In this document: positions 1 to 64,000 of the stretch, piece after piece
How positions within the stretch are numbered: the first letter of the stretch is position 1
Layout of the letters: every line of letters starts with the position of its first letter
NCBI GenBank assembly: GCA_037447655.1
Contig: JBBHKE010002686.1
Span: 43,316-107,315, forward strand
Source of the DNA: Zygnema cylindricum
Taxonomy: Eukaryota > Streptophyta > Zygnematophyceae > Zygnematales > Zygnemataceae
DNA length: 64,000 bases
Reading direction: 5' to 3'
Notes under the pieces: generated by a model
Told to the model about the DNA's origin: nothing
Database searches by the model: none
The model's input: the letters and a program-made list of their open reading frames with translations, nothing else
Position numbers and translations under genes: made by a program

Positions 1-341
1 CAGAGGACGAGACAGAGGAATGGACGTACTCTGTCGGTACCGACCGACGTTCAGTAATCACTGATGCTGTTCATACTTCCGACGACCTTCTGGTAATTTC
101 TTCTTTCTGATTTTTTATGGAAAAAGTTGTTATGAGAAATGTAAGACCTGTTAAGCCACTTAAACAATTCGCAAGGTGTTTAGGTTTTCTCACCACCTTC
201 AAATGAACGCTCTCTACTAGTTAGATAGCTCTAAACCTTATTCTTCCCCTTACATTAACCTCTTCCTCAACACTGCCTACGCTTAGTATCAGCCGAGAAT
301 ACCTCCTCCGGCTTTAGATTTCAAGGGTGGCTCCCTTAAAG
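1..341. repeat. Mirror (reversed, non-complemented) copy of 459-799
   Basis: Every base i from 1 to 341 equals base 800-i. I checked this line by line over the whole arm and found no mismatch. The copied stretch (459-799) is ordinary sequence: element B coding (read on minus) followed by the first 130 bases of the 5' LTR of element A. Read forwards, 1-341 matches nothing else in the window. Symmetry stops abruptly at 342/458, and the 117 bases between are normal element B coding. Replication and recombination make direct or reverse-complement repeats, not reversals, so I infer an assembly or file artefact. Any coding or LTR call inside 1-341 should be ignored. Confidence 0.95.
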
Positions 342-669
342 AGGTCCAAACCCCTCACCGAAGAATGACGAATCATCTTCTTCAAACTTACCTCGGATGT
401 ATGACACATTCGATGATGCCATAAGGTAAGATAACCTTTCAACTCCGAAATTTGGTGTGAAATTCCCTCGGTGGGAACTTTAGATTTCGGCCTCCTCCAT
501 AAGAGCCGACTATGATTCGCATCCGTCACAACTCCTTCTCCAATTACATTCCCCTTCTTATTCCAAATCTCGATAGATTGATCATCTCTCGCAAGTAAAC
601 TTCCACCACTCTTTTGGATTTGTGGAACGCTTAACAAATTCACCGAATTGTCCAGAATGTAAAGAGTAT
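342..669 (-). CDS. Element B pol, GAG-pre-integrase segment (partial)
   Basis: Continuation of the B polyprotein beyond the A insertion. The minus-strand frame reads LYILDNSVNLLSVPQIQK and then the GAG-pre-integrase signature LWHHRMCHTSEVSLKKMI, the start of the histidine half of the integrase HHCC zinc site. Element F has the close match LWHHRMCHTSKENLKRMI. The frame runs on into the mirrored block and stops shortly after (near 314), but residues coded left of 342 are not genuine. Joining across A restores phase: the last residues before A are TEYRLQNT and the frame continues with LYIL after the duplicated AGTAT. Confidence 0.8.
665..669. repeat. Target-site duplication of element A (left), AGTAT
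   Basis: AGTAT lies directly before the TG of the 5' LTR and is repeated at 6975-6979 directly after the CA of the 3' LTR. Five bases is the usual length for copia integrases. Confidence 0.9.
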
Positions 670-1634
670 TGTTGAAAAAGGTATTTTTTAGTCTTTCTTC
701 TTTAATGGTCTTCCAGCAGCCTTCATACTTGTCGTAGTCACTAATGACTTGCAGCCAGCCATGGCTGTCTCATGCAGGTAAGGAGACAGAGCAGGAGACA
801 GAGCACAAACTTTAAATTCATGTAAAACTTATGCAGTCCCTAGTAAGACTTGAACCTGGGACCTCTGGATATAGGCCGTACGGCGTAGCCGTTACCCTTA
901 TCCACTAGGTCCTAACGAAACGATATACATATTTGGTTTGGTATTAATTTATAATGTGACACGTCGGCATACTTCACTTAAACATATTACGAGACGAAAC
1001 AAACATGAAACGTGCCAGACCGCACGAAATAAAGTACCGCACGAAACGACATCAAATTTCAACGCACAAAATTGAAAGTCGTTCGCGATCGACGGCTTGC
1101 AGAGGAGCCGGAATTCCGGAATGTTTTTTGGCGGTTTGCTGAGCATATGTCGGCGGGTGACACGTGGCGAAGAATGATTGGACAATGGATATCACGGAGG
1201 GAGCAGCTTCGGTTTAGGAACTGACACGTGTCAGCAGAGCGGCCATGCCGTACTATGGCCGTACAAGAAGTACAGCGGTACCCGTACCTTCTTGTACCTT
1301 ACAGTCATTTGATTGAATAGGTACACTAGTAGTAGGCTTGAAGAGGTAGTTTAGGACTTAGAATATTTTTTTGAATTCAGCCTCTCTCCCAGAGTGCTTC
1401 TGTATTTATGGACCAACTTTGGTCAGCCATAACTTAATGCTCAGGTGAGCAAATTCTGTGATTCTTTTTGCAGCAGACTCACGGGAGTCCAGGCTACACA
1501 AGGGTGTAGTTGGTCAGAGTTTTTGCGTCCCATGGTGGGACTTATTCACTATCAAAGTCAAAAGTGCATATATTATCCTAGAGGCTTCATATAAGCTGGA
1601 CATTCTGTGTACCAATGAAGGTCACAGAATTACA
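670..1634 (+). repeat. 5' LTR of element A
   Basis: Begins TGTTGAAAAAGG and ends ACAGAATTACA. Landmarks: a tRNA-like block (848-913), a hairpin GTACAAGAAG...CTTCTTGTAC followed by an inverted CCAAT box (about 1262-1315), two small hairpins (1476-1509), and an ATG at 1614 that opens the Gag frame. It is 9 bp longer than the 3' LTR because of an extra TATTTATGG near 1402. I count five substitutions in the first 130 bases against the 3' LTR. Confidence 0.93.
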
Positions 1635-2575
1635 GGTTATGGGCCCACCTTCTAGGGTGCCCATTTTCAATGGAACAGGGTTCATTTTTTGGGAAACTAT
1701 GATGAGGGGTGCATTTTTTGAAAAAAGGCTTTGGGGCATTGTGAGTGGTCGTGTGCGTTAGCCATCCGCAAAATTGGAAGTTCCACCAGTGTTTGGAGGA
1801 TCTCGGTTCACAGGAGGATCTACGGGGGTAGAGGTGGTAGAGGATGTTGGAGAACGCATCGTGTCAGACATAAGGAAGGAGAAAGGGAATGAGAAACTCA
1901 CACCGATGCCTACAGGATCGGTTCCGATAGTAGATGTTAAGAAAATGGAGGCTAATGATAGTGAAATCTAGGATTTCAACAATACTGTGGCGACAAACTT
2001 TATTCTCGGGCGTCTCACCCAGGCAGTGGCTACACCTCATCTTCATGTTGACAAGGCAAACGAGTTGTGGGAGGCTCTTGTCAACATTTACAAGAGTGGT
2101 ACAATTCAGCAGCAGAAGTTGGCAGATCAGAAGGTACAAGCATATGTATACAAAGGGGGAAAGATGTTAGATTTTTGTAATGACTTGGCTGGGTTATTTA
2201 TGGAGTTGGAGATTGCAGGGAAAAGGGAGACCGAGAAGGAGAAGGTGAATACTGTTGAGAAAGTAATCCTAAGTTAGTTCAGAAGATAGTGCATTAAAGG
2301 GAGAGAGCGCAGTGGCGTAATGGAGAAGCGCAGTGCAGAAGTGCAAAGTGGAATAACTTTCTTGTTAAATGTTTAAATCTGGTTCGGGAAAGCACAATTG
2401 AGATTCGAAGAGGAGGAAAGAGTGTTCAGGCATTGGCTGCTGGCACTAACTGGGAAGGTAAGGATTCCAAGCAACCTTATGGGAACTTTGGTGGAGGAAG
2501 AAGAGTAACCATGACGGGTCTGGATCTAGGGCTCCGAAGTGGCTTTGCCATTTTTGTAAGAAGCCGGGACACTAC
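1614..2575 (+). pseudogene. Element A gag remnant
   Basis: The frame opens in the LTR (MKVTELQVMGPP) and runs through the primer-binding site into SRVPIFNGTGFIFWE, matching the N-terminus of element D Gag. A TAG near 1759 breaks it. Later pieces correspond to Gag mid-sections: TPHLHVDKANELWEALVNIY at about 2032-2092 and YKGGKMLDFCNDLAGLFME at about 2150-2205. A CCHC zinc knuckle, CHFCKKPGHYMAEC, is at about 2546-2588. Between about 2270 and 2390 alignment to D is lost. Confidence 0.8.
1635..1649 (+). other. Primer-binding site, half-initiator-tRNA type (element A)
   Basis: GGTTATGGGCCCACC follows the LTR with no spacer. GGTTATGGGCCCA is complementary to the anticodon arm of eukaryotic initiator methionine tRNA (TGGGCCCATAACC), the internal primer known from Drosophila copia and yeast Ty5. 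It is not the tRNA 3' end used by most plant copia elements. Confidence 0.75.
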
Positions 2576-3415
2576 ATGGCAGAGTGCACTAAGTTGACGG
2601 AGCTGAGATTGAAGGAGGAATCGATTGGAAAACCAGCCGGAAAGAAAAAGAAGGCGTTCGTTGCAACAGAAGTCGTGGGAGAGGATAGCGATGATGACGA
2701 TGGAGAACTTCTCCTCAACGAGGAGTTGGAGGTGAAAGGTGAGCCTGAGATTCCAAAGAGGCAAAAGTGTGCCTTCGGTGGAGTGAAAGAAGCTCCTGAA
2801 GAAGGATGGATCATTGATTCAGGAGCCTCTATGCATATGTGTAGAGAAAAACCATTGTTTACCAAAATGAGAAAGATCCCTACTGTAGAGATAGAGTATG
2901 GGGATGGGAGAATAGTCACCACTAATTCAGTGGGATCAGTAGATCTGAAGGTCATAGTTGATGGAAAGACATCTATAGTCACTTTCTGTGATGTTCTTTT
3001 TATTCCGGAGCTGAACAAAAATCTTATCTCTACGTCGGTCTTAGATGATAAGGGTTTTGAGACTAGTACTAAGAAAGGAGTCTTTGTTGCTAGCTATGAG
3101 AATGAAGTGTACTTCACAGCTGAAATGTGTAGCCAAGGAATGTTTAGGCTAAATTTGAGTAATGGAAAGACGGGAGTTTACTATGCTGGTGTAAGTGATT
3201 TGATGATGTGGCATAAAAGATTGGGACATGTGCATCTAGATAGGTTGAAGAAAATGAAGAAAACGGGTGTAGTTGAGGGCATACATTTTGGAGATAATGA
3301 GACTTTGGATGATTGTAGTGGGTGTGCTCAAGGAAAGGCCCACAAATTGCCTTTTCCAAAAGCCGCAACATATAAGGGTAAAAAGGTTTTAGATTTGGTT
3401 CACACTGACATATAG
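2576..3415 (+). pseudogene. Element A protease and integrase N-terminus
   Basis: An open stretch of 279 codons. It starts within the zinc knuckle region (MAECTKLTELRLKEE), then an acidic linker, the aspartic protease active site WIIDSGASMHMC (about 2806-2845), and the integrase zinc site MMWHKRLGHVH...CSGCAQGK. It ends at a TAG (3413-3415) that replaces the conserved Trp of HTDIWGPA. The next frame resumes immediately, so a single substitution appears to separate the two halves. Confidence 0.85.
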
Positions 3416-5146
3416 GGACCGGCCAAAGTGCCATCAGTTGGAGGGAAAAGATTTATGCTTACTATCACTGATGATTGGTCTAGATACTCTCGAGTATATT
3501 TCTTGAAAAACAAATCTGAGGCTTCGGCAAATTTTAAGGAATATAAATCATGGAGTGAAAAGCTTCATGAGACACCTATAAAGAGAATAAGAAGTGATAA
3601 TGGGGGGGAATTCACTTCTAATGAGTTCGAGGATTACTTGAAAGAGGAAGGGGTTCAACACCAAAAGACAGTCCCAAAGAACCCGGAACAAAATGGTGTA
3701 GCCGAGAGACTAAATCGGACATTAAGTGATAGTGCCCGTAGCATGTTGACGGATAAAAAGATAAGGAAAAGTTTTTGGGCAGAAGCTATGAATTGTGCTA
3801 ACTATCTCAAAAATAGAGTCCTTACCTCAGCTGTAAAAGGTCAAACACCTTATGAAAGATGGACCGGGAGAAAACCTAACATATCACACTTAAAGGTGTT
3901 TGGAAGTCAAGTGTTCAGTTTAAACACAGAAAAATCTGATTGGAAGTTAGACGCTAGAGGAAAGCCGGGATACTTACTTGGGTATGATGAGAACGTAAAA
4001 GGGTATAGAGTTTATGATCTCGGAAAAGAAGACATAATTCTAGTGAAACACTTGGTAGTTATGGACGAAGGAAAATCCATAGATCCCTTTAAGTACACTA
4101 CACCGGTCAGAATTAGATTTGAATCCGAAAGTGAATTAGATTCAGATTCTACTAACCGAACTCCGGTTCAGCCTGACTTTGCAGAGGAAGAGGAAAAACT
4201 GACCGAGAGTGATCCTCACTTGGAGTCACAACATCCGGTTCAAACCGAGGAAGAAAATGAAGAAAAACTGGAAATGGACGATGAACGTCCGGAGATGGAC
4301 TTCACGGATAGGGGAGAAGGCGAAGTTGTTTGGAGAAACCCGAGATTGCCCTCCATTCCAGCATCAGAGTTTGAAGGAGGAAGGAGAAGCAGCAAGAGAC
4401 TTCAAGAGAGACAAGTGAACAACAAGGTAACTAAGCTGTCACATTTGAGTGAACCTCAGACTTACTCGGATGCAGTTAATAGTCAGGAAGGTGGTAGATG
4501 GGTGACAGCTATTAATGATGAGATGGCTTCCATTATGGAAGCAAACACTTGGGAGTTGGTGGATTGTCCTCCGGATAGAAAACCAATAGGACGCAAGTGG
4601 GTATTTGAGTTGAAGCTCAATCCTGATAACACTATAGAGCGATACAAGGCCAGATTAGTGGCAAAGGGGTTCACACAGAAGGAGGGAATCGATTATGAGG
4701 AGACCTTTGCTCCGGTTGTTAGATTCCCCTCCGTCCGGATTTTACTTAGTCTCGCGGCAGCGGAAGACATGGAAGTGCACCAAATGGACATCAAAATTGC
4801 TTTCTTACATAGAGAATTGGAAGAAGAGATTTTCATGAGACAACAGGAAGGATTTGTGGAGAAAGGAGAAGAAAGCAAGGTATGTAGATTGATAAAGTTC
4901 CTTTATGGACTAAAGCAAGCTCCACGCCAATGGAACAAAAAGTTGGACGAGTTCTTGACAAATTTGGGATATATCCGAATCAGTTCGGATCATTCGATCT
5001 ACTTATTTGAGGATGAGGAAGGTATAATTTTTATTGCCATATATGTTGACGATTTGCTTGTGTTAAGTAAATCAATGGTGAAAATTAATAAATTGAAAAA
5101 GGATCTAAAGAGTAGATTTATTGGGAATTCAAATGGAGAGGGATAG
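3416..5146 (+). pseudogene. Element A integrase core and reverse transcriptase
   Basis: Open for over 570 codons after the TAG. Integrase core: TITDDWSRYSRVYFLKNKSE, then IRSDNGGEFTS (second catalytic Asp) and EQNGVAERLNRTL (catalytic Glu). After an acidic linker, RT begins near 4540 with YKARLVAKGFTQKEGIDYEE, MDIKIAFLHREL and the polymerase box IYVDDLLVL (about 5041-5067). It frameshifts just after RFIGNS, where about 35 bp present in element D is missing. Confidence 0.87.
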
Positions 5147-6005
5147 AGAAAAGAAGATAATTAGACTAACTCAAAAGGAAGCAATTGGGAATATGTTGGA
5201 AAAATTTCAAATGGGTAAAGCAAATAGTTGTACAACTCCAATGGACTTAAAGAAGGGAAGTGAGGGGAGCTCAGAAGAGGGAATCTTGATCTTAGATAAT
5301 GAGTTAGGACTTGAGGAAAGTAAGTTCATGCAAACTATTCCGTACACATAGGTTGTCGGTAGTTTGATCTATTTTATGAATTGTACTCGTCCAGATATAG
5401 CACCAGCTGTGGGGGTATTAAGTCGACGTCTGAATGATCCTAGAAAGAAAGATTGGGAAGCGGCCAAAAGGGTCATGCGGTACTTGATAGGGACAAGAGA
5501 TCTATGGTTGCATTTGGGAGGGGATAATACTGACATCACCACTTGGAGTGATGCCAGTTATGGGGATGCTCGGATGAGGAGGTGTACTTCTGGGTATGTG
5601 TTATATGTTGGGAATGGAGCTTGTTGTTGGAGCAACAAGCAACAAAAGGTGATTGCTCAATCTACCATGGAGGCTGAGTATGTGGCCTCTTGTTCGGCTG
5701 TGAAAGAGTTAATGTGGGTGAAATCTTTGCTTCAAGAATTGGGATATATGAAGAATGGAGTGCAAAAAATATTTTGTGACAATCAAGCTGCGATTGCAAT
5801 TTCAACAAACCCTAAACACCACTTTAAAGCAAAGCATATGGATATTCGTTTGAGCTTTGTTAGAGAAAACGTTGAGAATAAAATAATTAGCTTGGAATAT
5901 AGACCAGATGGAGAGATGGTAGCAGATATGATGACAAAACCGGTTCCTTCTCCCAAATTGATATTTTGTAGGGAGAAATGTGGGCTAAAGCAAAAACTAG
6001 ACTAG
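5121..6005 (+). pseudogene. Element A RT C-terminus and RNase H
   Basis: Two consecutive open pieces. 5121-5351 (MERDREKKIIRLTQKEAIGN) ends at a TAG. 5364-6005 carries MNCTRPDIAPAVGVLSRRLN and RNase H with its catalytic residues in TTWSDASYGDA, STMEAEYVASC and CDNQAAIAIS. The C-terminal stop at 6003 is followed at once by the polypurine tract. Confidence 0.85.
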
Positions 6006-6018
6006 AAAATAAGGGGAG

Positions 6019-6974
6019 TGTTGAAAAAGGTATTTTTTAGTCTTTCTTCTTTAATGGTCTTCCAGCCGCCTTCATACTTCTCGTAGTCACTAATGACTTG
6101 CAGCCTGCCATGGCTGTCTCATGCAAGTAAGGAGACAGAGCAGGAGACAGAGCAGAAACTTTAAATTCATGTAAAACTTATGCAGTCCCTAGTAAGACTT
6201 GAACCTGGGACCTCTGGATATAGGCCGTACGGCATAGCCGTTACCCTTATCCACTAGGTCCTAACGAAACGATATACATATTTGGTTTGGTATTAATTTA
6301 TAATGTGACACGTCGGCATACTTCACTTAAATATATTACGAGACGAAACAAACATGAAACGTGCCAGACCGCACGAAATAAAGTACCGCACGAAACGACA
6401 TCAAATTTCGACGGACGAAATTGAAAGTGGTTCGCGATCGACGGCTTGCGGAGGAGCCGGAATTCCGGAATGTTTTTTGGCGGTTTGCTGAGCATATGTC
6501 GGCGGGTGACACGTGGCGAAGAATGATTGGACAACGGATATCACGGAGGGAGCAGCTTCGGTTCAGGAACTGACACGCGTCAGCGGAGCGGCCATGCCGT
6601 ACTGTGGCCGTACAAGAAGTACAGCGGTACCCGTACCTTCTTGTACCTTACAGTCATTTGATTGGATAGGTACACTAGTAGTAGGCTTAGAGAGGTAGTT
6701 TAGGACTTAGAATATTTTTTTGAATTCAGCCTCTCTCCCAGAGTGCTTCTGACCAACTTTGGTCAGCCATAACTTAATGCTCAGGTGAGCAAATTCTGTG
6801 ATTCTTTTTGCACCGGACTTAGGGGAGTCCAAGCTACACAGGGGTGTAGTCGGTCAGAGCTTTTGCGTCCCAGGGTGGGACTTATTCATTGTCAAAGTCA
6901 AAAGTGCATATATTATCCTAGAGGCTTCACATAAGTTGGAGATTCTGTGTACCAATGGAGGTCACAGAATTACA
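6019..6974 (+). repeat. 3' LTR of element A
   Basis: 956 bp, TG...CA, same landmarks as the 5' copy. It lacks the 9-bp TATTTATGG. Flanked by the polypurine tract on the left and the AGTAT target duplication (6975-6979) on the right. Confidence 0.93.
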
Positions 6975-6979
6975 AGTAT

Positions 6980-8543
6980 TTTGAAGACGATACTCCGTCG
7001 ATCTCTCTTTCCCATCATTATCCCATGAAAGAAGATCAAGCCGAACTGTGCCAACCGTACCAACCGAAATGACATGGCCGTTTGCTACCGTGATAAACTT
7101 TGGAACCGTAAGTTCCCTCATGTCATCAAACAAGGTGGCATCCGTGCAAACATGGTGAGATGCCCCCGTATCAATGATCCACTCTTTCTCTAAATTTCCT
7201 TCACTACTCACCGAATCAAGTGTAAGGTTAAGAACCGGAAAAACATCACCGGTTTCATTACCATAGTCGAAGTAATTTGCATTACCATAACCTCGACCAC
7301 CACCATGGTCTCCTCCTCGACCGCCACCTCGGCCACCTCTATCACCTCCTCTACTTCCTCTTCCACCTCCGGAATCTCGACTCTTCGAATAACATTGAGA
7401 GATCGTATGTCCCCACTTACCACAAAAATGACATTGCTTGTCCTTATCCGGACAAGATGAAGACAAATGTCCAAGCCGGTTACACCGGTAGCATGTCACA
7501 TTGGAAAGATCCGAAGGGACCTTCGGTGGACGACCTTGCTCCCTCTTGTTGCCTCGGCCGCCACCACCACCTCTCAAGCCACCTCCTCTACCACCGGCAT
7601 AGTTAAGATCCGGGGTTTCGGGAGTAGTTGAGTTAAGAACTCTTCCTCCTCCACTTGAAGAAGCCGATGGAGTTCCCTCCGACATTTTGATAAAATTAAC
7701 GGTGAATCGGAAAGTGTTATCCGCCTTCCCTCGTAAAATAGCTTTAAGATGCGAAAGCTTCTCCGGCAAAGCGTTAAGAAAAACGCTTAATTTATCCGCA
7801 TCCAAAATAACTCGACCATTGTTGATTAATTGCTCGAGTATAATATTGAAGCGCTTCACGTCATCATCCATCAATTCATTTGACTTGATTTTAAAATTCA
7901 TAAAGTCCGTATAAACATATTGACCCTTGTTCTCAACGCCTTTCTCATATTGCTCCTCAAGTGCTCGCCAACACTCATGGGCCATACCGTGAGCAAGGAA
8001 ATGATCAAGCACGGAAGAAGTGCAATTCTTCATCAAACCGGTCGTTGCCGCAATATCGTTCAATCTCCATTGAGCACGTGCCTTGCTCTCCGTTGGCATC
8101 TTCTCTTCTCCGTTGACAATCCTCCAAAGCCTCTTGAGAATAAGTTGATTTGAATTTAATTTCTTCCAAACCGCATAATTGGTGCCATTAAAGGCCACGG
8201 ATTTCCCCGACATATTATAATCATCTTCGTTATCCAATGCCTCTTCAAAATCTGAATTTTCCTCTATCTTTGCTTTACCTTTCCTAATTCTCTCTTTTAT
8301 TTCACTCTCATTAGCTCGTCCACTGAATGGATCAGCAGCCTGAAATGAAGCAAATTCTCTTTTCTCACTAGATTGAGTTTGAAACCGTGAATCTACATAT
8401 CTCGTTAATGTATCAAACATCTCCTCAAATTTTCTCTCCGTATTCCGAGTCTCCTCAAATTGGGAACCCGAAAAACTAAACTCTCTTGCTCTCTCCGAAG
8501 TCGACATGGGGGAAGGAGTATTTTTGTTCTTCTTCCTCCCCAT
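6980..8543 (-). CDS. Element B gag-protease polyprotein (5' part)
   Basis: A continuous minus-strand frame, roughly 520 codons from the ATG at 8543 (MGRKKNKNTPSP). Gag core: FNGTNYAVWKKLNSNQLIL and SSVLDHFLAHGMAHECWRAL. Two CCHC knuckles follow, CYRCNRLGHLSSSC and CHFCGKWGHTISQC, then a Gly/Arg-rich stretch (RGGGRGG repeats) and the protease motif EWIIDTGASHHVC (DTG active site). The first in-frame ATG after the primer-binding site was chosen as start. The frame ends because element A was inserted and it resumes on the other side of A. Confidence 0.85.
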
Positions 8544-8570
8544 GCGCTCTCTCTCTATCTCCAAAGCACT

Positions 8571-8585
8571 AGCTTTGATACCAAT
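8571..8585 (-). other. Primer-binding site of element B (3'-end initiator tRNA type)
   Basis: Read on minus: ATTGGTATCAAAGCT, directly after the LTR. This matches the common plant copia site TGGTATCAGAGC (complement of the initiator methionine tRNA 3' end) with one mismatch. Confidence 0.8.
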
Positions 8586-9232
8586 TGTAGGATCTTAAGC
8601 AAAAGAGTTTCACTTAAAATAATTCACAAAACATAAATCATTACACAGCGGAAGCTCATAAAAGACAAGAGGAATATTCAGCCAAAAAGATTTATAAGTG
8701 TTCTTGGCCGAAGCCTCTTTACAACATGTCTCTTCTCTCTTCTCTCTCTTCACTCTTCTCTTTAAACAATCTCTACTCCTATATAAATCCTCTATGATTA
8801 ATTGGTTGATTAATTAATAATCTGCACATGTACACTGTTTTCTATATATACTCGCTACTCTACACTAAAAGATAACAAGATAAGACAAGCAGAACTTAGC
8901 GTAGCGACGAAGTCTGTCCCTAGCTGACTGTGCACTCTTTAATGAAAGTTCCACGAAGGAAGGCGCACACGCTTCTTCCTTCGAAACAACAAACTCCAAA
9001 CGTTGACTTCACACGTGTCACTTCACGAACACACCTGCACGCAAAATGTAACACTTGCGCATGAAACAAACAAGTGACGCGAAACGAAATAGTATGTTTC
9101 GTTCGCGAACATCAAAAGCACCGTCGCGAAACAACGTCGTACTTTTGTATGATGACGCGACAGTTCGCGTCAAACAAATTTAAGTTGGAATGACGCTTCG
9201 CGAAATCTCGCGAAAACGACAATATCCCAACA
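8586..9232 (-). repeat. 5' LTR of element B
   Basis: On minus it starts TGTTGGGATATTG at 9232 and ends CCTACA at 8586, next to the primer-binding site. About 647 bp. The 5' boundary is inferred from TG...CA ends; the second LTR needed to confirm it is outside the window. GATGA at 9233-9237 would be the target duplication. Confidence 0.7.
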
Positions 9233-9800
9233 GATGATACCTTTTTGTTTACAAGTGGACCAATAGACACGTCCAGTACTTGGCAAGTCTCCTCCCGAGG
9301 ACAGTTAAGGAGACTCGCCAGAAACTGGATAGAAAGGGCGTTTGCGTCGAAAAATTCAAAATTGGACGATGAAAGCTTTTGCCAAAAAGCTTGGAGAATC
9401 TTAACGAATCTCAAGTAAATATGTTATATAAAAAAAATACAGTGCAGCTAGGTACGAAAATGAGCAGGACCTGTACCAAAATACACTATTTTCCAGTAAT
9501 GAACCTCACTTTCCTTATGGAGGTTCTCCTGTTCTCCATCAGGCGGTCCCAGTAAACATGTGGAGACGTCTATTTTTGGTGTTTACTGGCACGGCCTTCC
9601 ATCATGTCGTGCCAGTGAACATCGTTTCTCAATTATGATTAGCGCCACGTAGGTTAGTTTTCAGATTCTTTAAATCTAAAAATATTATTCAAACTGAAAA
9701 TATGTACGTAATATTTGTACGAGCCAAGGTAGTTAATGCTTAGTACGAAAATTTTGCGACCAAATTTTTATTTTGAAATTGAAAATCAAAATTTCGAAAC
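9233..9800. other. Intergenic, no gene seen
   Basis: AT-rich sequence with scattered TACG-containing motifs. Two inverted near-repeats occur around 9500-9630 (for example GTCCCAGTAAACATG and GTGCCAGTGAACATC). I see no convincing coding region. Confidence 0.4.
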
Positions 9801-9803
9801 ATA

Positions 9804-10210
9804 ATGGCGAAAGGCGCCGCAAACTTTGAAGGTCAGGGGATGTCAGAAGGAGCGTGCAAGGATATCACAGTGGTGGAAAACACATGGCGTGTACGACGTG
9901 TTCGTTTGTCATCGCCTATTTGTGGTGGATATTTTTTTGACTTTTCACGTATACCAATGGTACGCGACCAGTGTGAAGAAACTCTCCTCGCCGTGGAGAG
10001 TCTCTTCACACTGGAGGATGTGCGCGTTTTCTTTGCGAATCTAAAAAAGTGAAAAATCCAACGGTTGATACTTACGCCTATAATATTGGAGCCATCCAAT
10101 TAACATGTTTCGTCATGTTTCGTCTAATAAAAAGAAAATGGTACAAATCTCTTCAAAATCGTACGGCGTCCAATAAACAACCCCACTTTTCCTCTAACGG
10201 AAGTTCACCC
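9804..10210 (+). mobile_element. Single arm of the inverted-repeat element seen at 32990-33830
   Basis: Shares ordered landmarks with 32990-33400: GGCG.CGCAAACTTTGA, GGCACATGGCG, a TGGATATTTT...CTTTTCCACG stretch, CAACGGTTGATACTTACGC, and finally the terminal motif CCCACTTTTCCTCTAACGG followed by TTCACCCTAAGG (10177-10213). Only one arm is present. Open frames here are short and overlap on both strands, so I do not call a gene. Confidence 0.45.
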
Positions 10211-10796
10211 TAAGGCGAAAAAAATAATGTTTCTAAAAACGTTTACGGGCAGCTTAAGTGATTTTTGGTTTTAATACGTTTCTCAAGTCCCACGTGTAGC
10301 AAAATGAGTGGCCAACTTGATTTCCTGCGGCTTTCCAAATCATAGCGCTCTTCAAATTATTGCAATTCAATTTTTGCGCGTCCTAGCTTTCTAAAAACGC
10401 GCGCTTTTGAAAAAAAAAATAAACACAAAAATGGGATAAGTGGAGCCCGACCCTCATGGGGCTAATGAATCTTGTCCATCAAGTTTTGCATATAATCGTA
10501 CGGACACGTATGAATCTTGTCCATCAAGCTTTGCCGCTAGTCGTACGGACTCGTTTTCTTTAACATTCTATGAGGTCGTGCCATTTAGGTACCACTCATT
10601 CTTTTCTTTTCCTTTTGTTCCACTTAGGCTTTTATTAAGACGTTGAGAATCGTCAAAGATTCTTGAAGCTCGAAATTTGAATCTAATATATATTAAGACG
10701 ACCGAATTTTAAGATTTGTACAATCGTATGAAATTTTAAGATCTGTAAGTGCGTACTTTATCATTGTACAAATTGCATTATTGTGTTTTAAAACTA

Positions 10797-11316
10797 ACAC
10801 GTGAGTCGCTATGTTATTAGTGTTAATAACACTAATTAGGCGCCCATAAATTGAGACCCCCGAACCTAAAATAGAATTAATAATTACATTTTTTCTTTGT
10901 TTAAGTAGTGTCAATCACTCTAATTTCGACTGTTTTTAAATAGTATAGTGTACAAATTGTGTTGGTATGTACTAAAACATGCTCCTTATTTTTTACAGTC
11001 ATACAAAAAAAGTGTCAAATAACGACGTCGACATGAAAAAGTTAGTGCGTCGACACACGTAAACGCACTCATATTTTTTTCTTATTAATAAAGACGGGGG
11101 ACAATAGTGCGAACCCACTCTCACATGTTCAAACATTGATTGTGTGAACACGAGTTATATTGGCTAAAATATAAAAATGTTTATCAAAATTAGTGTTATG
11201 CGTATAAATTAGCATTAATTTTACCGCAAATAAGGCCTTGCACCCGAAATAGATTTCATAACACAGTTTGGTTTTTACTCTAATAATTTTTTGACAATAA
11301 TAGCGATTCACAGTGT
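10797..11316. mobile_element. Short TIR element with ACAC.GTGA.TCGCTAT ends (R1 copy)
   Basis: Left end ACACGTGAGTCGCTATGTTA, right end the reverse complement of ACACTGTGAATCGCTATTAT. The ends match a family of small elements elsewhere in the window (35385-35922, 40528-40747, 42797-43020). No coding capacity is seen. Confidence 0.5.
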
Positions 11317-11565
11317 AATGTTGGGTTGATATTCAACATGAACCTATTTTTAATTGATATATTGAGAAGCTCAATGTCGAGATATTTTACGGATACCCGC
11401 TCGATATGAAAATATATGTATACCGGATCGAAGTGACGTTGGGTTGTTAAAAATAAAAGTTACAAGCCTCTCGTCACCTAAGAGGGGCGTGCCACTCCCC
11501 TAAGGAAAGGGGGGTTCATCCGTAGGATTTTACGTACATTCATTTTGTACTACAGTTGTATGAAC

Positions 11566-11853
11566 CCGCACCTCCCACAAAATATATCTCGAAAAATTTT
11601 GTTGGTCCCAGAGCAATATATCGAGCCCTTTGACCGTTCAATATTCGACTTATTAGATATTCAATTTGTCGCGATACGAATTTTCGTGATACAATACATT
11701 ATTAAAAATGTGAAGTCCTTTCCACGAAGGTTGATGGATGGCAAATCAGACGTCAAGGAGATTTTGTTGTCAAAATCAGTGGGTTTGAATCCACCTTGTC
11801 TGAAAGCAACTGGCTTATGCCACTTGTATGGTTTTCATTGCTCCCTTCTTTGA
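11566..11853 (+). other. Open frame of about 95 codons inside R1, unknown
   Basis: Starts MNPHLPQNISRKI at 11560-11570. The second copy at 36176-36499 also stays open (MNPHLPQNISRQF), with matching text DRSIFDLLDIQFVA and KNVKSFPRRLMDGKSDVKEI. There is no recognisable domain. Both copies are open, but the underlying DNA is also highly conserved, so this does not prove coding. It may be a captured fragment within a non-autonomous element. Confidence 0.25.
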
Positions 11854-12233
11854 TTATATTGTTTCTTCCCAAAGTTGTACTAATTGTATATATCTAGTTT
11901 ATAGTTAGTGTCCTCATTTAGCCACAAACTAGACAGAATAGCTGATTCTTGTGCCGATGCCAAAATGTAAGAATCAAGCGATTTAAAATAGTCACTGAAA
12001 TTTGGGAATCTTGAAGATCTACAATAACTTCTTCATTGAATAAAAATAGTACAAATTGGTACAAAAATGTACGGTGTACAGTTAACAACTCACTTTTCGG
12101 CAGATGGAAAACTACCCTAAGCTTAATATCAAAGACACAAAACAAGAGAAAAGTCGATAATGTACTTATATCTATTTTAGGTTTGTCCTGCTATGTCATC
12201 CTCAAGATGGAACTTGGTGTCACCTTCTATAAC

Positions 12234-12287
12234 CGTTTTCCACCAAGTTGTACTTACGTTCGTTTTCCACCAAGTTGTACTTACGTT
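12234..12287. repeat. 27-bp perfect tandem duplication
   Basis: The unit starting CGTTTTCCACCAAGTTGTAC is present at 12234-12260 and again at 12261-12287. The homologous place in the second composite copy (about 36855) has one unit, so the duplication happened here. Confidence 0.9.
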
Positions 12288-12450
12288 GACCGTTCAATAG
12301 GGTGCTTGAAGTGACCGGGTCGATTGAAAGAAGGTCGCCAAAAATATCAACATAGGGGGCACTATTGACCATCTAGCGATTTGTGCGGATTTAGAGTGTC
12401 AAAAGCCGCCAAAGCCTTTGGCTTAAATGTTTTTCGTCAGATAGAAACTT

Positions 12451-13740
12451 TGTAGGTGGTTTTTATGCTTTGTATATTCTAAGACTTGTTAGGACTGAAG
12501 ATATCAAAGACCTAAAAGATCGTCAAAAATGAATAAGTTCCAAATGTTAATGGTAATTTAGCGTTTTGATACTTTCTACTAAATTCGCACGTCCACTTTA
12601 GTCTTTTTTTTTGTAAATGTGCGAGTTCGTATTCCACTTCTTCACACGCTCTCCAACTAATATGTTTCGTCTTCAATTTTTTATGTTTCTTTCCTTTTTT
12701 ATCATCGGGCACCTCTGACTTGTAAATTTGGTATTTATTAAGCCCCCCAAATTTTGCTCTTTGTAACGACTTACGCTTATTATTAATAGTAGTTAAGTGT
12801 TGTGATACATCGTATAAAAGAGTTATTTATTAATGAAAAATAACTTTGGATATGTTGTCATGAAACCCAACAAATTTGTCTTTTAGAGTGTTCAATGTTC
12901 GAAAGTGAAGTCGATAGTTAAATCTTCGTTGCTTTATTTCGCTGACAGTTATAGACCTCCACAAAAATTGCTATAAACTTTAGAAGTGGACAAAAATTGT
13001 GACATTTGTAGGCATCAAGAAAACTACTGACTATTGTAGACTTTCACAAATGTATGTTGTCAAACTGCAGTTTGTCAAATTTTTGTCACATGGAAGGTTT
13101 AAGGTTTTGTGATATTTTGACGTCATTCACACTTGTGAGAACGTCAAAGTTATTAATTTTAGGAATTTTGCCACAACTTCACTATTTGGTTTTTTTTCAT
13201 TTATCACTCGACCTGTCAACAAAATGTTCCTAAGGTATATAAAGAAAAGAAAGCTCTTTCATTTCGTACCAATATTGTCACATTTCATTTCAAGAAGCAA
13301 GTGAGAAAAGCAACTGAGTGAGAGGAGGATAGACAAAAACGACGTAGACATTTGCACATGAGCTTTTAATGACCTACTAATGACCTTGTTTGGATGTTCG
13401 AAAACCCTGCAATTTTTTTTTTTAGTGATTTTTCTCAGCGTCATCATGATATCGTGAGGTTCAGTACTTTTTCTTCCACGCTATACGAACGTAGTCGAGG
13501 CTAAAAGCGTTTCTTACTACGGTAATATTACCTAAACCACCATAGAGAGTTGCGATTTCGATTCCATTGCAACACTTTTAGCTTCGACTTCGCTAGAAGT
13601 CCTCGATGTGGAAAACTACAAAACTAGTGGTCCCTCTGTACAAAACTAAACTGTATCTATGTCCTAAGAATCTATTCGCGCCTTTAATTGAAATCGTCTA
13701 CCTGTATGTTTTTAAATAGTTATCAAACCGTATGTACTTC
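12451..13740. other. Intergenic, no gene seen
   Basis: AT-rich and unannotated. It includes degenerate phrases such as GACATTTGTAGGCATCAAGA (about 13001), similar to GACATTTGTAGACGCCGACG at the right end of the window (about 63981), so an older dispersed repeat is likely. No open frame has recognisable features. Confidence 0.4.
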
Positions 13741-14042
13741 AGCAGTGAACTAGACTAATAGGATAAAGCTAACAGTTATTGGTGACTTTGACTGACGGCA
13801 TGTACTAGGATCAAATCCTAGGTTTGTCAAGTTCCCATTTGGTAAACCTACCACACTACTACCTGTCTCTCTCTGGACAACATATGCACCCATGGCTCTA
13901 GCTCCCTCTCCAACCTTCAGTGACAGTGACAAGTGTGAGAGTTGAGGAGAGGAGTTAGAGGGAGACTGTTTCTGCTACTTTTTTGCACTTTATCTTTACA
14001 ACTTTAAACCTAGAAAATACTAAAAGAACCTTTAATTTCTAG
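13741..14042 (-). repeat. Truncated copia LTR (element E type), minus strand
   Basis: Read on minus from 14042: TAGAAATTAAAGGTTCTTTT, AGTATTTTCTAGG, a CCTCTCC-rich part, GAGCCATGG, the tRNA-like block GATTTGATCCTAG, then TTAGCTTTATCCTATTAGTC. The order matches the first 240-300 bases of the E LTR. It lacks the rest of the LTR and any internal region. Confidence 0.75.
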
Positions 14043-14182
14043 AAGGATTGCCTTAGGTGGTGTACACCGAGTGAGATTTGTCGGCCATGGAGTGCGTACT
14101 AGTTGCTGATCGGTGCTTTGAGTCGTTAATTAGCATCGTCGATTGTTGCTATATCGGAATAGGTGACGTAGAATAGGGTGGG

Positions 14183-14560
14183 AGAAGTGAATCACAGAGA
14201 AGGATAGCTAGGAAGAGGCATATAGCAAAGGGTAAGCGGAAGGTGAATGATGAGAAAGACGACCTATATGTCCCCTCAACTTCGGGTAGCGATGAGAGCA
14301 TCGAGGATGGCAAAGAACCGCCAGAAGACAACCCCATCCTAGAAATTTTGCAACCCACGGACATTCGGGTGTGGAAGAACGAGGATGATCCCACCACCGA
14401 GGACGAGCAAACTCCGGATAGTGAAAAAAAACAACGTGAGGAGGAATTCGATGACGATGACGACGTGTTCGGGGCGCCTCTTAAGCAACTAGAACAAGGT
14501 GGGGGAATCAACCCTTGCAAAGAGCTGACAGACCAAGGATTTGATTCTGGTCCCTACTGA
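14183..14560 (+). other. Open frame of unknown nature running into a truncated LTR
   Basis: About 125 codons open from just after a TAG. A basic start (RRIARKRHIAKGKRKVNDEK) precedes a strongly acidic body (DESIEDGKEPPEDNP, EEEFDDDDDVFGAP). AATCACAG just upstream could be a splice acceptor. The last dozen codons lie inside LTR sequence of element C, so the present 3' end is chimeric. I recognise no domain; it may be an exon of a broken host or transposon gene. Confidence 0.3.
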
Positions 14561-15253
14561 CTTCCGGGCTAGCCGACCGTCTTATCTTATAGTCTAATAC
14601 CTGTGCTACGATTTATAAATTATGATAAATATATAAACAGATACTAGTGGACTAAGTCGATTAACATAATTATACGACTGTAACATTGATTTAGTTAGAT
14701 ATTTTGCAGGCACATGGATAGCACGAAATTCAATGGTGCGAACACCTAATTTCAACGGCACGAAGTAAAAGCTGATTAACATCGGATAGCTCCCATCCAA
14801 GTCGCCTTTGAGGAATGGCCGCTCCATGGCTGTGTCATACAATAGCCGTACAAGAAGTATATCGGTAGTAATACCTTCTTGTACTCTAAATTCATTTGAT
14901 TGGTTCCGTACCTTAGTAATAGGGGGTTTAGAGAGGGGTTTTGAACTTAAAGATTTTGGGCAAGTAGTCGCCTTTCTTCAAAGAGCTTCTATAAAAACCG
15001 ACATCTTTGCCTTTTGATTACTAATCGCCTAGTTTGGTGTTTTGAGCAATTCTTTTTGTATTGGGCTCAAGGGAGTCCAACCTTCACAAGGGTGAAGGTA
15101 GTCGAAGACATTACCTGCTAAGTGGCAGTTGTTTCAAGAGGAAGGGAGGCATTTAAAATTATCATAGAGGCTTCAAGCAAGCTATATTTTTTGTGTATCA
15201 ATGGAGGTAACAAGCTATATTTTTTGTGTATCAATGGAGGTAACAGGATTGCA
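14523..15253 (+). repeat. 5' LTR of element C, 5'-truncated
   Basis: Homology to the D and E LTRs begins near GACAGACCAAGGATTTGATT (14529) and runs through the tRNA-like block (14538-14604), the hairpin GTACAAGAAG...CTTCTTGTAC (14849-14883), the inverted CCAAT box and the paired hairpins (15064-15098), and ends GGATTGCA at 15253. The first roughly 180 bases expected upstream are missing. A 33-bp perfect duplication occupies 15179-15244. Confidence 0.75.
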
Positions 15254-16025
15254 GGTTATGGGCCCACCCTCTAGGATGCCCATCTTTGATGGAACATGGT
15301 TTATCTACTGGAACAAATGATGAGGGGAGCACATCTTGGAAAGAGAAAAGGAGAAGCTGACACCGGTGACATTAAGATTTGCGCCAAAGCTGGTACCGAT
15401 GGGAGTGACGCCTAAAAGTGAGGAGAATGACCTTGATGTCTGAGACTTCAACAACTCTGTCTCATATCACTTCATTTTCAGTCACCTTTCACGGAAAGTG
15501 GCCACACCTCATCTTAATGTAGAAAGAGCAGTTGACCTGTGGGAGGAACTTGAAGAAATTTATAGAAGTGGCATAATTCAAGAACAGAAACTTGCAGATC
15601 AGAATATTTAAGCGTTTGTTTACAATGGAGAGAAAATGCTTGACTTTTGTAATGATTTGGCTAGATAATTTATTGAGTTGGAGAGTGTTAGAAAGGTGGA
15701 ATCTGAAAAAGAGAAGGTGAATACCTTGTTGATAAAGCTCCTAGAGGAGTATGACAATATTGTTAAGAGGGTTCAGGATCTACCGGACAGCCGGTGGATT
15801 TCGAACACAATGGTTGGAATGATCTTCGTTACAAAGAACACCATTGAGCATCGGAGCGGACGGAAGAGTGGCTAAGCCATGGCCGCCGGAACCAATTGGA
15901 GAGATCAACAGAACAAAAAACCTTATGGGAGTTTTGGTGGAGGAAGGAGAGGAGTTTAACAGGATGGACCCGGATCTTGGCCTCTAAAGGGGCTTTGCCA
16001 TTTTTGTAAGAAAACGGGTCACTAC
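15254..16025 (+). pseudogene. Element C gag remnant
   Basis: Starts with GGTTATGGGCCCACC. The ATG in the LTR (15233) is in frame with it (MEVTGLQVMGPP). Fragments match D Gag: TPHLNVERAVDLWEELEEIY (about 15507-15566), KMLDFCNDLA (15633 on) and a zinc knuckle CHFCKKTGHYMAEC (about 15997-16038). Several stops and shifts. Confidence 0.75.
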
Positions 16026-16866
16026 ATGGCAGAGTGCACCAAGTTGACGCAGTTGAGGCGTAAGGAAAACAAGTCTGGTGGACCTTCCGAAAAGAAGAAG
16101 GCACTTGTAACCACACAAGTAAAAGGTGAGTTCAGAGAGGAGGAGACCTCGGATGAAGAGGATGGGGGCTTCTTCTCAATGAAAAATTGGAGGAGAACGA
16201 GATCCGAAAGAGGCACAAATGTGCTATCGGAGCTGTCCGAGAAGCTCCGGAGGAAGGTTAGATTATTGACTCAGGTGCCTCAATCCAGATGTGCCGTTAA
16301 AAGGAATTATTTACTAAGCTGAGAAATATTCCCACTGTAGAGATAGAGTATGGGGATAGGAGAGTATTAACTTCAGATCTAGTGGGATTGTATATCTAAA
16401 GGTAATAGTGGAGGGTCAAACGTCCATAGTAACGTTCTCAAATGTCCTTTATTTACCTCAGTTTAGCAAGAATCTCATCTCTACAGTTGTCTTGGATGAT
16501 AAAGATTTTGAGACATACACTAGGAAGGAAACTTTCACAACAAAGTATGATGATGAGGTATATTTCACTGCTGACAAGGGTATCAAAGGAATGTTTAGGC
16601 TTAACTTGAGCAATGAAAATATGAATGCTTATTATATTGGTGTCACCGCGATAATGATATGGCATAAGCGGTTGGGGTAAGTGCATTTGGACAGATCGAG
16701 GGAAATGAAAAAGCAGGGTGTAGTGGAAGCGATTCACTTTTGGGATAGTGAAGTGATGAATGATTCTAGTGGTTGTGCACTAGATAACACACAGAGATTG
16801 CCCTTTCCCAAATCTGCCACGTATAGAGTTGTAAGGGTGCTAGATCTTTTACTCATTGATATCTAG
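16026..16866 (+). pseudogene. Element C protease and integrase zinc region
   Basis: Remnants in shifting frames: an acidic linker after the knuckle, protease motif IIDSGASIQMC (about 16261), YLPQFSKNLISTVVLDD (about 16450), IMIWHKRLG (16650) and a GCALDNTQRLPFPKSAT segment of the zinc site. Stops at 16320, 16678 and 16864 break it. Confidence 0.75.
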
Positions 16867-18444
16867 GGACTGACTAAAGTACCTTCGGTAGGAGGGAAAA
16901 GATATATGCTAACCATAACTGATGACTATGCTAACCATAACTGATGACTGGTCTAGATATTCCAGAGTTTACTTCCTCAAAAATAAGTATGAAGTACCAC
17001 TTTATTATAAATAATATAAAGCATGGAGTGAGAAGTTGCATGGAACTACCATTAAGAGAATTAGAAGTGATAACGGGGTAGAGTATAGATCTAATCAATT
17101 TGACGATTTTTTGAGAGATGAGGGAGTACAACATCAAAAGATTGTCTTTGATAATCCATAACAAAATAGTGTAACCAAAAGACTAAATAGAAATCTAAGT
17201 GATAAAGCCCGATGTATGCTAACAGATAAGAAGATAGGAAAACACTTAAGGACTGAAGCTAAAAACTATGCCAATTACATCAAGAATAAAGTTCTTACGA
17301 CAGCTGTAAAAAAAGAAACACAGTATGAGGGATGGGTTAGTAAGAAGCCGCATGTATCTCATCAGAAAGTATTTAGGAGTCAAGTGTTTGTCTGATTTAT
17401 GATTGAAAGAGTTAGAAACTCGATGATAAGGGAAAGCCAGGATATCTAGTGGGATATGATGAGGATGTCAAGGGATATCGAGTCTATGACCTCGGGAAGA
17501 AGGATATCATAATGGTTAAGCGTCTAGTTGTCATGGATGAAGGGAAGTTGATAGATCCCTTCAAATAGTCTAAGACATTCAGAATTAGATTTGACTCAGT
17601 GAGTGAGGAAGAGTCAGATTATTTTGAAGGGAATGTCAGTAATCAACTTATTGCAGATCCGGAAGCAACTCAAACTGAGGAGGAGACTCCGGTGAATCTG
17701 CAAGCTCTGGTACAGCTCGAGGTCATAGAGGAAGAGGAGCCAATTCCCATGGATAGGGGAGCAGATGAAAAAGTTTTGAAGAACCAAAGATTGCCCTCCA
17801 TTCCAGCTCCTCAATTTGAAGGAGGACGAAGGAGCATCAAAAGACTGCAAGAAGAACATGCAACTCAGATTGTAACAAAACTGTCACATCTAGATGAGCC
17901 TCAAACTTACTCAGAGGTAATGAACAGTCTAAAAAAGGACCGATAGACTAGGGCCATCAATGATGAGATGAATTCCATTATTGAAGCCAATACATGGGAG
18001 TTAGTGGACTGCCCTCCAGACAAAAAACCGATTGGGTGTAAATGGGTGTTCAAGCTAAAACTGAACCCAAAGAATACCATTGAGAGGCAAAAACCTAGAT
18101 TGGTAAAAAAGGTCTTTACCCAAAAAAAGGGGATTGACTATGAAGAGATCTTTGCGCCGGTTGTACGCTTTCCCTCTATAAAGATTCTCCTCGGTCTAGC
18201 AACAGCACAAAACATGAAAATCCATCAGATGGATATTAATACGGCTTTCCTCAATGGTGAGTTAAAGGAAGAGATTTTTATGAGATAGCCGGAAGGTTAT
18301 GTGGAGGAAACAAAGGAGAGTAAGGTTTGGAGAGTCATTAAGACTTTGTACGGTATGAAACAGGCTCCCAAACAATGAAACAAGAAAATGGATGAATTTC
18401 TAACCAATCTGGGATATGTCAGAATATGTTCTGTCCACTCTATT
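16867..18444 (+). pseudogene. Element C integrase and RT remnant
   Basis: Integrase traces include IKRIRSDNGVEYRSNQF (about 17052-17102); a 22-bp perfect duplication at 16906-16949 shifts the frame. The linker and RT survive as open pieces 17599-17946 and 17968-18288, with MNSIIEANTWELVDCPPDKK and MDINTAFLNGELKEEIFMR. A stop follows, and then KMDEFLTNLGYV runs up to the insertion of element E. Confidence 0.78.
16906..16949. repeat. 22-bp perfect tandem duplication in C integrase
   Basis: Unit ATGCTAACCATAACTGATGA+CT, once at 16906-16927 and again at 16928-16949. The other copia copies have one unit. Confidence 0.92.
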
Positions 18445-18680
18445 TGTAGAAATTAAAGGTTATTTTAGTATTTTCTAGGTTTTGTAAAATGCAAAAAAGA
18501 AGGAGAGGCAGTCTAACTATAACTCCTCTCTCCACCTTCCACACTTGTCGCAATCACTGAAAATTTGAGAGGGAGATAGAGCCATGACGAGGATAGACGT
18601 TAGCTTGGTAGATTCTACCAAAACATATCTTGACTCAACCACGATTTGAATGTGGTACCTACTGTCTGTCATGGTAGCCG
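18445..18680 (+). repeat. 5' LTR of element E, first segment
   Basis: Starts TGTAGAAATTAAAGG inside element C RT. It matches the E 3' LTR from 30203. It is cut at GGTAGCCG by element D and continues at 25098. Confidence 0.9.
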
Positions 18681-19716
18681 TGTTGAAATTTATTGATTTC
18701 TAGAGTATTTTCTATGTTTAAATATGTCTTTATAAAAAGAAGGAAAAGGACGGGCAGCCTGCCTCCACCTCCGCTCTCCAGCTCCCATACTTGTTGTAGT
18801 CACTGAAGGTAAGAGAGAGAGGTTGATCCATGGCTGCCTTAGTTCAACAGACAGCTATTTTTAGTAGGTTACTAAAAATATACTTGACGGACCAGAGATT
18901 TGATCCCGGTACCTGCGGTTCGTCAAGTTGTCCAGTAGCGGTCAGCTTTATCCTAATAGACTAGGACCAATGCTAAGTACTATGGTATGTGATAAATATA
19001 TATTTAGTTTGCGTGAATAAAATTCATTTAACTAGAACTTTATACGGCGTACATAGATTCAGTTTTATAAAGTACGTCGTACGACGCTAATTCGAAACGG
19101 ATACCATGCATTTTATTTCGACATCGGAACAAATGTCACGCAAGTATTTATTACGGCTAAGATTGCGTTTGGCATAAAATCCAACGGCGCACATCATCGC
19201 CGAAATCCCGGAGTGGTCACTTTGGCGTTTTGTGACGTGGCATGACCTGGAGCCACGTGGAGAGATGACATTCGGTCATAGGAATTCCGAGGAACGTACG
19301 GACGAGTGAAAAGCGGACACGCGTCCACTTAATAGCCTTGTCGTACATAGGCCGTACAAAAGGTACACCGGCAGTAGTACTTTTGTGTACGATACAGTAA
19401 TCTGATTGGTCCGTACTTCAGTAGATAGAAGTTATTAGAGAGAATCAGGACTTAGAAAATTTTGGTAGGTAGTCACCTCTCCCTTTGAGAGTTTGTACAA
19501 ATTGGCATTTTTACTGCCTCGTAACTTATCGGTTGGTTGGCCGTTTTCAGTGATTCTTTTTGCTACGGACTCAGGGGAGTCCAGGCTGCAAAAGGGTGCA
19601 GTTAAATTGTCAGTTTGCCTTCCTGGGCAGCAGTGGTCGTGGCTTAAAGTGGGTTAGTTAAATACTATCTAGAGGCTTTCTGTATTCTGTAGTCCAATGG
19701 AGGACACAGAATTGCA
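18681..19716 (+). repeat. 5' LTR of element D
   Basis: TGTTGAAATTTATTG ... GAATTGCA. Contains the tRNA-like block (18895-18968), the hairpin GTACAAAAGGTAC...GTACTTTTGTGTAC (about 19347-19390) with ATTGG downstream, the paired hairpins at 19567-19601, and the Gag ATG at 19697. Confidence 0.93.
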
Positions 19717-22700
19717 TGTTATGGGCCCACCCTCTAGGGTGCCCACCTTCAATGGATCTGGGTTCATCTATTGGGAAGCCATGATGATGGGAGCTTTGTG
19801 TGAAAAACGATACTGGGGTATCGTCAGTGGACAAGTGAAACGTCCACCTTCGGGAACTCCACCAGGATTTGGGGGAGTAAGGTTTTCTGCAACAACGGCT
19901 GCCTCAGCGGAGGAGGCAGATGATGGGGACAGCAGTGTGTCCGAAAAGGAGAAAGGGAAGGAGACACCCCTCACTCCTATTGCCACAGTATCGGGAGCGG
20001 CGACCGTGAAGACCGTGGAGAACGATACTCAAATGTGGGAGGATGTAAACATGGCTGCCAAGAACTTCATTATGAGGAACCTCACTCAAGGTTTGGCCAC
20101 TCCTCATCTTCACATTTACAAGGCAGAGGAGTTGTGGGAGAGCTTGGTGAAGATTTATAGAGCAGGAACTATTCAGGAGCTCCAATTGGCTGAGCAAAAG
20201 CTATTAAGTTACACTTACAAAGGAGGAAAGATGTTAGATTACTGTAATGATCTTTCTTGTTTGTATATGGAAATGGAAAGTGCCGGGTGGACAGGTACAA
20301 TGAAAATGAAAGTTAACACCCTTATCATGAAATTACCAGATGAGTTCGAAAACATAGTGTACCGAGTACAAGGAATGCCTAGGATGATACTTGTGCAAGA
20401 AAACACAATGGAGATTAGGAGAGGAGGAAAGAGCATTCAAGCTCTAGCAGCAGGAGGGGACCGATGGGGGAAGGACCCAAAGAAACCTTATAGAGGGGAA
20501 AGAGATCATTCTGGGGGACAGAGGCCCCCAAAGGGTCTTTGTCATTATTGCAAAAAGCCGGGACACTTTATTGCAGATTGTGTGAAGCTATCAGAGCTGA
20601 GGCTCCAAGAGAACCGTGGAGGGGGTTCTTCCGGAGGGAAGAAAAAGGCACTTGTGGTTACAAAAGTGTCAGGAGAAACCGAGGATGAGTCATCTGAGGA
20701 GGATGGGGAACTTCTTCTTGACGAGAGTCTGGAGGAGAAGGATATTCCTCGAAGGCAGAAGTGTGCCCTTGGAGCAATCCGGGAAGCTCCACAGGAAAGA
20801 TGGATCATCGACTCAGGTGCATCCATGCATATGTGTCGTGATAAAGAACTCTTCACTAAGTTAAGAAAGATTCCTACTGTAGAGATAGAGTATGGGGATG
20901 GGAGAGTGGTTACTACAGATCTAGTGGGATCAGTAGATCTGAAAGTCTTAGTGGAGGGTAAGACTTCCATACTTACATTCTCAGATGTACTTTACATTCC
21001 TCAGCTGAGTAAAAATCTTGTCTCTACGTCTGTGTTAGATGACAAAGAGTTTGATACTTTCACTAGAAAGGGAGTCTTTACATCTAAGTATCGAGATGAA
21101 GTTTACTTTACAGCAGATAAGGGTAGCCAAGGAATGTTTAGGCTTAACCTGAGTAATGAAAAGAAGAATGCTTACTATGTTAATGTTCCTAAGGTGATGA
21201 TTTGGCATAAGCGGTTGGGGCATGTGCATTTTGATAGGTTAAGGGAAATGAAAAAGCTTAGGGTAGTAGATGGCATTCAATTTGGGGATAATGAAATAAT
21301 GGATGATTGTAGTGGTTGTTCTCAAGGTAAGGCTCACAGACTTCCCTTTCCCAAAGCCGTCACATATAGAGGTGAGAAAGTGTTAGATTTGGTTCACACA
21401 GACATTTGGGGACCTGCAAAAGTACCTTCGGTTGGAGGAAAGAGGTTTATGATGACAATAACTGATGATTGGTCTAGATACTCTAGAGTCTACTTTCTGA
21501 AAAATAAGTCTGAAGCATCAACTTACTTCAAAGAATATAAAGCATGGAGTGAGAAATTGCATGAAACCCCTATTAAGAGGATAAGGAGTGATAATGGGGG
21601 GGAATGCACCTCTAACCAGTTTGAGGAATATCTGAGAGATGAGGGAGTACAACACCAGAAAACCGTACCATATAACCCGGAACAAAATGGGGTAGATGAG
21701 AGGCTGAATAGAACACTAGGAGATAGTGCATGTAGTATGTTAGCAGACAAAAAAATAGGAAAGAGATTTTGGGCAGAGGCAATGAACTGTGCCAACTATA
21801 TTAAAAATAGAGTCCTTACCTCAGATGTAAAGGGAGTGACACCTTATGAGAGATGGGTTAGAAGGAAACCAGATATCTCACACCTTAAAGTATTTGGTAG
21901 CCAAGTTTACAGTCTTGACACGGATAGGAAAAACTGGAAACTAGATGCTAAGGGAAAACCTGGATACTTTGTGGGATATGATGAGGATGTTAAGGGATAT
22001 AGAGTCTATGACTTAGCAAAGAAAGATATCATTCTGGTCAAACACTTAGTTTTCATGGATGAAGGAAAGTCATTTGACCCCTTCAAATATACAAAGAAGA
22101 TAAGAATCAGATTTGAGTCCGAAAGTGAGGAGAACTCGGTCGTCTTCGAAAGGGACATGTGTGACACCGTGATTACAGGTTCAGGGGAGATCGAAGATAC
22201 AGGAGACTCACCAGAAACCTCAAATACTCCCATGGACTTCGAGGAGATAGAAGAAGCGGGACAAGAACCGGTTTCCATGGACAGGGGAGCCGATGAGACA
22301 ATGAGAAGAAATCCAAGACTTCCATCCATTCCAGCTTCGGAGTTTGAGGGAGGAAGGAGGAGCAGCAAAAGGATACAGGAAAAACAAGCTGCTCATAAGG
22401 TAACTAAGCTATCTCTCCCAGATGAGCCTCAGTCTTACTTAGAGGCAGTGAATAGTCCAGAGAAAGAAAGATGGATTAGAGCCATAAATGATGAGATGGC
22501 TTCTATCATGGAAGCAAATACTTGGGAACTAGCGGATTGCCCTCCAGACAAAAAACCTATTAGATGTAAATGGGTATTTAAACTAAAACTGAACCCAGAT
22601 AATACAATTGAGAGGTATAAGGCTCGATTGGTAGCGAAGGGGTTCACCCAAAAGGAGGGGATTGACTATGAGGAGACCTTTGCTCCAGTTGTTCGATTCC

Positions 22701-23512
22701 CATCGGTAAGGATTCTCCTCAGTCTGGCCGTAGCGGAAGACATGGAAATACACCAGATGGACATTAAGACTGCTTTCCTTAATGGTGAGTTAGAGGAAGA
22801 AATTTTTATGAGGCAACCCGAGGGGTTTGTGGAAGAAGGAGAAGAAAACAAAGTTTGCAGGCTCATAAAGTCTTTATATGGACTGAAACAGGCTCCCCGA
22901 CAGTGGAATAAGAAACTAGATGAGTTTCTCACCGATCTGGGATACATCCGGATCAGCTCTGACCATTCTATCTATATGTTTGAAGATAGGAATGGTGTCA
23001 TTTTTATTGCAATTTATGTGGATGATCTGCTCGTGTTAAGTAAGTCTTTGGAGAATATCAATAGGCTAAAGAGAGATCTTAGGGGCAGATTTGATATGAA
23101 GGATTTAGGGGAGGCAAAATATATTTTGGGGATTCAAATGGAGAGAGATAGAGGGAAGAAGATTATCAGACTTACTCAGAAAGAAGCAATAGGTAATATG
23201 CTTGAGAAATTCCAGATGGAAAATGCTAACAGTTGTACCACTCCCATGGACTTGAAAAAAGTAAGTGATGGGAGTGTAGAAGGAGGAGTGATAATCTTAG
23301 ACGATCAGATGAGTCCAGAGGAGAGAGAGTTCATGAAGTCTATCCCTTATAGACAGGTCGTAGGGAGCTTAATCTATTTTATGAACTGTACCAGGCCGGA
23401 CATAGCGGCAGCAGTTGGAGTACTCAGTAGGAGTCTTAATGATCCTAGGAAGAGAGTAGGAGTCTTAATGATTCTAGGAAGAGAGACTGGGAGGCAGCCA
23501 AGAGAGTCATGA
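19697..23512 (+). CDS. Element D gag-pol polyprotein, open through RT
   Basis: 1271 codons open. Approximate residues: Gag core 1-280; CCHC knuckle CHYCKKPGHFIADC about 281-294; protease WIIDSGASMHMC about 369-380; integrase zinc site WHKRLGHVH...CSGCSQGK about 500-550; integrase core HTDIWGP (about 568), RSDNGGE (about 630) and EQNGVDERLNRTL (about 665); RT MDIKTAFLNGEL about 1018 and IYVDDLLVL about 1105. The start at 19697 lies in the LTR; an alternative is the ATG at 19721. The Ala before the catalytic Glu neighbourhood (GVAERL in A) is Asp here. The last residues after NDPRK are out of frame because of the 29-bp duplication. Confidence 0.93.
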   Translation: MEDTELHVMGPPSRVPTFNGSGFIYWEAMMMGALCEKRYWGIVSGQVKRPPSGTPPGFGGVRFSATTAASAEEADDGDSSVSEKEKGKETPLTPIATVSGAATVKTVENDTQMWEDVNMAAKNFIMRNLTQGLATPHLHIYKAEELWESLVKIYRAGTIQELQLAEQKLLSYTYKGGKMLDYCNDLSCLYMEMESAGWTGTMKMKVNTLIMKLPDEFENIVYRVQGMPRMILVQENTMEIRRGGKSIQALAAGGDRWGKDPKKPYRGERDHSGGQRPPKGLCHYCKKPGHFIADCVKLSELRLQENRGGGSSGGKKKALVVTKVSGETEDESSEEDGELLLDESLEEKDIPRRQKCALGAIREAPQERWIIDSGASMHMCRDKELFTKLRKIPTVEIEYGDGRVVTTDLVGSVDLKVLVEGKTSILTFSDVLYIPQLSKNLVSTSVLDDKEFDTFTRKGVFTSKYRDEVYFTADKGSQGMFRLNLSNEKKNAYYVNVPKVMIWHKRLGHVHFDRLREMKKLRVVDGIQFGDNEIMDDCSGCSQGKAHRLPFPKAVTYRGEKVLDLVHTDIWGPAKVPSVGGKRFMMTITDDWSRYSRVYFLKNKSEASTYFKEYKAWSEKLHETPIKRIRSDNGGECTSNQFEEYLRDEGVQHQKTVPYNPEQNGVDERLNRTLGDSACSMLADKKIGKRFWAEAMNCANYIKNRVLTSDVKGVTPYERWVRRKPDISHLKVFGSQVYSLDTDRKNWKLDAKGKPGYFVGYDEDVKGYRVYDLAKKDIILVKHLVFMDEGKSFDPFKYTKKIRIRFESESEENSVVFERDMCDTVITGSGEIEDTGDSPETSNTPMDFEEIEEAGQEPVSMDRGADETMRRNPRLPSIPASEFEGGRRSSKRIQEKQAAHKVTKLSLPDEPQSYLEAVNSPEKERWIRAINDEMASIMEANTWELADCPPDKKPIRCKWVFKLKLNPDNTIERYKARLVAKGFTQKEGIDYEETFAPVVRFPSVRILLSLAVAEDMEIHQMDIKTAFLNGELEEEIFMRQPEGFVEEGEENKVCRLIKSLYGLKQAPRQWNKKLDEFLTDLGYIRISSDHSIYMFEDRNGVIFIAIYVDDLLVLSKSLENINRLKRDLRGRFDMKDLGEAKYILGIQMERDRGKKIIRLTQKEAIGNMLEKFQMENANSCTTPMDLKKVSDGSVEGGVIILDDQMSPEEREFMKSIPYRQVVGSLIYFMNCTRPDIAAAVGVLSRSLNDPRKRVGVLMILGRETGRQPRES
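19717..19731 (+). other. Primer-binding site of element D overlapping Gag codons
   Basis: TGTTATGGGCCCACC: complementary to the initiator tRNA anticodon arm. It is read in frame as part of HVMGPP, because translation can start upstream at 19697 or at the ATG within the site (19721). Confidence 0.72.
23427..23484. repeat. 29-bp tandem duplication that frameshifts element D
   Basis: Units 23427-23455 and 23456-23484 begin GTAGGAGTCTTAATGAT and differ at one base. Because 29 is not a multiple of three, the RNase H part is thrown out of frame. Removing one unit would leave one frame from 19697 to 24045 (1440 codons with stop). Confidence 0.93.
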
Positions 23513-24045
23513 GATATCTGGTTGGAACCAGAGAATTATGGTTGCATTTGGGAGGGGAGCACACTGATATCACCACTTGGAGTGACGCCAGTTATGGGGA
23601 TGCACCTATGAGAAGATGCACTTCTGGATATGTTTTGTATGTGGGGGAAGGTGCTTGCTGTTGGAGCAGTAAGCAACAAAAGGTGGTTGCTCTGTCTACT
23701 ATGGAGGCTGAGTATATGGCGTCTTGTTCTGCTGTAAAAGAACTAATGTGGGTGAAATCATTGTTACAAGAACTGGGATTTATGAAGGAGGGAGTGCATA
23801 AAATATTTTGCGATAACCAAGCTGCAATTGCAATTGCAGCCAATCCAAAACACCATTTCAAAGCAAAACATATGGACATAAGATTGAGATTGGTAAGAGA
23901 AAAAGTTGAATATAAAATTTTAAATCTTGTTTATAGACCTGATGAAGAAATGGTGGCTGACATGATGACCAAACCTGTGCCCTCTCCTAAACTAAAATAT
24001 TGTCGGGAAAAATGCGGGTTGAAAGAAAAAATAAAATTAGACTAG
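23485..24045 (+). CDS. Element D RNase H domain (out of frame with gag-pol)
   Basis: Continuation of pol after the duplication. It holds MRYLVGTRELWLHLGG, then the RNase H catalytic residues in TTWSDASYGDA, TMEAEYMASC and CDNQAAIAIA, and KHMDIRLRLVREKVEYKI near the end. The stop at 24043 is followed by the polypurine tract. No start of its own is expected; it belongs to the polyprotein. Confidence 0.88.
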   Translation, partial: DWEAAKRVMRYLVGTRELWLHLGGEHTDITTWSDASYGDAPMRRCTSGYVLYVGEGACCWSSKQQKVVALSTMEAEYMASCSAVKELMWVKSLLQELGFMKEGVHKIFCDNQAAIAIAANPKHHFKAKHMDIRLRLVREKVEYKILNLVYRPDEEMVADMMTKPVPSPKLKYCREKCGLKEKIKLD

Positions 24046-24058
24046 AAAATAAGGGGAG

Positions 24059-25097
24059 TGTTGAAATTTATAGATTTCTAGAGTATTTTCTAGGTTTAAA
24101 TATGTTTTTATAAAAGGAAAAGAAAAAGGACGGACAGCCTGCCTCCACCTCCGCTCTCTAGCTCCCATACTTGTTGTAGTCACTGAAGGTAAGAGAGAGA
24201 GGTTGATCCATGGCTGCCTTAGTTCAACAAACAACTATTTTTAGTGGGTTACTAAAAATATACTTGACGGACCAGAGATTTGATCCCGGTACTTGCGGTT
24301 AGTCAAGTTGACCGGTAGTGGTCAGCTTTATCCTAATAGACTAGGACCAATGCTAAGTGCTATGGTATGTGATAGATATATATTTAGTTCGATTGGATAA
24401 AATTCATTTAACTTGAACTGTATACGGCGTACATAGATTCAGTTTTATAAAGTACGACGTACGACGCTAATTCAAAGCAGATACCACGCATTTTATTTCG
24501 ACATCGGAACAAATATCGCGCAAGTATTTATTACGGCTAAGATTGCGTTTCACATAAAATCCAACGGCGCACATCATCGCCGAAATCCCGGAGTGGTCAC
24601 TTTGGCGTTTTGTGACGTGGCATGACCTAGAGCCACGTGGAGAGATGACATTCGGTCATAGGAATTCCGAGGAACATACGGACGAGTGAAAAGCGGACAC
24701 GCGTCCACTTAATAGCCTTGTCCTACATAGGCCGTACAAAAGGTACATCGGCAATAGTACTTTTGTGTACGATATAGTAATATGATTGGTCCGTACCTCA
24801 GTAGATAGGAGTTATTAGAGAGAATCAGGACTTAGAAAATTTTGGTAGATAGTCGCCTCTCCCTTTGAGAGTTTGTACAAATTGGCATTTTTTACTGCCT
24901 CATAACTTATCGGCTGGTTGGCTCTTTTCAGTGATTCTTTTTGCTACGGACTCAAGGGAGTCCACGCTGCACAGGGGTGTAGTCAAATTGTCAGTTTGCC
25001 TTCTTGGGCAGAAGTGGTCGTGGCTTAAAGTGGGTGAGTTAAATACTATCTAGAGGCTTCCTGTATTCTGTAGTCCAATGGAGGACACAGAATTGCA
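24059..25097 (+). repeat. 3' LTR of element D
   Basis: TGTTGAAATTTATAG ... GAATTGCA, followed by the AGCCG duplication and then the rest of element E's LTR. Confidence 0.93.
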
Positions 25098-25836
25098 AGC
25101 CGCTAACCGATTACCTTAGCCAATTAGTCTAAGATCAAGGTAAGAGTATATATGGTTTGGTAGTCATTTAAATGATAACACGTAGGCTATTTCATTTCAA
25201 GGGATATTTAGACATAGATACAGTTTAAAATGTACGGCATACAGAAAATCCCAAACAGATACCGCGCATCTTGTTTCGAAGACGAAACAAATGTGGCGCA
25301 AGTATTTATGACGGCCACGAAGCATGCCGAGATCACGAAAATGGTTTTCGGCGGTTTGCGGTCGCCGTCATATCAATTTCCACGTGGCAGAGTCACCTTC
25401 GATTACATCTCTGAGGATTACGGAAATGAATCCAAAAGTGACATGTGTCGACTTGTTGGCTATTTACAGAAAGTACATGGCACCAGTACCATTATGTACA
25501 ATACAGTATTATGATTGGTGCCGTACTTCAGTACATAGAGTTTTAGAGAGAGATAGGACTTAGAAAAATTTGATAGATTGGACCCTCTCTCCCAAAGAGC
25601 TTCTGTACAAAAAGTCAACTTTGACCCTTCATAACTTACTGCTCAGGGGAGCAAATTCTGAGATTCTTTTTGCAATCGACATATGGTAGTCTTGCCTTCA
25701 TAGGGGTGAAGGTGGTTAGAATTTTTTTCTCTTAGGGTGGCTGTTATTCTTGCTGAAACACAAAAGGGTCAGGGTAATCTTAGAGGCTTCGTGTGAGCTA
25801 CGTACTTTGAGGACCTATAGAGGTCTCAAAATTGCA
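25098..25836 (+). repeat. 5' LTR of element E, second segment
   Basis: Resumes at AGCCGCTAACCGATTACC, matching 30461 onward in the E 3' LTR. It ends AAAATTGCA at 25836. The paired hairpin CCTTCATAGGGGTGAAGG is at 25695-25712. The ATG that opens Gag in A, C and D is ATA here. Confidence 0.88.
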
Positions 25837-27300
25837 CGTTATGGGCCCACCCTCTAGGGTGCCCATATTCAATGGAGTTGGCTTCATATAATGGGAAAGT
25901 ATGATGACATGAGCTCTATGTGAGAAACGACTTTGGGGAATAGTGAGTGGACAGGTGAGGCGTCCATCAAGTCTTGGGATACCTTTGGAGTTACACGAGG
26001 CAGATTCACTATAGATGCAGATCCATCTTCAACGGAGGAGACAAAGGAAGGGGAGGTGGTGGACAAAGGAAAGGAGAAAGAGACGGTCACACTAATAGCA
26101 ACCGGTATGGCATTCATGTCACCTATTTTGAGGAAAGAGGAGTATGATATCAATACGTGGGACTACAACAATATAGCGGCTAAGCACTTCATCCTCTGCC
26201 ATCTTACTCAAGGGCTTGCATCTCCTCATTTGCAGGTAGAGAGGGCATCTGATCTTTGGGTGGCTCTCATAGAGATGTACCAAAGTGGTACGATTCAGCA
26301 ACAACAGTTGTCTAATCAGAAAATTAAGGAGTATGTATACAAAGAGTGGAAGATGTTGGATTTTTGCAATGAACTTGCTACACTTTTCATGGAACAAGAG
26401 AGTGCTGGAAAATTATTTAGTGAAAAGGATAAGGTTAAATCTTTACTGATGAAGTTACCCGATGAGTTTGAGATCATAATCAACCGTGTGCAGGACTTGG
26501 CGGACCTAAGGTGGATTTGGAATTCAAAGGTAGGGATGATTCTCGTTCGAGAGAATACGATTGAGATCCGAAGGGGAGGAAAGAGTGGGCAAGCCTTGGC
26601 AGCTGGGACCGATTGGAGGAACAATGATTCCAGGAAAGAGGTCGTAAATTATCAAGGGGAGGGGCAGAAAAATCAGACCGATGAGTTTAGACCAAGGAAT
26701 CGTAAGGGTTTTTGCCATTTTTGTAAGAAACCACGGCACTATACGGCTGAGTGCACTAAGTTAACCGAGCTGCGGTTAAAGGAGTGGCAGACCGGTGGAC
26801 CCCCGAGAGGAAAGAAAAAGGCCCTTGTGACACAAGTACATGAGGCGGAATCCGAGGACGAAGATGATGAACTCCTATTAGATGAGGAGTTGGAAGCGAA
26901 AAACGAGGTCGAAATTCCACGAAAGCATAAATGTGCTTTCGTTGGATTCAAAGGTGATGCAGGCTGGATTGTAGACTCAAGTGCCTCCATGCACATGTGT
27001 AAAGATAAACACCTGTTCACTAAGATAAGAAAGATTCCCACTGAAGAGATAGAGTACGGGGATGGGAGGATAGTCACTACTACTCTTGTAGGATCGGTAG
27101 ATCTAAAAGTGTTAGTAGAAGGAAAGACATCCATAGTTAGATTCTCTGATATATTGTTTATTACGGAGCTGAACAAAAACCACATCTCTACGTCTGTATA
27201 AGATGATAAGGGTTTTGATACTAGCACTAGAAAAGGAGTCTTTATTGCTAGTTTTGAGGAGGAAGTTTATTTTACTGCTGAAAAAGGTAGCCAAGGGATG
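25837..27300 (+). pseudogene. Element E gag-protease
   Basis: CGTTATGGGCCCACC (primer-binding site, 25837) leads into MGPPSRVPIFNGVGFI and then stops. A long open piece, 25933-27201, covers most of Gag: SPHLQVERASDLWVALIEMY, KMLDFCNELATLFMEQESAG and zinc knuckle CHFCKKPRHYTAEC. The protease motif is WIVDSSASMHMC, where the conserved DSG has become DSS, which would be expected to impair the enzyme. A TAA at 27199 ends the piece. Confidence 0.82.
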
Positions 27301-28546
27301 TATAGGATGATTTTAAGCAATGAAAAGAAGAAACTTTATTATGTTGGTGTTCATGATTTGATGTTGTGGCATAAGAGGCTTGGGCATGTGAATCTAGATA
27401 AGTTAAGAGAGATGAAGAAGATGGGAGTAGTGGAAGGGATTCAGTTTGGTGAGAGTGAGAATCTAAGTGATTGTAGTGGATGTGCTCAATGTACAGCACA
27501 CAGGTTACCCTTCCCAAAAACTGCCACCTATAAGGGAGAAAAGATTCTAGATTTAGTACACACAGATATTTGGGGGCCTGCCAGAGTGCCATCACCCGAG
27601 GGGAAGAGATTTATGATAAATATCACCGATGATTGGTCTCGGTATTCCAGGGTGTATTTTTTGAAAAATAAGTCAGAGGCTCATTAATGTTTTAAATAAT
27701 ATAAAGCATGGAGTGAAAAGCTCCATGAAACCTCAATCAAATGAGTAAGGAGTGACAATGGTGGAGAGTATACCTCTCATCAGTTTGAGGATTTTCTAAG
27801 TGAAGATGGAGTTCAACACCAAAAGACAGTTCCTAAAAATCTTGAGCAGAATGGTGTAGCTGAAAGATTAAATAGAACACTGAGTGATAGTGCTAGGAGT
27901 GAGTGATAGTGCTAGGAGTATCCTGTCAGATTAAAAGATAGGAAAGAAGTTTTGGGCCCAAGCAATGAACTGTGTAAATTATCTCAAGAATAGAGTTCTT
28001 ACTTCAACAGTAAAAGGCCAAACACCCTATGAGAGATGGTCAGGCCGAAAACCATATATTTCACACTTAAAGGTTTTCGATAGTCAAGTGTTCATTTTAG
28101 ACACAGATGGGTCAAACTGGAAGTTAGATCCAAAAGGAAAACCACGATATCTACTAGGATATGATAAAGATGCAAAAGGATATACAATCTATGATCTCAA
28201 AAGAGAGGATATTATCCTAGTGAAGCATCTAGTGGTTATGGATGAAGGAAAATCTATAGATCCCTTTAAGCAGTCAAAGATAGTCAAATCCAGGTTTGAG
28301 TCAAGAAATTTTGATAACTTTGAGCTTCCTAACTATCCACGATTTCAAGAAGATGATGATCTTGCAGGTACAGAACAGATCGAGAAAGACCCAAATGTGA
28401 AACCCCAAGTATTAACTCCAACTGAATTTGAAGACAAGGTGGAAATCGACCAGGAATCAAGGGATAGGGGAGAAGTAAAACCGTTCGGAAGAATCCAAGA
28501 GAGCTATCTATTCAGACAACTGAGTTTGAGGGAGGAAGAAAAATAG
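27298..28546 (+). pseudogene. Element E integrase
   Basis: 27298-27687 carries MLWHKRLGHVNLDKLREMKK, CSGCAQC, HTDIWGPARVPSPEGKRFMI and NITDDWSRYSRVYFLKNKSE, then a TAA. RSDNGGEYTS and EQNGVAERLNRTL follow in broken frame; a 19-bp perfect duplication sits at 27881-27918. 27965-28546 holds the integrase C-terminal part and acidic linker. Confidence 0.82.
27881..27918. repeat. 19-bp perfect tandem duplication in E integrase
   Basis: TGAGTGATAGTGCTAGGAG at 27881-27899 and again at 27900-27918. A and D have one unit. Confidence 0.92.
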
Positions 28547-30190
28547 CAAACGACTGCAAGGGATGCAAGTTAACAATAAGGAAACCAGACTGTCTCACCC
28601 CGATGAACCTCAAACTTATAATAGGCAATGACTTGTCCTAAGAGAAACCGGTGGAAGACAGCCATTAATGAGGAGATGGCCTCAATCATGGCTGCCGATA
28701 CATGGGAATTGATGGATTTTCCTCCTACATGAAGCCAATTGGGTGTAAGTGGGTATTTAAGCTTAAACTCAACCCGGATAACACCATTGAGCGCTATAAG
28801 GTTGGGTTTGTGGCCAAGGGATTTACCTAGAAAGAGGGAATTGACTACGAGGAGACTTTTGCTCCGGTCGTCAGTTTTCTTTTTGTTCGGAAACTTCTCA
28901 GTATGGCGGCAATAGAAGACATGAAAGTGCATCAGATGGACATCAAGACGGCTTTTCTACATAGAGAGTTGGAAGAGGAAATTTTTATGCGACAACCCGA
29001 AAGATTTGTGGAGCATGGGGAGGAAAGCAAGGTATGCCGATTGATCAAATCTTTATATGGGCTGAAATAGGCGCCTCGGCGATGCAACAAGAAGCTCGAT
29101 GAGTTTCTTACAGGTTTGGGATATATTCGGATAAACTCATATCACTCAATTTGTTTGTTTGAAAATGAGGAAGGAATTATTTTTATTGCAATTTATGTTG
29201 ATGATTTGCTTGTATTAAGTTAATCAATCGATAAAATAAATAAGTTGAAAAATGATCTAAAAAGAAGATATGAGATGAACGATATGGGAGAAGCAAGGTA
29301 TATTTTGAGAATTCACGTAGAAAAAGACAAAGATAGAAAAATAATAAGATTAACTCAAAAGAAGGCCATTGGAAACATGTTAGAAAAATTCCAAATGGAC
29401 AAGGCTAATAGTTGTACCACTCCTATGGAATTATAGAAAGGAAGTGAGAGGAGTGTGGAAAAGGAAGTTATAATCTTAGATGATGAGGTAGGCCGGGAAG
29501 AGAAAAGATTTATGCAGACCATCTCTTATAGACAAGTAGTGGGCAGCCTAATATATTTCATGAATTGTACCCGTCCGGACATAGACGCAGCTGTAGGAGT
29601 ACTAAGTAGGAGTCTGAAAGCTCCCACTAAGAAAGATTGGGAGGCAGCTAAGAGAGTCCTTAGATATCTCATAAGGACTAGGGATCTGTGGTTGCATTTG
29701 GGTGGGAACAATACTGACATCACCACTTGGAGTGATCCCTGCTATGGGGATGCTCCTATGAGTTGATGCACATCTGGATATGTCTTGTATGTGGGTGATG
29801 GGGCTTGCTGCTGGAGCATGAACCAGCAAAAGGTCATTGCTCAGTCCACCATGGAGGTTGAGTACATGGCTTCTTGCTCTGCTGTAAAAGAATTAATGTG
29901 GGTCAAGTCTTTGTTTGGTGAGCGTGGTCATCTTAAGAGTGGTGTCCAAAAGGTGTTTTGTGACAATCAAGCTGCCATTGCCATTTCCGCCAATCCTAAA
30001 CATCACTTTAAAGCGAAATACATGGACATTAGACTTAGCTTTGTTAAGGAGAAAGTAGAAAACAAGATAACTAGTTTGGAGTATTAACCAGATAGTGAAA
30101 TGGTAGCAGATATGATGACCAAACCTGTGCCTTCCCCTAAACTAATTTTCTGTTGGGAGAAGTGTGGTCTTAAAATAAAGAGTGACTAGA
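28547..30190 (+). pseudogene. Element E reverse transcriptase and RNase H
   Basis: RT traces include KVHQMDIKTAFLHRELEEE (about 28924-28980), LIKSLYGLK followed by TAG, and FIAIYVDDLLVLS then TAA (29221). Open pieces 29245-29436, 29455-29766 and 29785-30087 cover the RT end and RNase H, with TTWSDPCYGDA (the usual AS of the motif changed to PC), STMEVEYMASC and CDNQAAIAIS. Confidence 0.82.
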
Positions 30191-30202
30191 AAATAACGGG
30201 AG

Positions 30203-30838
30203 TGTAGAAATTAAAGGTTATTTTAGTATTTTCTACGTTTTGTAAAATGCAGAAAAGAAGCAGAGGCACTCTGACTCTAAATCCTCTCTCCAACTTCCAC
30301 AGTTTTAGTAGTCACTGAAAGTTGGAGATGGAGATAGAGCCACGGCCACCTATGCTATCGCGACGGGGACAGACATTAGGTTGGTAGATTTTACCAAAAT
30401 ATTTCTTGACCGACCTAAGATTTGAACTTGGTAACAACCGTCCGTCACGGTAGCCGGTAGTCGGTTACCTTAGTCAATTAGTCTAAAATCAAGGTAAGAG
30501 TATATATGGTTTGGTAGTCATTTAAATGATAACACGTAGGCTATTTCATTTCAAGGGATATTTAGACATAGATACAGTTTAAAATGTACGGCATACAGAA
30601 AATCCCAAACAGATACCGCGCATCTTGTTTCGAAGACGAAACAAATGTGGCGCAAGTATTTATGACGGCCACGATTGTAGTCTGGCTTAATCGGACAGCC
30701 ACGAAGCATGCCGAGATCACGGAATAGGTTTGCGGCGGTTTGTGGTCGACGTCACATCAATTGCCACGTGGCAGAATCACATTGGATTACGGCATCTCCG
30801 AGGATTACGGAAACGAATCCAAAAGTGACATATGTCGA
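30203..30838 (+). repeat. 3' LTR of element E, 3'-truncated
   Basis: Begins TGTAGAAATTAAAGG after AAATAACGGGAG. Homology to the 5' LTR stops near AAGTGACATATGTCGA. The last roughly 335 bases, including the paired hairpins, are absent, and element C does not resume. Confidence 0.85.
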
Positions 30839-32137
30839 AGTATCAAAAAATACAAAAGAAAATAGGTGTTTGTATTGTTAGTCAGCCATCGAGCTGATAA
30901 TGATGTTGTTCCGACCTTTTGGGTCTTTGGACTAAGTTGGTTGAATCCTAGTTAAGTCTGATGTATTTTTTTTTCTTATTATTTTCTTTGTTATGTTTAC
31001 ATTTTACTTGCGTTTTGTTGTGACCAAGGTAGTATTGTGGTTATTAATTTTGTTTGTCTTTTTGTTTTGTTTTGTAGTATTATGTATTGATAAAAAAAAT
31101 ATGAAATATATATATATATATATGCAACACCTTAATATAAAATAAACAAGAACCATTAGTATTATGTTTAAACGAATAATGGTTGAATAATGCTAATGGT
31201 TTATCTACATTTAACATTAAAGTATTTAATGCTACATTTTATATTCAGTCCATTCATTCATATGGTTCATTAGACTGAGATCGAACGCTCAAATTAATGT
31301 GAAACTTTAACGCTTAATCAAACCCCCTACATGAACGAAACGCGAAATAAACCATCCACTTAGCATCGTCATGGTCTTTACCATGTACAATGCGATAGTA
31401 CAGTGCGTACCATGTACGAACATCCTACGTGATGCCAACATTGAAATTACGGTACACCGCAAATCGTAATTATAGTGAAGAAAAAATTAGAGTAAAAAAA
31501 TAAAAAATAATAATTAGAGTTATGAACGATAATTTATGTGATAAAACCTTTTCACAAAGGAAGTTTACTCTAGTTTATTTAAGTACTCTATATGAGGTTA
31601 TGTCAGCAATAAGTATCCGCACTGTAATTATAAACACTAAATTATGTAGACATACAAAAACTGTCAGTGCGTATATTTTGACGTCATTATGACGGTAGTA
31701 CTATTTGTCTCATATATATATACTATTTGTCTCAACTCATATTGTTGCCGTTTAACAATAAACTTTTCACATGTAAATTCATGTAAATGCTCACACGGAC
31801 GACAATCTTGTTGACGGACGGAGCTATGCGAACGGGTTTTTTTCGATGCGATTTAATTTTTTTGTTTAGTACAATTTCACATGCAAGTGCAATTCTATTA
31901 AATTATTATTTGTACTTTTTTACTTATAAAAGTACAATTTTGCACAGACATAAGTTGTCCGTACTCCACACTATTTAAAACGAACCAATATTAGAATTTT
32001 TTACGGTAACTAAACCTTACCTTAAATAGTATAATGAAAAAATTCAAATCATTTACTCTACTTAACGTGATATACTCGAAATTTAGGGCGGCCAAATTAG
32101 CGTTATTTACTCTAATTACGATTCGTTGTGAAGTTTA
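30839..32137. other. AT-rich region, possible repeat tails, no gene
   Basis: Starts at the breakpoint of the E LTR. 30880-31080 (CGAGCTGATAATGATGTTGT, then T-rich runs) could be a degraded non-LTR element 3' end, but no coding supports it. A (TA)n run lies at about 31107-31124. Around 31450 the phrase GGTACACCGCAAATCGTAAT resembles the terminal motif of the small TIR family seen at 43026. No convincing open frame. Confidence 0.35.
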
Positions 32138-32374
32138 CAGATATTGAGAACACGGCAACGTGGCATGATGTGACGCGATCGCACGCGCCAAAATTAAAAG
32201 TGTGATACTGTACGTTACTTAACCGATATTGATAACACAATATTTTGGCGTGTACGGATATTGAGAAAACGACAACGTGGCGTGATGTACGGGATCGCAC
32301 GCGCAAAATTTTAAAGTACGATACTGTACGTTTCTCAACTGGTATTGATAACACAAAATTTTGGCGTGACGTCG
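32138..32374. repeat. Two-copy tandem repeat, about 118 bp
   Basis: Both units read GATATTGAGAA.AC...CAACGTGGC..GATGT..., then GATCGCACGCGC, GATACTGTACGTT and ATTGATAACACAA.ATTTTGG. The copies differ at scattered positions. Confidence 0.8.
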
Positions 32375-32879
32375 GTTTTGTCTGACCTTTTATCATACCA
32401 CTACAACCACGCAAAATACGACAAATAGGATTGTACCACGTGTATCTTTTCATTACATCAAAATGGAACATGACAAAACCAATCAAACTCAAACACTCAA
32501 TGGCTCAAGATCTTACACAAAAAAATCGACCATCAATTATCGTTGTCGAGACGAATGCGACTAGAATGCTTTTCCCTTTTAGAAAAAGGGCAAAGCAAAA
32601 AAGGTTATCCAAAACGTTCAAAATTATTTTATGGGATCAATTCCCAAAATTTGGGAGAATCACTGTACTACTTGTTAAGACCAAAAATAAAAATGTTTTT
32701 AAAAACGTTTACAGACAGCTTAAGGGTGGACTTCCATTATGTGTATCAGTAATTGTACGGAAAATATTACTGAAGGGCGTGCTTTCCATTAGGTCGCGTC
32801 TGTAAATCACTTTTTATTTGCGTGGCTTATTCTGGTTGGTAACACGTAGGTAAACATAAGATGCTTAAAATCTTGAAAG

Positions 32880-32945
32880 AATCTGTACGGGCGGAGGTAA
32901 TATCTGTACCAGTGGAGATAATATCTGTACCAGCGGAGGTAATTA
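32880..32945. repeat. Three short tandem units, about 21 bp
   Basis: GGAGGTAATATCTGTACCAG is repeated with slight changes at about 32893, 32914 and 32935. Confidence 0.7.
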
Positions 32946-32989
32946 ATGACTCGTACAGAGCGCATTAAATGTACTGCCCAAAATTTTCA

Positions 32990-33830
32990 AAATGTAACGA
33001 CAAAAAGGCGACGGCAAACTTTGATGGTGGGAGCGTGACGCGATAATTTTGGCGGATACGCAGCAACCCTGGAGGACGGCACATGGCCCTTGCGACTTGT
33101 ACGCACACATGCGCCCGCCCATCGTGGATTTCTTTTATCTTTTCCACGCGGCCTATTTTTACCCGTTCTGTATTCGAAAACTGTCCTCCTTGTGCACTGT
33201 CTTAAGAAACTGTAGGGTTGGTGACGTGGTGTCACGGATAAAAAGTGTAATTGAATCCGATGGTCTTAATTTACGCTTACAACCCTTGACAATTTTCTAT
33301 AATGTTGTTTTCGTTGAAAAAAATATATATCTGTACGAACTTGTACGAAACAGTACGGCCTTTAGTAAAAAACCCCACTTTTTCGCTAATGGAAGTCCAC
33401 CCTAAGGGCAAGGTTCCATTAGGGAAAATGACGTTGTTTACTGAAAGTCGTACTGTTTCGTACAGTGCCGTACCAAAGAAAAAAAAATGTCAGAAAAAAC
33501 AAGGCTACTGAATGAGGGATTTGATTCTCCACGTTTATGGGCGTAAAACGTGGACCATCGGATGCATTACCGGATGTGCCGTCGTCTGACACTTTCAGTT
33601 CGCAACAAGTGACCCGGAGTAGGTCAATTCTCAGCGCCTGAACGAATACCGTTGTGCCTCGTGGAAAAGTGAACAAATATCCACGACGACCGCGCGAACA
33701 GATGGGTTCACGTCGCATATGACATGTGCCTTCCGCCAGGGAGGATGCGAGGCCACCGAAAGCCGCAAGAAAATCTTTGACGGAAGATATTGTTTCACGC
33801 TTTTGTTGGTATCAACTAACCATTCTGACA
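32990..33830. mobile_element. Long imperfect inverted repeat, arms about 400 bp
   Basis: The left arm 32990-33400 and the reverse complement of 33415-33830 share, in order, GGCACATG, CGTGGAT.T.TT...CTTTTCCACG, AATCCGATGGTC (read ATCCGATGGTCCACG on the right arm), and GTACGAAACAGTACG next to the centre. The centre (about 33408) is CCACCCTAAGGGC followed by AAGGTTCCATTAGGG. One arm of this structure also occurs at 9804-10210. No transposase is present. It may be two elements in head-to-head contact or one foldback element. Confidence 0.55.
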
Positions 33831-34540
33831 TTTTCGTACGCTTTTACATATCTTACGTTTCGTCCGACCGTACATATTTAATTCAATACGTCGTACAAGT
33901 CAATTTTTACCTTTCGTTGGTACAAATATGTGGTCACAATTTGCTCTCAGAGATTCTTTGAAGATTACCAGAACCGTATACATCTATTACGTGAACCAAT
34001 AAAAATGTGCCACGCAAAACAATTGTCGGTTACTGACCCGACACAATGGAACGATCGCCTCAGTAATCGAATTTTTGACGTTTACAGATAGCGCCTAATG
34101 GAACAACGCTCTAAGTGATTTTTGGTTTTAATACGTTGCTTAAGTCCCACGTGTAGCAAAATGAGTGGCCAACTTGATTTCCCGCGGCTTTCCAAATCAT
34201 TGCGTTTTTTAAATTATTGCAATTCCAATTTTTTAGCGTCCTAGCTTTCTAAAAACGCGCGTTTTTGAATAAAAAAACACAAAAGAGGGACGAGTGGGGC
34301 CCAATGCTCATGGGGCTAATGAATCTTGTCCGTCAAGTTTTGCAAATAATCGTAGGTACACGTTTACTTCAATATTCCATGAGGTCAAGCCATTTAGGTA
34401 CCACTCACCTTAAGTTCCTTTTTTATTCCTTTTGTTCCACGTAGGCTTGTATTAAGTCGTTGACAATCGTCAAATATTCTTGAAGCTCAAAATTTGAATC
34501 TAATATATGTATGGACGGGCGAATTTTAAGATTTGTACAA

Positions 34541-35307
34541 ACCATAGTTCAAAACATAGTTCAAAAGTAGGTGACTGTACGCCCATACAATATGCCTATT
34601 GTATGCAAAACATACAATATGGCCTTAAGACCCATATTGTATTGGCCGCAAAATGAAATAAAATAGTAACATGGATCAATAGAGAATTAAACGTCATGTC
34701 TAAATTTGAAAAAAAAATCGGACAAAAAAATCTTTTTCGGTGAGTTTTGAGCGACTTTTTATTTGAACCGTCAGATTCGGACGATTTGACGGTCGTTGAT
34801 GTAAGTAACAATCTAAGAAGATTACATGAGAAGCCCATAACACAACTTTCGATAGGACTATCGTCAGATTCGGACGATCGGACGGTCGCTGATGAAAGTA
34901 GTGATCTAAGAAGATCACCTGGAAAGCCCGTAACACAACTTACGCTAAAGGCGGCCTACAAAAGGCCTACCAAAAAACGCCTACTTTTGAACTATGGTTC
35001 AAAAATAGGTGAAAGTAGGCCCACACAATATGCCTATTGTATGCAAAACATACAATATGACCTTAAGACCCATATTGTATTCGACTATTCGTACCTATTC
35101 GGACCAATTAAAACATTCGGACCAAAAATTGGACCAATTAAAACATTCGGACCAAAAATATTTATTTACACCGTCAGATTTGGACGATCGGACGGTCGTT
35201 GATCAAAGTAGCGATCTAAGAAGTTCACATGAAAAGACCATAACACAACTTCCGCTAAAGTCGCCGACCAAAGGCCTACCACAAAACGCCTACTTTTGAA
35301 CTATGGT
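34541..35307. mobile_element. Tandem MITE dimer, TIR ACCATAGTTCAAAA
   Basis: Ends are ACCATAGTTCAAAA and its exact reverse complement TTTTGAACTATGGT, flanked by ACAA (34537-34540 and 35308-35311). The middle contains a second end-to-end joint at 34985-35005 (TTTTGAACTATGGTTCAAAA). Both halves contain CACAATATGCCTATTGTATG or a variant, and CCGTCAGATT.GGACGAT. The empty site is preserved in R1 at 10711-10730 (TTTGTACAATCGTATG). Confidence 0.75.
35101..35160. repeat. 30-bp tandem duplication within the MITE
   Basis: GGACCAATTAAAACATTCGG and ten further bases are repeated once with a single final difference (35101-35130 and 35131-35160). Confidence 0.9.
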
Positions 35308-35384
35308 ACAAACGTATGAAATTGTAAGATCTGTAAGTGCGTACTTTATCATTGTACGAATTGCATTATTATGTTTTAAAACTA

Positions 35385-35922
35385 ACACGTGAGTCGCTAT
35401 GTTATTAGTGTTAATAACACTAATTTGTCGCCCCTAAATTGAGACCCCTGAACCTAAAATAGAATTAATAATTACATTTTTTCTTTAAGCTAATATAGGT
35501 TTTGTTTAACTAGTGTCAATCACTCTAATTTGGACTGTTTTTAAATAGTATAGTGTACAAATTGTGTTAGTATGTACTAAAACATGCCCCTTGTTTCTTA
35601 CAGTCGTACAAAAAAAGTGTCAAATAACGACGTCGACATGAGAAACTGAGTGCGTCAACACACGTAAACGCACTCAGATTTGATTCTTATTAATAAAGAC
35701 GGGGGACAATAGTGCGAACCCACTCTCACATGTTCAAACATTGATTGTGTGAACACGGGCTATATCGGCTAAAATATGAAAATGTGTATCAAAATTAGTG
35801 TTATGCGTATAAATTAGCATTAATTTTTGTTGGCAATGGGCCCATAAACCCGACATCGATTTAATAACACTATTTTTTCCTTACTCTAATAATTTCTTGA
35901 CACTAATAGCGATTCACAGTGT
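35385..35922. mobile_element. Short TIR element with ACAC.GTGA.TCGCTAT ends (R2 copy)
   Basis: Same ends and interior as 10797-11316. It shares the interior phrase GGGGGACAATAGTGCGAACC. Confidence 0.5.
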
Positions 35923-35930
35923 AATGTTGT

Positions 35931-37190
35931 GCCGATATTCGACATGAACATATTTTGGGTACCCGGTAATTGATATATTGAGAAGCTCAATGTCACGATA
36001 TTTTACCGATACCGGCTCGATATGAAAATATATGTATACCGGATCGAAGTGACGTTGGGTTGCTAAAAATAAAAGTTACAAGTTCCTCGTCACCCAAGAG
36101 GGGCGCGCCCCTCCCCTAAGGAAAGGGTGGTTCATCCGTAGGATTTTTCGTACATTCGTTTCGTACTACAGTTGTATGAACCCGCACCTCCCACAAAATA
36201 TATCTCGACAATTTTTGTTGGTCCAAGAGCAATATATCGAGCCCTTTGATCGTTCGATATTCGACTTATTAGATATTCAATTTGTCGCGATACAAATTTT
36301 CGTGATACACAACACTATTAAAAATGTGAAGTCCTTTCCACGAAGGTTGATGGATGGCAAATCAGACGTCAAGGAGATTTTGTTGTCAAAATCAGTGGGT
36401 TTGAATCCACCTTGTCTGAAAGCAATTGGCTTATGCCACTTGTATGGTTTTCATTGCTCCCCCTTCTTTGATTATATTGTTTCTTCCCAAGTGTACTAAT
36501 TGTATATATCTAGTTTATGGTTAGTGTCCTCATTTAGCCACAAACTAGACAGAATGAGCGATTACGCCGCCGATGCCAAAATGTAAGAACTCAAACAGTT
36601 AAAATAGTCACCTAGAAATTTGGGGAATCTTCGAAGATCTACAATAAACTTCTTTCATTGAATAAAACAATAGTACAAATTGGTACAAAAATGTACGGTG
36701 TACAGTTAACAACTCACTTTTCGGCAGATGGAAAACTACCCTAAGCTTAATATCAAAGACACAAAACAAGAGAAAAGTCGATAATGTACTTATATCTATT
36801 TTAGGTTTGTCCTGCTATGTCATCCTCAAGATAGAACTTGGTGTCACCTTCTATAACCGTTTTCCACCAAGTTGTACTTACGTTGACCGTTCAATAGGGT
36901 GCTTGAAGTGACCGGGTCGATTGAAAGAAGGTCGCCAAAAATATCAACATAGGGGGCACTATTGACCATCTAGCGATTTGTGCGGATTTAGAGTGTCAAA
37001 AGCCGCCAAAGCCTTTGACTTAAATGTTTTTCGTCGGAATTTATTTTTTTGACCTAGCGTCACTTCGATATATCGCGATTATAATATATCTTAATATCGA
37101 CCGATTTAATGCATAAATATCGCGATATTAAGCTCCTCGATATATCGATTATCAGGTACCCAAAATTAGGTACATATCGAATATCGGCAA
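35931..37190. mobile_element. Non-autonomous element with inverted repeats of about 150 bp
   Basis: The left arm starts GCCGATATTCGACATGAACA and the right arm, reverse-complemented, starts GCCGATATTCGATATGTACC. Both continue through TTTTGGGTACC, ATATATTGAGAAGCT or ATATATCGAGGAGCT, and ATCGAAGTGACG. About 1.26 kb overall with a 107-codon open frame of unknown nature (36176-36499). The R1 copy has the left arm only. Confidence 0.65.
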
Positions 37191-37456
37191 GGGGCATTCG
37201 ATACAAAACACTAGCACTCAGATTTGTTTAAACCCTCAAATTAGTTTAAACACTCAGATTTGTTTAAACGCTCAAAAAACAGGCACTTTTCATGCTCAAA
37301 CAATCTGCAAATATTTTACAGTTTTACGACCAGCAGTTATAAATAGCTCCAAGTAAATCATAAACTCATTAAATTAAAACCGACAGACTAAAAACACGAA
37401 AGGAGAACTGAACAATAACAGAAAATAAAAGAAAAAGATAAGACCTGAAAAATTAC

Positions 37457-39816
37457 TTAAACTCGTAACCCGTACATTTCAAATGTATCGAACAATGTGT
37501 CATTTTCCTCCATTCCCATCAGTAAATCTAACTTCTTTCCTCCTAAATATCCCGGATTGTCGTTCATAACTCGTCCCGGTAAATAAAGTTCTCTCAAATC
37601 TCCCACAATGGTATCCCTAAAGTTACTTCTTTTATGGCCAGTTTCAATCCTCCACTCATCCGGAAGTTTCTTTTCACCTTTTCTCTTCAATACTCCATAT
37701 AACCAATGAATTATTACCATCCGGGCAACCTCTAAAGGAAAATCTCTCACCTTTAAAACCCAAAGAACCGAACCCGTGAACTCGTGATGAAAATTAACTC
37801 CCGAGGCGATCGCTTCTTTGAAAAGATTTAATGCGACTTTTTTCGAACCGAGGGTTAATATCACATTTATTGCCTCGATCGCAATATCCACCGTCACTTT
37901 ATTATCTCTTGTGATTGTACATCGCTGTTTTAAAAACGAAATCCAAGAGTGAGTCCGGTTACGAAACTCGACTTTATGAACTTTACCAACTTCCTCGTCT
38001 TCTCCAAATTTCAGCATCCATCTCAAAAGATCTCCCGTATGGACATCGACACACTCTACAATTTTTAAACAGTCTTCGATTTCAGATGCTCCTCGACGCA
38101 TTTTCCCAAGCTCTTCCAAAAGTAATAAAACCGTTCGTTTATCCGGTTTATACCCATTATCTCTGAATTTGATAAACGCCTCCAGGCATTGTGAATATCG
38201 AACTCCGACGAGAAATTGTTGCATCGCACAATTCATGATCGAAGTTTTACGATTAGAATCCTCGAGAATTACTTTTTCCACAATTTTCATTACATCATCG
38301 AATTTCCCTTGTTGAGCCGCAAAACACAATCGTTCCATGCAAGTGAGAACAAACGAAGAATCGTCTCCCAATTCTTCTATTTCGCGAAAAATTCCCTCCC
38401 ACTTCTCACTCTCTCCCGCTAATCTATAAGCTCGCGCCATATGAAGATAAATTGTAATGTCGGGCTCCAAGAGTTCCTCTCTCATAACGTTAAAAGTTTT
38501 TTCCATCCTCTTTAAATCTCCCGCCTGTCCTAAAGATCCGATCATAATTCCATAAGTAAAAGAATCCGGATGCATATTTTTAAGTCTCATTCGACTTACG
38601 ACGTGAAACATATCGACAATACGTCCCGCATCTCCATATCCCTTTATAAGAGTATGCCACATACTCATAGAAATCTCATCTTCCTTTATCGCTTTTTGAA
38701 CAATATCTTCCGCGAGGACAAAATACTTGTGACTACACATACTTCGAACGAGAGGAGTGTAATGAAATTTCGAAAATGGAATCCCCGTTGCTTTCATATA
38801 ATTGTAGACTGTGTGAACTATTTTGACTTGTTTTGCGTCGGCTAATATTCCCAAAATGATGCTGCAAGTTTTTTCCGATGGCCGTAAATTAGGGTTTTCG
38901 CAAGTTTGCATCCATTTGAAAACCTGTAAACCACCGAGTAAAACAAAATCTGGTCAATAACAAACATGACAAACTCGACTTTCACAGTTTTTCAAGGGTT
39001 TTCTGAGTCTATTTTTTTGGTTTTTTTAAGATCTTTTCAGATTTCGATCGAAGTTTCTGGGACAAAAGATAATAATATTCGCTTTTCCTTTTTGCCTTTT
39101 CACATTTGTTTAGTGTATTAAATTCCATTCACTACGCCAAAACTTGCAAAACTCAAAACAAGTAACGAAGAAAAGAAAATATCAGAAAAGAAAAAAAAGC
39201 AAAGAAAACACCCTTATCCCCACATGAATGTCCAAAACAACGAGAAAACGTGAAGTTCTGACAAAATCAGGAAACACACAAAACTCTCAAAAACAATAAA
39301 AAAAAAGTAAAAAAGAAAAATCGAAAACGAAAAAAAAGTCCAAAAAAGTACAAAAAAGATGGTGAAATAAACAGTAATTGTCCTTACCCAATGAGCGGTT
39401 CGCCATGCCCGACTAGTTCCCAAATTCATAAGAACAGTTTCTAAGTCTTTTTGCTCCAAATATGGACCGGCGTCCGAGAGAGCCGCAACACATCCGGCCG
39501 AAGACTGTGATTGAATGAGCCTCGAAAAAAGTTTACGCTTCCATTTACTATTCTGTCTCTCCATCTCTCTCTCCCCCTCTCTCTCCCTCTCTCTCACTCC
39601 CTCTCTCACCTCCCCTTTGAATCTCACCATCTCTCTCTCTTGCTCTCCCTCATATGGCATACTTTCATAGCCATAGGAAAAGTCAGGAAAGGTCGAAGTT
39701 GAAAAAGGTCGAGAAAGAGGGAGAAGTTTAGGAATTTCTGAGACGAAAGGTAGGAAGGATGAAGGGAGAGGGGAGGGGGGAGGGGAGGGGGGAGGGGGAA
39801 AGAAAGCAGGCGGCAT
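37457..39816 (-). CDS. PPR-SMR-like protein, two exons
   Basis: Exons 39816-39388 and 38923-37457 joined by a GT-AG intron (donor TGG|GTAAGG, acceptor TTTACAG|GTT, phase 0); about 631 aa. The N-terminus is Pro/Ser-rich and low in acidic residues, compatible with an organelle transit peptide. PPR-type helical repeats run from about residue 160 to 340, for example WHTLIKGYGDAGRIVDMF and FTYGIMIGSLGQAGDLKRM. The C-terminus (about 525-610) resembles an SMR domain: EVARMVIIHWLYGVL, then WRIETGHKRSN and NPGYL. The usual SMR LDxH motif is not clear. Such proteins generally bind organellar RNA. The ATG at 39816 is a judgement: the frame stays open upstream through a CT-rich repeat to about 40086. Confidence 0.78.
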
Positions 39817-40080
39817 TTGAAGATTAAGATGATTTGTTCCATTTAGTGGTAGTGGGAGAATGGGAATCCTGTGTAAAAAAAATAAGAAAAAAGGGAGGGG
39901 TAAATTAGTGTTGAGGAAAAAACATGTAAACAAAATAAGTTGAACATTGGGCTTGAGAGGAGAGAGAGAGGAGAGAGAGGGGAGAGAGAGAGGGGAGAGG
40001 GGGGAGAGAGAGGGGAGAGAGGGGGGAGGGGGGGGGGAGGGAGGGAGAGGGAGAGGGAGAGGAAGAGGGAGAGAACAAAG
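39540..40080. repeat. CT/GA-rich simple arrays at the 5' end of the PPR gene
   Basis: CTCTCTCCCC arrays at 39560-39650 lie inside exon 1 and encode an Arg/Glu-rich stretch (VREREREGEREMER) on minus. GGGGAGGGG units at 39757-39800 encode the Pro/Ser leader. GGGGAGAGAG units at 39957-40076 lie just upstream. Confidence 0.8.
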
Positions 40081-40099
40081 GATCATATACAGAGGCTAG

Positions 40100-41520
40100 A
40101 GAGAGGCATAGGAATAAAAGCCGTATCCTTGAGAGTCTTTGGAATGAATGCATACTAATTTCAATCTATTCGGCGAGAAAAATAAAATGCCAAAAAACTG
40201 AAGGAAAAAACAAATAAATGCCCACGAATTTTCTGCCAAACAATGGTTTAATGCTGCCTTAACAGTAAACACATAGAACAACTGGAACATTTTACGGGAT
40301 ATGAAATCTAAAAGAGGAATAGAAAAAAAAAATAGTGTTGTGGAGTTGTTTTGAATTTTGTTCAATACAGTAATGGTCATAATGATAAGAATTTTGAATC
40401 CAACTGATAACAAGCATATAAAAAAAATAATTTAAAATAATCCAAAAAGAAACGTTCCTTTATGCCTCTTGGTATATCTTAAACTAACCTCACATTTCTT
40501 AACCACACATATTCAAATCCGACAAGTACACGGTGAAACACTATTAGTGTCAATGTTTTTTTTGTCTCTTAAAACATCTTTTCTCCGTACACACTTGTCG
40601 GATTGTGGATCTGACGGTTGCAATTGAAAGATAAGTTTCTCAGTTTTCGATTGGCGGTCTTAAATTGAAAATCGGATGAGTGTGTACAGAGAAAAGATGT
40701 TTTCAGGGGCGAAAAAATTATTAACGCTAATAGCGATGCACGGTGTAGCTGCGGAAAAAAGATGAACTGAAAAAAAGAAGTTAGAGAAGATGGATTTGAA
40801 CTTTTCTTACTATTTTATTCCAACTCAATAAGATAAGGTTTCAGGGCTTTGAAGTTATTAAAGAGGTCAAAAAAGATTCCTGTGTTGTAAAAGAATTTTT
40901 TTTGCCTCCATAATATTATCTCTTTTCCTGTAACGACACCACTAATACTGTGAAACAAAAGTAGTTTCCTGATTCTTCAATTTTTATTTTTATATTCTCG
41001 TAAATTTTCCTTGTATAGAACATAAGCGAAAATTACCAAATGTGGATTACAAATCATATGCAAACACAGAAAAATCACGAAAATAACCATAAAAATTGAA
41101 GAATCAGGAAACTACTTTGTTTGAGCTTTTTTTTTTTTTTTTTTTTTTTTTGTGTTCACGAATTAGTATAAATTCATTGAAACCCATTTTCCTACAATAC
41201 CAGCAGAAATTGCTTGCAAAGAAATTCCACTCTAAATATGGTGCCAAGTTATAGGCCGGGAAACGTATTGCCATCCAAGAACCTCCTTGGTTCCTAAGAA
41301 TCGATAGGCAATAACAAACTACTTGAGGTATCTATTCTTATGATTGTCAATTTATCAAGTGAGTATAAATCCCTTTACAACACTTTTACTCGCCACTTTG
41401 AAACATATTGCTCTACTTTGTAATAGCATCCCCCCATGATTTAGTACAAACCCTCGTTTAAACGTGCGGGAAAAGAGTGGCAACACTACAGAATAGCCGG
41501 TTACACCTTGTTATAAGCGT
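40100..41520. other. Intergenic; one MITE, a poly-T run, no gene
   Basis: Contains the hairpin MITE at 40528-40747 and a T run at about 41128-41151. The rest is AT-rich with no supported open frame. Confidence 0.5.
40528..40747. mobile_element. Hairpin MITE
   Basis: Ends ACACGGTGAAACACTATTAG and the reverse complement of ACACCGTGCATCGCTATTAG. Almost the whole 220 bp folds on itself: TCCGTACACACTTGTCGGAT on the left pairs with ATCGGATGAGTGTGTACAGA on the right. Confidence 0.7.
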
Positions 41521-41524
41521 AGTT

Positions 41525-41890
41525 AACGTTAAACCACATGTGTTTAACGTTTACACAGATGTCTTTGACGTTTAGACACATGCCTTTGACGTTTAAACAC
41601 ATGTCTTTGACGTTTAAACACATGTCTTTGACGTTATAAACATGTCTTTAACGTTTAAACACATGTCTTTGACGTTAAAAACATGTCTTTGACGTTTAAA
41701 CACGTGTCTTTGACGTTTATAAACATGTATTTGACGTTTAAACGCATGTATTTGACGTTTAAACGCATGTATTTGACGTTTAAAAACATGTCTTTGACGT
41801 TCAAACACATGACTTTGACGTTTAAACGCATATATTGACAATTAAACGCGTGGTTTACGTTTAAACGCATGCATTTAACGTTTAAACATG
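41525..41890. repeat. Minisatellite, about 21-bp unit, 17-18 copies
   Basis: Degenerate head-to-tail units of GACGTTTAAACACATGTCTT. Each contains the palindrome GTTTAAAC or a variant. The unit length is close to seven codons, so spurious open frames arise on minus with repeated HVFKRQR text. Confidence 0.92.
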
Positions 41891-42424
41891 TTTATCAACC
41901 AGGGTCACTGCATCTAGTGTTTCCACAACGCGTATAATACGTGGCCACAATATATAGTGTTTCCGTATTTTTTCGCACATTAAAACTACGGCGTAAACTC
42001 TTGTTCCTGCGACAACACGAACCTTGATTGCTTGGAAAATCCACACTAAATACGGTGTCAACTTGTAGATAGGAAAAACTATTTGGCAAAAGTACAAAGT
42101 ACAAAGTACAGTACCTTCTCAGTTCCCATTGGTTGTTGGAAACAATACTGCTCCAAAGCCTTCGCCTCAAGAGCCAAAACGCTTTGTGATTGGACGCCAT
42201 AAAAACGAACAGCAGAAAAATAAATAAATCTGTTGAACCAAAAATTAGTGAAGATTCTCCACCATGATTTAAAAATAAGGCAGGAAACCCTAAAAAACTC
42301 TCACAGTTAAAAACAAAACTTCAGTACTTATAAGAGCAAGCTTTGAGTGAAAATAGAAGATAAGAAGCAGTGGAAATTTTAGAAGTTAGTGTTGAAATAT
42401 CCTAATAAACTGCAGTATAATTTT

Positions 42425-42500
42425 TCTCTACCTCGCTCTTCCTCTCTCGCTCTCTCTCTCTCTCGCTCTCTCTCGCGCTCTCTCTCTCTCTCTCCCTTTC
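42425..42500. repeat. CT-rich microsatellite
   Basis: CTCTCTCTCTCGCTCTCTCT-type run, pyrimidines on plus. Confidence 0.9.
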
Positions 42501-42796
42501 TTCACATTTGAGGCCGAGAAAAAAAGTGGCGGGAAGGCAGAAAAACTTAGCCTGAAAAGTTAAAAATACACTTGAAATCGACGGCCCAGATTGCTTCAAA
42601 AAAAAGGGGCACCACAGACCTACTGTACTTGTGAACCCTCCACTGTTAATTTTCTGTTGAAAACGTGCGAGATTTTCGTGCGGAATTCGTGCGGAATCCG
42701 CACATATAGAGGAAATTCCGTGCGGTCACATCAAATTTATTTGCTTCGTGCGATTTTCGAACCGATGTACACGCTTTTCAAAAATCGTATAGAGCT

Positions 42797-43020
42797 ACAG
42801 TTCACCGTGAATCGCTATTAGTGTTAATGTTTTTTTCGTCTCTTAAAAACATTATTTATCCGTACACACCTTTCCGATTGTGGATCTGATGGCTGCATTG
42901 AAAGGTAAGATTCTCAGCTTCCGATTGGCGGTCTCAAATTGAAAATCGGACAGGTGTGCACGGAGAAAATATGTTTTAAGTGACTAAAAAATTATTAACA
43001 CTAATAACGATACACGGTGT
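42797..43020. mobile_element. Hairpin MITE
   Basis: Ends ACAGTTCACCGTGAATCGCT and the reverse complement of ACACCGTGTATCGTTATTAG. Same internal plan as 40528-40747: TCCGATTGTGGATCTGATGG on the left, AAATTGAAAATCGGACAGG on the right. It directly abuts the next element. Confidence 0.7.
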
Positions 43021-43025
43021 GTTTT

Positions 43026-43577
43026 ACAGTACACCGCCAATCGCTATTAGCGTAGTGTACGCTAATTCCGTCCCGCTTTTTTTTTTTTTATTCTCCAATA
43101 GCGTAGCTTATACTATTTTTTTCTGCACGCCATTTAGGGTTATTTTCCAAGTACTGTACCGTACAAAACGGAAGAGCGTCATCTTTTAAATAGTGTGGTG
43201 TACGGTCATAGTTAGATCGTCTTTAAGTGAAAAAGTACAATTCATTATGTTTAGAAGCCACGTACGCATGAGAATATGCGGTCTAAAAAGGGGATCAAAT
43301 CGGGCTGTAAAATATCACGTTCGCATATATTCGTCCAGCAACCGCGTTTCGACTGTGTGAACGTACGATTTGTGTACAATTTGTCAGATTTTGTACAAGT
43401 ACCTATAATAGTGTAAGCATGTTTGCGACAGACATTTTCTTTTTTCAAAGACCCAAATTAGAATTATTAAACAATTGTTTTTTCAAAATTTTCAAATTCT
43501 TAATATGCGTAAACCACGGTAGTTATTCCTATACGCTAAAGAAACTTCGACGCTAATAGCGATTGGCGGTGTACTGT
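43026..43577. mobile_element. TIR element with 28-bp perfect inverted ends
   Basis: The left end, beginning ACAGTACACCGCCAATCGCT, is the exact reverse complement of the right end at 43550-43577 over 28 bp. 552 bp, no coding. A related right end in inverted orientation lies at 44590-44692. Confidence 0.8.
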
Positions 43578-43604
43578 ACTGTCAGTGTATTTAGTTTACG
43601 GTAC

Positions 43605-43830
43605 AAACACCACGTGTCGATATTAGTGTTTCACGTTTTTTTCGCTGCTTTTTTATTTTTTTCTCCGTGCACACCTGTCCGATTTAGTCATTTACTGTAC
43701 CATGAAAGTGAGAATCTTTCCTTTCAATCTCAACCGTCAGATTGGAAATCCGACCAGTGTGTAAAAAAATAAAAAAACAAAAGACGTTTTGAGTGGCGAA
43801 AAAAAACGTTAGCGTCACACTTTATACCGT
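43605..43830. mobile_element. Degenerate hairpin MITE
   Basis: CACCACGTGTCGATATTAGT on the left and CGTTAGCGTCACACTTTATA on the right, with CACCTGTCCGATTTAG and GGAAATCCGACCAGTGTG in between; same family as 42797-43020 but more diverged. Confidence 0.5.
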
Positions 43831-44054
43831 AGGTTAAAACGTAAAAACGGGAAATAAAACGGAATTACGGAAACGAAGGACTGTACGGTCAACAGCTTGC
43901 CGAGTTTTGTCGTGAAGTGAAGCTGGTGACGGTCGACTGTTCGGTCAATTTTTTTTTTTCGTCTTTTGAGACCGTGACGTCACTTTGCATGCAGTATGAC
44001 GTCACGCTGTGAGAGCGACCGACGAGCGTGGATGAGTGGGGAACTGTACGGAAC

Positions 44055-44249
44055 TGCGGAGGGAGGAGAGGGAGAGTAGAGAGAGGGAGAAGAGGGGAAA
44101 AAGAGGGGAAGGGGTCAGAGTAGAGAGTAGAGAGGAGAGAAAAGAGGGGAGAGAGGAGAGAGAAGAGAGTACAGAGGAGAGAGGAGAGAGGTAAGAGGAG
44201 AGAGGAGGGAGGAGAGAGGGAGAGAGAAGGGAGGGAGAGAGAAGGGAGG
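44055..44249. repeat. GA-rich array ending at an assembly gap
   Basis: GGAGAGAGG and GAGAGAAGG units, purines on plus, running into the Ns. Confidence 0.9.
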
Positions 44250-44259
44250 NNNNNNNNNN
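44250..44259. other. Assembly gap (10 N)
   Basis: Ten consecutive Ns at the end of the GA-rich array. The true length is unknown. Confidence 1.
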
Positions 44260-44589
44260 CAAAACAAAACAAACTCCTAAGAACAACCATAGATAAGAAC
44301 ATTGGTCCTTGAGAGTTTAACTTTGCTTACAATAAATCAATGTGATAAAGATCAGTTCGTTTACACGGCCCAAACAATGTAAATGTACTCCTAGTCAACT
44401 ATGACAACTTCATATAAAGGAACAAGACTTTAATCGCTTAATTAGTGTGGAGAGTAAAGTGGATATAAATGTATATGTAATCTTCATGTCATGTGGCGGT
44501 TAGCGATAATCGCAGCACATGCGATTAGGGCAGATTGGGAATTTGGAAATTTTGGAAGAAATCGATTACTCTATTTAGGAATTAGGGCT

Positions 44590-44692
44590 TTTTTTAAATA
44601 GTGTGGATAATTATATTTGAGAATAAAAACAAAAAAAAGCGGGACGGGATTAGCGTACACGACGCTAATAGCGATTGGCGGTGTACTGTACT
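44590..44692. mobile_element. Terminal part of a second 43026-type element
   Basis: GCGGGACGGGATTAGCGTAC, then ACGCTAATAGCGATTGGCGG, matches the reverse complement of the left end at 43026. Its other end is not identified. Confidence 0.6.
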
Positions 44693-44699
44693 TCTAATG

Positions 44700-45270
44700 T
44701 ATATGTAAATATAGGTGAAATGAGAGGTGTGATTAATTCGCTAATTTCAGAACAAGGAAATATACTTCAACAGTATCAACTGATCCTCATGTAAATGTAA
44801 CAAACCCGGCACATTTGCTTGACTAGAAATAGTGTAACTAAATAACATTCGTTTCAATTTGAGAGTTCCTGGTTACAAGAATAGATACCAACAAGAATCC
44901 TCAAACAAAACAAAACAAAAACGGGGAAAAAAAGGGGTCACACAAACCAATTCATTTGCAAACGAGCATATATCGCAAATTCACCAAAAAAAAATAAAAA
45001 ATGAATACGACAAACTCAACTTGGGACCTTTCACCTAAACTCAGAATGGGTATGCATATAAGACAAAAACATAACTCGACAAACGACAAGAAAAACACAC
45101 AACGAAAAATACTTTCAATTCACTTTGATTTCACACGCAATCCACAATGAAATCATCTCATTTTTTAAACCTTCTCGTACTTCTTTATTTCTTATCTTGA
45201 GGTTCTCTCTTTTTAAATCATCTCAATTTTTAAACCATCTCGTACTTCTTTATCTCTTATCTTGAGGTTC
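44700..45270. other. Region downstream of the TOUGH-like gene
   Basis: AT-rich, presumably its 3' UTR and flank. It contains an imperfect tandem repeat of about 60 bp (CTTATCTTGAGGTTCTCTCT at 45192 and again at 45257); the second unit overlaps the last coding exon. Confidence 0.5.
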
Positions 45271-45276
45271 TCTCTT

Positions 45277-45309
45277 TCATTCAGATTTCTTCTTGTACTT
45301 GTGACGGTC
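45277..45309 (-). CDS. TGH: TGH-like last coding exon
   Basis: Codes [10 protein letters not shown] and stop TGA. Acceptor TTCAGCAG. Joined in phase 0 to the donor GAG|GTAAGG at 45543. Supported by the basic C-terminus typical of the family. Confidence 0.75.
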   Translation of the reverse strand, partial: DRHKYKKKSE

Positions 45310-48300
45310 CTGCTGAACATAAACAGACAAAAAATAGTGCCCAAAACCCAGAGTAATATTGCATTATTACACAAGCATCGGTCCTTAACGGAAAAAAACA
45401 GTGGAACGAAACCTAAAAAAAACCAACGAAAGAAACGGAAACAAGAACATCGACTCTTCATTCATTTTCCTCCCACACAGACTCAGTTATTCATTTTACT
45501 TTCCCAGTCGAGAAATTTCAGAACCAATCAGAAAATCCTTACCTCCTTTATCCTTTCTTCTTTCTCCTTTCTTTTCCGCTCCGAGTGCCTTTCACGGCCA
45601 TCTTTTTTTCTCTCTCTATCATCTCGTTTAGTCCGTCTCTCCTCTCTCCTCCTCGCTTTCCTTTGCCTTCTTCTTCTCCTCTCTTCATCAGAACTCTCTC
45701 CTTCTTCCGAACTTAGTGATGCCTTCTTGTCCAGCCTCCCTCTCCCCTTCCTCTCTTCTCTCCTTTTCTTTTTTCTTCGCCTTCTCCGTCTTCTCTCTTC
45801 ATCTGAACTTTCCTCGGAACTCGATGAGTCCTCCTTTCCATCACTCTCTCTCTCCTCCTTGTCACTTTTGTCTCTATCCGTACCTCTCAATCCTTCAGCC
45901 ACCTTTCCCAAACTAACATCATTCCCCTCTCTTTGTCTCCTCTCTCCAAGAAGACACTGAGAATTATCTCCATTCCCAGGAGACACCTTTCTTTCAGCCA
46001 TGGATACTCTCTCCTCTCTCTCTCCTCTCTCGCGCTCTCTCCTCTCCTCTTTTCTGAACTCTGAGCTTCCTGACTCCATCGCTGACTCTCTCCCTCCTCT
46101 CTGATTCTCAAGCTGTGGGGTTTTTGCCTTTGTCAAAATACCAACAGGTGGGACTGTCAATATATCGACAGCAGGGACTTCCGGTACTTCCAGACCCAAT
46201 TCAGATCCAAGAGCCTCTAAGAAATCATTAGCTTCTAATCTGTTTAACGCTTTTTCGGCTGCTTGTGAAGCCCTGATTTTCCCATCATTTAATAAAACCC
46301 CTCTTTGCCTTCCTTCTTGTTGACCTCCTTCCGGCTTTTTTATTTTCTCCTTCTCCTTCTCATTCACTTCTTCCTCCTCGGACGACTCATCTGAAAATAT
46401 TGCCTGTGATAAAACATAAAGACCCACCAAAAACATAACATAAAGACCCACCAAAAACATTAATGAATAACCACCCTTAAGCGTTAAAATGAAGGCACGT
46501 GAATAACTCGAAATTATATGAGGAGCTTCTCACCTTAAACAAGTCAATTGGCTTCTCCAAAATGAGTTCCTCTGGCTTCTCTTTCTCTGCCTCTCTCTCA
46601 TTTGATCCTCTTCTCCCACCATCCAAACCCTCCTGTTTGATCGGCTCTCCGGGCAGCTGCATAAATTTTTCTGGTGTGGGATGAGAAGTTTTCTCAGGCC
46701 CTTCCGAACTGCCCGGGAAACTTTGGAGCAACGGAATCTCGGACATAGAAAGGAAGAGAGATGCCGTTCGACTTTCGGGCTTTGGTGCAGGAGGTTCCTG
46801 CAAAATAAGATAGAAAAAAACAAATTAAATAAATTAATGAATAAATAAATAAACGAAGAATCCAGACCATGTATGAAAAACACCACCATTGTCTGGTTCA
46901 GTATCCAGATTTAAATCCAAAAGTCAGAAAAAAACATTGTCGCATTCATTTCGACCATACCCCAAAAACTAGCCAAAACAACCCAAAACAATCCACGTAA
47001 ATTGTGAAACATTCACCCTCCTCCCTCCTCCCTCTCCCATATCTCCCCTCGTCACCCTCCCCCTCTTCCACGCTTTCTCCCTCTCCCGTCTCCCATTCCA
47101 GTATTGGAATTCCCTATTAAAACTTATACCGAATTGGACCTCTATTTTGTTAGCCCTAATACTTCATTTACCGGTATTCACTCGCTCATTCTTTTGCATA
47201 CATACCTTTGGTAGTGTGAATACATTGTTGCACCTAAATGCTTTTTACCTCCACAGCAACAGACCTCTTTCTAGTGCCGGTTACCAATATTAGTCACACC
47301 ATTAATGTTAGTGTTATTATTAATTATTATTAATGCTTAGTGCGACTTTTTTCATCCGCTTATGCAGCTGCTCGGTTCAAGTTCTTTCTTTAACTTCACT
47401 ATACAGACCCATTGTCTTCTTGTTCTAGTTTACTTGAACTACTTCGACAAACTCTCTCTCTCTCTTGCCACTTGATTTTTTTTGTCTCTTCCATTTGTTT
47501 TCCTTGTCTTTGGCCTTCTCTCTATTTTGGCCTTTTTCCCGTAGTCCATACTTCGGCCATCCTCATGGCCTTCAATCCTATATCCAGGAGATTCGTCTTT
47601 TACAAAGAAGTGAAAAACCTCTCCCTCTCTCTCCTCTGCTAACTCTCCTGTCTTTCCCTCTCTCTCTCTCCTCATACAAATCCTTTTCCCCTGATTGCAT
47701 CTCCCTCATCAAACCCTCCTCCTCCTCCCCCTCCCCTCCCCCCCCCCCTCCCCTCCCCCTCTCCCTCTCCCTCTCCCTCTCCCTCTCTCTCTTCCCCATT
47801 CTAGAATATACAGCCCCATATTAATAAGCTCACCTTTCCTGCAAAAGGATCGGGGATATTGAATCGTTTACAAAGGAGAGGAGCTGGTCTCCAAGGTTCC
47901 TCTTCCCTCCTCGGAACCTTGGGATAAGAAGTAGAAGTAGCTGAAGGCTGTTTTTGAAGTTGCTCTACCGAAGCAATACCTCCCTGTAAGAAAAACCAGA
48001 GGACGATATTTAGTGTGGTCCACCTTGTTGAAAAGAAAAGGTAAAACTAGAGGTTTTAAAAACTGTGAAGCGAGATCTCCTTGTGTTAAACAACAAATAA
48101 ATGGATAATGCCCACCTTAATTAGTGTGTTTCACTGCTTTTAGATGAGTGTTGAATTGGAGTGTTTCTCATAGTTGAAAATGAGGGCATATAATTTGAAC
48201 TTTTACTAAATTGCGGTTTCATGAGGACAAACGGGAAAACAATTTATACGGAATTTCTAAGTATAATGAGGGTAAACCACATTCCTACTGAAGTTAAAAT

Positions 48301-51300
48301 CAAATTAAAAAGTATTAATCATCCTAATTTTGTTCAGTTTAGACCAAATAGTGTCAGTGAATTTGATTAATACAGAACAAGGCTCAAATGTGGATTGAAA
48401 CTGGAATTGGAAAATCATCCCACATTAATGTGGACCAAAATTATCGTAAACATGAAAAACAAAGTTGTTAACAACGCCACACTAATTTTTGTGAATGCTT
48501 TTCCGTGGATCAACATGGTTGACACATTTGCGAACTGGGGCAACAAAAGCCACACTAAATTTGAAGTGTATCTAGAAAAGCAAAAGTGAAGATGAAAGGG
48601 ATTTCTTCCAGCCGATAAACTTTTTCAATTTTAGAATATACGGACTTCGTAGAGTGGGTTTTTGAATATATTATAAATACAGACCCTGCCAAAGTGTCCC
48701 CGAATGCTATAATTGTTACAAGTGGATAAAATAGTACAAGATGGGCAGGCCCCTTTAGACTGGAATTTTTTAAATTCTACAAATAAATAAACAATTTTAT
48801 TCACTCGCAAAGTTAACACTGTTAAACATGAACACAAAATAATAAAAAGTTAGCCTATCCACCTCAGCTGGTTCCATAATAACCTGTTTTCTAAAGGTTA
48901 TTTTTCAAAAGATTTTAACTACTGTTTTATCACACAAGTTGTCAGCACGATTAAAAAGTTTATTACCTGAATAGAAATTCCTTCTGACCCTCCTGAAGTG
49001 AATCGACTTCCCATAATTGCTGCGAGTTCTCCTAATCTATCTCCCCAAAAACCCAACACACCCATCAGAATAGAAAAAACTAACTTATAAACTTACTTAT
49101 TAAAAAAATGATTGAGATTGCCTTTCCAAACTACTTGTTTGATAATCTAAAGACCCCAGAAAGAAGGTATATTACAATAAGTAAAAAATTAAGACAAATA
49201 ACGTAATTGACCTTTGAAGCCCTGAATCTTTTCTACTTTTCCTGTCTACGCTAAATATTACTGATCAGATTTTTCAATTTTTCGAATTCAACAGCCTAAA
49301 AGTTTTAAAATTTGCCCGACAAATAGGTCTCTAACCTTGTTTGTTTTGCAAGAGGATCCTCCTTGACGAGTCCTATGCCTGTAAAATTGTTCATATCCTG
49401 CAGAACAAAAAAACAAATCCAGAATAAATACAGAACAAAAGGGCATTAATGTAAAATAGCAGTGACAATGTTACAAGCACAACAGAAAAAAACATAAAAG
49501 ATAAAAAGCAAAAAGCATAAGGTAAAAAGCGACGCAAAATAGCAACAAACATGAAAACCAAACACAAAACAAACACAAAAAACAAAACCAAAAATAAAAA
49601 CAAAAACAAGGTAACAACGATAACACCAACGACATTGTTGGATAAAAAAACACGACAAACAGCAATAATAGAAACAACAATGACAACACCAGCAAGAACA
49701 CTAAACACCAAACATAACTTATTTTCACCTGTTGCTTTCCTCTCTCAAACTGGCTCGATAATTCGGCCTGGAGCCTCGTCTTATCCTCCATTCCAATTCC
49801 AGACTTTTGAAACTTGTCAGAAACCTCTTCCTTTCGGAGAGGTCTCTCTCCCAAAATTTCTCCTCTCCTTTCAGAATCTAATTTCTCATCGCGGTTTCTC
49901 TTTCTACTTCCTCCGTCCTCCCTCCCTTCTCCTCCTTGACTATTAAAAGCAATTCCTTGTTCTTTCTGTTGTTTCTCTCTGAGCTCCCAAAGTTTGCGGT
50001 TATAATACTCGATCCCAGGTCCTCCAAAAAGGAAACTAAATAAAGGATTGTCAAGGTTCTTTTCACGGACTAAATCTTCAAATTTTTGACCTCCTCGAGC
50101 TACAAAAGTTGCTAAACCCTCAATTGCAGAACGGAGACTGGGGTCAGTTACAGGAGGAACTTTGTCAGGAATAGGTCTAGAAAGAAACTTTCCATAAGAG
50201 TCCAAAACAATACTTGCAAAGCGATGATTTGGTAGAAAATCTTGTGGAATTACAGGAGGTGGAAACCTGCAAAGATGCAAATATGCATGTCAAAATAATG
50301 TGGTAATCTTAAACCCATTATCTGCTACTAACTTCTACCAAAATTACAAAGATTAGACTATACTATTGTCATCGACTATTATATGCAATAGTATAGCACT
50401 AGAATACATACATTATATATATGAATGCAAAATGGAATATGATAAAATCGGCAATTTTCCTCATCTTCAAGCACAAATTATCCCCATATGTCAGGAGGTG
50501 GTCTATAATATTATTATTGCATTCAATGTACCATGGTATTTTTCATCTAATTTATATTTACGGGATTTAAATATTCAACATAGTACTAACCAAAATCGTA
50601 TGCAACGGCTCCTAGCACCATTCCTTCCTTTGAACCCAATAGAAACGTAAAATCTTTGGAACGTTTCGCAAATAGTGACCAGCCTTGGGTGATTAAAAGT
50701 CATTTAATAAGACATGAGAGACAAAAAAGGAGGGGGAGAGGGAGGGGGAGGAGAGAGGGAGGGGGAGGAAGAGAAAGAGGAGGGAGAGGGAGAGGGAGAG
50801 GAAAGCGAAAAGAAGCACGGTATGTATCAAAAACCGAAAAAGCAGCGAAATACACCGAAGGATTCCCTTCTTTTTCGGACGACGAGCGACAAAGGAGAGG
50901 GAGATAGTGTGCTACACCCCCTCTAAATAACGAGACCGTAGTCCGGAGGGAGGGACACTCATACCATGCTTTGATTTGTTGGACTTGTCTGCTAAGGCTA
51001 CCTACCTTCAATAAGAGCATCAACAAAAATGGATCGATACTTTTATACAAAAGTGGGTCGGCTTGACAGTCGCTATTCTTCTGCATATGGCGATACCACA
51101 GCATAACAAAGCCAAAAGTAGTGCTACCAGTTTGGTCCCGTGATTCCGCTACTTATGTATGGTTTGCAAAGCTTAGCTTTACAAAGCGATAGTGAACTTA
51201 GGTGCTTGCGAATGTTATTTACTACCGCCAGAAGAGTGCAGTGGCAGTAGAGGGAGAGGGAGAGGGAGAGGGAGAAAGAGAGGAAGAAGGAGAGCCCTAC

Positions 51301-54300
51301 TAACCACTTCATGTCATCCTCAGCCATCGATCCGGGCTTGAAACCGGGCAATGACTGGCTCGCTAATCTCTTCACTTGAAATGGCTGGGAAGTCTGAGAC
51401 TGGAGGAGAAACTTATTTGCCCTTTTCTTACCATCCAAAGGTGCCTCATCTTCATCCGAAGCAACCATGGCAGTTGGCACGTCTGCAGAAGTAGAAATAT
51501 ATGAGTTACTATTAGTACAGATCTTGTGAAAGTTCAAGAATAAGTGCATTTAGGCGAGAGTGAGAGCGGTGTGGGAGTGAGAGTGCAAGAGTCAGAGACT
51601 GAGTGTAAGAATGAGAGACAGAGTAAGAGCGCAAGAGTTAGAGACTGAGTGAGAGTGCGAAAGTGAGAGTGCAAGAGTTAGAGATTGAGCGTGCAAAGTT
51701 AGAGACACTGTAAAAGTGAGAGACAGAGTGAGAGTGCGAGAGTGAGAGTGCATGAGTTAGAGAGAGTGAGGGTGCAAGTGCAAGTTAAGGTGAGGCAAAC
51801 GGCGAAGCAAAAACAGAAGCAGAAAGACAGAATTGGAAGAAAACTAGTACACTAAGCATGAATATCGATAGAAAATAAACAAATGACTTTAGAATGTAAG
51901 CAAAAGTGTTACAAGTCTCACTTATGCATAGGTTGCAAGCAGTTATACACCTACGGAAGGCGTTACCAGTAGCTTAGCCATGAATATGACCATGACCATG
52001 AAAATATATTTAAAAACTTCTCAAACAACAGTAAAAACAAAAGTTTAAACTGAATAAGGGACAGAGTGATCTTAACAATTATTTGTTCATTTCTCCAATC
52101 ATTTCAGTTCTATTCAATTATTACATCCACTATTGGATTCTAAAATACTCACTTTCCAAGAAAAATGGTTCATTAAAAAACACTCTTGAACTGCTAGAAG
52201 CTAAGAAAAAAATGCACTTTCAAATTAAAAAAAAAAAACTAAAAGAAAAAAAAATATACCAATCACGAAAAAATCAAAAAAAGGTAAGAAAATCTTCGAA
52301 TTGACACTGAGAGGGTATAAATAAACTAACCTTGAGCATAAATGTCCTCGTCTTCTTCCCCTACCTCCTCCAAAGAACCAATTCCAAATCCCATTGCCAT
52401 AGTTCCAGCTCTCGGTCTAAAGAGACTCCCTTTACCCACATTTGAATTCCTTGCAAAAGAAAGTTCCTCTGACTTATTTACATTACGACGTGCCTCTGAA
52501 AAAAATACAAAATTGGTCTAATCAGTAAAAAAAATTACTTTAAAACAGATGAATAACCAGGTTTTTAAATGCAGAAAAAGCAACTATAGAATCCATTTTG
52601 AGAAAACAAGAAACTTAGAAACAACTACAGCTATGACCTCAACCGTGTCAGTTAAATCACACCTCCCCAAAAAACGTCATCAAAAATAGGTCCTACATGG
52701 TCAAAAACTGTTTATAGCACCAAAAAAAAAATATTACAATTCATTTTAAAACACAACACTTAAGCCTAACGTTTGATTTCCGCAAAACTGCAACTAGAAA
52801 TCAAGTAACAACGATCTTTATCGAATTTCAGATGACAAAAAATTAGAAAATCAATATATGCAGTGCCAGTATTCAATCAGAATTTGAAAGCAAAATCGAA
52901 ATTGAAGCTAAAAAAAAAAAACTGGAACTTCACCAAATAGAAAAGATTTGACCTGCAAACTCAGGAGCGTGCTTATATGGGTCAAATCCGAGCCCGTAAA
53001 AATCTGTCTTTGGGCGAATTACAATAACCGGTATAGTGGAAGGGCCTTCCTCCTCTTCATCCTCTTCCTCCTTCAATAGACCTTCTCCTCCTCCTCCCTC
53101 TTCAAAAACATCTTCACTCAGCTTAACATTTTGCAGAGGCTTCATTTCAGGTGGCAATTCTACAGTATACACTTTCCTTTTAGCCTTCTGCGACCTCTCT
53201 CCTTCCTCCTCTTTATCCTTTCCGGAAAGTACGTCATTTCCAGAGGTAGAGAGAGCAATCATCGCTTTCCGAGCCTCCCTCAGAACCTTCCCGGAAGCTG
53301 CCTCATTGGCAGGTCCCATTGACCTTCCCGGACGCCAACCCATTTTCCGAAGCAGCTTTACGCCTGAAATAAAAACCAAAAGATATTTTTACAGAAATTG
53401 TTTGGGATTTGATTTAATCACAAAATCTCACTCCTGAACAAGTCCCTTGTCTTGTTCAATCTATTTAAAAAAGTGGGACAAGTTAGATATCAGATCAGAC
53501 CAATGATCCACATGATTTGCACAAAGTGTCGAGGGAATCGAAACATGAGATATAAAGTCCAGTGAAGAATTTGACATTTTTGAATTTCAACTGATTGAAA
53601 ATTTCAGAACCTGCCACAACCTTTCTTCTCCCAGGACTGAAGTGTCATGGCATCGTTATATACGGCCCAATACCACAATTAGAATGGATTAAGCATTTAA
53701 GCTTAGGCCGACTATGCCACCCTCTCCTGAATGGAAATAGTTCAAAAAAAGGTAATACTCACCAAGATGTTGTACTACGGGAAGAATTATCTCATCCGGA
53801 GCCGACCCAGGAATAGCCCTTTCTCCTCCAAAAGCTTCCTTTTGAGTTTCGTTTTGAGCTTGTTTTTGAGCTAGAGCACTTGCAGTTGAACCAAAAGTGT
53901 CCAAATTTTCAGCAGTGGTTAAAGCATTTGCATCGACGTCAGCTTTTTCGTCTTCATCCATAAAGTCGTATGCTGACTGTGCCTTTTGTTCAGCTCTGTT
54001 GGTTCGAGTCGACACAAAGGTTGACGGAGTCCATCCTGACAAAGGAAAATAAGACAAAATGGAACAAATAAGGGACACTCCACTATAAATAATTGAATGG
54101 ATAGAACACTTTGTCAAAGGAGTTCTGCATAACTCTCGCCATTCCTCCCCCTCCTCTTTTTTGAATTTGCTCTCTCACATTCCCACTCATTCTCCCTCTC
54201 CCTCACTCCCTCTCTCCGTTCCTTCCACGGACCTTCGACCGGGTGAACCAGAAATGACCTGAAGCCTTAGTTTAAATGTACCGAGGACATGGTCTACAAC

Positions 54301-55133
54301 ATCTACGTACAAATAAAGATGGGTTTCCTAACCAGCATTAGAGAAAACAGGGGTTATGCCATTTTCATGTCACATTGTTTCTTCATATAAAGCTCAGTGG
54401 ACAGGTCAAATTAACATTTGTACCCCTCAAAAAGAGCTTATAAAACCTTGCCCTTCTATGTTGGTTTGCACATTATTCTCAACAGATCACTTGCTTGCTT
54501 TTGGAGGGAGTGGAGGAGGGTGAGGAAGAGAGAAAGAAAGAAAAGAACAATTTACATTTATCATTGCTTTTTCAAGAAATAAAAAAGATCTTGCAATTGT
54601 ACCATTATTTTCAGTTTTAGTAATAAAAAACCTCTCATCGTTGCATAGTGTTTTCACAAATTTCAGCAAGTGAAAATTGAATGGGTTCTGTAAGAATGAA
54701 TAGAGAGGGAGTGGGAAGGGGAGAGGAAGCTGACGGGGGGTGAGAGAGAGAGGGGGGAGAGTGATAGGAGAGGGGGGGAGGAGGGCATATTGATAAGTAC
54801 GAATTTAATGTTAACTTCAATCTCGGGTGGACCAAAAGCATCATGTGACATCAAGCCACAACTGGTGCCAATCAGACATTCAAGATCCAAATTTTAGTGT
54901 ATATTATTTTGAATTTGATAACACACTAAGGACAAGTTTGACTTCCGCAGTTCAGTGCTGGTCAAAAAGGTTTTTGGAGATTGTAGGACAAAAATCCCCA
55001 AAAAAAACATCATCAAAAAGAGTTACTAAAGTTGCGACTGACCTTCCTTTGATCCGACGGAATTAAAATATCCCGCAGAAAATCCACCCGTGAATGCTCC
55101 ATGAAACCGTCGACGACCCTCGTCATCCGTTAC
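45277..55133 (-). CDS. TGH: TOUGH / GPATCH1-like G-patch and SURP protein, 5' end missing
   Basis: Twelve coding exons on minus, phases consistent at every junction: 55133-55043, 54035-53763, 53363-52953, 52495-52331, 51482-51305, 50266-49729, 49397-49336, 49036-48967, 47983-47834, 46797-46534, 46403-45543, 45309-45277 (1031 codons plus stop). Domain order is as in plant TOUGH and animal GPATCH1: [18 protein letters not shown] and [18 protein letters not shown] (conserved N-terminal domain), [17 protein letters not shown] (G-patch), [15 protein letters not shown], a SURP-like segment, [45 protein letters not shown], and an Arg/Ser/Glu/Lys-rich tail. The family acts in the nucleus on RNA processing (splicing, and microRNA biogenesis in Arabidopsis). 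The exon or exons coding the first roughly 20-45 residues were not found upstream. Confidence 0.92.
45543..46403 (-). CDS. TGH: TGH-like charged C-terminal exon
   Basis: Begins [12 protein letters not shown], then [20 protein letters not shown], both family signatures, followed by long runs such as [20 protein letters not shown], the RS/RE-like tail. The acceptor is preceded by a 24-bp perfect tandem duplication (46413-46460). Confidence 0.9.
46534..46797 (-). CDS. TGH: TGH-like exon ending KPIDLFK
   Basis: Acceptor TTTTGCAG|GAACC, donor [24 protein letters not shown] at the start and EKPIDLFK at the end match the family just before AIFSD. Confidence 0.88.
47000..47800. repeat. CT-rich arrays in a TGH-like intron
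   Basis: CTCCCTCCTCCCTCTCCC-type sequence at 47013-47095, and CCCTCTCCCT arrays including a C run at 47660-47800. The rest of the intron holds no recognised exon. Confidence 0.85.
47834..47983 (-). CDS. TGH: TGH-like exon with [17 protein letters not shown]
   Basis: 50 codons, phase 0 both sides (acceptor TTCTTACAG, donor AAAG|GTGAGC). The Trp-Pro-Leu-Cys-Lys-Arg-Phe block is one of the most conserved parts of TOUGH/GPATCH1. Confidence 0.92.
49729..50266 (-). CDS. TGH: TGH-like SURP-domain exon
   Basis: Codes [14 protein letters not shown], then the SURP-like region [20 protein letters not shown] and [20 protein letters not shown]. The first base completes a Trp codon from the previous exon. 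Donor CAACAG|GTGAAA. Confidence 0.9.
50728..50815. repeat. GA-rich array in a TGH-like intron
   Basis: GGGAGAGGGAGGGGGAGGAG-type purine run on plus. The surrounding intron (49.7-51.3 kb gaps between exons) has no recognised gene. A shorter GGGAGA run is at 51248-51294. Confidence 0.85.
51553..51790. repeat. Degenerate GAGAGTGCAAGAGTTAGAGA repeat
   Basis: Imperfect units of about 20-30 bp (GAGAGTGCAAGAGT, TAGAGACTGAGTG) in the intron between TGH-like exons 51482 and 52331. Confidence 0.75.
52953..53363 (-). CDS. TGH: TGH-like G-patch exon
   Basis: Opens with the G-patch [17 protein letters not shown], then a Glu/Lys-rich linker, and ends [16 protein letters not shown]. Acceptor TTATTTCAG, donor GCAG|GTCAAA. 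Confidence 0.93.
54700..54790. repeat. GA-rich array in a TGH-like intron
   Basis: GAGAGAGAGGGGGGAGAGTG-type purine run on plus. Confidence 0.8.
55043..55133 (-). CDS. TGH: TGH-like exon with [18 protein letters not shown]
   Basis: Acceptor GACCTCAG|GTAACG, donor GGAAG|GTCAGT. Codes [20 protein letters not shown] and on to GSKEG, which joins WTPSTF of the next exon. The reading starts in phase 0, so the missing upstream exon must end on a codon boundary. Confidence 0.92.
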
Positions 55134-55139
55134 CTGAGG

Positions 55140-56130
55140 TCACCGTTACAAATTTTAGGATTTGCTTTTTTCCTGTCGGTTTAAAAGTTTTTTTAATATT
55201 TTCTAAGGTTGCATGCAATGTCTTGTGAAGGTTGACAAATTCTTTTCCAGCTTCGCTATGGTTCTTGAAATTAAATCAGAAAAGGTTCCTGAAGTAGTTT
55301 TCTCTTTTGGTGAGAAAATTTCACATAGAGAGGTTTTGTGGTGGGCATTGTCCAAAAAATTCAGGTTTTCTTAATGATTTTTTTCTTAAAACATTTAATC
55401 AGTTTCAAGGAAAATTTGAAAGCACCTTTGGAATCTCTATATTGAGATTTTTGTCGTGCTTTAAAAAGGATCAACAAAGTTTTCCAAGATTTTCTATTAA
55501 CTTCCCGGAGTATGAAGGACTAAAAGCTAGATTATTGTCAGGAATCAAATTCAAGTTAAGGCAATCATATGGTTCACAAAGCCATTCCGACTTTAATAAA
55601 CAATTTGCCAAGGATTAATGAGATGTCAACAAACGGGGAGGGTATTACAAAAATTTGGGAGGCTATTACAGTACTTTATTTGTCCAAGTCAGTATAGTGA
55701 CGTGGCAAAACCATAGAATAAATGTGCAAAACAATTGAAAATGTTATATGTGGCTTCTCCATACTGTCTGCATAAATTACTTGAAAAAACCATAAAAATC
55801 CTAAAAAACCCTAAAAAATCACGCGTGTAAATGTAACCACAAATAGGGTTTCCTATTGCTTCGACATTTGAACTACGGACAAAATACCTGATGGCACGAT
55901 GCCATCACAGAATGACGCTAAAGCTATGGAAAGTCAGATGGTTATCTCCCTGTTTAGAGAAATAAATATGTTTTCGAGAATATCTTGTACACCAGTGTGT
56001 GTGAATGTTTGTATTTCTCCCTCTCCCTCTCCCTCTACCTCTCCCTCTCCCTCTCCCTATCCCTGTATAATAGCTTATGAGTTACATAATGTAATTTATT
56101 TATTTTAAGTAAAAACAAACCAAAGGAGTT
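55140..56130. other. Region upstream of the first recognised TGH-like exon
   Basis: Presumed intron. Plus-strand open pieces occur (65 codons from about 55217; 103 codons at 55307-55618), with no recognised domain. A CCCTCT microsatellite is at 56015-56065. I searched the minus strand for the family N-terminal FxGTP motif and did not find it. Confidence 0.4.
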
Positions 56131-56580
56131 GACGTGCAAAATTGGGTAGAGAGAGAGGAGGGAGCGAGGGAGGCGTGGTGAGAGAAGAGGGAGAAAGAGT
56201 GATAGGGGACGGTGGGATGGAGGGAGGACGGAAGGGTGGGAGGGGAGAGATGAAAGTATTCAAAGGCAAGAAGGAAGAGCGTAAAGAAGGGGGAGAAGGA
56301 ATAAAAGGGAAGAAAAAAAGTAGGAAATCAAGAAAAGGAGAAGGAATGGAGTGGAATCAAAAGAAGATTACAAAGAGGGAAATTAGGGAAAGAACAACAA
56401 AATCAAAACAAAGAGTGAACAAGGAATCATAGTAATCAAAGAGAATCAGGAGAAGTAGGCAAAATGAGAAAAATGGAAAAATGACAAAGTTTGGAAAAAG
56501 GGAAAGAAGGGAATGAAAGGAAGGAAATTAACGAGTAACAGGGGAAAGAAGGAAAAGATTGGAAGGAGGGAAAGTGGGGA
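56130..56580. repeat. Purine-rich degenerate array
   Basis: GGGAGG, GAAGAAGG and GGAAAGAAGG units on plus. A 96-codon Gly/Arg/Lys/Glu-rich frame here is a composition effect. Confidence 0.7.
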
Positions 56581-56616
56581 AGATTGGAACGAGAGGAAAG
56601 AAGTGGGAATTTGTAC

Positions 56617-57077
56617 CGATTATGTGACTGTTGTTTTTGACATTGAAAGTGTTCAATGATAAATATTTGAGTCTGAAGGTGAAGCTTACGCCCTTCTCGA
56701 CCACTTCATATTTCACGATGTCGATGGGAGATTGTCGCTCTCACACGTTACAGGCGCAAGCCTGCTATAAGATTTATTCCCCGCAGTCTGTCAAACAACA
56801 CTAGTCCTCTCTCTTCAGTCAGTTCACTGCTTTTGAAAGTAAAAATATCACATGCTAAGTACTTTCACTTTTCTCATTTTAGCCGTTTCCCTTTAAACCA
56901 GCTAATGAAGAACTTTATGTTATCTTTCTTTAAGAGTATTGCTCCTAAAAAGGCCCGATATGGACTTACCCAATCTTTTGCAGATAGAGTGTAGTTGAAA
57001 GTTGACCCTTCGGATGCAAAAGCAGGAGTGGAGAAGGTCAAAATAAAAAAAATAAATGTGAGTAACGTGTTTGCCAT
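56617..57077 (-). pseudogene. Alpha-carbonic anhydrase-like 5' fragment
   Basis: Two exons on minus. Exon 57077-56970 codes a signal peptide (MANTLLTFIFFILTFSTPAF, cleavage after AFA likely) and FNYTLSAKDW, ending at a perfect donor GTAAGT. Exon 56761-56617 (acceptor TATAGCAG, phase 0) has ERQSPIDIVKYEVVEK and later NNSHIIG. QSPIDI and the following N-x-H are alpha-carbonic anhydrase hallmarks; the enzyme hydrates CO2, here in a secreted or luminal setting. An in-frame TGA (56743-56741) lies just before ERQSPID. No exon with the zinc-binding HxH is found downstream, where simple repeats begin. I call it a truncated pseudogene. Confidence 0.55.
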
Positions 57078-57233
57078 GCTTCTTGTTGGCTGAGAGAAGA
57101 CGAGAAAAAGACAAAGTCAAGATCCTTAAAATATAAACTGCGCAACAAACGCGTTTCCACTCGAGGTTCAAACTATGCTTTAAGAGAGTATGTTAGTGCA
57201 CACAATTTTCAACTATGGCAAAAATCTCGTATA

Positions 57234-57310
57234 TTGAACCGGCTTAGGGTGACGTTCCATCGGAAGAAAAGTGGCGTAGTTTACAGAAATCCACGACCCT
57301 CTGTACCAAA
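57234..57310. mobile_element. Recurring terminal motif of a DNA-element family
   Basis: GGCTTAGGGTGACGTTCCAT, CGGAAGAAAAGTGG and AGTTTACAG; the same ordered motif is at about 10175 and 12070 (reverse complement), and at 33370 and 33430. Confidence 0.45.
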
Positions 57311-57528
57311 TCATACCGCCTATTTTGTTTTTATACGAAAAAAAAATTTACAAAGAATGTTGCCGATACTCTCTGAAGGTCTTGGAGGCAATACTGGCCG
57401 TTGGATGTTCATTTACATGGAGTTCGCTTCATTTTTTTGTGTAACTGTCAACCCACCTCGAAGAGGTGGGTTGGAAGATACAGAAAAAAAAAAATCGTGA
57501 CACGTTGGACGATTAAGCTACTTGTCAT

Positions 57529-58025
57529 TGTTACGATTCAATTTGGAGAATCGTCTAAGACTTGGACGCGTACGATATTTTGGTTCGCGGCGACGTCACT
57601 TCAATGAAATCCTACGTTTGGCCTTTCGTGCGTGTGCAGCGCACGAAAGTATTCGTTCGAAGTTTTGTGGTATACGGCGCACCAAACCCTCTCTTTCTTC
57701 TCTTCTCTTCGCGAAGGAGAAAAGCGCGCCAACCACTTTTTTGCGTGCTTTCTTCCTCCCGTGGGCCTTCCTACGAAAGGCGCCACCTTTGTTTATTTGT
57801 TGTGCACGGCACGTTTTATTGGCAGCTATTTAAGGTAGTTTGTGCAGCTGCAGAATATAACTTCAGTGTTTATTTATTATAGGAAGAGGGAAGAGTGAGG
57901 GAAAGGGAAAAGCCTTGTAAAAAAGGCTTCGGCCACTTTTTATATAAAGATATCTTTTTGTGGCCAACTTGTGTGTTTATTATTTTGTGCTTCTGCTGCA
58001 TACCACCTCTGTGGTATATCTTACA
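57529..58025 (+). repeat. 5' LTR of element F
   Basis: TGTTACGATTCAATTTGG ... TATATCTTACA, 497 bp. Confidence 0.93.
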
Positions 58026-58077
58026 ATTGGTATAGGAGCAGGTTATAGCTCCACTCAAAGTGGCGAGTGTAGACGCC

Positions 58078-59531
58078 ATGGGGAAGAACAAGAATAAGTC
58101 TTCCCCATTCACCCCTTCCTCATCTTCCTTCACTCCATTGGAAATCGAGGATCCACAGGATCCCCATCAAGCCAGAGCTAAGGCTAGTTTTGGCTTCAAT
58201 GTTCCTCCTCCACTTATGCCTCCCAAACAATGACTAGTGGTGGAAGCGGTGTCGTCGAGGAACGATTGAGCTCCCAATTCGACAAGCTCCTCATTCTTAT
58301 GGAGCAACGGTTCTCAGATATCGAACGGAAGATATCGAATCCGGTTCGAGGAAATCCGGAACCTGATATGAATGGTGATGATCCCGGTGGAGATGACGAC
58401 AATGATGCTTTGAAGAAAGATTTCGGAAAAGGGAAAATCTTCGTCGACAATGATACGGATTTGGATGACGAGGATGAACAAGAGAATTTATACTCGATGC
58501 CAAGGAAAACAATCGTTTTCAATGGGAGTAACTATGCCTCTTGGAAGAAATACATCAAGACGCAATTAATGTTGCGCCACCTACGAAAGGAAGTAATTGG
58601 CGAGGAGGTGCTTCCGGACTTCGACCGGAAGGCTCGGAGGACATGGAAAAGAAGGAACCTTGCAGCAATTACGAGCCTCATGCAATCTTGTTCTCCATCT
58701 ATTCACGACCACTTCCTTACTCACGCATCTGCTCACGAATGTTGGAGATCGCTCGAGAATCAATTTGAGAAAAGTGCGCAAAATAAGGGACAACAAATTT
58801 TTGGAGAGTTCATCCAATTCAAACTTAGACCAAATGAATCTATTGATGAGGCTGTAAAATGCTACAATATTATCATACAACACCTACTAAATAATGGTAG
58901 AGTCATCATGGATTAGGATAAGGTCACCGGTGTATTAAAAGCACTTCCGGATAAAATGCTTCATCTAAAACAAATCTTACAAATCCGTGACAATTCCACC
59001 TATGATTATGCGGTCAATTATCTCAAAACAGCAGAAGAACAGGCCAAAGAGTTTAGAGGACCAAAGGATGTAGGAACTCTAAATGTAACCTCACCCGATG
59101 GTTCAGAACTTAATTTTCTCCGTGGCAAAAGGTGCGGTAGAGGTGGTGGTGCTAGAGGAAATGGAGGTCCTAGAAATCAGGGAAATAGGAATCAGAAACC
59201 TCAGACTGAAAATATGACATGCTTTCGGTGTAAGCAAACGGGCCATGGATCTTCCACATGTTCGGATAATGTTAAAGAATGTTACTTTTGTGGAAAGATG
59301 GGTCACATCTCCACCCATTGTCTTTTTAGACTCAATGGTGGCAGTGGTGGTCGAAGCGACTGTCAAGGTGGACGTGGCGGCGGTCGAAATGGTGGACGAG
59401 GTGGCGGCCAAAGGGGACGCGGTGGCGGCCATGGAAATTTCTTCTCAATTTTCGAAGGAGGAGAAGAGAGCGCTCAAATATTTTCATTTTTGAAACTTCT
59501 TTCTCTGTCTGATGACGTCAACAGCAAATAA
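58078..59531 (+). pseudogene. Element F gag
   Basis: The ATG at 58078 opens MGKNKNKSSPFTPSSSS, like B Gag, but stops at TGA (58231). The next frame starts at the overlapping ATG (58230) and runs to a TAG at 58914: FNGSNYASWKKYIKTQLML, SIHDHFLTHASAHECWRSL. A third piece (58956-59531) has two CCHC knuckles, CFRCKQTGHGSSTC and CYFCGKMGHISTHC, and a Gly-rich tail ending at TAA. Confidence 0.85.
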
Positions 59532-60701
59532 AAGGAGTGGGTAATCGATTCCGGTACGCTGCACCACGTGTGCACTGACGCTACTTTATTTTTGGATATG
59601 CGCCAACTCACAAGTCCGAAACGCATATTTGTGGCAAGTGGCCACGTGATTCACATTGGTACGGTTGGAACAATACCGCTTCATTTTATTACGTACGACC
59701 CTGACGGCGTGGAAAAATTCAACGAAACAAAATTGACGGACGTTTTATATATGCCTGAAGATTCAACAAACTTATTGTCGGTACCTCAGATTCAACGAAC
59801 CGGCTGCAGTGTAATTCCGCACGGCGACGGCACTATACAAATTATGACAAAAAATTGAGTCGTCGTTGGAGGAGTTTTTACATACACACTCCACAGCACC
59901 TTATTTTGGCGGCGGCCACCAATGGACTCACTTATTAGTGGCGTATCGAGTCCAACGCCGATTCACAAGGAGGACTTGAGCTTGTGGCATCATCGGATGT
60001 GCCACACATCGAAGGAAAATTTAAAGAGGATGATCAAGACATCATGTGTTCGCAGTCTTGATCTTACATCCGGGGAAAAGATAAATGGATGCAAGGGGTG
60101 CAGTCAAGGACGACAAATCCGAAAGCCGCATCCGGCCAAAGACATAAATTATCGATTGAAGTATCCGTTGGAGCTCGTGCATATCGATTTATGTGGACAT
60201 ATAACTCCGGCAAGCATTGGAGGAAATCGATATGTCATGGTAATTATTGATGATTTTTTTCGCTTTTCTTGGGTTTATCTTCTCAAGAAAAAGTCTGATG
60301 CCTTTGGAAAATTCAAGGAATGGAATATTATGGTCGAAAGACAATCCGATCGGAAATTAACATCGGTGCGATCGGATAATGGCGGAGAATTTGTGATTTT
60401 TGAGAATTATTGTAAGGAGTGGGGAATTAGGCAACAATCTACGGCTTTGTACTCTCCCGAATCTAAAGGTATAGCCGAAAGTAAAAACCGAACATTACAA
60501 AAAATGGTTCGTGCTATGGTATACTCTTCGGGCAACAAAATCTTCTTAGGGGGAGATGCGATTTTAACCGCCAACTATATTTGCAATCGTCGTCTTACCT
60601 CAATTTCCGAGGAGAAGACACCTTATGAGCTTTGCGATTGGACAAAAACTGACCATTCATCATCTCCGTATTTGGGGATGTCGTGCTACGGTCTACATTG
60701 A
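59532..60701 (+). pseudogene. Element F protease and integrase
   Basis: Protease KEWVIDSGTLHHVCTDA (DSG active site) follows the TAA directly. Then MPEDSTNLLSVPQIQRTG, LWHHRMCHTSKENLKRMI, CKGCSQG and the integrase core with HIDLCGH, VRSDNGGEFV and PESKGIAESKNRTLQ. Stops occur at 59856-59858 and 60699. Confidence 0.85.
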
Positions 60702-61346
60702 GCGGCCTAAACGAAGAGGCAAATTTGCGCCAATGAGTTGGCCGGGAATTTTTATTGGATATAGTTCGAAAGGGAATTTATATCGAGTATTTGGTCCAAT
60801 CCGCAACATTGTAGAGGAATCCCGAAATGTTGATTTCCATGAAGATTTGCAATCCGCAATTCGTTCATCGGAGAAATTAAATCGGAATTTGGATTTTCAT
60901 GAAATGCATGAAATTGAAGCATTTCCGGACATTGACGAATCGGATTCCGAAGTTGAAAACAATTCAAATAACAATGTTAAGAAATCTCGATCTGAATTGA
61001 AAGAAATTCCTTACATTGAAATTGATAATCGAATTGACACCACTCACGACTCTCGAATGTCTTCGAACACTCAAAAATCGGAGAGCTCTAAATCAAGCAA
61101 ATCAAGTGGAATAGTGATTGAATTGAAAAGAAAAAGGAACCCAAAATTGTGCTTTAACGAAGAAATAGAGAAAACAAGGGAAAGAAACCTATCCGTTTTA
61201 TTAAGAATTCACATTACTTTATTTCCGATTCGAAAGAATCAAATTTAATTTTATAGCAATCATTATGCAATAATCTAGCCGGAGATCATGAAACATACTC
61301 GGAGGCAAGAAGTTCTTGTGATTGGGAATCGAAGAGGAAGCCGGCA
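60702..61346 (+). pseudogene. Element F integrase C-terminus and linker
   Basis: Open piece 60625-61248: HHLRIWGCRATVYIERPKRR, PGIFIGYSSKGNLYRVF, then an Asp/Glu/Asn-rich linker. A frame change follows in the stretch before RT. Confidence 0.75.
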
Positions 61347-61978
61347 TTGGAGAGAGAATTTAATTCAATTGTGGAAAATTGGACATTTGAGGAAGTAATT
61401 TTACCGAAGGATAAAAAGGCAATCGATGCCAAGTGGGTTTTCAAAAAGAAAACAGGTGCTTCAGGAGAAGTGATTAAATACAAGGCAAGGCTTGTATGCA
61501 AGGGGTTTCAGCAACGAGAGGGGGTCGACTATATGGAGACATATGCGCCCGATGTTAAATTCAACTCATTACGTATGATTATTGCAATTGCTGCTGCAAG
61601 ACATAAACACGTCCACCAAAGGGCATCGAAACAGCTTTCTTGAATGGCGAGCTTGAAGAGGAGGTTTATATGAAAATTCCGGAGGGCGTGACGTCAAGGG
61701 AAGGAAAAGTATGGCGCCTCCGTAAATCTCTCTATGGGTTGAAGCAGGCGCCCAAGACTTGGTACGTGCGCCTACCTAAAGTTCTACTCGAATTCGGTTT
61801 CACCCGTACAGTCTCAGATTCTGGCGTGTACGTAAAGGGTGAAGGCGCGGATGAAATTATATTCTCTGTCTACGTCGACGATTTTATTATAACGTCCGAC
61901 AGTTTGGATCGTATCCGCGAGTTAAAGGCGTACTTGCGCCTACATTTCAAGGTAACTGACCTTGGGGAGGTACGGTAA
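61347..61978 (+). pseudogene. Element F reverse transcriptase
   Basis: 61347-61643: KDKKAIDAKWVFKKKTGASG, YKARLVCKGFQQREGVDY. A frameshift at about 61630 falls within the MD(I/V)KTAFLNGEL motif. 61640-61978: SLYGLKQAPKTWY and the polymerase box VYVDDFIITSD, then stop TAA. Confidence 0.85.
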
Positions 61979-62050
61979 ATATTGGGAATCGAAATGATAC
62001 GATTCGCAAACGGCAATATAAAGTAATGTCAAGCTCAGTATTGTCGCGAA

Positions 62051-62808
62051 GTGTTAACAAGGTTTTCTATGCTAGATGCGAAATCGATGTCAACACCTTT
62101 GGACGCAAAAGTACAATTGCAAAAGTACAATGACGAACCGACGGTTGAAGTCCCCTATCGTGAGGCGATTGGGAGTCTTATGTACCTTAGCGTAGGTACA
62201 CGTCCAGATATTTCGGCGGCCGTATCAATGGTCAGTCGATTTTGTCAAGCGGCAAAAAGGGCGCACTGGGAAGCGGTCAAGCGAATCTTTCGCTATCTTG
62301 CACGTACAATGGAAATCGGTCTGACATTCAAATCTAGCGATTCGCTAGAGTGCATCGGCTATTGCGATGTAAATGGGGAGGAGATTACGTCATGGGAAAA
62401 TCTACCTCTGGATACGCTTTTGTTTTCGGTGGGGCGCCAATCTCATGGAGTTCGCGCCTCCAACCAACTGTCGCGTTAAGTTCTACGGAAGCGGAGTATA
62501 TGGCCGCTTGCCACGCAGACAAAGCATCAGTTTGGATCAAAGAAATGTTCAACGAGTTAAAATTTCCTATTGGCTGTTTGATTATTTTTACGGACAGTAT
62601 GAGTTCTATGGCACTAGTTAAAAATCCGGTATTTCACAAACGTACGAAACACATACGCATACAATGGCATTTCGTGCGAGATCTTGTGATGGCCAACGAG
62701 GTTGAATTTAAATTTGTGACGACTCTGGGAGAAGCTGCCGACATGCTGACCAAGGCAACCGTACATGATGTACTTCTGAGGGGGCGGCCCAAATTAGGGT
62801 TGACTTGA
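62051..62808 (+). pseudogene. Element F RT end and RNase H
   Basis: 62051-62479 holds PYREAIGSLMYLSVGTRPDI and RIFRYLARTMEIG, then a frameshift near CDVNG. 62350-62808 continues with STSGYAFVFGGAPISWSSRL, LSSTEAEYMAACHA, FTDSMSSMALVKNPVFHKRT and TKHIRIQWHFVRD, and ends TGA (62806). Confidence 0.85.
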
Positions 62809-62841
62809 CGATATCCACAATTCTCCAATTGAAAGGGGGAT

Positions 62842-63338
62842 TGTTACGATTCAATTTGGAGAATCGTCTAAGACTTGGACGCGCGCGATATTTTGGTTCG
62901 CGGCGACGTCACTTCAATGAAATGGTACGTTTGGCATTTCGTGCGCGTACGGCGCACGAAAGTATTCGTTCGAAGTTTCGTGGTATACGGCGCATGAAAC
63001 CTTCTCTTTCTTCTCTTCTCTTCGCGAAGGAGAAAAGCGCGCCAACCACTTTTCTGCATGCTTTCTTCCTCCCGTGGGCCTTCTTACGAAAGGCGCCACC
63101 TTTGTTTATCCGTCGTGCACGGCACGTTTTATTGGCAGCTATTTAAGGTAGTTTGTGCAGCTGTAAAATATAACTTCAGTGTTCATTTATTATAGGAAGA
63201 GGGAAGAGTGAGCGAAAGGGAAAAGCCTTGTAAAAAAGGCTTTGGCCACTTTTTATATAAATATATCTTTTTGTGGCCAATTTGTGTGTTTATTCTTGTG
63301 TGCTTCCGCTGCATACCACCTCTGTGGTATATCTTACA
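62842..63338 (+). repeat. 3' LTR of element F
   Basis: 497 bp, TGTTACG ... CTTACA, followed by GTCAT. Confidence 0.93.
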
Positions 63339-63343
63339 GTCAT

Positions 63344-64000
63344 GATGGAAAACCAACGAAAAATCTTAAGATTTGCACATGACACACGGTTTCCAAAATA
63401 CAACCGAAAATAAAAACGAAATTTGTAACATTCCCTCATCACGCTATTTTCGGAAACTTTTGTTTGCCACACTATTTCTCCCAAAGGACTTTCGTTATGT
63501 TCGAAAATTGAAACCCTAAAAAATGAGTTGGCGTATAGACTAGCGTCTGCAAAAGTATAAAAGTTTTGTCGTATGATAACTTCGTACGCATGTACACGAT
63601 ACGCAAGTCAATATTTGAAGTTAGGTTTGTCGGTGCTAAAAATCTGAAAGATATTCAATATCGGATCGTAGCTTGCGTGGCGCCAGTCAATTTAGAACAC
63701 GTGGCTTACAGACTCTACGTGATGGAACATCGAGTTAATCGACCTGGTCTGTAGAGTTTGCCGTACAATTACAGAAACGTATGATGGAACTTCACCCTTA
63801 GGGCGTGTCCCCATGTAACCGATATTTTGAAATGTTATTTTGGAATTTAGCGTTGATTTTACGGTGTACTTTTCAAAGTGTGCCTATGTCAATCGTTACT
63901 TGCGCGTTCATTATTTTGAATATGTGGCAGTTGTACACGTCGCCAATACTTGCGACACCTGTAGACGCAAACAAACTGCTGACATTTGTAGACGCCGACG
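63344..64000. other. Right flank, no gene seen
   Basis: AT-rich. At about 63782 CCACTCTTAGGG-like text (AACTTCACCCTTAGGGCG) repeats the terminal motif seen at 33400 and 57240. The last 50 bases resemble 13000-13060. A 62-codon frame at 63566-63754 has no recognised feature. Confidence 0.4.

What the first reader, a model, noticed from the sequence alone, without database searches (positions are those of the whole stretch)
1..799. Perfect 341-base mirror repeat (reversed, not complemented)
Base i equals base 800-i for i = 1-341 without exception, then symmetry stops abruptly with a 117-base normal stretch in the middle. A reversal without complementation cannot come from templated synthesis or recombination on antiparallel strands. 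The copied part spans both element B coding and the LTR of element A, so it was made after the A insertion or in silico. Most likely an assembly or file artefact; if physically real it would need an unknown mechanism.
Basis: seen in the sequence. Interest (0 to 1): 0.9.

Follow-up and report, generated by a model that had tools for sequence, protein, structure and literature searches.

The report
Backwards-written patch at assembly gaps
The perfect mirror is an assembly error, in which a piece of real sequence was pasted backwards at the edge of a gap; the same error turned up at other gaps of this genome, so it says nothing about biology but is worth screening for.

Summary
In detail: base i equals base 800-i for i = 1-341, with no mismatch. 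It is not biology. (1) Window base 1 is C2018:43316, the first base after a run of 1,970 N. (2) The window holds a second perfect mirror, 44260-44533 = reverse of 44643-44916, which starts at the first base after the window's only N run, 10 N. (3) Five of five fetched copies of the interrupted retroelement match 342 onward and carry ordinary sequence left of 342, where the window has the mirror. (4) Searching the genome with the second reversed arm gave 12 matches outside the window, in 11 loci; 11 of 11 carry a mirror of their own at an N run. Of all 13 mirrors, 12 lie right of the gap and 12 are flush with the N run. In three loci even the 'loop' is backwards, so the patch came from reads or a local assembly, not from copying the finished contig. 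Best explanation: a gap-filling step wrote sequence recruited near one gap edge in reversed, uncomplemented order. The program is not identified. What share of gaps is affected was not measured.

The parts
1..341 (.). Reversed, uncomplemented patch (artefact): letter-order reverse of 459-799; first base after a 1,970-N run
   Evidence: 0 mismatches; N run C2018:41346-43315; within the window, outside itself, matches only after reversal
342..458 (.). Genuine contig start, the unmirrored middle; element B coding on the minus strand
   Evidence: 342 onward is collinear, about 97%, with five fetched copies; junction exactly at 341/342 in 5 of 5
459..799 (.). Genuine arm, source of the patch: element B coding, then the first 130 bases of LTR A
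314..769 (-). Open frame with a gag_pre-integrase match; its last codons and stop (314-341) are mirror sequence
   Evidence: PF13976, E 4.6e-06, 26.8 bits against a cut-off of 28.4; match ends at residue 143, the codon that straddles the junction; 50% identity over 72 aa with the element at 59859, running 3 residues past the junction
665..669 (.). Target-site duplication AGTAT, left of element A
670..1634 (+). 5' LTR of copia-type element A
   Evidence: (800-1400 is 97.3% identical to 6149-6749)
6019..6974 (+). 3' LTR of element A
6975..6979 (.). Target-site duplication AGTAT, right of element A
44250..44259 (.). 10-N assembly gap, the only N run in the window
44260..44533 (.). Second reversed, uncomplemented patch: reverse of 44643-44916, flush with the gap
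44534..44642 (.). Genuine contig start at the second locus (unmirrored middle, normal order)
   Evidence: 44614-44690 collinear with 43100-43025 on the minus strand
44643..44916 (.). Genuine arm, source of the second patch

Best explanation
Assembly artefact. A gap-filling or contig-end-extension step took sequence recruited near the right-hand edge of a scaffold gap and wrote it into the gap in reversed letter order without complementing it. Where the patch came from inside the contig, the result is a perfect mirror separated by the unused contig end (here 117 and 109 bases). Where it also reached beyond the contig end, the middle is backwards too. Shown: mirrors at N runs (12 of 13 flush), recurrence on 12 contigs, bias to one side of the gap, the false junction against other copies, and reversed middles in three loci. 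Inferred: that one program or script with an orientation bug did it, and that it used reads or a local assembly. Which program is unknown.
For: N runs end exactly where both window mirrors begin. 5 of 5 fetched copies of element B run on normally left of 342, and all 7 element-B places among the 40 scored matches match the window only from 342. 11 of 11 other loci found with the reversed arm have their own mirror at an N run. 12 of 13 mirrors lie right of the gap (two-sided binomial p = 0.0034), and 0 of 11 opposite flanks examined carry one. 12 of 13 are flush with the N run. Arm plus middle is 196-458 bases. In L031, L033 and L044 only the reversed middle is collinear with other held copies. 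In 170 kb of unselected gap-free sequence the longest mirror listed was 24 bases, low-complexity matches dropped.
Against: L034's mirror begins 14 bases inside the contig, and L033's lies left of its gap (a later flip of that scaffold would explain it, untested). L030 and L035 have 2 and 1 mismatches between arms, so the patch is not always a copy of the final contig text. L034's opposite flank has a 43-base symmetrical run, in a GA microsatellite, counted as no mirror. L036 and L043 could not be assigned to either form, and the reversed arm plus middle of L032 and of L034 resemble each other at 77-80%, as two artefact copies of one repeat. The 11 other loci were found through a reversed probe, so they test 'mirror implies gap', not 'gap implies mirror'. 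No raw reads were available.
Confidence: 0.97

Rival explanations
1. File-handling artefact: a string reversal by a post-processing script copied the finished contig end onto itself, with no reads involved.
For: Eleven of 13 mirrors are exact, and in eight of 13 loci the middle is in normal order.
Against: In three loci the middle itself is backwards relative to other copies, and two loci have mismatches between arms. A pure self-copy gives neither.
Confidence: 0.1
2. A real mirror duplication in the chromosome, made by an unknown process that copies DNA with parallel polarity.
For: Only the perfect symmetry itself.
Against: All 13 mirrors sit at N runs and 12 lie on one side of them. Five of five fetched copies of element B are normal at the same point. 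In the window, approximate mirrors away from the two loci were only repeats of parts of their arms and a 70% match between low-complexity purine-rich stretches. No known polymerase or recombination route gives reversal without complement (established knowledge, no call).
Confidence: 0.002
3. Fold-back chimera (missed hairpin adapter or template switch) at contig ends.
For: The arm-loop-arm shape at a contig end is what fold-back reads give (recalled; no call).
Against: Fold-backs give reverse complements; here 383 of 399 compared positions fail that test.
Confidence: 0.005

Closest known systems
Gap-edge misassembly in draft scaffolds
   Same: Sits at N-run edges; arms 66-409 bases long
   Different: The usual errors (recalled) are wrong, duplicated or reverse-complemented sequence; here letter order is reversed without complement. 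Seven paper searches listed no title or abstract start that reports this form, but three of them showed only the top of longer lists, and bug trackers were not searchable.
Fold-back (palindromic) chimeric contig ends
   Same: Arm, short middle, arm at a contig end
   Different: Those arms are reverse complements (recalled); these are not
Mirror repeats that form H-DNA (triplex)
   Same: Mirror symmetry in one strand
   Different: H-DNA needs homopurine-homopyrimidine arms (abstract start of PMC13404959, listed); here purine fractions are 0.44 and 0.56 and the longest pure runs are 12 and 7 bases

Membership tests
Assembly gap-edge artefact | Anomalous sequence abuts an N run | tested here: met
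   12 of 13 mirrors flush, 1 of 13 is 14 bases off
Assembly gap-edge artefact | Absent from other copies of the same sequence | tested here: met
   5 of 5 fetched element-B copies normal left of 342; tested at this locus only
Assembly gap-edge artefact | Recurs at unrelated places with the same geometry | tested here: met
   11 other loci on 11 other contigs
Assembly gap-edge artefact | Not supported by raw reads | not testable with these tools
   No reads available
Fold-back chimera | Arms are reverse complements | tested here: not met
   383 of 399 compared positions fail
H-DNA mirror repeat | Homopurine-homopyrimidine arms | tested here: not met
   Longest pure run 12 (arm 1) and 7 (arm 2)

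The most novel reading that the evidence does not exclude
A gap-filling program in general use has an undocumented orientation bug: for the right-hand flank it reverses the fill without complementing it, so non-biological reversed sequence sits at gap edges in other public assemblies too and can be found by a simple mirror scan.
Probability: 0.35. Interest if true: 0.35.

Novelty: not a real feature. Interest (0 to 1): 0.1.

Why it matters
As biology it does not matter. A scan for perfect mirrors next to N runs would find and mask it.

Tried and rejected
Considered and rejected: H-DNA (arms of mixed composition); fold-back chimera (not reverse complement); chance; simple self-copy of the contig end (backwards middles in three loci).

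Led nowhere: naming the organism by protein search. The PPR protein had 3 hits at 21-23% identity; a copia polyprotein had 19 hits at 22-37%, the named ones from Volvox and Closterium (only the 7,994 best candidates were scored). The junction 25-mer had no exact match in genome contigs or viral contigs (the tool says the window's own genome may be left out). I meant to search the genome with the finding's own arm (window:1-341) and with the forward second arm so as to estimate prevalence; these requests did not complete. In 50 kb of C966 I found no N runs and no mirrors. Nine paper searches were made: seven about the artefact or gap closers and two about the organism. I saw listings only: 20 of 60 papers, 0 of 0, 20 of 178, 1 of 1, 10 of 10, 12 of 4,263, 5 of 5, 8 of 458, 1 of 1. 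None of the listed titles or abstract starts reports this artefact; that is not proof that it is unreported. Of papers opened I saw passages only: PMC11096116, PMC10407611, PMC6461651.

Full report
Observation. Base i equals base 800-i for i = 1-341 without a mismatch; symmetry ends at 342, and 383 of the 399 positions compared do not fit reverse complement. In 20 Markov sequences of the same length the longest exact mirror was 16-23 bases. A scan of the whole window found a second perfect mirror that is not in the finding: 44260-44533 is the reverse of 44643-44916, with a 109-base middle. It begins at the first base after the window's only N run, 44250-44259.

Where the window lies. The window is C2018:43316-107315 of a genome held as G000, 352,776,454 bases in 2,689 contigs. 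The bases left of window base 1 are N for 1,970 positions, C2018:41346-43315. Both mirrors of the window therefore start at the first base right of an N run. The tool says withheld stretches also read N, so a long N run need not be a true gap; the 10-N run is in the window itself. A third N run on C2018, 1-6079, has no mirror of 24 bases or more on its right flank (L012).

Which arm is genuine. On the minus strand the right arm and the middle encode part of a copia-type gag-pol (ORF 314-769; gag_pre-integrase PF13976 at E 4.6e-06, below its curated cut-off, the match ending at the codon that straddles the junction). Protein similarity to a related element at 59859-60698 ends three residues past the junction. 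Element A, with LTRs 670-1634 and 6019-6974, sits in element B with a 5-base duplication AGTAT, and the joined flanks read as one open frame. Among the 40 scored matches, seven are element-B copies matching window 342-676 at 97%, and all seven begin at 342. I fetched five of the seven: 5 of 5 carry the same ordinary sequence left of the junction (in the 60 bases compared, one differs at one base), where the window has the mirror; the base next to the junction differs, so no overlap is seen there. At the second locus the end of the middle and the start of the right arm (44614-44690) are collinear with 43100-43025 on the minus strand. So in both, the arm next to the N run is the false one.

Recurrence. 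A search of the genome with the reversed arm 44260-44533 gave 13 matches: the window and 12 others, lying in 11 loci on 11 other contigs. I looked at all 11 (L030-L036, L042-L045). Each carries a mirror of its own at an N run. In 10 of 11 the probe's match lies in the reversed arm (in L034 it starts three bases before it); in L031 it lies in the middle. With the window's two that makes 13. Twelve of 13 are flush with the N run; L034 starts 14 bases in. Twelve of 13 lie right of the gap (p = 0.0034); L033 lies left. The seven loci were checked to be in contig orientation; the other four were fetched by place. Of 11 opposite flanks that could be examined, none holds a mirror of 50 bases or more; the longest run was 43 bases in a GA microsatellite (L034). 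The opposite flanks of L032 and L033 were N to the end of the locus. Arms are 66-409 bases, middles 30-248, arm plus middle 196-458; 11 of 13 have no mismatch, L030 has two and L035 one. These loci were picked with a reversed probe, so they show that mirrors go with gaps, not what share of gaps is hit. In unselected gap-free sequence (L010, L011, L014, L015, L021-L028, L037-L041; 170 kb) the longest mirror listed was 24 bases (the scans used thresholds of 24 and 20 bases and dropped low-complexity matches).

Two forms. Compared with the window and the other loci held, in eight of 13 loci (both window loci, L030, L032, L034, L035, L042, L045) the middle plus genuine arm in normal order is collinear with other copies. 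In three (L031, L033, L044) only the reversed middle plus genuine arm is collinear; L036 and L043 had no relatives to decide. The reversed arm plus middle is collinear only with other artefact loci, where it is at all (L031, L032, L033, L034, L044). In the three, sequence that belongs beyond the contig end appears to have been added backwards together with the overlap. That fits a read or local assembly written in reverse order, and not a copy of the finished contig.

Mechanism. Shown: backwards patches at N runs, one side of the gap strongly preferred, on 12 contigs, and absent from other copies at the one locus where that was tested. Inferred: a gap-filling or extension program that must flip its patch for the right-hand flank reversed the letters but did not complement them. 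The 458-base ceiling and the two middles of exactly 30 bases (L036, L044) may reflect a fragment length and a minimum anchor; that is a guess.

Source. Size, copia content and gap closing would fit Zygnema cf. cylindricum SAG 698-1a_XF: PMC11096116, passages seen, gives 359.8 Mb, N50 213.9 kb, 3,587 scaffolds, Copia 29.8%, WENGAN followed by scaffolding and gap closing with Platanus-allee. The contig count and total differ from G000, so this is a lead only, and I do not claim that Platanus-allee is at fault.

Verdict. The finding is a real feature of the file and not of the organism.

Noticed in passing
44260-44916: Second perfect mirror (274-base arms, 109-base middle) directly after the 10-N gap.
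   Followed up: yes
L031, L033, L044: Mirror loci where the middle is itself reversed relative to other held copies, so gap-filling sequence was probably added backwards.
   Followed up: partly
670-6979: Copia-type element A with 965- and 956-base LTRs and AGTAT duplication, nested in an oppositely oriented element B whose gag part continues at about 6980-8594 on the minus strand.
   Followed up: partly
L012 and L013 (C2018:1-6079): The scaffold begins with 6,079 N and its right flank has no mirror; perhaps withheld sequence.
   Followed up: no
44050-44249: Purine-rich array runs into the 10-N gap and resembles its own mirror, which I put down to low complexity.
   Followed up: no
45150-45277: Two nearly adjacent 63-base copies, 95% identical.
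   Followed up: no
37457-38953 and 49471-54174: A PPR-repeat protein, and pieces with Surp, a sub-threshold G-patch and DUF1604 matches on one strand, perhaps exons of one splicing-factor gene (the gene reading is my inference).
   Followed up: no
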